Source: a virus. From it: a DNA stretch of 41,669 bases. Numbering within the stretch: position 1 is the stretch's first letter; the number at the start of each line of letters is the position of its first letter. Positions 1 through 41,669 of the stretch are shown one piece after another. The stretch spans positions 1-41,669 of the IMG/VR virus record IMGVR_UViG_3300022668_000017. One strand, given 5' to 3'. A program made the position numbers and the translations under genes. The notes beneath the pieces are model-generated. The model did not search any database. It had not been told where the DNA came from and was given only the letters and a program-made list of their open reading frames with translations.

Positions 1-99
1 TTTGTATATAAACAAATTTAAGTGGGTATATTTTCATCTTTATTTAAGAGAAACAACATAACAGTAGAGCGTAATAAGTTAGGAGACTTTACTTATGAG
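1..99. repeat. Terminal direct repeat, left copy (circular-contig overlap)
   Basis: Bases 1-99 are identical to 41571-41669. The portal gene would be cut by a linear end here, and its start and promoter read continuously across the join. This is therefore best explained as the k-mer overlap of a circular or circularly permuted assembly rather than a biological terminal repeat. Confidence 0.95.
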
Positions 100-1230
100 A
101 TATCAGAAAAAGCATTCGGAAACGATAAGGATTATTTAGATTGGTCTTTGTCTAACCCTGTGTTAATGACTGTTATTGCTTTACGTGCTAAATTATACTC
201 ACAGATGCAAATAACACACTGTGATAGTAAAGGTGACCCAATAGAGAACAGCGACGTTTTAAAGCTGTTAAAGAACCCTAATTACTTTCAGTCACAACAG
301 GACTTTTTATTTCAGCAAATGTGGTATTTGTCTGCTACTGGTGAAAACTTTACTTATAGTCCTAAGCGATTTACTACAGAATTACCTACTAATTTATACA
401 ATTTAATACCTTCTTGTCTAGACTTTGATAATACACAAGAATTAGATAAGTTCTTGAAGAGTAAAAAAGACGTTAAGGCGTTTACAGACCAGGCTATTAA
501 ATACACTCTAAACAATGAAGAGTTAAATATCAAGATAGCTGATTTAATACCGTTTTATGATTTAGCTAATAACATACAACCTAATAACTGGATGAACAGT
601 CCTAGCCGTGTTGATGGTATCGCTAATGTATTAGAGAATATAGAAGAAAATATTAAAGCTAAGAATGTCAATTTAAAGATGGCACAAAAGTTTTTAGCTT
701 CTAATAAGTCTAGTGCAGAGGGTACTCCAATGATACAACCTCAAGACCGTACAGATATTGAAAGTAAGATAGGTCGTAAAAGCTTATTAGTTACAAATGC
801 TAACGTTGATGTAAAGCATTTAGTTAGTGATATGAAACGTTTGTATTTAGATGAGCAATTAAGCAACGATGCTATGTCAGTATTGTTAGCTTTTGAAATG
901 AATAAAGACGTACTTAACTATTTAGGTACTTCAGGTTCTACTTACGAGAATCAGGAGCAGGGGATTATAAGATTTATACAGAATAGTATTCAGTCAAGTG
1001 CTGATAATACTATGAATAGTTTTAGTGAATCGTTTGGTTTATTTGAGAAAAACGAAATGTTAAAGGCTTCGTTTAATCATTTGCCTGTTATGCAGGTTGT
1101 AATGCTTACAAAGATTGAAACGTTTAAAGCTTATCAAGAAGCGTTAAAAATTAGTATTGAAAGCGGAACGGTTACACAAGCAGAAGCTAAAGAAATGAGC
1201 GATAAGTTACGTAAAGATTTAGGACTATGA
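22..1230 (+). CDS. Portal protein, HK97-type
   Basis: A 402-aa protein at the head of the structural operon, immediately before a prohead protease and capsid gene, which is the canonical place of the portal. The dodecameric portal forms the DNA entry vertex and docks terminase and the head-tail connector. The N-terminal wing (about 20-120, with SNPVLMTVIALRAK), a central stem region and a helical, glutamine-rich C-terminal part (about 280-400) fit phage portals, but I recognise it mainly from context and general pattern. Start choice: an in-frame TAA lies directly before the GTG at 22, so GTG is the most upstream start possible. The next in-frame ATG would remove about 48 residues. The stop overlaps the next small gene by ATGA. 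Confidence 0.88.
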   Translation: MGIFSSLFKRNNITVERNKLGDFTYEISEKAFGNDKDYLDWSLSNPVLMTVIALRAKLYSQMQITHCDSKGDPIENSDVLKLLKNPNYFQSQQDFLFQQMWYLSATGENFTYSPKRFTTELPTNLYNLIPSCLDFDNTQELDKFLKSKKDVKAFTDQAIKYTLNNEELNIKIADLIPFYDLANNIQPNNWMNSPSRVDGIANVLENIEENIKAKNVNLKMAQKFLASNKSSAEGTPMIQPQDRTDIESKIGRKSLLVTNANVDVKHLVSDMKRLYLDEQLSNDAMSVLLAFEMNKDVLNYLGTSGSTYENQEQGIIRFIQNSIQSSADNTMNSFSESFGLFEKNEMLKASFNHLPVMQVVMLTKIETFKAYQEALKISIESGTVTQAEAKEMSDKLRKDLGL

Positions 1231-1346
1231 TAAAAGATAAAATAAAAGAATTACAAGAGAAATTAAATAAAACAGATAACGAAAATATTAAAAGTACTAT
1301 TCAGAATAAAATCACAGTACTTAAAAACAAATATATAAAGAAATGA
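1227..1346 (+). CDS. 39-aa lysine-rich coupled small protein
   Basis: A short ORF fills the gap between portal and protease. Its ATG overlaps the portal stop (ATGA at 1227-1230) and its TGA overlaps the protease start (ATGA at 1343-1346). Such coupling at both ends strongly suggests a translated gene. The product (MIKDKIKELQEKLNKT at its N terminus) is charged, predicted helical and could form a short coiled coil. Function unknown. It may be a small head-assembly factor or simply keep ribosomes moving between the two head genes. Confidence 0.6.
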   Translation: MIKDKIKELQEKLNKTDNENIKSTIQNKITVLKNKYIKK

Positions 1347-2104
1347 ATATATCTGACTTAGTAAAAAATAAAGCACAGCATATAGAATTAAAGAAAGCTG
1401 AATTAAAGACCGTTAAAGGTGGTTTAAGTCAGTTAGTAGCAGATAAGTCTACAGCTATAAAAGGTGTGTTTAAAAACGATGAGAATGAGCTTAAACGTAC
1501 GATAGTTGGTAATACTTACTTATGGATGGATAGTCACGACGATGTACATGCTAAAAGTGTATTTACTAAGTCTATTAAAGAGCGTAAAAGTTCGATATTT
1601 CATTTGCATGACCACGAATACAAATTAGTTGCTAAAGTTGGTGAGCCTATTGATATTTATGAGAATGAAATCTCATGGAAGGAGTTAGGTGTTAACAAGT
1701 CTGGAACTACACAAGCTTTATTCATGGATAGCGATATTAAAAAAGATTATAATCCACAGATATTTAATGCTTATAAGAGCGGTCAAATTAATCAACATTC
1801 AGTAGGAATGCAGTATGTTAAGATTGATTTAGCTGTTAACGATGAAGAGTTTGAAGAAGAGTATAAAGTTTGGCAGGATAATATCGATAGTATTGGAAAC
1901 AAAGAGCACGCAGAATCAAAAGGTTATTTTTGGTTTGTACGTGAAGCAAAGTTAATAGAAATAAGTGCGGTTTTATTAGGTAGTAACGAACTTACACCAA
2001 CAATCGCAGAACAAAAAACAGAAGCCGACACAGATGTCACTACTGATAAACACGAGCCGTCGAATGACACTCACAAAACAATTATTAATCCTAATTTATT
2101 TTAA
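1343..2104 (+). CDS. Prohead maturation protease (HK97 gp4-like, S78 family)
   Basis: A 253-aa protein between portal and major capsid. Prohead proteases of this herpesvirus-assemblin-like fold cleave the capsid N-terminal delta domain and then themselves during maturation. Visible hallmarks are a histidine cluster HLHDHEY (about 87-93) containing the likely catalytic His, the serine motif QHSVGMQY (Ser about 153), and the family signature EISAVLLGSNELTPT near residue 210. The C-terminal 40 residues are polar and probably disordered. The start overlaps the upstream gene by ATGA, and the capsid gene begins 3 nt after the stop. Confidence 0.9.
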   Translation: MNISDLVKNKAQHIELKKAELKTVKGGLSQLVADKSTAIKGVFKNDENELKRTIVGNTYLWMDSHDDVHAKSVFTKSIKERKSSIFHLHDHEYKLVAKVGEPIDIYENEISWKELGVNKSGTTQALFMDSDIKKDYNPQIFNAYKSGQINQHSVGMQYVKIDLAVNDEEFEEEYKVWQDNIDSIGNKEHAESKGYFWFVREAKLIEISAVLLGSNELTPTIAEQKTEADTDVTTDKHEPSNDTHKTIINPNLF

Positions 2105-2107
2105 AAA

Positions 2108-3322
2108 ATGTTTAATTACAAAACAAACAAAGAATTAGCAGAAATGACATCAGAAGAAATCGATGTGTATGCTAAAGAAAAAAGAGCGTTCGAAGACGCA
2201 GAACAAAAAACAGCTATTGAAAAAGCAGTTGAAGAAGCTACTAAAGAGCTGACAAGTAAGGCAGAAAAAGAAGACTTACAAAACAAAGTTAATGACCTTG
2301 CAGATAAGTTAATCGACTTAGAGACAAAAGGACAAGAAAAAGAACCAATGACAATTGTAAAAGCAGTAAAAGAGCAAATTACAGAGATTAAAGACTTAGT
2401 TTCAGGTAAAGGTGCTGACGTAGAATTAAAGGCGACTGTTACACGTGCATCTATTGCAGGTAATACAGCAAGCTACAGACTTAACGACATAGGGCAACTA
2501 GGTGTAAAAAGACGTGCTTTATACGATTACTTTACAAAAATTCCATTAGGTAAAGGAAACCATAACGGAACAATTACCTATGTTGATTGGGATGAAGATA
2601 CTATTGCAAGAGCAGCAGCAGTTGTTGCAGAGGGTGCACAGTTTCCTGAATCTGAAGCAGCTTTTATTGAGCGTTCTAAGAAATTAGTAAAAATTGGTGA
2701 CACTTTACCTGTTACAGAAGAGTTTGGAGAAGATGAAGCTTTAGCAGCGGCGGAACTAGACAACTTCTTACGAGTTAACATGAATACGGTTATCGATAAT
2801 AAAATCGCAGTTGGTGCTGGTGGTGTTTCTGATATCGAAGGTTTATATACAGCAGCTCCTACTTATACAGCGGTTGCAAGTGGTATTCAAGATGCTAACA
2901 TAAAAGATTTAGTGCGTAAAATGAGAACATCTATCGTTAAGACAAGAGGTTCTAAATACAGTCCTAACTTTGTAGCAGCTAACTCTGATACTATAGACCA
3001 ATACATCTTAAAAAAAGATGCTAATAACAACTACATGTTTGACATGAATACAGGTCAAATTGCAGGTTTGGATATCGTAGAAGATAACAACTTAGCGGAT
3101 GGCACTTTAGTTGTTGGAGATGGTCGTTTCGGTAATATTTACGAAATGAGTGGTGTTGTATTATCTGAAGGTCTTGTAAACGACCAATATACAGCAGACA
3201 TGAAAACGATTAAAGCGAGAACAAGATTATTATTCTTAATCAAAGAAGTTGATAAAACAGGTTTCGCAAAATCAACTGATATTTCAGCTGACTTAGCGAC
3301 ATTAGCAACTCCTGAAGTATAA
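2108..3322 (+). CDS. Major capsid protein, HK97 fold with N-terminal delta domain
   Basis: 404 aa. Residues 1 to about 110 are highly charged and predicted coiled coil (runs of EKA/KEE), as in HK97-type delta scaffolding domains that the protease removes. The rest (from about TRASIAGNTASYRL) has the mixed alpha/beta look of the mature shell subunit, with NLADGTLVVGDGRFGNIYE and a C-terminal R-x-R-L-L-F-L-I-K-E segment often seen near the end of these capsid proteins. Its position directly after the protease supports the call. It should be the most abundant virion protein. Confidence 0.92.
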   Translation: MFNYKTNKELAEMTSEEIDVYAKEKRAFEDAEQKTAIEKAVEEATKELTSKAEKEDLQNKVNDLADKLIDLETKGQEKEPMTIVKAVKEQITEIKDLVSGKGADVELKATVTRASIAGNTASYRLNDIGQLGVKRRALYDYFTKIPLGKGNHNGTITYVDWDEDTIARAAAVVAEGAQFPESEAAFIERSKKLVKIGDTLPVTEEFGEDEALAAAELDNFLRVNMNTVIDNKIAVGAGGVSDIEGLYTAAPTYTAVASGIQDANIKDLVRKMRTSIVKTRGSKYSPNFVAANSDTIDQYILKKDANNNYMFDMNTGQIAGLDIVEDNNLADGTLVVGDGRFGNIYEMSGVVLSEGLVNDQYTADMKTIKARTRLLFLIKEVDKTGFAKSTDISADLATLATPEV

Positions 3323-3332
3323 TATTTAATAT

Positions 3333-3971
3333 ATGCCAAATATAACGCAAATAGAAGTATTTAATAAAGCTAACGGTTTAAATATACCGTTAGCTTCTAA
3401 TCAACCAACTACAGTAAGCACGGTTGCAAGTCCTAATACACATAGCGCGCTTGAAACTATGATTACTAAGGTTGAAAAAGACGTACTTATTAATGCTTTA
3501 GGTTTGGATATTTATAATGAGCTTCAAACAGCATTGAACGATTTAGCGAACGCTGATATTAAGTGGCGCGATTTAGTAGATGGTGTTGAATATGATGGCA
3601 AAGTATGGGAGGGATTATCTAACGATTATTCTCTCCTAGCTTATGCTATTTATTACACGTTTATAAATCAAAACACACAGTTTAACACAGCAGTAGGAGT
3701 AGCACAAGTACAATCAGAAAACAGCTCAATAGTAAATCCAGCATATAAGCTTACAAATGCTTTAAATGAATTTATTACTAAGTATCAAAAAGGATTTTTA
3801 AATCATCCTTTAATCACTTATAAAGGAGCAGTGCAATTTATTGATTGGTGTAATTCTGATAAAGAAGTTTATGTTTCTTTATATCGTTTCTTAAATGATA
3901 ATAAAGAGGTTTATGGCTGGGGACTTGATAGTTTTAAGTTCTACGAAACAGAAAACACTTTCGGTATATGA
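3333..3971 (+). CDS. Head-tail connector (gp6-like adaptor) candidate
   Basis: A 212-aa largely helical protein just after the capsid gene, where siphoviruses encode the adaptor ring that binds under the portal. The N-terminal segment KDVLINALGLDIYNEL and the long helical stretches resemble the DUF6712-like connector proteins of Bacteroidota phages. This is a recalled similarity, not a search. It overlaps the next gene by 4 nt (ATGA at 3968-3971), which indicates translational coupling. Confidence 0.65.
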   Translation: MPNITQIEVFNKANGLNIPLASNQPTTVSTVASPNTHSALETMITKVEKDVLINALGLDIYNELQTALNDLANADIKWRDLVDGVEYDGKVWEGLSNDYSLLAYAIYYTFINQNTQFNTAVGVAQVQSENSSIVNPAYKLTNALNEFITKYQKGFLNHPLITYKGAVQFIDWCNSDKEVYVSLYRFLNDNKEVYGWGLDSFKFYETENTFGI

Positions 3972-4480
3972 TAGTTTTTGAAACAAAATTAGCGCAAATA
4001 CTTGACCAATTACCTGATATCACAGATATCAACGGAAACGTGTTTAAACCACGTTTTAATTGGGGGACTCAAGACGTGCTTAATAAGTTTATCGCTTTAC
4101 CTGAAAACATAAGCAAATACCCTTTAATATGGCTTGTAAACGGTGTAGACAGTTTAAACGTAACAAAAGACGTTGCAACACGTAATAATTGCAGATTAAT
4201 TATAGCGAAAAATAGTGATGCTCCAAACGAGTTTAACGATTTTCAGTTTCAAACCGATTATGATATTGTTTTAAATCCATTATTAGAAAATATAATTAAA
4301 GCTTTAGAGCGTAGTGGTGTTAGCAGAATTATAGACGGTGATTATTCAGTCGAAAGGCTACCAAATTACAGTGAAACTACTAACGAAACAAAAACGCTTG
4401 CAATATGGAATGCGATAACTTTTGATTGCTCATTAGAATTACGAGGAGATAGATGTATAAATAATATAAAATTTAATTAA
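3968..4480 (+). CDS. Neck / tail-completion candidate
   Basis: 170 aa, between connector and major tail protein, the usual slot for head-closure or tail-terminator proteins. Features such as YPLIWLV (about 51-57), a central RNNCRLIIAKNSDAPNEFND stretch and the paired WNAITFDCSLELRG strand near the C terminus suggest a small alpha/beta protein of the tail-terminator type. Assignment is from position and size only. Head-closure protein is the alternative. Confidence 0.5.
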   Translation: MIVFETKLAQILDQLPDITDINGNVFKPRFNWGTQDVLNKFIALPENISKYPLIWLVNGVDSLNVTKDVATRNNCRLIIAKNSDAPNEFNDFQFQTDYDIVLNPLLENIIKALERSGVSRIIDGDYSVERLPNYSETTNETKTLAIWNAITFDCSLELRGDRCINNIKFN

Positions 4481-4485
4481 AAAAT

Positions 4486-5424
4486 ATGATTTCAACAAAT
4501 GTAAATAATGTTAACTGCGGAGCGAATGGGTTGATGGGTACAGGATTAAACCACTGTAAATTTGACTTTAACAGAGCGGTTACATTAGAATTCTCTAAAA
4601 GAGGATATAAATATGACGATACTACAGGCGACACGCTTACAGGTATTAGAGAAGCACAACAAAAAGGTGACATTATAATCTTGAATGGAGTTGTAGGTAT
4701 TGCTTTTAACACTGCTGACGACAACATGACAACACGTCAGGGTTCAGGAATTAATAAACTGTCAGGTAAAAATCCAATCGATGTTACTTTCACATTCGAT
4801 AACGGTGTATATTTTGCTAAAGCAGTGCAACAATTAACGTCTTTTGGTCAATATAATTTAGCGATTTACGATTCAGAAGGAAACAAGTTATTTGCAGAAA
4901 CTAAAGCAGAAGAGTTTAAAGGTTTTGCATGTTATCAAGTAAATTCAAGCTCTTACGTGCCGTCTGATGGTGCTGAAGCTTCAATGTTAACTTTGACAAC
5001 TCAATTAAACCGTGAAGAGTGGGATAATAGAATGGCTTGGTTAACGTCTGATAACTTAGATTATACAGCAGAAACTGATTTAGATGGTTATAATGATTTA
5101 ACTATTGATATTATTTCGGCTTCTGATTCTAGTTCTGATTTTGTTTTTGATGTTTACTCAACAGCAGACAACAAAAAAGTAGCGGTTAGCGGTTTAGCTA
5201 AAGAAGATCTAAACTTAGCTATCGACGGAGTAACTGACGTAATTTCAGCGTTAACGCCTGATGCAACTATCGCCGGACGTTATACAGGAACAGCAACAGC
5301 AACGTTGTCAAGTCCTAGCGAAATAACATTAAAGACTTACGATAGTACTTTGGCTACTGATATAATTGATGTAGAAGGTGTATTATACAAATCTAATTCA
5401 GCGACTCATACAGTAACTGTCTAA
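4486..5424 (+). CDS. Major tail (tube) protein candidate
   Basis: 312 aa, rich in Ser/Thr/Asp and predicted mostly beta. It lies between the neck genes and the tail-assembly/tape-measure block and is followed by a strong terminator, as expected for a highly expressed tube subunit. The C-terminal part, from about residue 205 (TIDIISASDSSSDFVFDV to the end), looks like a separate beta-sandwich appendage, possibly Ig-like, as found on many tail tube proteins. Eight codons are shared with no other gene, so the unit is clean. Identification rests on synteny. Confidence 0.7.
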   Translation: MISTNVNNVNCGANGLMGTGLNHCKFDFNRAVTLEFSKRGYKYDDTTGDTLTGIREAQQKGDIIILNGVVGIAFNTADDNMTTRQGSGINKLSGKNPIDVTFTFDNGVYFAKAVQQLTSFGQYNLAIYDSEGNKLFAETKAEEFKGFACYQVNSSSYVPSDGAEASMLTLTTQLNREEWDNRMAWLTSDNLDYTAETDLDGYNDLTIDIISASDSSSDFVFDVYSTADNKKVAVSGLAKEDLNLAIDGVTDVISALTPDATIAGRYTGTATATLSSPSEITLKTYDSTLATDIIDVEGVLYKSNSATHTVTV

Positions 5425-5445
5425 TTAATTAATAATCCTAATTTT

Positions 5446-5478
5446 AAAGGGGTGGGGTTAATCCTATCCCTTTTTTTA
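5446..5478 (+). terminator. Intrinsic terminator after the tail tube gene
   Basis: A G/C-rich stem (AAAGGGGTGG pairing with CCTATCCCTTT, including G-U pairs) with a short loop is followed by seven T residues. It sits between the stop of the tail tube gene and the next start. It probably sets a lower level of transcript for the tail-assembly genes downstream. Confidence 0.85.
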
Positions 5479-5482
5479 TACT

Positions 5483-5911
5483 ATGACTATACACGACTAT
5501 TTACAGAGCGCAAAACGCGCTAAAAACGAGTTACCGAAAGCGGTTGAAACCATAGTAAAAAATAATAAAAAGCAAATATTAGACTTAAACCGTGAAAAGC
5601 AACTTTTTGAAAAGGGTATTGATAGCGATGGAAAATTATTAAAAGCTTACAAACCTATAACGGTAAAGATTAAAAAAGAAAAAGGAGAAGTTTACAACCG
5701 TACTACTTTATTAGATACAGAAAGCTTTTACAATGGCTTTGACTTACTAATTAGAAACGGTGTTATAAGTATATTCTCTAGAGATAGTAAATCAATGGAT
5801 TTAGTAGATAAATACGGAAATATATTCGGATTAATAGAAGACAATCAAATAATAGTTAATAATAAAATAGTACTACCTGAAATATGGACTTTCTTAAAAA
5901 AATATTTATAA
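5483..5911 (+). CDS. Tail completion / tail-assembly protein, possible upstream half of a frameshift pair
   Basis: 142 aa located between tail tube and tape measure genes. The region GIDSDGKLLKAYKPIT (about 46-61), a basic patch and RTTLLDTESFYNGF (about 74-87) resemble tail-completion proteins, in which a variable loop is followed by a Leu-x-Thr-Gly-like turn. The gene end contains A_AAA_AAA (5896-5902), and a -1 shift there would continue into the next ORF. It could therefore alternatively be the short form of a G/GT-like tail chaperone. The two readings cannot be separated from sequence alone. Confidence 0.6.
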   Translation: MTIHDYLQSAKRAKNELPKAVETIVKNNKKQILDLNREKQLFEKGIDSDGKLLKAYKPITVKIKKEKGEVYNRTTLLDTESFYNGFDLLIRNGVISIFSRDSKSMDLVDKYGNIFGLIEDNQIIVNNKIVLPEIWTFLKKYL

Positions 5912-6489
5912 AACAACCTCAAATGTACACGAGTTGCAAAGAAATGCCTTTAGACAACTTTATTAAGTACTTAGATACACAAGATTTAATTTGGTTTTCT
6001 AAGGACGGAAAACGACACGAGGATTTAAACAAGGCAATGATTAACTTTTTTGATGAGTATATTAATCTTACAAACAATCAAAGAGTACGTAACAGGTATG
6101 TAAAAATCGTTAAGATGATGAAAATTGACGTAAAATATATGTCAGTAGGAATCACGCTAAAAGCATTAAAAAACCATAAGTTAAGTAAAAAAGAGTTAGA
6201 CGAAAATATAGCTAATTTACGCAAGTGGGGTTATAAGGTTTACAAAGAAATAGATTTATTTACTCAATTAGATAAAATACAGAACAGACTGCAAAACTTA
6301 CGCACTCAATACGAAATGTTAAAAATAGATATTGAAAGCGATGACCAAGACGAAAAAATAAGTATTGAAAAACAGTTAATACTTGTTTCTAAAGGCTTGG
6401 AACTAGGTTACAAGATAGATAAAAAGACTACAACCGTTTACGAATGGTACGAGTATCAAGAAATATTAAAAGACAAACAAAAAGCATAG
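5884..6489 (+). CDS. Tail-assembly chaperone-like protein, possible -1 frameshift product
   Basis: 201 aa if translated from the ATG at 5884, which overlaps the end of the preceding gene by 28 nt in the -1 frame. An ATG at 5923 (MYTSCKEMPLDNF) just after the upstream stop is a plausible independent start and gives 188 aa. The protein is helical and charged. The segment from MYTSCKEMPLDNFIKYL onwards recalls a conserved protein found directly before tape measure genes in Bacteroidota siphoviruses. It probably chaperones the tape measure during tail assembly. It ends 3 nt before the tape measure start. Confidence 0.6.
   Translation: MDFLKKIFIKQPQMYTSCKEMPLDNFIKYLDTQDLIWFSKDGKRHEDLNKAMINFFDEYINLTNNQRVRNRYVKIVKMMKIDVKYMSVGITLKALKNHKLSKKELDENIANLRKWGYKVYKEIDLFTQLDKIQNRLQNLRTQYEMLKIDIESDDQDEKISIEKQLILVSKGLELGYKIDKKTTTVYEWYEYQEILKDKQKA
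5896..5902 (+). other. Candidate -1 ribosomal frameshift site (A_AAA_AAA)
   Basis: In the frame of the 5483 gene the codons read TTA AAA AAA TAT TTA TAA. The heptamer A_AAA_AAA is in the correct phase for simultaneous -1 slippage, seven bases before the stop codon at 5909-5911. A shift enters the 5884 frame exactly (next codon ATA at 5902) and would give a 335-residue fusion (140 + 195). No clear downstream hairpin was seen. A7 runs also arise by chance in A-rich DNA. Confidence 0.45.
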
Positions 6490-6492
6490 TAC

Positions 6493-9150
6493 ATGAGTAA
6501 TGCAATTGATTTAATAGTACAGGATAAAGCGATTAAAGGCTTAGATGGTTTAATCGTTAAGCTTCAAAAGGCACACGAAGAAATACAGAAAATTAACGCC
6601 AAAGGGATTGACTTCACAAAAACAGGAAGCCCTACAGGTTTAAAGCAAGTTATTACTTTAACAGACGAATATAATAAGCTTGTAAAACAGACTGAAAAAG
6701 CACTAATACAAGAGCAATTAGCACAGACTGAAACTAATAAGTCTTTATTAGAAGCTAGAGCTAGAAAAAACGCTGTTAATAAAGAAACACGCTTACAAAT
6801 CAAGTATGAGCAAGCTTTAGAAGGTGTTTACTCTAAAATGGATGCAAAGTTAAGCATGCTGAATAAAGAGTATAGAGACTTAGCAGTGCGCAAAGAAATT
6901 GGTGTGAAGTTAACTATTGAAGAGGAAAAACGCATGGATTTCCTTATCAAAAAGATAACTAAATACGACGGAGTACTCAAAAAAGTTGACGCACAAGCAG
7001 GTAAAAACCAACGTAATGTAGGTAATTATAAAAGTGCTTTTGATGGTTTAGGGTTTAGTATTACACAGTTAGCGCGTGAAGCTCCAGCATTTGCTAATAG
7101 TATGCAAACTGGATTTATGGCGATTTCGAACAACTTACCTATGTTTTTTGATGAAATATCGAAAACAAAAAAAGAGGTTGCCAACTTACGTGCTGAAGGA
7201 GTTAAAACACAAGGAACACTTGCAAAATTAGCTAAATCGTTTTTTAGCTTACAAGTACTTTTAAGTGTTGGAGTTACGTTATTAACCCTTTATGGCGCTG
7301 ACTTGGTTAAGTGGGCGTCTAGTATGTTTACAGCTTCAGATGCTACTGAAAAGATGAAGGAAAACACTAAGAAGTTAAACAAGGAATCGGCAGAAATATC
7401 AAGTAAAACAATTCCGCAGTTTAAAGCATTAGTTAAAATAGCGCAGGACGTAACAGAAACAGAAAAAAGACGAGCAGACGCAATAAAGGAGTTAAACAAA
7501 ACTTATCCTGACTTTAATGCTAATATATTGTCAGAAAAAAATAATACAGAGTTAGTTAATTCTGCTATTAGTAGTTACATTCTTAAAATAGGGCAAAAAG
7601 CTAAAGCACAAGCTACAATGTCAATGCTACAAGAGAGGTATAACAAGTTGATTATAGAGGAGCAAAAACTAGAGAAAAAACAAAAAAACATACTAGACGC
7701 AGTAAATTCCATAAGAAAAGCAAACAATAAAGAGCTGTTTAAGACATCAGAGGAAGCTATTAAATACGTAAAGAGTATAAACGATGCGGTAAGTGGTAGC
7801 GGTTCGCCTAGGTCAATGAGAGGGGGTTCGTCTCCTATGCAATCCATGTACGATGGTATTAACAAACAATTAAAAACAACTTCTAAAATACAAGAAGAGA
7901 TTAACGCTTTAATGGATGTTTATATTGATAACGTTGATTTAGAAGAAAAGAAAACAACTAAATCAAGTAAAAAGAATGTGAAAAACAAATTAAAAGTAAT
8001 TGAATCACATTTAAAAGAGCGTAACGAAATAGAAAAGCTAATAAAAGCTTATAAAATGTTGCAAGAGCCTTTAATGAAAGGTACTATTGAGTATAAAACA
8101 ATACAAGACCGTATTGATGCTTTAAACGGTACTGCAAAGGCGCAAAACTTATTATTAGATGAGACTTACAATAAAAAGGTTAGAGATGCTGAAGCGGATA
8201 TAAAAAGACGTAAAGAATTAGAAGCTTTACAAAAGGCTACAGAGAAGCATTTAGAATCAACCGCGTTCAGTAAATTAGGTGAGTTCGGCATGGGTAGTTT
8301 ACAAACGTTTTTCGATGGCTCATTTGATAAGTTATTAAAAGGAGCTGATACAACACAAGAAAAGTTTGCGGTTACGTTTAACGCAATAGCTGAAGCAGGA
8401 AAAGAAATGTTTTCTTTACTTAATGGTTTTGGTCAAGAAAACTTTGACGCTGAATTAGACAGAATATCACAAAACGAAGCTATTAGATTGCAATTTGCTA
8501 ACGGTAACGCTGAAGCTGAAGCCGAAATAAGTAGACAAGCAGAAGAAGAGCGTAAAAGAGTACAGAAAAGACAAGCAGAAGCAAATAAAGAAAACGCTTT
8601 ATTTAATATTGCTATTAGCACAGCGCAAGGGGTTGTTAGTGCATTAGCTATGACACCACCAAACCCAATTTTAGCTGGTATTATCGGAGGTATTGGAGCG
8701 GTGCAATTAGCTAAAGTAGCAAGCACTGAAATACCACAATTTAAAGATGGTGTGCGTGACTTTACAGGAGGTATGGCAGTAGTTGGAGACGGTGGAGTTC
8801 AGGAGGTAATCGAAACTAAAAACGGAATATCTTTAACACCTAGCACAGATACGCTTGTAAATCTACCTAAAGGTGCAAACGTTTATAGCAGTAAAGAAGA
8901 GTTTTTTAACGAGAAGCTAAACAAAGTACTTATAAATAACGGTATTAGTCCAATAACAAGAGTAAAAGAACAAAAGCAAATCGATGAGGTTAAACTAGCT
9001 AAATTAATAGGTCGTGAAGTAAAAAAGATACCAAAAGGCAACGCGGTTATTAATTTTGACCAAAAGGGAATAAATTCTTATTGGGATAATGGGATAAGAA
9101 AGAAAAAAATGTTAAATTCGCGTGTTCGCGGTTTAGGAAATAGAACATAA
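6493..9150 (+). CDS. Tape measure protein
   Basis: 885 aa, the longest protein but one, dominated by alpha helix and coiled coil (residues 1-180, 285-400 and 500-780). It has a hydrophobic segment at about 250-275 (LLSVGVTLLTLYGADLV) and a Gly/Ala-rich patch near 750-770 (NPILAGIIGGIGAVQLAKVA). The C-terminal motif IPQFKDGVRDFTGGMAVVGD is typical of the end of tape measure proteins. The protein sets tail length and may help DNA cross the membrane. It follows the chaperone-like gene, as in other siphoviruses. At about 1.5 angstroms per residue, the usual ratio for this family, the tail would be roughly 130 nm long; that is an extrapolation. Confidence 0.92.
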   Translation: MSNAIDLIVQDKAIKGLDGLIVKLQKAHEEIQKINAKGIDFTKTGSPTGLKQVITLTDEYNKLVKQTEKALIQEQLAQTETNKSLLEARARKNAVNKETRLQIKYEQALEGVYSKMDAKLSMLNKEYRDLAVRKEIGVKLTIEEEKRMDFLIKKITKYDGVLKKVDAQAGKNQRNVGNYKSAFDGLGFSITQLAREAPAFANSMQTGFMAISNNLPMFFDEISKTKKEVANLRAEGVKTQGTLAKLAKSFFSLQVLLSVGVTLLTLYGADLVKWASSMFTASDATEKMKENTKKLNKESAEISSKTIPQFKALVKIAQDVTETEKRRADAIKELNKTYPDFNANILSEKNNTELVNSAISSYILKIGQKAKAQATMSMLQERYNKLIIEEQKLEKKQKNILDAVNSIRKANNKELFKTSEEAIKYVKSINDAVSGSGSPRSMRGGSSPMQSMYDGINKQLKTTSKIQEEINALMDVYIDNVDLEEKKTTKSSKKNVKNKLKVIESHLKERNEIEKLIKAYKMLQEPLMKGTIEYKTIQDRIDALNGTAKAQNLLLDETYNKKVRDAEADIKRRKELEALQKATEKHLESTAFSKLGEFGMGSLQTFFDGSFDKLLKGADTTQEKFAVTFNAIAEAGKEMFSLLNGFGQENFDAELDRISQNEAIRLQFANGNAEAEAEISRQAEEERKRVQKRQAEANKENALFNIAISTAQGVVSALAMTPPNPILAGIIGGIGAVQLAKVASTEIPQFKDGVRDFTGGMAVVGDGGVQEVIETKNGISLTPSTDTLVNLPKGANVYSSKEEFFNEKLNKVLINNGISPITRVKEQKQIDEVKLAKLIGREVKKIPKGNAVINFDQKGINSYWDNGIRKKKMLNSRVRGLGNRT

Positions 9151-9153
9151 GAA

Positions 9154-9192
9154 AAACCGCTAACAAAGTCCTCCCTTACTTTTTAGCGGTTT
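9154..9192 (+). terminator. Hairpin after the tape measure gene
   Basis: AAACCGCTAA at 9154-9163 pairs perfectly with TTAGCGGTTT at 9183-9192 around a 19-nt loop. There is only a weak T tract after it. It is probably a partial terminator or transcript-stabilising hairpin between tape measure and tail tip genes. Confidence 0.6.
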
Positions 9193-9234
9193 AAATTAAA
9201 CAATAATTATGAACAAAACAAATATATAAAAAAA

Positions 9235-11913
9235 ATGGGAGTATTAGACTATAAATTTAAATTAATTTTTGAAAATATTTCAGGACTGTCTGAAAAAGAA
9301 ATCACAGAGCCTGTAAAGTTCGATGGTGCAAGCTTTGTACTTGAACAAGATAAAGAGCGTTTTGGACGTGATATATTTTTCTTAAATGAAAATGTTGACT
9401 TGTTTTTTTATAACGGTGTTTATGATTATACAGAGAATCCGCAACAGTTGTTAGATGGTACGATTATAAATAACTTAACGCAAGGCTTTGAAAGTTTAAT
9501 CGAAGCAAGAAAACAAAAAGGTTATGAGGTTTCATGTAAGTTTTTATTGTTAGACGGTGATACAGAGTTTACATTCGGTGTTTTAGACTTTCAAACAAGC
9601 GAAACGGATGAAGATAGCTATATTAAGTGCAAGGTGTTACAATCAACAGAGAAACAGGTACTTAAAAGACGCGCGGACTACGTTGTTGATGTTTTTAGTG
9701 ATGAAACACCAGACGAAGAATATATTGAACCGTTAACAACTCAAAACATATTATTAAAAGCTAATCCAAGTAACCAAGTTAGTAAAATAGTATCAAGTAA
9801 CTTTGATTATAGTAAACAGTTTTTTGGTTCAAATGCTTCTGCTCAATTCCCTATATTTAATCAGATACAGCAATATGATATCGAAGATACTTTAACGTCT
9901 TTTTACGAGGTTTACGATGCACCATTCGGAGCAGATGCATCATTTTTTGAACAAGCAAGGCAAAACTTAAGAGTTGTCAGGGCGGTTAACGACTTAAGTA
10001 ATATCAATATAAAAATAAGTAATTTAAATCTTAATTGCTCGTTTTCAGGAATAACAACAGTTACTAAAAGATTATCCGTTATTTATGGAACAGGTTACGC
10101 TGTTGGTCAATTTCAATTTATTGATTTGTTTTATTCTGAAGATGATACTGTTAATTTAAATAATCAAGACTTTGAAACAACAATAGACTTTGTTCCTGCT
10201 GGTGGTTATATTTCTGTTATATTTAGTATTTTCGACACTTATACTTTGCCAACCGTAACACCTTCAAGCTCAGGCGGTTTATCTATACAAGGCGATTCAG
10301 ACTTAAATATTTCTTTAACAGCCACAGCAATTGATACCGTTATAAAAGGTGTTAGATGGATAGATATTATAAAACAAAATATTAAATCGATTAGCGGTTT
10401 GGATGTTTACGCGCCTTTATTAGATGTTAACGGAAAGCATTATGATAACTTTGCTTTTAGTGGTAACTTAATAAAAGGACGTAACGACGTTGCTTTTAAT
10501 TCTGAATTTAAGGATTTAATGGATGGTATTAAAGAAGTCGCTTTAGATTATCAAGTTTTAGACGATAAAGTATATATTGGTCATTTTACAGACTTTTACC
10601 CTTTAAAAGAATTAGGTAGTTTCCCACAGTACCCAAGCGATGATTATACAGCAACCTTTAACGATAAAACAGCATTAAATTTAGTTGAGTTTGAATACTC
10701 TACTTATGAAAAAAGCGAAGACGAAGAAGACACGTCTGACGGTGTACATACGTCTACACAATGGACTATAAGCAACTTACAAGTAGAAAACACAAAGAAG
10801 CTTAAGATACCACATATAAGAGATTTTAACAAAATTGAAGTAACTAAACAAGAAGCGGTTAAAGTTACAACGGTAACAGGTGACGACGATAAAATGTATA
10901 TGATTGACGTAGTACCGTTAGCGCCTAATAGTCGCGGAGGTTTTTCAGCTAGTATGACGCACAATGTTAATAGTAGCGGTCAAGTACAACTATTAAAAAG
11001 TGCTGATTTACCAAGTTGGGGTGTGTTAGGTTTTAGTGGAAACAGTCCTTTTACTATTGAAAGCGGTGTAAACGTTGGAACTTATACAGTCGAAGAAATA
11101 ACAGACACGATAATAACATTAAACCCAGTTTCACCGTCTACACAAAACCAAACACAGCAAGACGTTGTAACGGAAGTTAGTTATCCGTATGATAACGTTT
11201 TATACACTAATAGAACTAACGAAGGATTTAGTATAGTAGATGGTATTATAAGTCCTGACAAGTCCGCTAACTTGCGTTATACACCAAAACGTAACCTTTT
11301 AGAATGGGAGCGTTATTTTGCCAGTGCTGTATTATTTACTAATAACAAATTAAAAAATAGTGAATACAAAGTAAATCAATATACTACTGACGGATTATCA
11401 ACTCAATTAGAAACAGAGACAGAGTTATTAAACGAAAAGGCTAAACTTGAATTAAACAACCCTTTATTATCTGCTAACGAGTATAATTTGACTTTAGTTG
11501 TTAGTTTTACGCAAATGGTTGATTTATTAAATAAACTTAATACAATTAACGAAGATGATAGTATAGGTGGTTTTATAAGGTGTTACAACCCTAATTACAG
11601 AGTTATAAAAGGCTTTATTAAAAAATTAGATTACGAGCCAGCAACGGAACGCTTAAATGTAACGTTAGAGGAATTATACGAAACTGAATTAATAGAAATA
11701 ACTTCAAGTAACGGTGATATCACTATTAATAACGTTCTTTACGATGTAGTAACTAATGATTATAGTTGGTTTGAGTTTAATGGCGATTATTTTATTATCT
11801 TTGATAGTGATGGCGCACCTATTATAAACCCAACATTATACAGTAATATAAGTTTTAACGGTGTAATATATGATAATGTAACAGATTTAAACCAAGTTTT
11901 ACTTGATGCGTGA
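9235..11913 (+). CDS. Tail-tip / baseplate hub protein (Dit-Tal-like) candidate
   Basis: 892 aa, directly after the tape measure gene, where distal-tail and tail-associated proteins are encoded. It is acidic and predicted mainly beta. The N terminus (MGVLDYKFKLIFENISG) recalls tail proteins of Bacteroidota phages in which the distal-tail ring and the hub are one polypeptide. Internal segments such as KGVRWIDIIKQNIKSISGL (about 380) and KRNLLEWERYFASAVLF (about 685) are helices typical of the hub core. No lysozyme or peptidase motif is visible. The last codons overlap the next gene. Confidence in virion tail function is high, in the subtype moderate. Confidence 0.7.
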   Translation: MGVLDYKFKLIFENISGLSEKEITEPVKFDGASFVLEQDKERFGRDIFFLNENVDLFFYNGVYDYTENPQQLLDGTIINNLTQGFESLIEARKQKGYEVSCKFLLLDGDTEFTFGVLDFQTSETDEDSYIKCKVLQSTEKQVLKRRADYVVDVFSDETPDEEYIEPLTTQNILLKANPSNQVSKIVSSNFDYSKQFFGSNASAQFPIFNQIQQYDIEDTLTSFYEVYDAPFGADASFFEQARQNLRVVRAVNDLSNINIKISNLNLNCSFSGITTVTKRLSVIYGTGYAVGQFQFIDLFYSEDDTVNLNNQDFETTIDFVPAGGYISVIFSIFDTYTLPTVTPSSSGGLSIQGDSDLNISLTATAIDTVIKGVRWIDIIKQNIKSISGLDVYAPLLDVNGKHYDNFAFSGNLIKGRNDVAFNSEFKDLMDGIKEVALDYQVLDDKVYIGHFTDFYPLKELGSFPQYPSDDYTATFNDKTALNLVEFEYSTYEKSEDEEDTSDGVHTSTQWTISNLQVENTKKLKIPHIRDFNKIEVTKQEAVKVTTVTGDDDKMYMIDVVPLAPNSRGGFSASMTHNVNSSGQVQLLKSADLPSWGVLGFSGNSPFTIESGVNVGTYTVEEITDTIITLNPVSPSTQNQTQQDVVTEVSYPYDNVLYTNRTNEGFSIVDGIISPDKSANLRYTPKRNLLEWERYFASAVLFTNNKLKNSEYKVNQYTTDGLSTQLETETELLNEKAKLELNNPLLSANEYNLTLVVSFTQMVDLLNKLNTINEDDSIGGFIRCYNPNYRVIKGFIKKLDYEPATERLNVTLEELYETELIEITSSNGDITINNVLYDVVTNDYSWFEFNGDYFIIFDSDGAPIINPTLYSNISFNGVIYDNVTDLNQVLLDA

Positions 11914-13078
11914 TTTTAGTTTTATAAGATTTAAGGACAATTTAGCCGATGCTTTACGTGTCGGCAATAGTCCGATAGCTTCACAAATATACTATGATAA
12001 CATACAGTTATTACCTAACGAGGCTTATACACAAATAACGTCTTATGCTGGTGGTATATCATTGCAATCAGATTTTACAGCAGAAATAGTGAACTGCAAA
12101 GGTGTTAAATTACTAGATATTACAAATAATATTTTTAATAACGAAGTTTTAGATGAAGAAGGAAATACGCAAATAGTTTTTGAGATAATCAATATCAATA
12201 AGGACTTTTACAACGAACCTGTTTTATTTAAGTTTTACGACAATTATTCGTCTTATTACTCTAATCCTGTAACAATTACAGAAGAGTTTAAGGAGTTGAC
12301 GTCGTATTTTGAATACAAAAACTATTCTGATTATCAAGGAATAGCATACACAAATAGTCAGAATTACCAATCAATAAGATTAAAATGCTACTTTTATAAT
12401 AGTTCAGACGAAAGCGAGATAGAAGATTATTACCAAATCAGTAGAGGTAATACAATTTCTGCAAGGGTTTTATATAAAAACAGTGAAAAATATGTTTTTG
12501 ATTATTTAGACCGTTTTGTTTACGATAGATGTAATGTTATGCTACAGCATGAAATCGTTTATATTGATGGTGTTAAAGTTACTAATAAGACAAGTTTTGA
12601 AAGTAGCGAGTTAATAGATAAATCTAACTTATTTGAGGCTTCTTTTAGTGTTTATAAAAATTACAAAGACACTAAGCAATATAGTTATCAATTGTTTGAA
12701 GGTTTGATTATAGATGAGTTTGAACCTTCAGGACTAAGAACGCTTTTAAGTATGGGAGACCAGTTTAATATAGAATTTAATATCGATGTCAACAAATTAG
12801 AAGGTAATATATACTTATATAATGCAAGTAACGGACTTATACATACGTTTACTAATGAAGAAATAACAGTTAGCGGTCAATCTGTTAATGCTAACGGATT
12901 AGAAACATATATAACAGAAAACGGAGAGTATTATTTCTTAATTGATAGTGGTTTGTTTGAGAGTTCGGATTTTGGTATTCCTTTTGAGGGTATATCAAAT
13001 CCTGATGTTTGGACTTTAACCATAGGTAATGCAGATTACAGTAATTTAGATTATAGTGATGATTATTTCACAGATTAA
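11906..13078 (+). CDS. Minor tail protein
   Basis: 390 aa from the ATG at 11906; a TTG 3 nt upstream is a less likely start. It overlaps the upstream stop by 8 nt, which suggests coupling. It is beta-rich, aromatic (many Tyr/Phe) and acidic, without transmembrane segments. Two or more beta-sandwich-like repeats are suggested by alternating strands around residues 40-120 and 270-380. In this position it should be a component of the tail tip. I do not recognise the family. Confidence 0.6.
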   Translation: MRDFSFIRFKDNLADALRVGNSPIASQIYYDNIQLLPNEAYTQITSYAGGISLQSDFTAEIVNCKGVKLLDITNNIFNNEVLDEEGNTQIVFEIININKDFYNEPVLFKFYDNYSSYYSNPVTITEEFKELTSYFEYKNYSDYQGIAYTNSQNYQSIRLKCYFYNSSDESEIEDYYQISRGNTISARVLYKNSEKYVFDYLDRFVYDRCNVMLQHEIVYIDGVKVTNKTSFESSELIDKSNLFEASFSVYKNYKDTKQYSYQLFEGLIIDEFEPSGLRTLLSMGDQFNIEFNIDVNKLEGNIYLYNASNGLIHTFTNEEITVSGQSVNANGLETYITENGEYYFLIDSGLFESSDFGIPFEGISNPDVWTLTIGNADYSNLDYSDDYFTD

Positions 13079-13091
13079 AGATATATAATAA

Positions 13092-13592
13092 ATGAGTACA
13101 AAAGCGCAAATACAACAAAACATAGAAACAGGTTTGGCGAGTGGTTCTGACATACCTGCTTCTAGGCATAGAGAAACCTTAAACACTGTATTAGACGAAA
13201 GCTATGCCGATGCTATTATTGACACTGAAAGCACAACAAACGTTTTTACAGCGTTAACAGGTAGTGCTGAGTATTACATAAGAATAAACAAACAAGGTCG
13301 TAGAGTTACTTTAAATATAGTTGTTGAATGTATTAATAACTATATTGGTGACGAGATTGCAGGGATAACAAATACAGAGTTTTTGCCTGAAGAAGATACT
13401 TTATCATTTGATAAGACGTATTCTGCAACAGGTTCTATATTTGAATACTCAACAGACACAGGCGACACTTTAGTTGTATCAATAAGACGTGATAATTTTA
13501 CAGGTTACGTGTTATCATTCACTTCTAATTCAAACGTATTATTTAACGGTCAAACATTTAAAGGACAATTAACTTATTTTACTAAAGACTAA
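13092..13592 (+). CDS. Small tail-tip protein of unknown function
   Basis: 166 aa. The N terminus (KAQIQQNIETGLASGSDIP) is helical, followed by a beta-rich domain. Similar short proteins that begin with an attachment helix occur in the fibre region of flavobacterial phages, as far as I recall. The stop overlaps the next start (TAATG at 13590-13594), so it is translationally coupled to the adhesin-like gene downstream. Confidence 0.5.
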   Translation: MSTKAQIQQNIETGLASGSDIPASRHRETLNTVLDESYADAIIDTESTTNVFTALTGSAEYYIRINKQGRRVTLNIVVECINNYIGDEIAGITNTEFLPEEDTLSFDKTYSATGSIFEYSTDTGDTLVVSIRRDNFTGYVLSFTSNSNVLFNGQTFKGQLTYFTKD

Positions 13593-14635
13593 TGATACAG
13601 ATAAACGGAAAAGGCTTACATGCCTCTGAAAATATAATTGATAATTTACTATCTTTTAATGTAAATAGTACTTGGCCTTCAGTAGGTACAGGAAACGCAA
13701 GCGTTGTAAGTTCTACTTATTTCGATGGTAGTGGTTCGTTGTTAATTAATAATACAGACTATCAAAACACAGATTTAACGGTTAGTAATTCAACACAAAA
13801 CACTTTAATACCTTACGATGGTGATTATGATTTCTCTTTATACTTGAAAAAGTCATTAAGTGAAGACGTTATTATTAACGTTGAGATATTTAAAAATGCT
13901 TCAAGTGTGTATAATCAAGATTTAACATTTGCATCTTTTAACACTGATAATTGGACTTCGTTTATGACTAACGAAAACTTTAGAATGTTAAAGAATGATG
14001 TTGTAACTTTTATATTTACGGTTAAGTCAAATGCTTCAAGTGTTTCTAATAACTTAGTTATTTACATGGATGGTTTACACTTTTACAATAAAGAGCGTAA
14101 CCAAACTAAATCGCCAATATATAGTAAACCTGTAGACGATGTATTAAATAGCTTGAAAGGCGAAAAAGGTTTTGGTTTTTATATTGATAGTTTAGCAACT
14201 CCAACAATCACAATCGGTACTAGTTGGACTGAAATTACAATAGATGCTTTAGGTGCTAATGTAATAGATAACTTACCTTTAGATATTAGAGGGGTTTCTA
14301 ATTTATTAACAAGCGGTAAAATTACTCCAATTGCTTCAGGTGACGATTATGATGGCAGATTAGATGTAACAATAGATAGTAAGACAGGAAGCCCTACTTA
14401 TTTAGAAGTTATAATTGACTTTGCAGGAAGTACACCGGATACGTTAAGAGCTTTTACAGGATACATACAAACGGCTAAAACACCACCTTTTAAACAAAGT
14501 TTAGGTTTAGACTTTTTTACAGGTGATACGTTTCTGTCTAATGGTGGTAAAATATACGCAAGAACAGACACAGGAAGTTGGACTATTTCAAACAGAAATA
14601 TTAAAATAACAAGAAAATCTAAAAGATTTATATAA
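13592..14635 (+). CDS. Tail adhesin candidate with carbohydrate-binding-like N-terminal domain
   Basis: 347 aa. Residues about 15-170 read as a jelly-roll sandwich of the CBM4/9 kind, with W at about 29, the turn YFDGSGSLLINN, and late strands ending in NLVIYMDGLHFYNKE. The second half (from about 185, GEKGFGFYIDSLATPTI) is another beta domain. This architecture fits a receptor-binding protein that recognises surface polysaccharide or glycoprotein. That is inference from pattern and from its place after the tail tip. It is joined to both neighbours by TAATG junctions. Confidence 0.5.
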   Translation: MIQINGKGLHASENIIDNLLSFNVNSTWPSVGTGNASVVSSTYFDGSGSLLINNTDYQNTDLTVSNSTQNTLIPYDGDYDFSLYLKKSLSEDVIINVEIFKNASSVYNQDLTFASFNTDNWTSFMTNENFRMLKNDVVTFIFTVKSNASSVSNNLVIYMDGLHFYNKERNQTKSPIYSKPVDDVLNSLKGEKGFGFYIDSLATPTITIGTSWTEITIDALGANVIDNLPLDIRGVSNLLTSGKITPIASGDDYDGRLDVTIDSKTGSPTYLEVIIDFAGSTPDTLRAFTGYIQTAKTPPFKQSLGLDFFTGDTFLSNGGKIYARTDTGSWTISNRNIKITRKSKRFI

Positions 14636-15741
14636 TGCTAAAGATAACAAAAGAAGGTAATAAAAACTTTTTTTATGAGTGTGAGCCTTTTCAACCATAC
14701 ACAGCAAGCGACCTTGTAATATCATTTAATGGTAATACAGGGTTTTTGACGTCTGTAAGCGGTAGACCTATATTTTTAAGAGAGGGTTGGAATTACACGG
14801 ATATAAGTGTAAACAACGAAACCTTTTCAAGTGTTGAAGTATTAGCTCAAAAACTTGTTGATTTGGGTTGCCCTGCCTATTACACTGATGGCGATGTAGT
14901 TATTACAAGTTTAGTAAGTACTGACGCTGGTAATTCTCTAGTTATAGGTACTGACGGCTTATTATTTGCGTCTGCAAGTGGAGGTTCTTCTGTGGATAGT
15001 GTTAACGGTCAAGTAGGAACAGTTTTTCTAACTGCTGATGATATACCTGCTGGCTCAACTAATCAAATAACAAGTATTGCTGATATAAATCAGATTTCAG
15101 CTAATTTATCAGAAATTGAGCAAAACACAGACGCTATTGACGACTTAGAATCTGGTAAAGCAGATAAAACAAATGTTTTAGAAAAAGACAACACAACAGC
15201 TTATACTCCAACATTAGATTATCATCCAGCTACATTAAAATATGTTAACGATAACGCAGGAGGTACTAACATAGTTCACAAACAAACAGCAGACCAAACT
15301 TTAGTTTTTTTAAGTGGCTCAAACCAAAGTTTGTATAAGTTTGAAATACCTGCGAATACTTTTTCAGAAGGCGACGATATAAGAGTTAAAGCAATAACTA
15401 AAAAAGAATCCGCAAGTAATAACGGTGGTTACGTAACTAAGATTTTAATTTCTAATTCAGATGTTGATAATATAGGTACAGCAATAACCCTTGCAAGTGT
15501 TAGCACGTCTACAAGTAACAGGAAAGCAGGTTATCTAAACAGAACTTTAATAGTGAAAGATGGTTACACTGAAGTTTTAAGTATAGGTGTGAACGCTGGT
15601 TATGATTTTAGCGTTATAAATCCTTTGGGTTTATCTCAATACGTAATAGACTGGACTGAAAAAAGATATATATATGTAGCATGTACAGGTAACACCTCAG
15701 ACCAAGCGCAATGCGTTTATTTTAAATTAACTAAAAATTAA
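14635..15741 (+). CDS. Tail fibre protein
   Basis: 368 aa. After an N-terminal attachment region, residues about 115-140 contain SVDSVNGQVGTVFLTADDIP, the linker found in many phage fibre and spike proteins. Next comes a short trimeric-coiled-coil-like segment (ISANLSEIEQNTDAIDDLES, about 155-175) and a C-terminal beta-rich head (about 210-368). The last gene before the lysis cassette, it is the best candidate for the distal fibre that contacts the host. No chaperone or intramolecular protease tag is visible. Confidence 0.72.
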   Translation: MLKITKEGNKNFFYECEPFQPYTASDLVISFNGNTGFLTSVSGRPIFLREGWNYTDISVNNETFSSVEVLAQKLVDLGCPAYYTDGDVVITSLVSTDAGNSLVIGTDGLLFASASGGSSVDSVNGQVGTVFLTADDIPAGSTNQITSIADINQISANLSEIEQNTDAIDDLESGKADKTNVLEKDNTTAYTPTLDYHPATLKYVNDNAGGTNIVHKQTADQTLVFLSGSNQSLYKFEIPANTFSEGDDIRVKAITKKESASNNGGYVTKILISNSDVDNIGTAITLASVSTSTSNRKAGYLNRTLIVKDGYTEVLSIGVNAGYDFSVINPLGLSQYVIDWTEKRYIYVACTGNTSDQAQCVYFKLTKN

Positions 15742-15742
15742 T

Positions 15743-16123
15743 ATGAGACTAACTAATAACTTTTTTAAAAGCGAATTTGATAGTAAAGACGGTTCACTAA
15801 TGCCTAAAGATGTATTTTACAATATATCTAAAGTAGCTATACAATTACAAACGCTTAGGGATTACATAGGCAAGCCAATTAAAATCAATAGCGGTTATCG
15901 TTCACCTAGTCACAATAAAGCGATAGGAGGCGTTAAAAATAGTCAACACGTTTTAGGTAAAGCATGCGATATTTCTGTAAAAGGGATTAAACCTGAACAA
16001 TTAGCGGTTATTATTGAAAGGTTAATTAATGAAGGTCACATGTTACAGGGTGGTATTGGAGTATATAATACTTTTGTGCATTATGATATAAGACGCACGC
16101 GTGCAAGGTGGGATTATAGATAA
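15743..16123 (+). CDS. Endolysin: M15-family zinc D-Ala-D-Ala endopeptidase
   Basis: 126 aa, the full length of compact Peptidase_M15_3 domains. The zinc and catalytic signature is complete: SGYRSPSHN (about 50-58, with the substrate Arg), SQHVLGKACDI with zinc ligands His69 and Asp76, and VHYDIR with His113. The enzyme hydrolyses peptide cross-links in murein. There is no signal peptide, so release probably depends on the holin-like protein encoded downstream. The gene starts 1 nt after the fibre gene stop, so it is co-transcribed with tail genes and expressed late. Confidence 0.92.
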   Translation: MRLTNNFFKSEFDSKDGSLMPKDVFYNISKVAIQLQTLRDYIGKPIKINSGYRSPSHNKAIGGVKNSQHVLGKACDISVKGIKPEQLAVIIERLINEGHMLQGGIGVYNTFVHYDIRRTRARWDYR

Positions 16124-16128
16124 AAAAA

Positions 16129-16155
16129 TAACACCCACTTAAAAAGCAGGTGTTA
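16129..16155 (+). terminator. Weak hairpin after endolysin
   Basis: TAACACC at 16129-16135 pairs with GGTGTTA at 16149-16155. There is no T tract, so at best it is a leaky terminator or RNA-stabilising stem. Confidence 0.4.
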
Positions 16156-16248
16156 AATAATTAACCAATAAAAACTATTATAAAATGAAAAACAATATTT
16201 ATAACGCAAAGATAAAAAAATATTTGATATAACAAAATAAAAACATAA

Positions 16249-16282
16249 AAAAAAGATGCCTCTCCCCAAAGACATCTTTTTT
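16249..16282 (+). terminator. Intrinsic terminator in the lysis region
   Basis: AAAAAAGATG (ending at 16258) pairs with CATCTTTTTT (16273-16282) around a 14-nt loop, forming a stem that ends in a T-run. It lies between endolysin and the holin-like gene. Because the stem is A/T-symmetric it could also act on the opposite strand. Confidence 0.75.
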
Positions 16283-16375
16283 AACACGTTTATACAAATA
16301 ATTACCTTTTAGCTATGATTAATAATTTATTTATATAAAAGCAAAGATAACACTTAATTTAACAAAACCAAACAA

Positions 16376-16468
16376 ATGGTAAGAAAATTTTTAAAATCGA
16401 TTAAAATTGCAATCATGAACTTATTAAAATCAATACCAGGAGGAGGAATTAAAAACCCTAAAAAATAA
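16376..16468 (+). CDS. 30-aa cationic amphipathic peptide in the lysis region
   Basis: An ATG ORF ends 3 nt before the holin-like gene. The product begins MVRKFLKSIKIAIMNLLKSI and continues PGGGIKNPKK. It has eight lysines plus one arginine and no acidic residue. The first 20 residues would form an amphipathic helix with a basic face. This composition resembles membrane-active peptides, and a role in membrane permeabilisation or lysis timing is possible. Its reality is supported by spacing and strong charge bias, but it is too short to prove from sequence. Confidence 0.5.
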   Translation: MVRKFLKSIKIAIMNLLKSIPGGGIKNPKK

Positions 16469-16471
16469 AAA

Positions 16472-16804
16472 ATGCTAAAAAAGTTTAGAGACATTGTTCC
16501 TTTTATATTTCTTTTAATTAACTTCTTAACAGCAATCGCTTCTTATTTTGAAACAGAATATAAAATTGCTTTCAAGTATTTGGGAGATGTTTTTGGTTAC
16601 TCTATTTTGTCTTGTCTTTTTATGCTTTCCGTGTATTCAAATAGAAAGTATTGTAACACTACAAGAGTAGTTGTTTACGGTTTAATAGCTCTAAACTTTT
16701 TTAACTTAATTTGGTTATTCTTAGGTGTGAACGGTATTGTTTACGATATATTTATAATGATAATCATTTTACTAACACTAACTTACTACAAATACAAATT
16801 ATAA
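16472..16804 (+). CDS. Holin-like integral membrane protein
   Basis: 110 aa with three to four hydrophobic segments (about 9-27, 38-56, 66-86 and 87-104) and short basic ends (MLKKF at the start, YYKYKL at the end). It is encoded between endolysin and a second membrane protein. Size, topology and place fit a holin that opens the inner membrane for the M15 endopeptidase, but no family signature was recognised. Its stop overlaps the next ATG (TAATG at 16802-16806). Confidence 0.6.
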   Translation: MLKKFRDIVPFIFLLINFLTAIASYFETEYKIAFKYLGDVFGYSILSCLFMLSVYSNRKYCNTTRVVVYGLIALNFFNLIWLFLGVNGIVYDIFIMIIILLTLTYYKYKL

Positions 16805-17091
16805 TGATAGCAATAATACTACAGGCTGAAGTGGTTGAGAGAATGCTAACAACTGAATCTATTACTGTTATAGGTTTATTACTAGGAGTTTGCGCGCTTT
16901 TAATACTTCATATAAAACAGCTAAATAAGAAGCACGAAAAAGAAAAAGACGAGCTTAAACAAGATATAAGAGACGCACACGCAAAGCTTGATGTTGAATA
17001 CAACAACAGCACACAAGAAATGAAGTCTATAATTGAAAAGTACTATACTTTAGCTACTAAGGTATTGGAAAAACTTAATACCGTACTTTAA
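16804..17091 (+). CDS. One-TM coiled-coil membrane protein (holin accessory or i-spanin-like)
   Basis: 95 aa from the ATG at 16804, which overlaps the upstream stop. A longer reading frame starting at 16711 would overlap the holin-like gene by about 90 nt and is unlikely. There is one transmembrane segment (about 18-40, ITVIGLLLGVCALLILHI), followed by a highly charged coiled coil (about 42-80). The N-terminal membrane anchor with a helical soluble domain is the layout of an inner-membrane spanin subunit or of a small antiholin. A lipoprotein partner could be the 52-aa protein at 18768, though that is 1.7 kb away. Confidence 0.55.
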   Translation: MIAIILQAEVVERMLTTESITVIGLLLGVCALLILHIKQLNKKHEKEKDELKQDIRDAHAKLDVEYNNSTQEMKSIIEKYYTLATKVLEKLNTVL

Positions 17092-17093
17092 TT

Positions 17094-17555
17094 ATGTGTA
17101 TAAACAGAACAAAAGAACAAATAAGCAGATACGAGTTAAACCGTGCTGAAAAAGAAAACATGTTAGACCTTTTAGAAATAAAACATCAAGCATTTATGAA
17201 TGCTTTAGATAACTTTAAAGGTAAAGGTGACCAAGATATAACAAAGAGTACATTAAAAGCTTATCCTTTTATGAAATGGGTAGTATTAAATGAAAGTCCT
17301 TTAGTCAAGTTTAGAAGACGTGGAGATATTAGTGAAAACACTTTGATGTTTGATTGCTACATGGAAAAAGGAGGCGAATTCGGAATGCATTTGCATAGTG
17401 ATTGCGTTGAGGAATGCGAGGTTGTACAAGGTGAATTGTTTGACGTTCAGTTTAATCAGACGTTTAAAGAAGGTGATATTGCTTTATATGAAAAAGGAGT
17501 AAAGCACATACCTATTGCAACACAAGAAACGTTGTTGCGTGTTTTTTTTACTTAA
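17094..17555 (+). CDS. Cupin-domain protein
   Basis: 153 aa. The first 55 residues are helical. Residues 85-153 form a cupin barrel with a textbook motif 1, GGEFGMHLHSDCVEECEVVQG (metal ligands His99, His101, Glu106), and a degenerate motif 2, GDIALYEKGVKHIPIA (His138). It should bind a divalent metal. The substrate is unknown; cupins include sugar isomerases, dioxygenases and non-enzymatic binding proteins. It starts 2 nt after the membrane protein and closes the lysis operon before a strong terminator. A host-polysaccharide or small-molecule role is conceivable but not shown. Confidence 0.8.
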   Translation: MCINRTKEQISRYELNRAEKENMLDLLEIKHQAFMNALDNFKGKGDQDITKSTLKAYPFMKWVVLNESPLVKFRRRGDISENTLMFDCYMEKGGEFGMHLHSDCVEECEVVQGELFDVQFNQTFKEGDIALYEKGVKHIPIATQETLLRVFFT

Positions 17556-17612
17556 TTTTAATTAGCGGTAAAAACCGCAAGTGTTAACTATACCGTGCAA
17601 TTCAAGACGTTA

Positions 17613-17646
17613 AGCGTGTTTTTTAAATTAAAAGCACGTTTTTTTT
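17613..17646 (+). terminator. Intrinsic terminator, copy 1 of an identical pair
   Basis: CGTGTTTTT pairs with AAAAGCACG (one G-U) around a TAAATT-type loop, followed by eight T residues. The 34 nt are identical to 18256-18289. It ends the lysis operon just upstream of the promoter of the outer-membrane-protein gene. A small GCGGT/ACCGC stem lies 35 nt upstream (17565-17578). Confidence 0.85.
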
Positions 17647-17669
17647 ATTGTTTTTGTTATATAAATATT

Positions 17670-17699
17670 TTGTACAATGGTTTTGTTTTTGTAACTTTG
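17670..17699 (+). promoter_or_regulatory. Bacteroidota sigma-A promoter overlapped by TGTACA
   Basis: The -33 TTG at 17670-17672 and the -7 TAACTTTG at 17692-17699 are 19 nt apart, an excellent match to the Bacteroidota consensus. TGTACA (17671-17676) overlaps the -33 box, the same hexamer found 16 times in the 26-kb control region. A protein bound there would block RNA polymerase. Start codon of the regulated gene is 38 nt downstream. Confidence 0.8.
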
Positions 17700-17737
17700 T
17701 GTATCGCAATTAATTAATAACATTAAAAACAGAAAAA

Positions 17738-18232
17738 ATGAAAACGATTAAAACATTATTATTAGTATTATTATTTACTACATTAGCAAAAGCGCAAGAC
17801 GTAAGATTTAAAGCGTTTACTTTTACTGACCCTGTAGCAACCAGTACGGACGGTTTTAACATTGGTTTGGGTATTGAATATCAAATGTCAGTTGTTTATT
17901 TTAAAGCACAAACTTTTGTGTTTCCTGACTTAAGAGGATATACTTATACAGAGTTAACAGGTGTGCCTTTAGGGTTTAACTATCATGACAGATTTAGAAA
18001 CCTTAGAGCGTTTGCAGGTTTAAAACTTGGTGTAATTCTTAGAGGTGGCGCACCAAATCCTACTTATGGAGGTGAAACAGGAATAGAGTTGTACCCTTAC
18101 GGAGAAAGTAACGGTTTTAGTGTAGGTATTATGTTAAGTTATGACAGACGCACAGACAGTAAAGTACATGATACAAGTATTGAGCCTTATTTTAGAGGAA
18201 GCGGATTTATAACTTTAGGTTACTCATTTTAA
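17738..18232 (+). CDS. Secreted outer-membrane beta-barrel protein (moron-like)
   Basis: 164 aa. A clear signal peptide (MKTIKTLLLVLLFTTLAKA, cleavage before QDV) is followed by about 145 residues of alternating beta strands. The end is GFITLGYSF, a terminal aromatic residue as expected for barrel insertion by the Bam machinery. The size fits an eight-stranded barrel. It is the only phage gene here with its own strong promoter immediately upstream and a private terminator downstream. By analogy with phage-encoded outer membrane proteins it may alter the host surface, for example to exclude superinfection. That role is inferred. Confidence 0.78.
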   Translation: MKTIKTLLLVLLFTTLAKAQDVRFKAFTFTDPVATSTDGFNIGLGIEYQMSVVYFKAQTFVFPDLRGYTYTELTGVPLGFNYHDRFRNLRAFAGLKLGVILRGGAPNPTYGGETGIELYPYGESNGFSVGIMLSYDRRTDSKVHDTSIEPYFRGSGFITLGYSF

Positions 18233-18255
18233 AATATTATGAAAATTATATAAAC

Positions 18256-18289
18256 AGCGTGTTTTTTAAATTAAAAGCACGTTTTTTTT
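18256..18289 (+). terminator. Intrinsic terminator, copy 2 of an identical pair
   Basis: The sequence is identical over 34 nt to the terminator at 17613-17646, including the eight-T tract. It closes the outer-membrane-protein cassette. Confidence 0.85.
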
Positions 18290-18340
18290 GTATAATTTTT
18301 ATATATTGCACATTATTAACGAATTTAAAATATATAAATT

Positions 18341-18577
18341 ATGAGTAAAAACAACTACGAAGCTAACGGAACTAAAGAAGATTTAGAGATAGGTATATTA
18401 CACAGTAAAAAAGGTTATTATATTACTAACGAAGGAACTAAAAGCAAACCTAACTACCATGTTTGGATTCCAAACTTTACACATGCGGTTTGTGATAGTG
18501 CTTATAATGATATTTCTTTAGCTGTTTGCAGATGTAATTATCTTTACGAAAATAAAGTCAAACCATTAAAACCATAA
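18341..18577 (+). CDS. Small conserved-type protein, unknown function
   Basis: 78 aa, first gene after the cassette terminator, so a promoter must lie in 18290-18340. The region has only an imperfect TATATTGC element at 18302-18309. The product contains a KGYYITNEGTKSKPNYHVWIP beta-like core and two or three cysteines (VCDSAYND, AVCRCNYLY). Family not recognised. Confidence 0.65.
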   Translation: MSKNNYEANGTKEDLEIGILHSKKGYYITNEGTKSKPNYHVWIPNFTHAVCDSAYNDISLAVCRCNYLYENKVKPLKP

Positions 18578-18580
18578 ACC

Positions 18581-18775
18581 ATGAAAACAACAACAGAAGA
18601 AGTAAAACTAATCATACATAATTTTATGATTGATAACGGTTTCGATTATTGCGAGTTTAAAATGAGTTTAAACGCAAAAAAAGACAATGTAATAGGCAGT
18701 GTTTTTACACAAGACGAAATGCCATTAATTGATGAAGATGATGATATACTTGATAAACTTTTAGGAGATGATTAA
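18581..18775 (+). CDS. Small acidic protein
   Basis: 64 aa with an N-terminal helix and a strongly acidic C terminus (LIDEDDDILDKLLGDD). It lies 3 nt after the preceding stop, and its last codons overlap the start of a lipoprotein gene by 8 nt. Function unknown. The acidic tail could mimic DNA or bind a basic partner. Confidence 0.6.
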   Translation: MKTTTEEVKLIIHNFMIDNGFDYCEFKMSLNAKKDNVIGSVFTQDEMPLIDEDDDILDKLLGDD

Positions 18776-18926
18776 ATACACATTAATACTATTGTTTATT
18801 ACCTCATGCAGTAATTACAAATCAAATCTTAAAGACGATTTTAAACGCATGGAGAAAATAAAACAATTAAAAGACAATAACAATAAATTAAAAGACAGTT
18901 TAATATTAAAAATTTACACGGTATGA
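18768..18926 (+). CDS. 52-aa lipoprotein (o-spanin-like candidate)
   Basis: A short gene bridging 18775 and 18923 with overlaps at both ends (8 nt upstream, ATGA downstream). The N terminus MIKYTLILLFITSC ends in a lipobox (I-T-S-C, Cys14). The mature 39 residues are charged and helical (KDDFKRMEKIKQLKDNN). It should be a lipid-anchored periplasmic protein. Directly upstream of a probable u-spanin it may assist outer-membrane disruption, or be an Rz1-like subunit. Confidence 0.62.
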   Translation: MIKYTLILLFITSCSNYKSNLKDDFKRMEKIKQLKDNNNKLKDSLILKIYTV

Positions 18927-19363
18927 AAAAAACAATTATATTAATATCATTAGCTTTTTTAAGTTGCGGTGTTAAAAAAGACGTAGTGAAAACTTCTGAT
19001 AAAAAAGAGTTTACAGAACAAATCAAAACAACTACTTTTAGAAAAGGCGACACGATAACTATTAACGTGCCTAATATTAAATTAAAAGACACTGTGATTG
19101 AAAGGGTTAGTTATAAAAATAACACGCCTTCAATCGCTCGTATTACTTATGATTCTGACGGAAACGCAGTCTTTGAGTGCCAGCAAGCTTTAATAAATCA
19201 AACTAATGAAATAAACAGGCAATTATTAACAGCTTTAAATTCTAAAGACGTTGAAACAGATGCAGAGTTCAACCCTCAAAACTTTTTATACGCTATTATA
19301 GTATTAATTGTTATAGTGTTAGCAGGGTTTATATATTTAAAAAGTCAAATAACTAAATTATAA
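18923..19363 (+). CDS. Probable unimolecular spanin (u-spanin)
   Basis: 146 aa. An N-terminal lipoprotein signal ends at lipobox LAFLSC (Cys15). About 105 residues of periplasmic domain follow, partly beta (40-85) and partly helical (86-110). A C-terminal transmembrane helix (about 121-139, FLYAIIVLIVIVLAGFIYL) and a short basic tail complete it. A lipid anchor in the outer membrane plus a C-terminal inner-membrane helix in one chain is the arrangement of the phage T1 gp11 u-spanin, which fuses the two membranes at the end of lysis. The gene overlaps the small lipoprotein gene by ATGA. No sequence similarity is claimed, only topology. Confidence 0.7.
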   Translation: MKKTIILISLAFLSCGVKKDVVKTSDKKEFTEQIKTTTFRKGDTITINVPNIKLKDTVIERVSYKNNTPSIARITYDSDGNAVFECQQALINQTNEINRQLLTALNSKDVETDAEFNPQNFLYAIIVLIVIVLAGFIYLKSQITKL

Positions 19364-19365
19364 TT

Positions 19366-20562
19366 ATGAGTAATAAAAGAGTAAGATTATACGAACACGA
19401 AGCAGAATTTTTAGGAATAGAACCTAAAGAAAATTATAAATCAGGGAATCCAAAATATCCACTTAACGAAAGTCAATTAAAAAGACTTAACGAAGCTAAA
19501 AACAGTGGAGTTTTAGAAGCTTGTAAAAATGTAGGTGTAAATCCAGCACACGCTCCAATGCTATGGTTGAAAACTAAAGACGAAAGCGTAAGAGTTGATA
19601 ATCCTTTTTATATAGACCCTAAAGTAAGCTCTATAACTAACACTATTGAAGAATCTATTGATAACGTTTTAAAGCGTTTTAAGTTGTCTAAAAATAAGTT
19701 TAGTGTAAGTAATAGCAAAAGCAATAAAAAAGCTTTAAAAGTAACTACAAGTGATGACCACGTAGGACTTGAGCCAAACCCTGACGGATTAGGTTTGTTC
19801 AAGTATGAGTATAATGCTAATATATATACACAGTCTTATCAAAAAGTATTTAATAGTGTTATAAAAGAATTTAAAACACACGGTAAATTTGATTTATTAT
19901 TATTGGATAACTTAGGAGACGAGCAAGACGGCTGGAATGGATTAACAACTCGTGGAGGTCATCAATTACCGCAAAATATGAGCAACGCAGAAGTATTTGA
20001 AGTGTGTGTTGATACTAAAGTACAGTTTATTAAATCGTTAGTCGATGAAGGAATAGCTAAAAAAATAATACTAAGAAAAGTAATTAACGACAATCATTCT
20101 GGAGACTTTGGTCACACTATTAATATAGCGGTTAAGAAAATAATAAACTTATTATATAGTACTGACTTAGTAGAAGTAGAAACGTTGTCACAATTTTTAG
20201 AGCATAGAATTTACGGAGATCATTGTTTTATATTAACACATGGTAAAGATGTTAAACAGATGTTTAAAGGCTTACCACTTCAATTAAACGACAAGACTAT
20301 TAACTTTATTAATGATTATATTAGATTTTACGATATTAAAAGCAAATATATACACGTTGAAAAAGGCGACTTGCATCAAATAGGTTATAATAAATGCAGT
20401 ACTTTTGATTATAGAAACTTTATGAGTTTTGCGCCTCCTTCTAGTTGGGTGCAACATAATTTTGGCGACTGTTACAGTGGTTATTCTATTCAGGTGATAC
20501 CTAAAGACAGCAACGAAATAAGTCACACGGATTACTTTTTAGATTATAAAAAGATTAAATAA
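19366..20562 (+). CDS. Calcineurin-like metallophosphoesterase
   Basis: 398 aa. Residues 1-105 are a helical N-terminal region of unknown role. The phosphoesterase domain shows the five expected motifs with small changes: SDDHVG (Asp130/131, His132), LGDEQD (about 183-188), NDNHSGD (Asn243-His244) for GNHD, LTHG (His292) and GDLH (about 334-337) for GHxH. The metal centre is thus complete. Members hydrolyse nucleic-acid or nucleotide phosphodiesters, and phage versions are often annotated as DNA-repair exonuclease-like, but the substrate here is unknown. It is the last gene before a strong terminator. Confidence 0.82.
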   Translation: MSNKRVRLYEHEAEFLGIEPKENYKSGNPKYPLNESQLKRLNEAKNSGVLEACKNVGVNPAHAPMLWLKTKDESVRVDNPFYIDPKVSSITNTIEESIDNVLKRFKLSKNKFSVSNSKSNKKALKVTTSDDHVGLEPNPDGLGLFKYEYNANIYTQSYQKVFNSVIKEFKTHGKFDLLLLDNLGDEQDGWNGLTTRGGHQLPQNMSNAEVFEVCVDTKVQFIKSLVDEGIAKKIILRKVINDNHSGDFGHTINIAVKKIINLLYSTDLVEVETLSQFLEHRIYGDHCFILTHGKDVKQMFKGLPLQLNDKTINFINDYIRFYDIKSKYIHVEKGDLHQIGYNKCSTFDYRNFMSFAPPSSWVQHNFGDCYSGYSIQVIPKDSNEISHTDYFLDYKKIK

Positions 20563-20572
20563 CACAACTACT

Positions 20573-20602
20573 AAACCTCTTAATTATTAAGGGGTTTTTT
20601 TA
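20573..20602 (+). terminator. Intrinsic terminator ending the lysis/accessory block
   Basis: AAACCTCTTAA pairs with TTAAGGGGTTT (one U-G pair) around a three-base loop, followed by T7. It separates the metallophosphoesterase gene from the early promoter. Confidence 0.88.
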
Positions 20603-20640
20603 TACCTAATAAAATAATTTAAAATAATTGTATATTTTTT

Positions 20641-20670
20641 TTGTACACATGAAAATAAAGTGTATCTTTG
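20641..20670 (+). promoter_or_regulatory. Early-operon promoter overlapped by TGTACA
   Basis: TTG (20641-20643), 19 nt, then TATCTTTG (20663-20670) matches the Bacteroidota consensus. TGTACA at 20642-20647 overlaps the -33 box, exactly as at 17670. The first gene starts 33 nt after the -7 element. It should drive the long block of small genes up to thyA. Confidence 0.82.
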
Positions 20671-20703
20671 ACAAAAGAAATACTAATATAAAAATTATAA
20701 ATT

Positions 20704-20943
20704 ATGAAATTAACACACGAAATTTTAAAACAATCTGATAAAGTGACTGAAGTAGGGGATATTTATGTTATTAGAATATGCGACTATTCAATAATAATAA
20801 TAGAAGATGATTTAAGCTTTGGCATATTTGATGATATTTATACTAGCGATGAATCTGTGTGTTTCAAAGACGACAAACTAGAAACCGTTGAGAGATTAGA
20901 AACAATAGTATCATGCCTAAGTAACAAAACTTTTAAATTATAA
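20704..20943 (+). CDS. Early small protein, unknown
   Basis: 79 aa, first gene of the early operon. It reads as an N-terminal helix followed by beta strands (VGDIYVIRICDYSIIIIEDD). No motif recognised. Being promoter-proximal and small, it is a candidate host-takeover protein, but this is only positional reasoning. Confidence 0.65.
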   Translation: MKLTHEILKQSDKVTEVGDIYVIRICDYSIIIIEDDLSFGIFDDIYTSDESVCFKDDKLETVERLETIVSCLSNKTFKL

Positions 20944-20946
20944 ACC

Positions 20947-21267
20947 ATGAAAACACCTACAGAAATTTACAAATTACTTAAAAGAGAATTTACAGAATTA
21001 TCTTTAAACGTAGACACGCCGTCTTACGAAACCACAGGAACTTACGAGTTTAAACAAAACAACTTTGATATCTTTTTTTCTTATGATTATCATGTTGTAA
21101 CCAAAGACTTTGACAATGAGGATTTTTTCACGCCTTCAGACTTTATGGTTAAAATTATAAACTTAAGAGCTGACAGAATAGAAATCTGCTTTAAAGGTGA
21201 CGAAATAGTATTAACAGACGAGCAATACGAAGATTTAAAACAATTATTAACAATAGCAATAAATTAA
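20947..21267 (+). CDS. Early small protein, unknown
   Basis: 106 aa, 3 nt after the previous gene. Alpha/beta, acidic, with a YEFKQNNFDIFFSYDYHVV strand region and a helical C terminus (TDEQYEDLKQLLTIAIN). No family recognised. Confidence 0.62.
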   Translation: MKTPTEIYKLLKREFTELSLNVDTPSYETTGTYEFKQNNFDIFFSYDYHVVTKDFDNEDFFTPSDFMVKIINLRADRIEICFKGDEIVLTDEQYEDLKQLLTIAIN

Positions 21268-21271
21268 GATT

Positions 21272-21430
21272 ATGATAATAGCAATAGTAAACTTAAACCT
21301 TTTTTGGTTAAACGTAGGAGTAGGAATTTTAAACTACAAACAGAAAAATTATAAATATGCATGTGTAAACTTTTTCGCTAGTGGATTATGTTTAGCTGCT
21401 TCTTTATCTGTATTACTTAAAAACTTATAA
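21272..21430 (+). CDS. 52-aa two-TM membrane microprotein
   Basis: A short ATG ORF fills the gap between two early genes with intergenic distances of 4 and 2 nt. The product has two hydrophobic segments (about 2-20, and 31-49 FFASGLCLAASLSVLL) joined by a basic loop (NYKQKNYKYA), forming a helical hairpin. Its function is unknown; small membrane proteins of this type in early operons may act at the host inner membrane. Confidence 0.6.
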   Translation: MIIAIVNLNLFWLNVGVGILNYKQKNYKYACVNFFASGLCLAASLSVLLKNL

Positions 21431-21432
21431 TT

Positions 21433-21576
21433 ATGAAAAAAATACCACTAAAAACAGGTGTTATAGTAACACAAAACAACAAAGGCGAGGTAGTAAGTGT
21501 ATCAAGTCCTTACTGGTCAGATGATAAAATAAGTACTTTACAAAAAATTAAAAATAAATTAAGATTATGGAGATAA
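21433..21576 (+). CDS. 47-aa small basic protein
   Basis: A short ORF overlaps the next gene by 10 nt. The product begins MKKIPLKTGVIVTQNNKGEV, a small beta-hairpin-like stretch, then a basic helix. Unknown. Supported only by tight packing and the absence of any other gene here. Confidence 0.5.
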   Translation: MKKIPLKTGVIVTQNNKGEVVSVSSPYWSDDKISTLQKIKNKLRLWR

Positions 21577-22001
21577 CAAAACAAGATGTAATAAATCACT
21601 TTAAAGACGCTAATAAAGTAAGAGACTTTTATGGTGATGAAGCGGTTATAGATTCTGATTTCGAATCTAGAATATATGAAGGTTACTGTGCTTTTTATAT
21701 GCGTGTAAATGATGATATTAAAACGTCTTCAGATATACTTCTATACTGTAAAGGCATTAAAACATTCGCTAAAAAAATAAATAACATGGAGATAAAAAAA
21801 CTAAAAGACTTAGCAATTAAAACAAGACAACAACACAAAAAAATATCTGATATTGACAAGCTTGTAGCAAAAGAAAACGATATAACAATACATTATCTAA
21901 ATAAAATTATTTCTAACACTACAGAAGCTCCTAAACAAGAAACAGATCACAACAAAAACTTATTAAACAACATTATTAAATCTTATAAAAAATGGATATA
22001 G
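21567..22001 (+). CDS. Paralogous FKDA-domain protein 1
   Basis: 144 aa. Residues 1-70 belong to a domain that occurs four times in this genome (also at 22675, 26520 and 27839). The shared core is TKQDVI-x2-FKDA, then D-x-YGD, DFESRIY and an aromatic FYM/FYL strand. It is most similar to the N terminus of the 27839 protein. The C-terminal half (about 72-144) is a charged helical region with no resemblance to the other copies. Such domain-plus-variable-tail arrangement suggests a common docking module. Function unknown. Confidence 0.72.
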   Translation: MEITKQDVINHFKDANKVRDFYGDEAVIDSDFESRIYEGYCAFYMRVNDDIKTSSDILLYCKGIKTFAKKINNMEIKKLKDLAIKTRQQHKKISDIDKLVAKENDITIHYLNKIISNTTEAPKQETDHNKNLLNNIIKSYKKWI

Positions 22002-22072
22002 AGACAATTATAATAGGTTTATTCGTGGGATTTATAGCGTATTTATTAATTAAAGACACCTTTGTAAAATGA
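21992..22072 (+). CDS. 26-aa single-TM microprotein
   Basis: ATG at 21992 overlaps the previous stop by 10 nt, and its TGA overlaps the next ATG (ATGA at 22069-22072). The product is MDIETIIIGLFVGFIAYLLI plus KDTFVK, a single transmembrane helix. Overlaps at both ends argue for translation. Function unknown. Confidence 0.5.
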   Translation: MDIETIIIGLFVGFIAYLLIKDTFVK

Positions 22073-22293
22073 AAGTTAATTATACGTTTAAATTTGACAC
22101 AGAAAAAGAAGCTTTAAACTTTGAACAATGGATAAAGCAATTTGATATTAAGATAATTGATTTAAGGCATTTTAAAGATACTACTGCTTTTAAAGATGAT
22201 AAACACTTTAAAGCATTAAAAAACGCTAAGAAAAAAGCAGGAAGAGAGTTAGAACGATACATTAACAATAAAAGACTAAAAGGTAATGAGTAA
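22069..22293 (+). CDS. Small basic protein, unknown
   Basis: 74 aa. It is coupled to the upstream microprotein by ATGA and overlaps the next gene by 8 nt. The N-terminal half is a short alpha/beta unit, and the C-terminal half (FKALKNAKKKAGRELERYI) is a basic helix that could bind nucleic acid. Not recognised. Confidence 0.62.
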   Translation: MKVNYTFKFDTEKEALNFEQWIKQFDIKIIDLRHFKDTTAFKDDKHFKALKNAKKKAGRELERYINNKRLKGNE

Positions 22294-22540
22294 TTATAAA
22301 CACACGGACAAAGAAGGAAACGAAACAGAATTAAAAGATTTAAAGTTAAGTCATTTAATTAATATAATTAATTTTATTAAAAGAAAGTCTAAAGAAGGCT
22401 TAACTGTTAGATATGGTGGTTGCGGTTGTTACGCTGAAGATATGTGGTACGACGAGGAAACATATTTCGGTAAAAGAGTAAAACAATACTTCAACTATAA
22501 AGAATATAAAAAAGAACTGGAAAGAAGAAACAATGAGTAA
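22286..22540 (+). CDS. Conserved small phage protein with GGCGC motif
   Basis: 84 aa. LKLSHLINIINFIKRKSKEGL, then VRYGGCGCYAEDMWYDEET and a helical end with EYKKELERR. I recall similar proteins (helix, Gly-rich turn, acidic D-x-W/I-Y-D) as widespread hypothetical genes in Bacteroidota phages. Function unknown. Overlaps neighbours on both sides by 8 nt. Confidence 0.68.
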   Translation: MSNYKHTDKEGNETELKDLKLSHLINIINFIKRKSKEGLTVRYGGCGCYAEDMWYDEETYFGKRVKQYFNYKEYKKELERRNNE

Positions 22541-22673
22541 TATAATACAACAACGAAAAAAAGCAATTGCAAACGAAAAAGCTAAACACTTACTAGACTA
22601 TTTTAAAACAACAGAAAATATATACAGTTACAATAAATTAAAAGAAATTATTAACCTTTATAACGATAAATAA
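22533..22673 (+). CDS. 46-aa helical protein
   Basis: A short ORF overlaps the preceding stop by 8 nt and ends 1 nt before the next ATG. It is entirely helical and basic (MSNIIQQRKKAIANEKAKHL at the N terminus). Unknown. Supported by tight fit. Confidence 0.55.
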   Translation: MSNIIQQRKKAIANEKAKHLLDYFKTTENIYSYNKLKEIINLYNDK

Positions 22674-22674
22674 A

Positions 22675-23109
22675 ATGAAAAAACCAACAATTAAAGAAGT
22701 AAGAGAGCATTTTAAAAATGCTAACATAGTTTTATGCGTACTCGATAATAAAACAATAATGGAGGTTGAAGATATAAACTTTGTAAATGGAGAATTTCCT
22801 TTTTATTATACAGGTGTTTACGGTTCAGACGATAACACCTATGCTGGTTTATGGAGTAAAGAATATGGTTACGCTGAAATAATGCATTATAAAACAGAAG
22901 AAAAAACTCTAAAAAATCCAGCATCTAAGCATTATTTATTGTGGGATGATTTCGAAGCGATAGACGTTATTAAACTAAGTTTAACATCTGAAGAGTATAA
23001 AGGCTTTTTAAAAGGAAATATATTAAAGTATAAGCTTAGAGAAAAAGGTCAAGACGAAAGCGATAATATAAAAGTACAGGATTACAAAAGAGAATTAAAT
23101 AATTTATAA
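22675..23109 (+). CDS. Paralogous FKNA-domain protein 2
   Basis: 144 aa. The N-terminal module TIKEVREHFKNANIV-x-CV, then an aromatic strand (FPFYYTGVYG) and LWSKEYGYAEIMHYKTE, is clearly paralogous to the protein at 26520 and more distantly to those at 21567 and 27839. After residue 80 the sequence is unrelated to the other copies (DFEAIDVIKLSLTSEEYKGF and a basic end). Function unknown. Confidence 0.72.
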   Translation: MKKPTIKEVREHFKNANIVLCVLDNKTIMEVEDINFVNGEFPFYYTGVYGSDDNTYAGLWSKEYGYAEIMHYKTEEKTLKNPASKHYLLWDDFEAIDVIKLSLTSEEYKGFLKGNILKYKLREKGQDESDNIKVQDYKRELNNL

Positions 23110-23110
23110 A

Positions 23111-23455
23111 ATGAAGATTAAAGATATTTACGAGGTAATTAAAAAAGACACAGGTATTGATATTAAATTAAAAAACAAAAAACACGAAGATGCTTTTTTA
23201 AGACGTGCTTTTATTGCGCTTTGTTATAGATACGCTGACGAATTTATAACAATAGATAAATTAAAAGAGTACCTTCCTACTAACAATAATATAAGAATAA
23301 AAAGAATGTTAGTTATTTTTAAGGACGATATTAGATTCAACCCTGAATACTCAAAACAATTTAATTACCTTAATAATATCTTATCATTGTACGGAGAGTT
23401 AAGACAACCTTTTAAACATTTAGAAAGCTTAGACGCTTTAATAAAACAAGTATAA
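23111..23455 (+). CDS. DnaA-domain-IV-like small protein, divergent copy
   Basis: 114 aa. Residues 17-46, DIKLKNKKHEDAFLRR followed by a helix with paired aromatics, resemble the start of the DnaA C-terminal DNA-binding domain (substrate motif S-R-K-x3-x2-A-R). A second helix pair with YLPTNNNIRIKRM stands where the DnaA signature lies. It precedes a better copy at 23457. It may bind origin DNA. This is weak pattern evidence. Confidence 0.5.
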   Translation: MKIKDIYEVIKKDTGIDIKLKNKKHEDAFLRRAFIALCYRYADEFITIDKLKEYLPTNNNIRIKRMLVIFKDDIRFNPEYSKQFNYLNNILSLYGELRQPFKHLESLDALIKQV

Positions 23456-23456
23456 C

Positions 23457-23861
23457 ATGGAATTAGATAATTTAAAACCTCAAATAGTAATAGACGCTAT
23501 AAAAACACTTTTTAAATTAGATATAGCTGTTAAATCAAGAAAAGGAGACTATGCAGATTTAAGGTCATTGTATTTTTATATCTGCAAAAAAAACTGCAAA
23601 AACGATTTTGACGATGTGCCAGAGTTAGTTAATTGTAAAAGGTCTACTTTTTTAATAATGTCAGGAAGAGCAGAGCAGAGGATTAACACTAATGGTTATG
23701 AAGAGTTAGCAAAAAATTATAATAAGATTTTAGATTATTTAAAAGCTAATCCGTATGGTGAAAGTCTTGAAACATTAATACAAATGAAAAAAGATTACGA
23801 ACAGAAAATAACAGATATTAACATTAAAATTAATAAATTAAAGGATGGCGATAATAGATAA
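23457..23861 (+). CDS. DnaA-domain-IV-like small DNA-binding protein
   Basis: 134 aa. DIAVKSRKGDYADLRSLYFY (about 22-41) is strikingly like the SRK-x-x-Y/I-V-x-x-R entry helix of DnaA domain IV. A further helix pair follows with LVNCKRSTFLIMSGRAEQRI, at the position of the D-H-[ST]-T-V box motif, which is changed. The C-terminal 40 residues are a coiled coil (MKKDYEQKITDINIKINKL). Possible phage origin-recognition or replication-control protein. It overlaps thyA by 17 nt. Confidence 0.58.
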   Translation: MELDNLKPQIVIDAIKTLFKLDIAVKSRKGDYADLRSLYFYICKKNCKNDFDDVPELVNCKRSTFLIMSGRAEQRINTNGYEELAKNYNKILDYLKANPYGESLETLIQMKKDYEQKITDINIKINKLKDGDNR

Positions 23862-24753
23862 GGAATTTAAAAAACTATGCGAAACTATTTTAACAGATGG
23901 TTACGAATACGAAAACAAAAACAGGGGTGTAAAGCGCTTACAAATACCAAGCTATACTTTTAAACATAGTTTTAAATATGGTTTCCCAGCGTTAACAAAT
24001 AAGAAACTTTATTTAAAAAGCGTTGTCGGTGAGTTGATTTGGTTTTTACGTGGTGATAATGATACTAAGTATTTGTATGATAATAATATCGATATTTGGG
24101 ACAAAGATGCTTTAAACTACTTTAATAAAGATAATTCAACAGAATTTAATTTAGAAGACTTTAAAGAAGCTATTAATTATTACTCAGTAGGTCAAAACTA
24201 TTCTGTACAATGGAGAAACTTTAATAACGAAGTCGACCAGATACAAGAGTTAATAAACGGAATGAAAAAAGATATCATGTCGAGCCGTTTAAAAGTTGAG
24301 GCATGGAATCCTTCAGAACTAAATAAAACCGCTTTACCCCCATGTCACACAGGTTTTCAAATTATTGGTGTGCCTTTAGAAAATAACGAGTTTGGTTTTG
24401 AGCTACATTGGAATCAAAGAAGTGTAGATACGTTTTTAGGTTTACCGTTTAATATTGCGTCATATGCTACGTTAGCTTTGATATTAGAACAAATGACAGG
24501 ATTTAAAGCGCTAGGTATTGAAGGGACTTTAAAATGTGTGCATTTTTACGATAATCAATACGAGGCTGTTAAAGAGCTTTTAAAAAGAGATGCAGGCAAA
24601 CATAGCGAATGTAGTTTAAAACTTCCTGAAATAGATTACACACAACAAATAGACAGTGTTTTTAATGATTTAACTATTGAAGAGTTTAAACTTATTAACT
24701 ATACTTGTGACAAACCTATTAAAGTTGATATGTTAGCACCTAAAAAAATATAA
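23845..24753 (+). CDS. thyA: Thymidylate synthase (ThyA type)
   Basis: 302 aa, close to the usual length of bacterial ThyA with an insert. It methylates dUMP to dTMP with methylene-tetrahydrofolate. Family motifs are intact: GELIWFLRGDNDTKYL (about 62-77), the catalytic LPPCHTGFQ with Cys167, NQRSVDTFLGLPFNIASYA (about 192-210) and the C-terminal HFYDNQYEAVKELLKR. Likely raises dTTP supply for this A+T-rich genome. It starts within the preceding gene. Confidence 0.97.
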   Translation: MAIIDKEFKKLCETILTDGYEYENKNRGVKRLQIPSYTFKHSFKYGFPALTNKKLYLKSVVGELIWFLRGDNDTKYLYDNNIDIWDKDALNYFNKDNSTEFNLEDFKEAINYYSVGQNYSVQWRNFNNEVDQIQELINGMKKDIMSSRLKVEAWNPSELNKTALPPCHTGFQIIGVPLENNEFGFELHWNQRSVDTFLGLPFNIASYATLALILEQMTGFKALGIEGTLKCVHFYDNQYEAVKELLKRDAGKHSECSLKLPEIDYTQQIDSVFNDLTIEEFKLINYTCDKPIKVDMLAPKKI

Positions 24754-24783
24754 ATAAACTATGATTATACAAAAAAAATGTAT

Positions 24784-24791
24784 TATATTTG
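24784..24791 (+). promoter_or_regulatory. Candidate -7 element before the recombinase gene
   Basis: TATATTTG followed by CGTA, 23 nt before the start codon at 24815. The same TATATTTGCGTA stretch occurs at 34327. The -33 box is poor (ATG at the 19-20 nt distance). Confidence 0.5.
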
Positions 24792-24814
24792 CGTATAACT
24801 TTTAAATAAATATT

Positions 24815-25462
24815 ATGAGTAAAGACAATTTAAAGCTTTGGGAATCCGTCGAAAAGACAAACCCAAAATACACTAAAGAAGCAAAAGTAGGAGGTAATAA
24901 AATTACTGCTATTTCTCCACAGTATCAAATACTTAATGCTACTGAACAATTTGGAAGCTATGGAAAAACATGGGGATTTAGAAATATAGAGTTAGATTAC
25001 TCAATAACTAACACACCAATAGTTTTAAAAGTAATGGACTACAAAACTAAAAAAATAGAAGATGTTAATACTGTTTTGGGTTTAGTTGGTTTTAAGGCTA
25101 CTTTCTTTTACCCTGAAGGAGAATTTGAAATAACAAACTCTATTAAAATGTTTACAGATAACAAGCATTCTAAAATAGATGATAACTATGCAAAGAAACT
25201 AGAAACAGACGCTTTAACAAAAGCATTGTCTAAACTAGGGTTTAATGCTGATATCTTCATGGGTAAATTTGACGATATAAGATACGTTAACGACATGAAA
25301 AAAGAGTTCGCAGAACCTGTAAAGAAAATAGATTATAAATCAAAACTAGAAGCATGTAAAACATTACAAGAATTAGCTACTGCTTGGAAAGCAATACCAG
25401 CAAGCACAGAAAAAGACAATTTAGAAACATTAAAAGAAACATTAAAATTAAAATTAAAGTAA
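24815..25462 (+). CDS. Single-strand annealing recombinase (Rad52/Sak-like) candidate
   Basis: 215 aa. KYTKEAKVGGNKITAIS, then NATEQFGSYGKTWGFRNIEL (about 43-62), and the later DALTKALSKLGFNADIFMGKFDD (about 132-154) form the pattern I associate with phage annealing proteins of the Rad52-like/Sak group: T-E-x-F-G-x-x-G-x-x-W-G, and D-A-x-x-K-A-x-x-x-L-G. These coat single strands and promote annealing, with no ATPase. The C-terminal 50 residues are a lysine-rich helix. The next gene is an SSB-like protein, a common pairing. Confidence 0.75.
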   Translation: MSKDNLKLWESVEKTNPKYTKEAKVGGNKITAISPQYQILNATEQFGSYGKTWGFRNIELDYSITNTPIVLKVMDYKTKKIEDVNTVLGLVGFKATFFYPEGEFEITNSIKMFTDNKHSKIDDNYAKKLETDALTKALSKLGFNADIFMGKFDDIRYVNDMKKEFAEPVKKIDYKSKLEACKTLQELATAWKAIPASTEKDNLETLKETLKLKLK

Positions 25463-25465
25463 ATT

Positions 25466-25828
25466 ATGGAATTAAACAACGTAGAAATTATTAAAATTGG
25501 AGAAGAAAAAGTTTACGGTGAAAGCTTTAGAAAATTAGAATTTGTAGTAAAAGATGATAGCGGAATGTATGAACAAGAAATACAGTTTAGCATTACTCAA
25601 GACAAAATAGATAACTTTGTACAGTATAATAAAGTAGGTCAAAGGGTAGATATCAAATTTAATTTAAACGGTCGCTCATGGCTTAAAGAAGGAGAACCTG
25701 AAGAGAATAGAAGATGGTTTAATGAGTTAAATGCTTGGTCTGTATTTAAAGCTGAAGGAGGTGAAGAAGCTACCGAATTAACTAGCGCGGATTTACCAGA
25801 CGAAGACCACGACGATTTACCGTTCTAG
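25466..25828 (+). CDS. DUF3127-like single-stranded DNA-binding protein
   Basis: 120 aa. An OB-fold-like beta barrel (1-95), with FRKLEFVVKDDSG, VGQRVDIKFNLNGRSWLKEG and WFNELNAWSVFKAE. This is the profile of DUF3127 proteins, proposed SSB equivalents in Bacteroidota. The end is an acidic tail, PDEDHDDLPF, equal in type to the C-terminal tip of bacterial SSB (DDDIPF) that recruits replication and repair enzymes. It lies 3 nt after the annealing protein. A strong terminator follows. Confidence 0.85.
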   Translation: MELNNVEIIKIGEEKVYGESFRKLEFVVKDDSGMYEQEIQFSITQDKIDNFVQYNKVGQRVDIKFNLNGRSWLKEGEPEENRRWFNELNAWSVFKAEGGEEATELTSADLPDEDHDDLPF

Positions 25829-25850
25829 TCTAAAGTAAACAACAATTTAA

Positions 25851-25879
25851 AACCCTTGTATTAATTTACAGGGGTTTTT
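25851..25879 (+). terminator. Intrinsic terminator, copy 1 of a second identical pair
   Basis: AACCCTTGTA pairs with TACAGGGGTT (one U-G pair), followed by T6. The 29 nt are identical to 29028-29056. It ends the first early operon. Confidence 0.88.
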
Positions 25880-25885
25880 TAGTTT

Positions 25886-26191
25886 TGTACAAAAGTGTAC
25901 AATTGTACAAAAGTGTACAACGCAAAGTGTACAATTAGAAAAACAACAAAGTCAATGATAGCAATGGTTATCAACGTAAAGTGTCTAAAAAAGTGTACAA
26001 TTGTACACTTGTACACTTAGAAAATTAAATATTTAAAAACATAAATTATAAAAATTATTTTTTTCAAAAGTGTACAATTGTACACTTTTTGTACACTTTC
26101 CTTTGTTAACCCCCATAAACACTACAAAGTTACTTTTTAAAAAGTGTACAATTAGTGTACAAAAGTGTACAATCGATTGTACAATTGTACA
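25886..26191. repeat. TGTACA iteron/operator array (candidate origin or control region)
   Basis: A gene-free 470-bp region (25829-26298) holds 16 copies of the palindrome TGTACA. They start at 25886, 25896, 25904, 25914, 25928; 25994, 26002, 26010; 26071, 26079, 26090; 26145, 26156, 26166, 26178 and 26186. Most sit in AAGTGTACAATTGTACACTT-like double palindromes, spaced 8 or 10-12 bp, in four clusters separated by 50-66 bp. The intervals between clusters are A+T-rich, apart from a CCCCC run. Such clustering is typical of iteron origins, partition sites or cooperative repressor operators. It is flanked by a terminator on the left and a promoter on the right. Confidence 0.85.
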
Positions 26192-26237
26192 CTTACAAAA
26201 ATAATCTAAAAAAAATCTACGTTAATTTGTAAATATA

Positions 26238-26269
26238 TTTGCACGGTATTAACAAAAACACTATCTTTG
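26238..26269 (+). promoter_or_regulatory. Promoter of the second early operon
   Basis: TTTG at 26238-26241 and TATCTTTG at 26262-26269, 20 nt apart, end 29 nt before the ATG at 26299. A second -7-like element TATATTTG (26234-26241) overlaps the -33. The promoter lies just downstream of the last TGTACA copies. Confidence 0.68.
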
Positions 26270-26298
26270 AAAAAAGTTTAACTAAAAACAATATAATT

Positions 26299-26517
26299 AT
26301 GACAAATAATTTATTAAACTGCATTACAGATGTAGAAAATAACAGCAGATTAAAAATGGAGGCGTTAAAAGAATTAAGAACTCTTTTAGAAAAATTAGAA
26401 TTAGGTATTGAGAGTATTAGTAAAGAAGACTCTGAATGGTCTTACACTTCCCAGTTAGAAGATATTAAAACCTCTTTAGAAAACGTAAAATTAGAAATAC
26501 ACCTAAAAACAATATAA
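26299..26517 (+). CDS. 72-aa helical protein
   Basis: The start is set at the ATG at 26299 (MTNNLLNCITDVE). A longer frame from a TTG at 26239 would begin inside the promoter. The product is all-helical and acidic, probably a coiled coil (LRTLLEKLELGIESIS, EDIKTSLENVKLEI). First gene of the second early operon. Unknown function. Confidence 0.62.
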   Translation: MTNNLLNCITDVENNSRLKMEALKELRTLLEKLELGIESISKEDSEWSYTSQLEDIKTSLENVKLEIHLKTI

Positions 26518-26519
26518 TT

Positions 26520-26864
26520 ATGGGAAAACCAACGATTGAAGAAGTAAGAGAACATTTTAAGAATGCTAAAATAGTTAGATGTGTACATGATAGTGAGTTA
26601 TTGAGTGATACTAAAAAAATATGTTTTTCAGGTCATTACTATTACGTAGGCGATAACACTACATTAGATGAATCTGATTACACCGTATTATGGAGTAGAT
26701 ATAAAGGGTACGCTGAAATAGTAGAATACAAAACAGAAGCTAAAGACGATTTGATATGTATTGATTTCGATATTTTCTTAGAATCAATTAACAAATCACA
26801 CAACAAGAAACAAGCTAAGAAGATTAAAAAACAAATGATTAAAAAACTATTAAAAGATATATAA
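26520..26864 (+). CDS. Paralogous FKNA-domain protein 3
   Basis: 114 aa. TIEEVREHFKNAKIVRCVHD, then HYYYVGDNTTLDESDYTVLWS and YKGYAEIVEYKTE match the 22675 protein closely. The tail after about residue 80 differs and ends in a lysine-rich helix (NKKQAKKIKKQMIKKLLK). A basic tail here, in place of the acidic or HTH tails of its paralogues, suggests different partners for one shared module. Function unknown. Confidence 0.72.
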   Translation: MGKPTIEEVREHFKNAKIVRCVHDSELLSDTKKICFSGHYYYVGDNTTLDESDYTVLWSRYKGYAEIVEYKTEAKDDLICIDFDIFLESINKSHNKKQAKKIKKQMIKKLLKDI

Positions 26865-26866
26865 TT

Positions 26867-27283
26867 ATGAAATTAGAAGTAAAACATTTAGCGCTTTATT
26901 TGCCTTATAGGTTAAAAGTTTTGGACGCTTCTTGTAAAAAATACCTAGTAGTTTGGTTCACTCCTAAAGGTCAAGAGAAATGTGTAAATATTGGTGATGT
27001 TTTCTTTGAGAAAACAAGTATTATAAAATCACAAAAATATAAACCAATACTAAGACCTTTAAGCGATTTAACAAAAGAAAATAAAGACGGTTTAAATTAC
27101 ATAGAGTGGCTTATTGAAACATATTACACTATAGGTGTTGAAAATCAAATAAACAGGATAGAAGAGGATTTAAGATGGTTAAGCCATTGTGACTATTTTT
27201 TAGTTCAACATTTAATTGAATGGCACTTCGACGTATTCGGACTTATAGAAAAAGGATTAGCAATTGATATAAATACTTTATAA
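26867..27283 (+). CDS. Widely conserved hypothetical phage protein (KPILRPLSDL family)
   Basis: 138 aa. MKLEVKHLALYLPYRLKV at the N terminus, KYKPILRPLSDLTKE in the middle (about 63-77) and LIEWHFDVFGLIEKGLAIDIN at the C terminus. I recognise this set as a common hypothetical protein in phages and prophages of Bacteroidota, where it usually lies in the replication or early region. No function is established that I know of. Confidence 0.8.
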   Translation: MKLEVKHLALYLPYRLKVLDASCKKYLVVWFTPKGQEKCVNIGDVFFEKTSIIKSQKYKPILRPLSDLTKENKDGLNYIEWLIETYYTIGVENQINRIEEDLRWLSHCDYFLVQHLIEWHFDVFGLIEKGLAIDINTL

Positions 27284-27285
27284 CC

Positions 27286-27642
27286 ATGAAAAAAATAACA
27301 TTTACATTAATACTATTATTGAGGTTTGCAGTAAACGCTCAAAACCACAAAGAAGCATTAAAGCTTAATTACAACAAATCTAATGGTGTATTTTCAAATA
27401 AAGATTATAAGTTACAGGCTGTTAGTTTTCATCACTTAGAAGATAAGCTATACTACAACGAAAGGGATTATATAAATAATGTTTATAATCCTAAGTCTAA
27501 AAAAGATATTTATATTAAAAAGTATATCTTTGTAATTAACTTAGCTAATAATAAAAAAGAATTGCTAGAGTACTGGGTAAGAGAAGATAACACTGTATTA
27601 GTATTATACTTTGAAATATCTAAACATAAAGAATTTATATAA
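27286..27642 (+). CDS. Secreted small protein
   Basis: 118 aa with a signal peptide (MKKITFTLILLLRFAVNA, cleavage before QNH). The mature part is basic, alpha/beta, with aromatic strands (YIKKYIFVINLANNKKEL, VLVLYFEIS). No cysteine pair or lipobox. Presumably periplasmic or exported. It is unusual in an early operon of cytosolic proteins, and may act on the host envelope. Confidence 0.65.
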   Translation: MKKITFTLILLLRFAVNAQNHKEALKLNYNKSNGVFSNKDYKLQAVSFHHLEDKLYYNERDYINNVYNPKSKKDIYIKKYIFVINLANNKKELLEYWVREDNTVLVLYFEISKHKEFI

Positions 27643-27661
27643 ACAATTGAAAGGTAAAAAC

Positions 27662-27811
27662 ATGGATATAATAATGCAAAACCTAGTAGATACACTTAAT
27701 AGAAGAATGATTAACGCTGAAAAGGACACAGAGTTTTTTTTAGAAGAATTAAATAATATAGGTTTATTTTTCAGTGAAGAGGGTAATTTTTGGTATTACG
27801 ATAATGAATAA
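27662..27811 (+). CDS. 49-aa acidic small protein
   Basis: Start chosen at the ATG at 27662 (MDIIMQNLVDTLNRRM), 19 nt after the preceding stop, rather than an overlapping upstream ATG at 27611. Helical first half, then EEGNFWYYDNE at the C terminus. Unknown. Confidence 0.55.
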   Translation: MDIIMQNLVDTLNRRMINAEKDTEFFLEELNNIGLFFSEEGNFWYYDNE

Positions 27812-27838
27812 AGAATTTAAACTATAAAAATAATAATT

Positions 27839-28303
27839 ATGAAAGTAACAAAACAAGATGTAATAGAGTATTTTAAAGATGCTAAGATTATAGAGGATAA
27901 ATACGGAGATATAGCGATTATAAAAGATGACTTTGAAAGTAGAATTTATAATGATTATGGGACTTTTTATCTTAAAATATCAGATGTAGAAAACTTTGAT
28001 ACAGACCTTATTCTATATAGTTTGCTTTATGATAGATACGCTCAAATAATAGAATACAAACAACAACCAACTAACATGGAAAAACTACTAACAGAAGTTA
28101 GAGACTTACTATTAGAAGAAAAACAAAACCGCGAGAAATTACAACCGTTAGGGATGACGTTAGCAGAAGCAGAGCAAACGTTTTACAAGTCGTACAGTGG
28201 TAACAGTCGCTTAAATATTACAAAGACCGCTAAATACTTGGGAGTAAGTAGAAATACGATTTATAAGTGGATTGAGTTGTATAACGAAAAAATTAGCGAG
28301 TAA
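27839..28303 (+). CDS. Paralogous FKDA-domain protein 4 with C-terminal helix-turn-helix
   Basis: 154 aa. Residues 1-78 are the shared module (TKQDVIEYFKDAKII, YGDIAIIKDDFESRIY, RYAQIIEYK). A coiled linker (80-105) leads to a helix-turn-helix at about 120-148, SRLNITKTAKYLGVSRNT followed by IYKWIE, of the Fis/MerR-excisionase type. This is the only copy with a recognisable DNA-binding tail, so it is a candidate regulator of the phage. The stop overlaps the next start (TAATGG at 28301-28306). Confidence 0.75.
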   Translation: MKVTKQDVIEYFKDAKIIEDKYGDIAIIKDDFESRIYNDYGTFYLKISDVENFDTDLILYSLLYDRYAQIIEYKQQPTNMEKLLTEVRDLLLEEKQNREKLQPLGMTLAEAEQTFYKSYSGNSRLNITKTAKYLGVSRNTIYKWIELYNEKISE

Positions 28304-28980
28304 TGGAGGTATATAATATTTTAAATTTATACGCTTGTTTAGGTGGTAACAGATGTAAATGGGATGAAGTAGCTGAAGAGTTAGGTATTAAAATAAAAGT
28401 AACTGCTGTAGAATTAGATTCAGAATTAGCAACACTTTACAAAGAGCGTTTTCCTAATGATAAAGTAATTATTACAGATGCTCATAAATTTTTATTGGAA
28501 AATTTCAAAGATTACGATTTTATTTGGACTTCTCCCCCTTGTCCTACGCATAGTAGATTAGCATTAACAAATAAAAACAGAGCTAAAACAAAATACCCAG
28601 ATATGAAATTATATCAAGAGGTTTTACTTCTTAAATATTATTTTACAGGTAAATATGTAGTTGAAAACGTGATACCTTTCTACGAACCTTTGATACCTGC
28701 AAAAAAAAGAGGTAGACATTTATATTGGACTAATTTTAATTTACCAAACATAGAAGAGCCTGTAAATGGAATCATAGGAAATGGTAAAAATAGAGTTGAA
28801 AAATTAAGCAGATTTCATAACTATGATTTTACTAAATACAAAGGAAGTCAGCCAAGGTGTAAAATCGCTTCTAATTTAGTTTTTTATGAAACAGGTAAAA
28901 CTATTTTAGAAACTGCACTTGGTATAATAAAGAAAAAAAATGAAAGACAAATAACCATATTTGATGAAATAAATAGATAA
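28303..28980 (+). CDS. DNA (cytosine-5) methyltransferase, short form
   Basis: 225 aa, shorter than the 300+ typical of the family. Motif I LNLYACLGGNR, motif II VELDSE (Glu38), motif III DAHKFL, motif IV SPPCPTHSR with catalytic Cys80, and motif VI VVENV (Glu121) are all present. The usual large target-recognition domain is reduced to roughly 60 residues (135-195). It should add 5-methylcytosine to phage DNA, protecting it from restriction or marking it. There is no cognate endonuclease nearby, so it acts as a solitary methylase. Confidence 0.9.
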   Translation: MEVYNILNLYACLGGNRCKWDEVAEELGIKIKVTAVELDSELATLYKERFPNDKVIITDAHKFLLENFKDYDFIWTSPPCPTHSRLALTNKNRAKTKYPDMKLYQEVLLLKYYFTGKYVVENVIPFYEPLIPAKKRGRHLYWTNFNLPNIEEPVNGIIGNGKNRVEKLSRFHNYDFTKYKGSQPRCKIASNLVFYETGKTILETALGIIKKKNERQITIFDEINR

Positions 28981-29243
28981 ACTATGATAGAATTATCAAA
29001 ATGTAATAGGCTTTTAGATGATTTATTAACCCTTGTATTAATTTACAGGGGTTTTTGCTTTTATAAAAGGAGTTATAAATTACCCGCTATACTCCCCCTT
29101 GAAAAACGATTCTTAATTTGAGGGGGGGGTGTCCTTGAAAATAAAATCCTTAACTACTGTTTTTATAAACCCTTTGATTATCAAGTAGTTACGAGCTAAA
29201 AACAGGAGCTAAAAAATTAAGGGTTAAAAAAACGAGTATTTTC
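28981..29243. other. Noncoding region upstream of the primase gene: structured, G-tract
   Basis: This part of the 388-bp gap between the methyltransferase and primase genes contains a terminator (29028-29056), then a C5 run (29094-29098) facing a G8 run (29122-29129). Two interleaved inverted repeats follow: AACTACT at 29152-29158 with AGTAGTT at 29184-29190, and CTGTTTTTA at 29157-29165 with TAAAAACAG at 29197-29205. A 45-codon ORF from 28984 runs through the terminator and was not accepted. Confidence 0.6.
29028..29056 (+). terminator. Intrinsic terminator, copy 2 of the second identical pair
   Basis: 29 nt identical to the terminator at 25851-25879, with T5 here. It ends the operon that carries the methyltransferase. 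Confidence 0.86.
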
Positions 29244-29274
29244 TTGGTTTATATTACCTTATTTTATACCTTTG
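29244..29274 (+). promoter_or_regulatory. Promoter of the primase operon
   Basis: TTG (29244-29246), 20 nt, TACCTTTG (29267-29274), a good Bacteroidota consensus. The predicted transcript begins near 29281 and carries a leader of about 88 nt to the ATG at 29369. Confidence 0.75.
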
Positions 29275-29285
29275 TCAAAGACGGT

Positions 29286-29356
29286 GTGGTAGCTGTAAAA
29301 AGAAATTTATAAGACCCTTGAAGGATGTGTTAAACTACCACCACTCCTTTGAGGGT
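29286..29356 (+). promoter_or_regulatory. Structured 5' leader of the primase gene (two interleaved stems)
   Basis: GTGGTAG (29286-29292) pairs with CTACCAC (29335-29341). ACCCTTGAAGGA (29314-29325), which lies in that loop, pairs with TCCTTTGAGGGT (29345-29356), 5+5 bp with a 2-nt internal mismatch. The order a-b-a'-b' allows a pseudoknot or two competing folds, ending 12 nt before the ATG. It may control translation or act as single-stranded DNA signal. Not a known class. Confidence 0.5.
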
Positions 29357-29368
29357 TTACTTTTTAAT

Positions 29369-31720
29369 ATGAGAAATAGAAACGTAAGTATTTTTAAAGA
29401 CTTGTACAAGTCTAAAGATGTTCCTTTCATTGTTCCTTTACATAAAGCTTTAGAAAGGATTAGAGTTGGTAAATCTAAAGATATTGTATTTAATGCTAGA
29501 GAAGCAAAAGATAAGACTGAATACAATAAAAGAAAGGCACGACTACCTTGTTTGGTTTTTGCTGGTGAGTTTAAAGATAGAACCACGAAAGGACTTGTAA
29601 ATCATTCAGGTTTAATGATTATTGATTTTGACGAGTTTCCTGACAAAGAAGAACTAAATAATAGTTTAGAAGAATTAAAGAAAAACAAACATATTATTAC
29701 TCTTTTTATTAGTCCTAGTGGCGAAGGTATAAAAGGATTAGTAAATATACCTCCATGCGATGCAATAGAGCATAGTAAGTATTTTAAGGCTTTTCAAAAA
29801 GAGTTTAACTATGATTACTTTGACCCTTCTAACTCCAATGTAGATAGAGTTTGTTTTGAATCTTATGACCCTAATATTTATATTAATTATGAAGCTGAAG
29901 TTTATAGTCCTGAGTTAAAAGATGAAGGTTTTAGTGTATCTGAAAAAATACCTTTAATACCTTTAAGTGATGAAAGCCAAATAGTAGAGAAAATAATGGC
30001 TTTTAGTTGGGGTAAAGATTTTGTAGCAGGTCAGCGCAATAATTATGTTTTTGATTTAGCAGGCGCTTTTTGTGAGTATGGAGTAAGTCAAACTTATGCA
30101 GAAAGTTATTTATATAATCATATAATTGCTGGCGAATGTAAAGACGAAAACGCTAAAATGAAAGCTATTAGAAGTGCATATAAGATGCGTTCTTTTAACT
30201 CTAAATACTTTGAAGACTATAATAAACTTAAATCTATAAAGAATGATTTAAAGAAAGGTAAAGATGTAGTAATTAAAAAGTATCATCTAGACGAAGATGT
30301 TTATAATGAAATCAAAGAAGAAACAGAGGCAGACGACTTTTGGTTTTATAACGATAAAGAACAGTTAAAAATATCACCTTTAAAATATAAGATATTCTTA
30401 GAAGGTAACGGATTTAAAAAGTATTATCCTGAAGGCGGTGACAAACCTACATTTGTAAAGATTGAATCTAATAAAGTAGAAGTTACTTCTATTGCAAGAA
30501 TTAAAGATTTTGTTTTAGATTACTTAGCAGAAGCAAAAGAGTATAAGGTTTGGGAGTATTGCGCAGGGTATCAAAACTTATTTAGTGAGCAGTTTTTATT
30601 AATGCTTGATAGTATCGAGTTAATGATGTTAAAAGACACGCTTAAAACGTCTTATATAGCTTTTAAGAATGGTATATTATCAATAACAAAAGATAATATT
30701 GAGTTAAAAGAATATATTGATATAGATGGTTATATTTGGAAATCGCATATATTGCCTAGAGATTGGAAACTAAACAAAGATTTTAAAAATGATTACTCTA
30801 ATTTCGTTAATAATATAGCTAATAAAGAGCCTTTACCGATAGAATGTTGTATAGGTTACTTATTATGTACTTATAAGAACCGAAGTAATAATAAAGCTAT
30901 TATATTAAATGATGAAATAATAACACAAAACCCTGAAGGTGGAACTGGTAAAGGTTTATTTATTCAAGGAGTTTCAAAGATTAGAAAAACACATATTATA
31001 GATGGTAAAAGTCATAATGATAAAGCTAGTTTTCAAAATCAATCCGTAAGTTTAGACGATAAGATTCTAGTGTTTGATGATATACCGAAAAACTTTAACT
31101 TTGAAAATCAATTTAGTTTAATTACTGAAGGTATTACTATTAGACACTTATATAAAGACCCTATAAAATTAAGTGTTAAAGATAGCCCTAAGATTGTATT
31201 AAGTACAAACTACGCTGTTAAAGGTGAGGGAAACAGCCATGACAGAAGGCGACACGAAATAGAGTTTGCACAGCATTACGGTAAGAATATGACACCGGAA
31301 GATGAGTTTGGAAGGCAATTATTCGATGAGTGGGACGAAGACGAATTTAATAAGTTTGATAATTATATGGTTAACTGTTTACAGTCTTATTTAAAAAACG
31401 GATTAGTAAAACAGAACTCTAAAAATATTAAACTAAGAAAGTTTATAGCAGAAACTTCTATGGAATTTTACGAATGGATTTCAGAAACTGCTAAAATACC
31501 TTTTAATAACAGAAACGATAAAAAAGTATATTACAATCAGTTTATAGAGGAGTATCCTGATTTTAAAAAATGGTTAAACCAAAGAACGTTTACTATTTGG
31601 ATTGAAAAGTATTGTAAATATATGGGTTATGGTTATGATAAAGGAAGTAGCAATGGTATGCAATGGTTTGAAATAATAAATAAAGACGCTCCAGAGCATG
31701 AGGACGAAATACCGTTTTAG
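29369..31720 (+). CDS. Primase-helicase: BT4734/VirE_N-like N-terminal domain plus SF3 helicase
   Basis: 783 aa from the ATG at 29369; a TTG at 29318 (800 aa) would place the start inside the leader hairpin. Residues 5-180 (NVSIFKDLYKSKDVPF, LMIIDFDEF, ISPSGEGIKGLV) are a BT4734-like primase-polymerase-type domain. Residues 210-275 look like a primase C-terminal helical unit. Residues 480-680 form an SF3/D5-type ATPase with Walker A NPEGGTGKG (about 521-529), Walker B LVFDDIP (Asp570/571) and the sensor/Arg segment STNYAVKGEGNSHDRRRHE. It probably synthesises primers and unwinds DNA. The C terminus EHEDEIPF looks like an SSB acidic tip. Confidence 0.9.
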   Translation: MRNRNVSIFKDLYKSKDVPFIVPLHKALERIRVGKSKDIVFNAREAKDKTEYNKRKARLPCLVFAGEFKDRTTKGLVNHSGLMIIDFDEFPDKEELNNSLEELKKNKHIITLFISPSGEGIKGLVNIPPCDAIEHSKYFKAFQKEFNYDYFDPSNSNVDRVCFESYDPNIYINYEAEVYSPELKDEGFSVSEKIPLIPLSDESQIVEKIMAFSWGKDFVAGQRNNYVFDLAGAFCEYGVSQTYAESYLYNHIIAGECKDENAKMKAIRSAYKMRSFNSKYFEDYNKLKSIKNDLKKGKDVVIKKYHLDEDVYNEIKEETEADDFWFYNDKEQLKISPLKYKIFLEGNGFKKYYPEGGDKPTFVKIESNKVEVTSIARIKDFVLDYLAEAKEYKVWEYCAGYQNLFSEQFLLMLDSIELMMLKDTLKTSYIAFKNGILSITKDNIELKEYIDIDGYIWKSHILPRDWKLNKDFKNDYSNFVNNIANKEPLPIECCIGYLLCTYKNRSNNKAIILNDEIITQNPEGGTGKGLFIQGVSKIRKTHIIDGKSHNDKASFQNQSVSLDDKILVFDDIPKNFNFENQFSLITEGITIRHLYKDPIKLSVKDSPKIVLSTNYAVKGEGNSHDRRRHEIEFAQHYGKNMTPEDEFGRQLFDEWDEDEFNKFDNYMVNCLQSYLKNGLVKQNSKNIKLRKFIAETSMEFYEWISETAKIPFNNRNDKKVYYNQFIEEYPDFKKWLNQRTFTIWIEKYCKYMGYGYDKGSSNGMQWFEIINKDAPEHEDEIPF

Positions 31721-31769
31721 TCGTGGCACAATATATAATTATATTAAAGAATTTAAAAACAAATAAAAG

Positions 31770-32738
31770 ATGATTAAATTATTAAAAGGCGATTGCTTAA
31801 TTGAAAGCGATAAAATAGAAAGTGGTAGTGTTGATTTAATATTAACGGATTTACCCTATGGAACTGTAAAAGATATAAAAAACGTGAAGCATGGCATGAG
31901 CGGTAAATGCGAATGGGATGTTGTTATTGACACTGATAAAATAATGCAATTAGCAAACAGGATTTTACGAAAAAACGGTAAAATGATATTAACAGCACAA
32001 CAACCTTTTACAAATGAATTGATTAATAAAGCGTTACCAAACTTACCGTTTAATTATTCTATGATTTGGGAAAAAGACCACTTTGCAAACGCTTTAACTG
32101 CTAAAAAAGCACCTTTAAATTATTATGAAGATGTTTTAGTTTTTAGTAAGAACCACCCAAAACACGACAATACAGGAAATAACCCTGTAAGAGATTATTT
32201 AATACAGGAAAAAAAGAAAACAGGATTAACAAATAGACAATTAAATAATTTATTTAGTGATTACACAAATAAAAAAGGAAACAAAGACAGAAGTGTTTTA
32301 GAACATTATTGGGGCAAAGCTCAATTTACTTTTCCTACTAAAGATATTTACGAAAATGTATTGCAACCTACTGGTTTTTTTAATAAACCTTATGGTTATA
32401 TTGAGGAAATAGGTAAACCTTATAGATTGATGATTAATAAACATCTTAATGAATTAGCGCCAAGCATATTTAATTTATGGGAAGGTAAAAAATACAAAAG
32501 TAATATTTTAAAGTACAAAAAAGATTATGACGGACACCACCCAACACAAAAGCCTGTTTTATTGTTAGAAGATTTAATAAAAACTTTTAGTAATGAAAAT
32601 AATTTAGTGGTGGATTTAACTATGGGAAGCGGTTCAACAGGTGTGGCTTGTAAAAATACAAATCGTAATTTTATAGGTATTGAAATGAATGAGGATTATT
32701 TTAATATAGCTAAAAAGAGAATTAACGAAAACAAATAA
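31770..32738 (+). CDS. DNA N6-adenine/N4-cytosine methyltransferase, beta class
   Basis: 322 aa. The catalytic motif TDLPYG (DPPY type, about 26-31) precedes the AdoMet-binding motif DLTMGSGSTG (about 282-291), the permuted order of beta-class amino-methyltransferases. HHPTQKP (about 261-267) is motif X, typical of the group. A target-recognition insert fills about 120-240 (ENVLQPTGFFNKPYG, LWEGKKYKSNILK). It probably methylates A within a short sequence. Together with the C5 enzyme at 28303, the phage carries two solitary methylases. Confidence 0.92.
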   Translation: MIKLLKGDCLIESDKIESGSVDLILTDLPYGTVKDIKNVKHGMSGKCEWDVVIDTDKIMQLANRILRKNGKMILTAQQPFTNELINKALPNLPFNYSMIWEKDHFANALTAKKAPLNYYEDVLVFSKNHPKHDNTGNNPVRDYLIQEKKKTGLTNRQLNNLFSDYTNKKGNKDRSVLEHYWGKAQFTFPTKDIYENVLQPTGFFNKPYGYIEEIGKPYRLMINKHLNELAPSIFNLWEGKKYKSNILKYKKDYDGHHPTQKPVLLLEDLIKTFSNENNLVVDLTMGSGSTGVACKNTNRNFIGIEMNEDYFNIAKKRINENK

Positions 32739-32741
32739 AAG

Positions 32742-33074
32742 ATGAAAAAAAGCGAATATTTAAAGGAATACGGAATAGTAGTAGACTATCCACAAGATTG
32801 TTTAGAATTAGTAAAACAAGAAGTCTATTTAACTAAAAACGATATGGATACAAAGTATTTTTGTGAAGATGTTAGGTTTTCAGATATTACAATTTTAAGA
32901 GAAGACGGTAATTATTTAGCAATTGAGTTATTACTTAATGATTTTTTAAACGAACCTTTTTGGTCAAATCCGTTTCCTACTGAAATACTTAAACCTGAAC
33001 AGTCAGAACTTAAAAGAGAAGAGTTTATAAAATTATCAAAGGAATTAATAAAAGGGTTAGAAGATGATAAATAG
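32742..33074 (+). CDS. Small acidic protein, unknown
   Basis: 110 aa, 3 nt after the methyltransferase. Acidic, alpha/beta, with NEPFWSNPFPTEILKPEQSE in the second half and a helical C terminus. No family recognised. It overlaps the next gene by 11 nt. Confidence 0.6.
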   Translation: MKKSEYLKEYGIVVDYPQDCLELVKQEVYLTKNDMDTKYFCEDVRFSDITILREDGNYLAIELLLNDFLNEPFWSNPFPTEILKPEQSELKREEFIKLSKELIKGLEDDK

Positions 33075-33219
33075 TATAGAAAATTGCGTGTGTTGTGGTA
33101 AGTATTTAAAAACTATTAACGAGCAGGAACAATTAATGTGTTTAAAATGTGATATTATAACTTATGAAATAATGCAACAACAATTATCAGAAGATGAAAC
33201 CACAGACAAACCACTTTAA
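33064..33219 (+). CDS. 51-aa zinc-ribbon protein
   Basis: A short ORF between two overlapping neighbours (11 nt upstream overlap, 26 nt downstream). It carries CVCCGKYL and CLKC, a four-cysteine zinc knuckle (C-x-C-C / C-x-x-C), followed by an acidic helix. It may bind nucleic acid or protein. Overlap by 26 nt with the next gene makes one of the two starts uncertain. Confidence 0.55.
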   Translation: MINSIENCVCCGKYLKTINEQEQLMCLKCDIITYEIMQQQLSEDETTDKPL

Positions 33220-33421
33220 CACGCAGACAGGTAAATTAAAAAAACCGTTTAGATTAATTCAGATACGTAAAGGAAACGACGAAGCTTGGAAAGGTCGCGA
33301 AAAAGTATCAGATTGGTATTATGTTTTTAAATATATTGATGGAGGGTATTTTGCAATGCATGAAAAACTAAACGGTAAGACTGGAATTATAACAGATTTA
33401 AAAATTATTCAAGAATTATGA
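33194..33421 (+). CDS. Small basic protein, unknown
   Basis: 75 aa with a compact beta-like core (EKVSDWYYVFKYIDGGYFAMH). It overlaps the zinc-ribbon gene by 26 nt and is coupled to the PAPS-reductase-like gene by ATGA (33418-33421). Function unknown. Confidence 0.58.
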   Translation: MKPQTNHFNTQTGKLKKPFRLIQIRKGNDEAWKGREKVSDWYYVFKYIDGGYFAMHEKLNGKTGIITDLKIIQEL

Positions 33422-34296
33422 AATTAAAAGATAATAAAAATATATTTTGTTCTGTATCCGCTGGGTATAGTAGTTTAATGATGGCTGTTAAATTAAAAGA
33501 ATGGTATCCTGACCACAATATAATTTATGCAATGGCTAATACATCTAAAGAAGACGAGGAAAGTTTAATTTTTATGGATAACTGCGATAAATATTTTAAT
33601 TTAAACATGTTTTGGATTGAAGCTGTTGTAAATCAAGAAAGAGGTATAGGGACAGGATATAAAATAACAGACTTTGAAAATCTAAAGCGTAATGGAGAAT
33701 TATTTGAAGACGGTATAAAGAAGTACGGAATACCATCTAAGATAAATAAATGGTGTAACAGGGAATTAAAGATAGTGCCTTTAAAAAAGTTTTGCGATGA
33801 TTTTTTTGGCGTTAAAAAATACTCAATCGCTGTTGGTATGAGGGCAGATGAAATGGATCGTGTAAGTAAAGATTATAAAAATAATAATGTTTTTTATCCT
33901 TTATTAGATAAAGGAATTATAACAAAAGACCGCAACAGATTCTGGAAAGACCAACCTATACGAATAAAAATACCTGCGTATAAAGGTAATTGCGATATGT
34001 GTTTTGAGAAGTCTAATAGAAAACTTATGACTATAATAAAAGAAGAACCGGATAAAATAATTTGGTGGCACAACATGATTAAAAAGTATTCTAAAATAAC
34101 GATTGAAGGTAAAGATAGTTATAACCATTACGCTCAAAATAAAGGTGGAATGAGTTTTTTTAGACAAAACAGAACTATAGAAGATTTAGTTGAAATGTCT
34201 AAACTTCCATTTTCAACCGCAACTGACGAGTATATCTACGAAAATGATTTATTCGATTTAGAGGGGGATTGCGGAGCAGGTTGTAAAGTTTTTTAG
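33418..34296 (+). CDS. PAPS-reductase/ATP-pyrophosphatase-like protein
   Basis: 292 aa. The PP-loop is SVSAGYSS (about 12-19, S-x-G-x-x-S type), and the C-terminal cysteines form GNCDMCF and EGDCGAGCKVF, with a FWKDQPIRIKIPAYKGNCDMCF stretch (about 174-196). I know this combination from phage proteins annotated as phosphoadenosine phosphosulfate reductase. These adenylate a substrate and often carry a metal cluster. The same fold includes DndC of phosphorothioate DNA modification, and the two methyltransferases nearby fit a role in DNA modification. The actual substrate is unknown. Confidence 0.82.
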   Translation: MKLKDNKNIFCSVSAGYSSLMMAVKLKEWYPDHNIIYAMANTSKEDEESLIFMDNCDKYFNLNMFWIEAVVNQERGIGTGYKITDFENLKRNGELFEDGIKKYGIPSKINKWCNRELKIVPLKKFCDDFFGVKKYSIAVGMRADEMDRVSKDYKNNNVFYPLLDKGIITKDRNRFWKDQPIRIKIPAYKGNCDMCFEKSNRKLMTIIKEEPDKIIWWHNMIKKYSKITIEGKDSYNHYAQNKGGMSFFRQNRTIEDLVEMSKLPFSTATDEYIYENDLFDLEGDCGAGCKVF

Positions 34297-34326
34297 AATT
34301 ATAACTGATAATTAAAATATTATAGT

Positions 34327-34334
34327 TATATTTG
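34327..34334 (+). promoter_or_regulatory. Candidate -7 element
   Basis: TATATTTG followed by CGTAATAG, 30 nt before the ATG at 34365. The element around 24784 is nearly the same (TATATTTGCGTA). A recognisable -33 is lacking. Confidence 0.5.
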
Positions 34335-34364
34335 CGTAATAGATTAACAATTAAAACTAATATT

Positions 34365-34616
34365 ATGAATATAAGAAAAGAAATAGACAGTATTTACAAG
34401 TTTTTAAGTGAACAAAATGATAATTTTGAATTATTCAACACTATACATGTATCAGATATAGATTTAGATTCTTTAGAAAAAACAAGTATAGACGGTTACT
34501 TTTTTAATCATTATTATCAATGGAAAAAACTAATAAAAAAAGGTGAATATTTTGTTGGTTCTATTTTTATACCTATTGGAGATGATGTTTATTTAGAATG
34601 TATATTTAAATACTAG
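34365..34616 (+). CDS. Small protein, unknown
   Basis: 83 aa from the ATG at 34365. An in-frame start at 34332 would lie within the -7 element and is rejected. Acidic and alpha/beta (IHVSDIDLDSLEKTSIDGYFF, GSIFIPIGDDVYLECIFKY). It ends 1 nt before the helicase start. Not recognised. Confidence 0.6.
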   Translation: MNIRKEIDSIYKFLSEQNDNFELFNTIHVSDIDLDSLEKTSIDGYFFNHYYQWKKLIKKGEYFVGSIFIPIGDDVYLECIFKY

Positions 34617-34617
34617 G

Positions 34618-36221
34618 ATGCAAAAGATTAATTTATATAACTACCAAGATAAAACAGTTTCCGCCTTGAGGGATGCTATTAAGACTTATAACAAAGTCTT
34701 AGTGTATTGCCCTACAGGCGGAGGATAGGAAAAACGATAATTGCTAAATACATTATCCAAAAGCTAATCGCTAATAATAAGCGTGTGTTATTTACAACGC
34801 CACGAATTAAACTTGCAACACAAACACAAGAATCGTTTGGTTTCGGTAATTTAATACTAGGTAATAAAACACAGGATAATAAGTCGTTATGCACTATTGC
34901 GTCTTTACAGTCGATGTACTCACGTAAAGTTACAGAGCACTTTGATTATATATTTATTGACGAATGCCACTACTCACACAATACAGAGTACACTAATTAT
35001 ATTTTTGACACTTACAAAGATTCTAAGATAATAGGTTTGTCTGCTACTCCAATAGATGAAAAAGGTTATTTACTACAAGGGTATGATTCAATAGTTAACG
35101 AAGTTACTGTAAAAGAATTAATTGATCTAGGTTATCTTACTGACGTGGATGTTTACACCTCGACAATGCAACCAGACTTTTCTAAGGTTGATATTGTTAA
35201 CGGAGATTACAACCAGAAACAGACTAGTAAGATACTAATCGAAGAAACTGTATTAAAAAACAGTATTGACGAATGGGTTAGACTTGCTAAGGATAAAAAG
35301 ACAATTGTATTTGCAAGCGATATAAGCCATTCTAATGCAGTTAAAAAACAATTCGAAGCGCTAGGCTATAAAGTTAGTATAGTACACTCTAAACTAAGCG
35401 AAAAGACTATTGAGAAGGCTTACAGTGATTTTAATAAGAATGTAACTTCTATACTTGTAAATGTTGACATGGCAACTTTTGGATTTAATGAGCCATCTAT
35501 TGAATGTATGTTATTCGTTAGAGGTATTAAGTCAATGCGATTATATAAGCAAATGGTGGGGCGCGGTATTAGGTCATTTAAAGGCAAGACTAAATGCATA
35601 ATGATTGATTGCGCTAACGTTGTATTAGATAACGGTTATCCTACTGACGAAATACCGTTTATTAAGAAACCTGTGGTTAATAAAGTTGTCGACCGTATTG
35701 CGAAAATAGAACGTAACACAGACGGAACTATTAACACAGAAACCGTTAAAAAAGAGCGTATCGACTACTTAAACAAAATTGGTAGTTTAGTTGAATTGTA
35801 CGCTAATAAGGTTTACAATAAAGAGCAGGATTTAGTTGATGATTGCAAGACGCTTTTAAAACGTGGTGGTTTTTATCACTGGAGACAGAACAGCGGTAAG
35901 GCTTTTATAGAGGGGCGTTGGGTAACGTTTACAGATAAAAACGGATTGCCTGATATAACGTTAATTTATAAGTCTGTTTATATCGGTCTAGAGTTAAAGC
36001 TACCTAAAGGAAAGTTAACGAAGCATCAGAAGGTCACACTACCTGAGTTTATAGAAAATAAAGTACAGTTCTTTTTTATAGAGAGTATTATCGATTTATT
36101 TGAAGTATTAGAAAATGTTCAGGAAAATATAATTGATACTGATAAAGGGTTGTTAATTAAAAAAGAATTTTTTATATTGTCTGAGAGACAGAAAAAATAT
36201 AGGAATAAATATATAAAGTAA
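34618..36221 (+). pseudogene. SF2 helicase - VRR_NUC nuclease fusion, frameshifted in the P-loop
   Basis: The ATG at 34618 opens a frame (MQKINLYNYQDKTVSALRDA) that reaches CPTGGG and hits TAG at 34726-34728. The helicase continues in the -1 frame (GKTIIAKYIIQKL onward, to 36221). A -1 shift would give CPTGGGIGKT. Removing the five bases GGATA would restore the canonical CPTGGGKT. Downstream motifs are intact: DECH box, LSATP, QMVGRGIRSF. Residues beyond about 380 of the second part carry a VRR_NUC domain, GLPDITLIYKSVYIGLELKLP with LTKHQ. Whether the break is real, programmed or a base-calling error cannot be told. If real, ATPase activity is probably lost or needs frameshifting. Confidence 0.8.
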
Positions 36222-36227
36222 CGTGAT

Positions 36228-36284
36228 GCAGATATAATTTATTTGCAATCACTCAAGCTAAATAAGCAAACAAATTATATCTGC
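36228..36284. repeat. 19-bp near-perfect inverted repeat with 19-nt loop
   Basis: 36228-36246 pairs with 36266-36284 with a single mismatch (outer 13 bp GCAGATATAATTT perfect). No T tract follows on either strand. It lies just after the helicase stop and is too long and symmetric for a usual terminator. It may be a replication or recombination signal, or a protein-binding site. Confidence 0.75.
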
Positions 36285-36361
36285 TGTTATCTACTTTTTA
36301 CCCGTTTAAGAATCTTTTAAAATATTTTTGTGTAAATATGCTATAATTAAATAAATTGTAT

Positions 36362-36369
36362 TATATTTG
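36362..36369 (+). promoter_or_regulatory. Candidate -7 element of the late-region small genes
   Basis: TATATTTG, 29 nt before the ATG at 36399. No convincing -33 at 19 nt. Confidence 0.45.
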
Positions 36370-36398
36370 TATATACAAAACAAATAAATATATAAATT

Positions 36399-36608
36399 AT
36401 GGAAACTATTATTGATTGCACAAGTAAAGGATTAAAAATCTCTTCTTACGAAGATGACATCCAAAAATTAATTGAAATGGCTAAAATGTATGAAACAACC
36501 GAAAACTTAAGTGGTGGTTTTTATACTGATATGGTTGCAGAAATACAAAGTCAAATAATCCACTGTAAAAATTGCATTAAAAACTTACAAGATGTCGAAA
36601 ACGCCTAA
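36399..36608 (+). CDS. 69-aa small protein
   Basis: Helical, acidic, with two cysteines near the end (IIHCKNCIKNLQDVEN). It overlaps the RHH gene by 17 nt, suggesting coupled expression. Function unknown. It might be a partner of the RHH protein. Confidence 0.58.
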   Translation: METIIDCTSKGLKISSYEDDIQKLIEMAKMYETTENLSGGFYTDMVAEIQSQIIHCKNCIKNLQDVENA

Positions 36609-36738
36609 ACAACCAATATCCGCGAGAATCGAAAAAAATATTTTAAAAGATTCTAAGGCTATAGCCAAACTCGAAAACAGAAGCTTTAACAATTTGCTTG
36701 AAACTGCATTGATAGCCTACTGTAAGGGTAAATTGTAG
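36592..36738 (+). CDS. Ribbon-helix-helix DNA-binding protein
   Basis: 48 aa. ISARIEKNILKDSKAIAK (strand and first helix), then RSFNNLLETALIAYC (second helix) fit the Arc/MetJ/CopG pattern: a short N-terminal strand with alternating residues, then helices with an RS-x-N-x-L turn. Such dimers bind short palindromes in tandem (MetJ uses 8-bp boxes). The many 8-bp-spaced TGTACA copies of this genome would suit such a protein, but no link is shown. It overlaps the upstream gene by 17 nt. Confidence 0.72.
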   Translation: MSKTPKQPISARIEKNILKDSKAIAKLENRSFNNLLETALIAYCKGKL

Positions 36739-36817
36739 TTAACAAGTGTGTATAAAATCGTTTTAATGTGTTATACGCGCGGTTATTAATGTTAAATAAA
36801 ATAAATATATAAATATT

Positions 36818-36847
36818 TTGTATAACGGTTTATTTGTTGTAGATTTG
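36818..36847 (+). promoter_or_regulatory. Promoter before a small gene
   Basis: TTG (36818-36820), 19 nt, TAGATTTG (36840-36847), 23 nt before the ATG at 36871. Strong consensus. No TGTACA overlap here (the -33 reads TTTTGTATAA). Confidence 0.78.
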
Positions 36848-36870
36848 TAAGGAATAAAAAACTATATATT

Positions 36871-37071
36871 ATGAAATTAAATACAGTATTACACACGAAA
36901 AACGGTAAATTTATTGGTAACGCTATTATTGTTAGCGTAACAGAAACAGAAAACTATTTAATTAAAACAGATTACGGAAACGTTTTATCTTTAAATGTTT
37001 CGGATATCAAAAAATATTTTAATATAGGTGAGGTTAGTGTAACACATAAATATGCGATTATAGAAAACTAA
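36871..37071 (+). CDS. 66-aa small beta-rich protein
   Basis: A short protein with strands such as NTVLHTKNGKFIGNAIIVSV and ETENYLIKTDYGNVLSLN, resembling a small SH3-like or KOW-like barrel. It is the first gene of a transcript with a strong promoter. Function unknown. Confidence 0.62.
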   Translation: MKLNTVLHTKNGKFIGNAIIVSVTETENYLIKTDYGNVLSLNVSDIKKYFNIGEVSVTHKYAIIEN

Positions 37072-37086
37072 ACAAAAGTATATATT

Positions 37087-37308
37087 ATGAAAGATAATTA
37101 TAAAAGTATCCTTTTTGGATTATTTAAACTACATGTTAGATTTGTTAAGTTTATTAAAATACTGTTTAAAGCTTTAATGGGTTGTTTAATTATGGTATTT
37201 CTATTAGCTGGGGTTATCAAAATAAACTTCTTTAACTTTGAAGGTTTTAATGTTATTTTATGGTGTTTTTTATGTGTTTATATTATAGAAAAGATTATAA
37301 GAAAATAA
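37087..37308 (+). CDS. 73-aa membrane protein
   Basis: Two hydrophobic segments (about 28-46 LMGCLIMVFLLAGVIKINFF, and 52-69 FNVILWCFLCVYIIEKII) preceded by a basic N-terminal helix. Probably an inner-membrane protein. Function unknown. Confidence 0.6.
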   Translation: MKDNYKSILFGLFKLHVRFVKFIKILFKALMGCLIMVFLLAGVIKINFFNFEGFNVILWCFLCVYIIEKIIRK

Positions 37309-37314
37309 CAAAAC

Positions 37315-37379
37315 ACACCCTCTTTAATGTTTAATTTTTAAACCTAATACCGTCGCTGGTTATAGTTTTTAGAGGGTGT
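37315..37379 (+). ncRNA. Candidate small structured RNA element
   Basis: A 9-bp stem ACACCCTCT/AGAGGGTGT (37315-37323 and 37371-37379) encloses 47 nt. Inside are GTTTAATTTTTAAAC (6 bp) and a small ACC/GGT hairpin with loop GTCGCT. Overall the fold is a three-way junction. There is no T tract after it. It does not match a tRNA or a riboswitch that I know. It could be a terminator with a long loop or a functional RNA. Confidence 0.42.
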
Positions 37380-37414
37380 TATATAGACTAAATTAATATA
37401 AAACCTAGAATATT

Positions 37415-37588
37415 ATGAATGAGATTATTTACAGACCTGTTTCAATAAACGACGATTGTTTAGTTCAATGTAATTACAATAATTCAGGAGAAACTATTAT
37501 GAGACCTAAAAAATATAAAATAGTTAAAAGGAATAATTATTTATTTACTCACAGAATAGGAGTTTGGAGAATTAAAAATAAAAGTTAG
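37415..37588 (+). CDS. 57-aa basic small protein
   Basis: A short ORF, 35 nt after the structured element. It begins MNEIIYRPVSINDDCLVQC and ends in a basic beta-like stretch (HRIGVWRIKNK). Unknown. Two nt separate it from the zinc-ribbon gene. Confidence 0.55.
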   Translation: MNEIIYRPVSINDDCLVQCNYNNSGETIMRPKKYKIVKRNNYLFTHRIGVWRIKNKS

Positions 37589-37590
37589 TT

Positions 37591-37755
37591 ATGAAAGAGT
37601 TACATAAAAGAAAATTAATATGGTGTCGAGGTTGTGATACTGAAATGGTGGAAGTTGGGGCTAAATGCGGTGAATGCGGTAAAAGAGCTTATTCTAGTAA
37701 AGTTAAAAAACCTAATAAAGCGCAAATATTAAAAGATTATTTAAATAAAAGTTAG
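37591..37755 (+). CDS. 54-aa zinc-ribbon protein
   Basis: A short ORF with two CxxC knuckles, WCRGCDTEM and KCGECGKR, and a lysine-rich tail. A four-cysteine zinc ribbon is likely. Such small ribbons can bind DNA, RNA polymerase or terminase. Function unknown. It is close to the terminase genes. Confidence 0.62.
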   Translation: MKELHKRKLIWCRGCDTEMVEVGAKCGECGKRAYSSKVKKPNKAQILKDYLNKS

Positions 37756-37812
37756 TTTTTACTTGTTTATTAAATATATTATTATTATATTGCGTACTTA
37801 AAAGTTTAATTT

Positions 37813-37995
37813 ATGAAAGTAGAAGTATTAAAGAGATATAAAGATAAAGAATTAAATAAAATTCTTAAAGTCGGTGATACTGTTGTTATAGATAGTAAAG
37901 ACCGTGTTAAGCTATTAGAAGATAAAGGATTTGTTAAGTCTTTAGAGGTTAAAAAGAAGCCAGTTAAGAGAACTAAGAAAACTAAAGAGGAGTAG
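37813..37995 (+). CDS. 60-aa lysine-rich protein before terS
   Basis: Small basic protein with a beta hairpin (LKVGDTVVIDSKDRVKLLED) and a KKKPVKRTKKTKEE tail. It ends 1 nt before the small terminase gene. Small genes of this type before terS are common in Bacteroidota phages, in my recollection. Function unknown. Confidence 0.65.
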   Translation: MKVEVLKRYKDKELNKILKVGDTVVIDSKDRVKLLEDKGFVKSLEVKKKPVKRTKKTKEE

Positions 37996-37996
37996 T

Positions 37997-38422
37997 ATGT
38001 CTGTAAGCGAAAAAATGAAAGGTAACACAAACGCTGAAGTTTGGACGCTTGATAAAGCTACTGAATTTTGTGACAGTGTTTTAGATTTTGTTATTGATAA
38101 TCCCAAGAGTAGGTCGCTATCTGAAGCATGTACTGAGTTAGGTTATTACGAGGAATTAATTAGTTATTTATCTAATAAATTTAATACTGAATTTAAATCA
38201 ATAAAAAGAGCTAAAGACATTGTTAAGAATAGATTAGTATCACAAGGCTTAGATGGAGAAGCTAACTCTACAATGGCTATCTTTATTCTAAAGAACAACC
38301 ACAACATGAAAGACAGACACGATGTTACAAGCGGTGAGAAACCTATGACACAGTCGATTCCTGTTGTACTTCAAGACGGTAGAACCTACGAAGATTTAAA
38401 GAATGATTTACAGCCTGAATAG
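37997..38422 (+). CDS. Terminase small subunit
   Basis: 141 aa. A helical N-terminal DNA-binding region (1-75, with SLSEACTELGYYEELISYL) is followed by a central oligomerisation part and the characteristic STMAIFILKNNHNMKDRHDV segment (about 94-113) seen near the C terminus of small terminases. It recognises phage DNA and loads the large subunit. The large subunit is 700 bp downstream, separated by two unknown genes. Confidence 0.83.
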   Translation: MSVSEKMKGNTNAEVWTLDKATEFCDSVLDFVIDNPKSRSLSEACTELGYYEELISYLSNKFNTEFKSIKRAKDIVKNRLVSQGLDGEANSTMAIFILKNNHNMKDRHDVTSGEKPMTQSIPVVLQDGRTYEDLKNDLQPE

Positions 38423-38443
38423 TATTATTTAATTATTTTTTAG

Positions 38444-38451
38444 TATATTTG
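38444..38451 (+). promoter_or_regulatory. Candidate -7 element in the terminase region
   Basis: TATATTTG, 25 nt before the ATG at 38477, no clear -33. Weak. Confidence 0.38.
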
Positions 38452-38476
38452 TTATTATTAACTATAAAAAAGTATT

Positions 38477-38704
38477 ATGAAAACAAAGTACATTCCAATT
38501 GAATTAGATTTAGAATCGTTAGACCATCACTTTATAGAGGGTTTATACGCTTACAATTACAAGTTAACTACTAATGATAGATTACCTGAAAACAAAGTTT
38601 TTATTAAAGTAGAAGAGCCTGAAACAATAAAAGAGTTTATTAGTTTACACGACATAAGTAAACAAGACGTTATTGATTTTCTTAATGATAACTATAAAAA
38701 GTAA
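38477..38704 (+). CDS. 75-aa acidic protein between terminase genes
   Basis: Acidic, with a helical C terminus (KQDVIDFLNDNYKK) that recalls the KQDVI helix of the FKDA modules, although the rest does not match. It separates terS from terL. Function unknown. Confidence 0.58.
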   Translation: MKTKYIPIELDLESLDHHFIEGLYAYNYKLTTNDRLPENKVFIKVEEPETIKEFISLHDISKQDVIDFLNDNYKK

Positions 38705-38708
38705 TATT

Positions 38709-39089
38709 ATGAAAGATCTATTAAAAGGCAAAGCGTTAGAACATTTTGAGAAGTGGTATCTAAATTGGATATTTAAGGAAAAGACTTATTTGTCTTTAAG
38801 GTTTTCAGACGAGCAAATACTTGAAAATTGGAAAAGCCTACACTCAAGCGAGCAATACGGTGTTTTAGTTGACTTCTTTGATAGTGTTGGGGTTGTTGTT
38901 ACAATTGGTAATTGGATTGAATATAAAGTAGGTTTTTTTTATTGGTTCAATATAAATGATAAAAGTGATAAGTGTTTAATTAGTGACTATGATTGTATCA
39001 ATTTAAAACACGCTAGATATAAAACACTACAAGAAGCACGCAAACAAGCTATTAAAAAAGCAGTTGAGATATTAAACAGTGAAGTATGA
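38709..39089 (+). CDS. Conserved hypothetical phage protein (FDSVG type)
   Basis: 126 aa from the ATG at 38709; upstream in-frame codons overlap the previous gene. KGKALEHFEKWYLNWIF, then QYGVLVDFFDSVGVVVTI (about 55-72) and a C-terminal TLQEARKQAIKKAVEILN helix. I recognise this set, an aromatic helix with F-F-D-S-V-G, as a recurring hypothetical protein of Bacteroidota phages. Function not known. Confidence 0.72.
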   Translation: MKDLLKGKALEHFEKWYLNWIFKEKTYLSLRFSDEQILENWKSLHSSEQYGVLVDFFDSVGVVVTIGNWIEYKVGFFYWFNINDKSDKCLISDYDCINLKHARYKTLQEARKQAIKKAVEILNSEV

Positions 39090-39132
39090 AAAGAGAACTA
39101 AGTAAAAAAGATAAGTACAACAAATAAATTAA

Positions 39133-40485
39133 ATGCAATACGGAGTTACAGAAGTATTTGTTAAACATGACTACTACTCAAACCTTAAGATTAAATTCGT
39201 TAAAAAGGTTGGTAGTAGTCTTTTGTTGTTAAAAGACCACGGTGATAAATTTACGGAGGTTAAAGAAATAACTACGGATAAAAAGATTTACACTGCTCCT
39301 GATAACTTCCATTCAGCACAGACAGACGAGCCTTTAAATTATATTTATGAAGACGGTGAATACTCTGTATACCGTTATAAATACATAATGCATGTAGGTA
39401 GTTCGCGTAGTTCTAAATCGTTTAGTTTAGAAGAAGCGTCTATAAGAAAATGTGAAACAACTCCTAACACTAGAATTAATATATGGAGAGATACTAAAGA
39501 GAGTTTAGCAGGGACTATATGGGCTGATTTTAGGAAGATATTCCCTATGTCAGGGCGTAAGTATTCATTCCCTCGAAATACGGTCGCTATACAGTTTGAA
39601 AACGGCGCGAGAATAGAACCGCATCAAGCAGATGCAACTAATGCACACGGTGCAACACAAGACATCGCATGGCTTAACGAACCGTATAAAGTAACTAAAG
39701 AAGCGTTTGACCAAATAGATATGAGGTCAAATCAAGTATGGTTAGATTTAAACCCTAAGGATAAACATTGGAGTGATACGGTTTCTAAGCATCCGCGTTG
39801 CAAAATGATACACAGTACTTTTATGTTAAATCCTTTTTGTCCTCCTGACCAAAAAGCTAAGATATTAGGTTATGACCCTTCTAACCCTGTAAACGTTGCT
39901 AATGGTACAGCTGATTTATATATGTGGCAGGTTTACGGATTAGGATTGAAAGCTGAAAAGCCTAACAGAATTTATCGAGGCTGGCAAACAATGTTAGAAG
40001 AGGATTACGATTTACTGAAGTATAGTGAATACCATGGGTTAGACTTTGGTCAGAAGTCGCCGACGTCGTTAGTTAGTATTAAATTCAACGGTAAAGATGA
40101 ATTTTATGTTAAACCTCGTTTGTACTGTCCTATGAATGACATGCCAAGCGGATTACCTAGTGTATTAGAAACGTTAATCAAGAAGACTGACCCATTAATC
40201 GTAGACCCTGCTGATTTAGAAAACAGATTAGATTTATTAAGAAATGGATTTAACACTATTAAAGCTAAGAAGGGCGCAGGAAGTGTTGAAGGTGGTATTG
40301 GATTAGTAAGAAAGTTTAAAATATTCTATGTATCTAATGAAGACTTTGAGTTTGAATATGATAACTACGAATGGGAGATTATAAAAGGCGTGAACTTAGA
40401 CAGACCAATAAAAGAGCATGACCATTATATGGATGCTCTTAGATATGTTATTGCGTGGTTATGTAAGTATTTAGGGGTTAAGTAA
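39133..40485 (+). CDS. Terminase large subunit
   Basis: 450 aa. Walker A-like GSSRSSKSFS (about 89-98), Walker B IAWLNE (about 178-183, catalytic Glu), and a nuclease domain with LDFGQKSPTS (Asp304), IVDPAD (Asp358) and DHYMDALRY near the end. The first about 80 residues form an N-terminal extension that does not belong to the ATPase. The enzyme pumps DNA into the prohead and cuts concatemers. Downstream the transcript runs into the 40608 hairpin, and the minus-strand cassette begins. The portal follows after about 1.1 kb around the circle. Confidence 0.95.
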   Translation: MQYGVTEVFVKHDYYSNLKIKFVKKVGSSLLLLKDHGDKFTEVKEITTDKKIYTAPDNFHSAQTDEPLNYIYEDGEYSVYRYKYIMHVGSSRSSKSFSLEEASIRKCETTPNTRINIWRDTKESLAGTIWADFRKIFPMSGRKYSFPRNTVAIQFENGARIEPHQADATNAHGATQDIAWLNEPYKVTKEAFDQIDMRSNQVWLDLNPKDKHWSDTVSKHPRCKMIHSTFMLNPFCPPDQKAKILGYDPSNPVNVANGTADLYMWQVYGLGLKAEKPNRIYRGWQTMLEEDYDLLKYSEYHGLDFGQKSPTSLVSIKFNGKDEFYVKPRLYCPMNDMPSGLPSVLETLIKKTDPLIVDPADLENRLDLLRNGFNTIKAKKGAGSVEGGIGLVRKFKIFYVSNEDFEFEYDNYEWEIIKGVNLDRPIKEHDHYMDALRYVIAWLCKYLGVK

Positions 40486-40492
40486 GTTTTTG

Positions 40493-40660
40493 TTATAACT
40501 TTATAAGACCTAATTTTATAAACTCCTTAGTTTTTTTTATATTCTTTTTTTCTAAAACTGTATTCTTAAAACATCGTTCTATTTCTGAATCTGATAGGTT
40601 TAAGCACTGCATCTCGATTAGTTTTCCTTTTAATCGAGATGCATAGTCTTTTTTTAGCAT
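40493..40660 (-). CDS. 55-aa lysine-rich helical protein
   Basis: The minus-strand ORF starts at the ATG complementary to 40658-40660, overlapping the stop of the preceding gene by 7 nt (ATGCTAA). The product, starting MLKKDYASRLKGKLIEMQCL, is basic and all-helical. The gene contains the 13-bp inverted repeat at 40608-40643. It lies convergent to terL with only 7 bp between the two stops. Function unknown. Confidence 0.58.
   Translation of the reverse strand: MLKKDYASRLKGKLIEMQCLNLSDSEIERCFKNTVLEKKNIKKTKEFIKLGLIKL
40608..40643. terminator. Perfect 13-bp hairpin, probable terminator of the + strand terminase transcript
   Basis: TGCATCTCGATTA (40608-40620) and TAATCGAGATGCA (40631-40643) are exact inverted repeats around a 10-nt loop. 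On the plus strand TAGTCTTTTTTT follows, so it could stop transcription coming from terL. It lies inside the minus-strand small gene, so its codons encode the terminator on the other strand. Confidence 0.68.
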
Positions 40661-40881
40661 TGTAAACCCTTTTTAAAATTATTAAATAATAAGCTTACTG
40701 CTTGTCTTATATCTCCTGTTATGTAATCCATAATGTTATGAGCTTCTTCATTAAAACAAACCTCGTCAAACACTTCGTCTTCTGTTATTCCGTAGTGATT
40801 AGCTATGTTTTCAGTTATAGCGTTACAAGTTTTACCGTCTAAGTTTAATAAAAATGATTCGTTTAATTGTGCAGTTGTCAT
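40654..40881 (-). CDS. 75-aa acidic protein
   Basis: Minus-strand gene with its own promoter. The product (LDGKTCNAITENIANHYGITEDEVFDEVCFNE in its first half) is helical and acidic, with a predicted HTH-like GITEDEVFDEV turn. It contains three cysteines, CNAI, DEVC and QC at the end. Unknown. Its stop overlaps the next gene start. Confidence 0.65.
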   Translation of the reverse strand: MTTAQLNESFLLNLDGKTCNAITENIANHYGITEDEVFDEVCFNEEAHNIMDYITGDIRQAVSLLFNNFKKGLQC

Positions 40882-40917
40882 AATATTTGTTTTTATTGTT
40901 TGTTATTAATTACACTA

Positions 40918-40947
40918 CAAATATACATAACATTTATAGTTATACAA
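40918..40947 (-). promoter_or_regulatory. Minus-strand promoter of the 40881 gene
   Basis: Read on the minus strand: TTG (complement of 40945-40947), 19 nt, TATATTTG (complement of 40918-40925). A strong match with the same 19-nt spacing as the plus-strand promoters. The ATG follows 36 nt downstream. Confidence 0.78.
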
Positions 40948-40965
40948 AATATTTATACAATTATT

Positions 40966-41157
40966 TTACTTTTTTTTATAAGTTCGTTCTGTTTCTACTA
41001 TATAACCACAGTGTTTTATTATCTGCATTATTGTCCCTTCTGTTAGTGATGTTGTTTTGTATCTGTGTTTTAAAACTCCAGCGTAATTTCTACTGCAAAA
41101 GCCGACCCACCATTTAAATGTTTCGAATATTTCGTCTAGTACTTGTGTTTCTGTCAT
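40966..41157 (-). CDS. 63-aa HTH-like small regulator candidate
   Basis: A basic protein with WVGFCSRNYAGVLKHRYKTTSLTEGTIMQIIKHCGY, which has the shape of a Cro-like helix-turn-helix (A-G-V-x-K-H-R-Y, L-x-x-G-T-I-x-x-I-I, C-G-Y). I recall similar short regulators in Bacteroidota mobile elements. It lies 3 nt after the 41161 gene and is followed by the promoter of the next minus gene. Possible regulator of the cassette. Moderate confidence. Confidence 0.6.
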   Translation of the reverse strand: MTETQVLDEIFETFKWWVGFCSRNYAGVLKHRYKTTSLTEGTIMQIIKHCGYIVETERTYKKK

Positions 41158-41160
41158 GTA

Positions 41161-41481
41161 TTAATCTTTTTCTATTATATAAATTCTTTGACTGTCAATT
41201 GATGTAGGAGGGTTTTTTAATATATCCTTAGCGATAATCTTTACCTTTGTTTTTATTTGTCTACCTAATAACCAATCTAAAAACGATGGTTTCTTAGTTG
41301 TTACCTCAATAGTTTTAATCTCGTTGATATTAGTGTAAATACATCCACTCATTTTAAAGGTTGTAACGTTTGAAATGAAATCATCTCTGTCATTACCTTG
41401 TGTAATACTAATATCTGATAAATACTCATTGCTAAGCTTAAAAGTCTGGTGTAAAAACTCTTTATAAAATGCTATCTCCAT
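41161..41481 (-). CDS. 106-aa protein, first gene of the minus-strand cassette
   Basis: Alpha/beta. An N-terminal helix region, then beta strands (SNVTTFKMSGCIYTNI, KTKVKIIAKDILKNPP). No motif recognised. A TATATTGC element lies upstream in the divergent region, complement of about 41503-41510, as the only promoter hint. It is divergent from the portal gene. Confidence 0.62.
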   Translation of the reverse strand: MEIAFYKEFLHQTFKLSNEYLSDISITQGNDRDDFISNVTTFKMSGCIYTNINEIKTIEVTTKKPSFLDWLLGRQIKTKVKIIAKDILKNPPTSIDSQRIYIIEKD

Positions 41482-41566
41482 TTGTTTACCGTTTTAAATT
41501 TCTGCAATATAAGTAAAACTTACGACTTAGTAACTATAATATTTATTTTTTTTGCATAATTAATTG

Positions 41567-41574
41567 TATTTTTG
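41567..41574 (+). promoter_or_regulatory. -7 element of the structural operon
   Basis: TATTTTTG at 41567-41574 (equal to the bases running into position 4 after circularisation) fits TAnnTTTG. The predicted start would be about 12 nt before the portal GTG, so the leader is very short. A -33 TTG at 19-20 nt is not seen. An alternative TTTG (41551-41554) is only 12 nt away. Confidence 0.5.
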
Positions 41575-41669
41575 TATATAAACAAATTTAAGTGGGTATA
41601 TTTTCATCTTTATTTAAGAGAAACAACATAACAGTAGAGCGTAATAAGTTAGGAGACTTTACTTATGAG
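41571..41669. repeat. Terminal direct repeat, right copy
   Basis: Identical to bases 1-99 (see left copy). Excluding it gives a 41,570-bp circle. Confidence 0.95.

Follow-up and report, generated by a model that had tools for sequence, protein, structure and literature searches.

The window, that is, the whole stretch of DNA analysed, is an IMG/VR virus record of 41,669 bases in which head, packaging and lysis genes are present. Its replication and recombination genes resemble those of flavobacterial phages, and the virus is a phage of Flavobacterium-type bacteria. The features of the locus are as follows (+, plus strand).

25466..25828, +, single-strand DNA-binding protein (SSB; PHROG 4932) with the acidic tail DDLPF; adjoins the array on the left
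25849..25878, +, intrinsic terminator following the SSB gene
25886..25933, no strand, iteron cluster I, 5 TGTACA
25994..26015, no strand, iteron cluster II, 3 TGTACA
26016..26070, no strand, AT segment (55 bp, 91% AT), a candidate DNA-unwinding element by its presumed function
26071..26095, no strand, iteron cluster III, 3 TGTACA
26145..26191, no strand, iteron cluster IV, 5 TGTACA
26234..26241, +, TATATTTG, candidate −7 element of a Bacteroidetes promoter (TAnnTTTG), 43 bp beyond the right end of the array
29087..29135, +, C-rich/G-rich element (CTATACTCCCCC..AT..GGGGGGGG), situated among the iterons in many relatives; in the window it stands next to the primase gene and lacks GTGTAC iterons
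29286..29358, +, pseudoknot-like leader RNA with interleaved stems (A-B-A'-B'), ahead of the primase gene
29369..31720, +, primase-helicase, proposed initiator (BT4734-like_N AEP, PriCT_1, DUF5906)
31436..31693, +, C-terminal winged-helix domain, with its predicted recognition helix at aa 738-752 (LNQRTFTIWI from aa 736)

The window has two identical copies of a 29-bp terminator sequence, one at 25851-25879 before the array and the other at 29028-29056 before the C-rich element. Two DNA methyltransferase genes flank the primase gene (28303-28980 and 31770-32738; C5-type fragment, N6/N4-type). Rfam gave no match in 25400-29500.

As an earlier note on this DNA had reported, TGTACA occurs 16 times in about 300 bp, in four clusters within a region (25886-26191) that holds no convincing gene and starts just 3' of the terminator that follows the SSB gene. 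The window contains 27 copies in all, with only 11 in the remaining 41.4 kb, so that the motif is far from equally frequent elsewhere; equal frequency was an outcome that the note had named as speaking against its claim. In 300 simulated first-order Markov sequences, the maximum in any 306-bp window was 4 copies, and the probability of at least 16 in the array interval, taken from the rate outside the array, is about 10−31 (log10 P ∼ −31). The region is AT-rich, and one might think of chance, of an assembly artefact or of a simple tandem repeat devoid of function; this is contradicted by the sequence statistics, by irregular spacings and two orientations, and by the identity of the repeat with the motif predicted from the initiator (see below), and we consider it extremely improbable.

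Read in their orientation, 16 of the 16 copies are TGTACAA, 13 are AGTGTACAA, and 11 continue onward to AATTGTA or nearly so. The true unit of the array is AAGTGTACAA, longer than the hexamer TGTACA. Successive TGTACA spacings are 10, 8, 10, 14 / 66 / 8, 8 / 61 / 8, 11 / 55 / 11, 10, 12, 8: the 8 or 10-12 bp announced in the note holds for most spacings within clusters, but 14 bp occurs as well. The 5-3-3-5 arrangement, with both orientations present, is roughly mirror-symmetric around 26042. Many short repeats (16 copies) beside an AT-rich segment (55 bp, 91% AT) are a first property expected of an iteron origin. Clustered palindromes had been put forward as a sign of an origin or operator; the array is real, but ACATGT, a control palindrome, likewise forms arrays in viral contigs, and therefore a palindrome array by itself is not diagnostic. 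A skew switch at 26 kb, another expectation of the note, is absent. GC skew is positive across the whole window and, with almost all genes in one orientation, it is uninformative on the origin and not decisive.

The TATATTTG word, whose promoter type is presumed and for which no clear −33 box was found, also lies downstream of the iterons in many relatives. Its position 43 bp to the right of the array would suit a transcriptional operator, at which the primase-helicase or a phage regulator would bind cooperatively and repress or activate this promoter. Two further points go in the same direction: an HTH_23 protein is encoded at 27839-28303, and toxin-antitoxin systems of the YefM-YoeB/Axe-Txe class have TGTACA palindromes as the units of their operators. 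However, those operators have few sites, whereas the window has 16, and the 306 bp with their 91% AT core exceed a usual operator. Moreover, the HTH_23 protein was found in no relative examined, and a Pfam scan of 30 window proteins detected neither YefM/Phd nor RHH nor any repressor family. We regard an operator as the main function of the array as unlikely; an additional role in repressing the nearby promoter is possible.

The proposed initiator is read from a first ATG at 29369, the longest ORF starting from a TTG at 29318. It unites in one chain an AEP primase, PriCT_1, an SF3-like helicase, for which DUF5906 is the sole basis of assignment, and a predicted C-terminal winged helix. The C-terminal domain (aa 690-783) was modelled as a winged helix with a pLDDT of ∼90; the helicase part of the full-length model was poor. 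Gln738, the residue that covaries with the repeats (see below), lies where the predicted recognition helix begins and is a candidate specificity residue. Structure comparison of the C-terminal domain gave winged helices throughout the matches, with the P4 origin-binding domain 1ka8 as a near-tied best match (Z 6.0, 2.6 A over 71 residues), a Z of 6 being within the range for unrelated winged helices. This weak likeness to the origin-binding domain of P4 alpha fits the role assigned to the protein, and proves little alone. Sequence searches against solved structures yielded no relevant match for the C-terminal domain (1ka8 was not found), and sub-threshold primase matches only for the whole protein. 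A second property expected of an iteron origin is the gene of an initiator nearby; here it lies 3.1 kb from the array, and its predicted winged helix is a candidate sequence-specific binder.

About 130 related genes on more than 100 contigs (IMG/VR) were compared overall. An alignment-based scan with the primase-helicase gave 80 loci, 39-65% identical, and their repeats were found by an unbiased scan for clustered 6-8-mers. In many of these loci, repeat arrays lie close to the gene, often in the noncoding gap immediately before it; CGTCAC x9 lies downstream. The repeated words are lineage-specific: TCGTCAC x9, TAGTGCA x6, GCAACAC x4, TACGATA, CCACATA x5, GTACAC x6 and others. These arrays flank either AT-rich DNA or a C-rich/G-rich element. 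To the left of the relatives' origins there is often a gene of PHROG 6706, of unknown function; its acidic tail alone is SSB-like, and the sequence gives no support for an SSB homologue. A search of viral contigs based on the SSB itself returned a single weak locus, and Flavobacterium phage 11b, which has the nearest SSB (52%), has no array after its SSB gene.

The repeats were then related to the C-terminal domain. All members whose C-terminal domain has a helix of the form [SN]Q[KR]xFTxW (the window, L262, L263, L265, L273 and L320) have GTGTAC clusters, whereas the 73 others never reach three copies. For L273, GTGTAC was predicted from the helix and then confirmed; L320, only 41% identical overall and 50% in the C-terminal domain, has six GTACAC. 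When further loci were gathered by means of the C-terminal domain, a class LTNKKFNIW appeared whose origins carry GTGTAC as well, often mixed with GTGTTGC. We counted covariation over 58 representatives of less than 92% identity, requiring at least two GTGTAC in the origin region. With Gln or Asn at helix position 3, a position picked after the first six loci were seen, GTGTAC was present in 8 of 10 (window included), against 0 of 48 with other residues (Fisher, 2×10−8). The strict count is 7 of 10, one of the two GTGTAC of L384 being inside a gene. Many members with Arg there carry GTGTTGC, TGTTTGC or TGTTGAC. L333 departs from the Gln/Asn pattern, having Gln at position 3 but CGTCAC repeats. 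On a tree made without the C-terminal domain, Gln/Asn arose about 5 times, and GTGTAC came along in 4. Phylogenetically independent pairs were at most 4 for, 0 against and 1 neutral (sign test, p 0.125), significance at this level being out of reach because there are only 4-5 switches.

This comparison indicates that the repeat sequence covaries with the predicted recognition helix of the initiator, and the initiator residue appears to change along with the word that it would recognise. The window helix, LNQRTFTIWI, has Gln at position 3; therefore GTGTAC is predicted, and this is the core of the window array. A third property expected of an iteron origin, a repeat matching its initiator, is provided by the covariation (8/10 versus 0/48), limited by the few independent switches. 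RHH, HTH and DnaA-like proteins, which the note had listed as possible binders, find no support: of the window proteins, the primase-helicase alone turned up in each of the 15 Gln/Asn-type loci tested and in every GTGTAC-type relative tested. The covariation also bears on the idea that the array belongs to a plasmid-like prophage as its partition site (centromere). Clustered palindromes can serve as centromeres, but this reading leaves the link with the primase helix unexplained, and no ParA or ParB family match was obtained among the window proteins scanned (PHROGs, Pfam); we give it next to no weight.

We conclude that the 306-bp array is probably an iteron-type replication origin served by the phage's own primase-helicase. 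Among the three candidates of the note (origin, operator and centromere), the origin is thus favoured by the relatives' iteron arrays and by the repeat/helix covariation. The conclusion draws on sequence comparison, namely on the array itself, on the lineage-specific iteron arrays at related initiator genes and on the helix/repeat covariation. The C-terminal winged helix of the primase-helicase would bind the AAGTGTACAA units, which face both ways and are clustered either side of the AT-rich segment. Subunits would then form helicase rings, possibly one per side, which may melt the segment at 26016-26070; the protein would thereby be placed to unwind and prime both strands, giving a bidirectional start.

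Binding of an initiator to origin repeats is established for P4 alpha and SaPI Rep (PMC4234260, PMC7581432). P4 alpha combines a primase of the TOPRIM type, a helicase and a C-terminal repeat-binding winged helix in one protein (PMC4234260). The window protein similarly unites a primase, an SF3-like helicase and a predicted C-terminal winged helix, the one aligned above to 1ka8, but its primase is of the AEP type and the repeat sequence is also different. We propose that it works like P4 alpha, and because of its AEP rather than TOPRIM primase we do not class it as a P4 alpha homologue. SaPI Rep and Cch2, from staphylococcal elements, are self-loading initiator helicases whose C-terminal domain binds short iterons beside their own gene (PMC7581432). 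The window protein would likewise be an initiator helicase with a C-terminal iteron-binding domain; however, the helicase and primase domain make-up is unlike, and the SaPI Rep/Cch2 origins are downstream of rep, whereas those of the window and most relatives are upstream. A pRN1-type origin would be a long stem-loop of about 100 bp that follows the replication gene, unlike the upstream iterons of many relatives. The replication proteins pRN1 ORF904 and that of Bordetella phage BIP-1 have an AEP primase, an SF3 helicase and a winged helix in one chain, as the window protein does by prediction, and for this type of protein stem-loop rather than iteron recognition has been proposed (PMC4234260). 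In the present family, in contrast, iterons are seen to covary with the winged helix. It qualifies the suggestion of PMC4234260, since lineage-specific iterons are common in it and covary with the DNA-binding domain.

Our literature search found no description of iterons for this phage family, although one may still exist. Origins are unidentified for most uncultured phages; here the origin can be deduced from sequence across more than 100 contigs, along with its initiator and an apparent specificity residue, which provides a switch (Gln/Asn versus Arg) that is easy to test.

The layout in the window is peculiar. The GTGTAC repeats are 3.2-3.5 kb upstream of the primase gene, with none directly before the gene; in the other Gln/Asn-type loci with GTGTAC repeats, these are within ∼620 bp upstream of it. 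The window has two regions 3 kb apart, the primase-proximal one, without GTGTAC, comprising the C-rich element and the leader RNA, both of which usually border the iterons. Conserved elements of this C-rich/G-rich kind, built around an AT-rich centre (TATACCCCCTTT...GGGGGG), are seen upstream of the primase gene in the window, L262, L288, L304 and L355, and are possibly a hairpin or a priming site. As the array stands 3.1 kb away from the primase gene as well as from the C-rich element, the simplest account would be that an ancestral region containing both iterons and element was split, or duplicated in part, on entry of the genes at 26299-28980. In L253 (4629-4730) and L254 (5190-5280), ATCGACAC repeats occur in opposite orientations, and there too the array is remote from a related primase gene, lying 3.0-3.5 kb upstream.

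In phage P4, the crr site lies ∼4.5 kb from ori and is bound by alpha. By analogy, the window array could be an auxiliary cis site bound by the primase-helicase and acting by DNA looping, with replication starting at the C-rich region (29087-29135). The distance of 3.1 kb would agree with it, and so would the placement of the C-rich region as in relatives, where it sits among the iterons and before the primase gene. But in the window this region has no GTGTAC and the repeats flanking it look degenerate; moreover, L314, L320 and L333 have their iterons around AT-rich DNA without any C-rich element (in L314, TCGTCAC repeats flank the AT-rich segment as in the window), so the window array looks complete alone. 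A purely auxiliary array keeps a small share of our belief. We also considered, as a possible though doubtful joint reading, that a widespread AEP primase-helicase family has a readable code, in which position 3 would select the iteron (GTGTAC if it is Gln/Asn, GTGTTGC/TGTTTGC/TGTTGAC if it is Arg) and origins could be predicted from the protein, and that the window origin is split into the 16-site array and the C-rich element 3 kb off, the two cooperating by looping.

Interleaved A-B-A'-B' leader stems are also found in many relatives (e.g. L255, L292, L320, L355), where they follow the origin region and precede the start of the primase gene. The sequences of their arms vary by lineage while complementarity is kept, as for a pseudoknot or attenuator-like structure, and 28 of 57 loci scored above their own 20 shuffles.

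TGTACA was finally followed outside the family. In a genome collection, the matches listed were mostly coding or chromosomal hairpin repeats. Rumen Bacteroidales genomes (for example contigs L134, L144, L162, L135 and L137) contain many dispersed hairpins made up of TGTACAGTATATGTACAGTA-like repeats, a chromosomal interspersed repeat. Among the matches listed in unrelated viral contigs, TGTACA arrays with DUF927 or TOTE-type primase neighbours looked like a shared motif but were not used as evidence, as the ACATGT control also gives arrays. Noncoding TGTACA arrays are found in four such contigs, L125 (1914-2181), L077 (2983-3295), L121 (5538-5820) and L127 (5900-6138), those of L125 and L077 directly 3' of a DUF927 (Cch-like) helicase gene; these four are possibly independent iteron origins.
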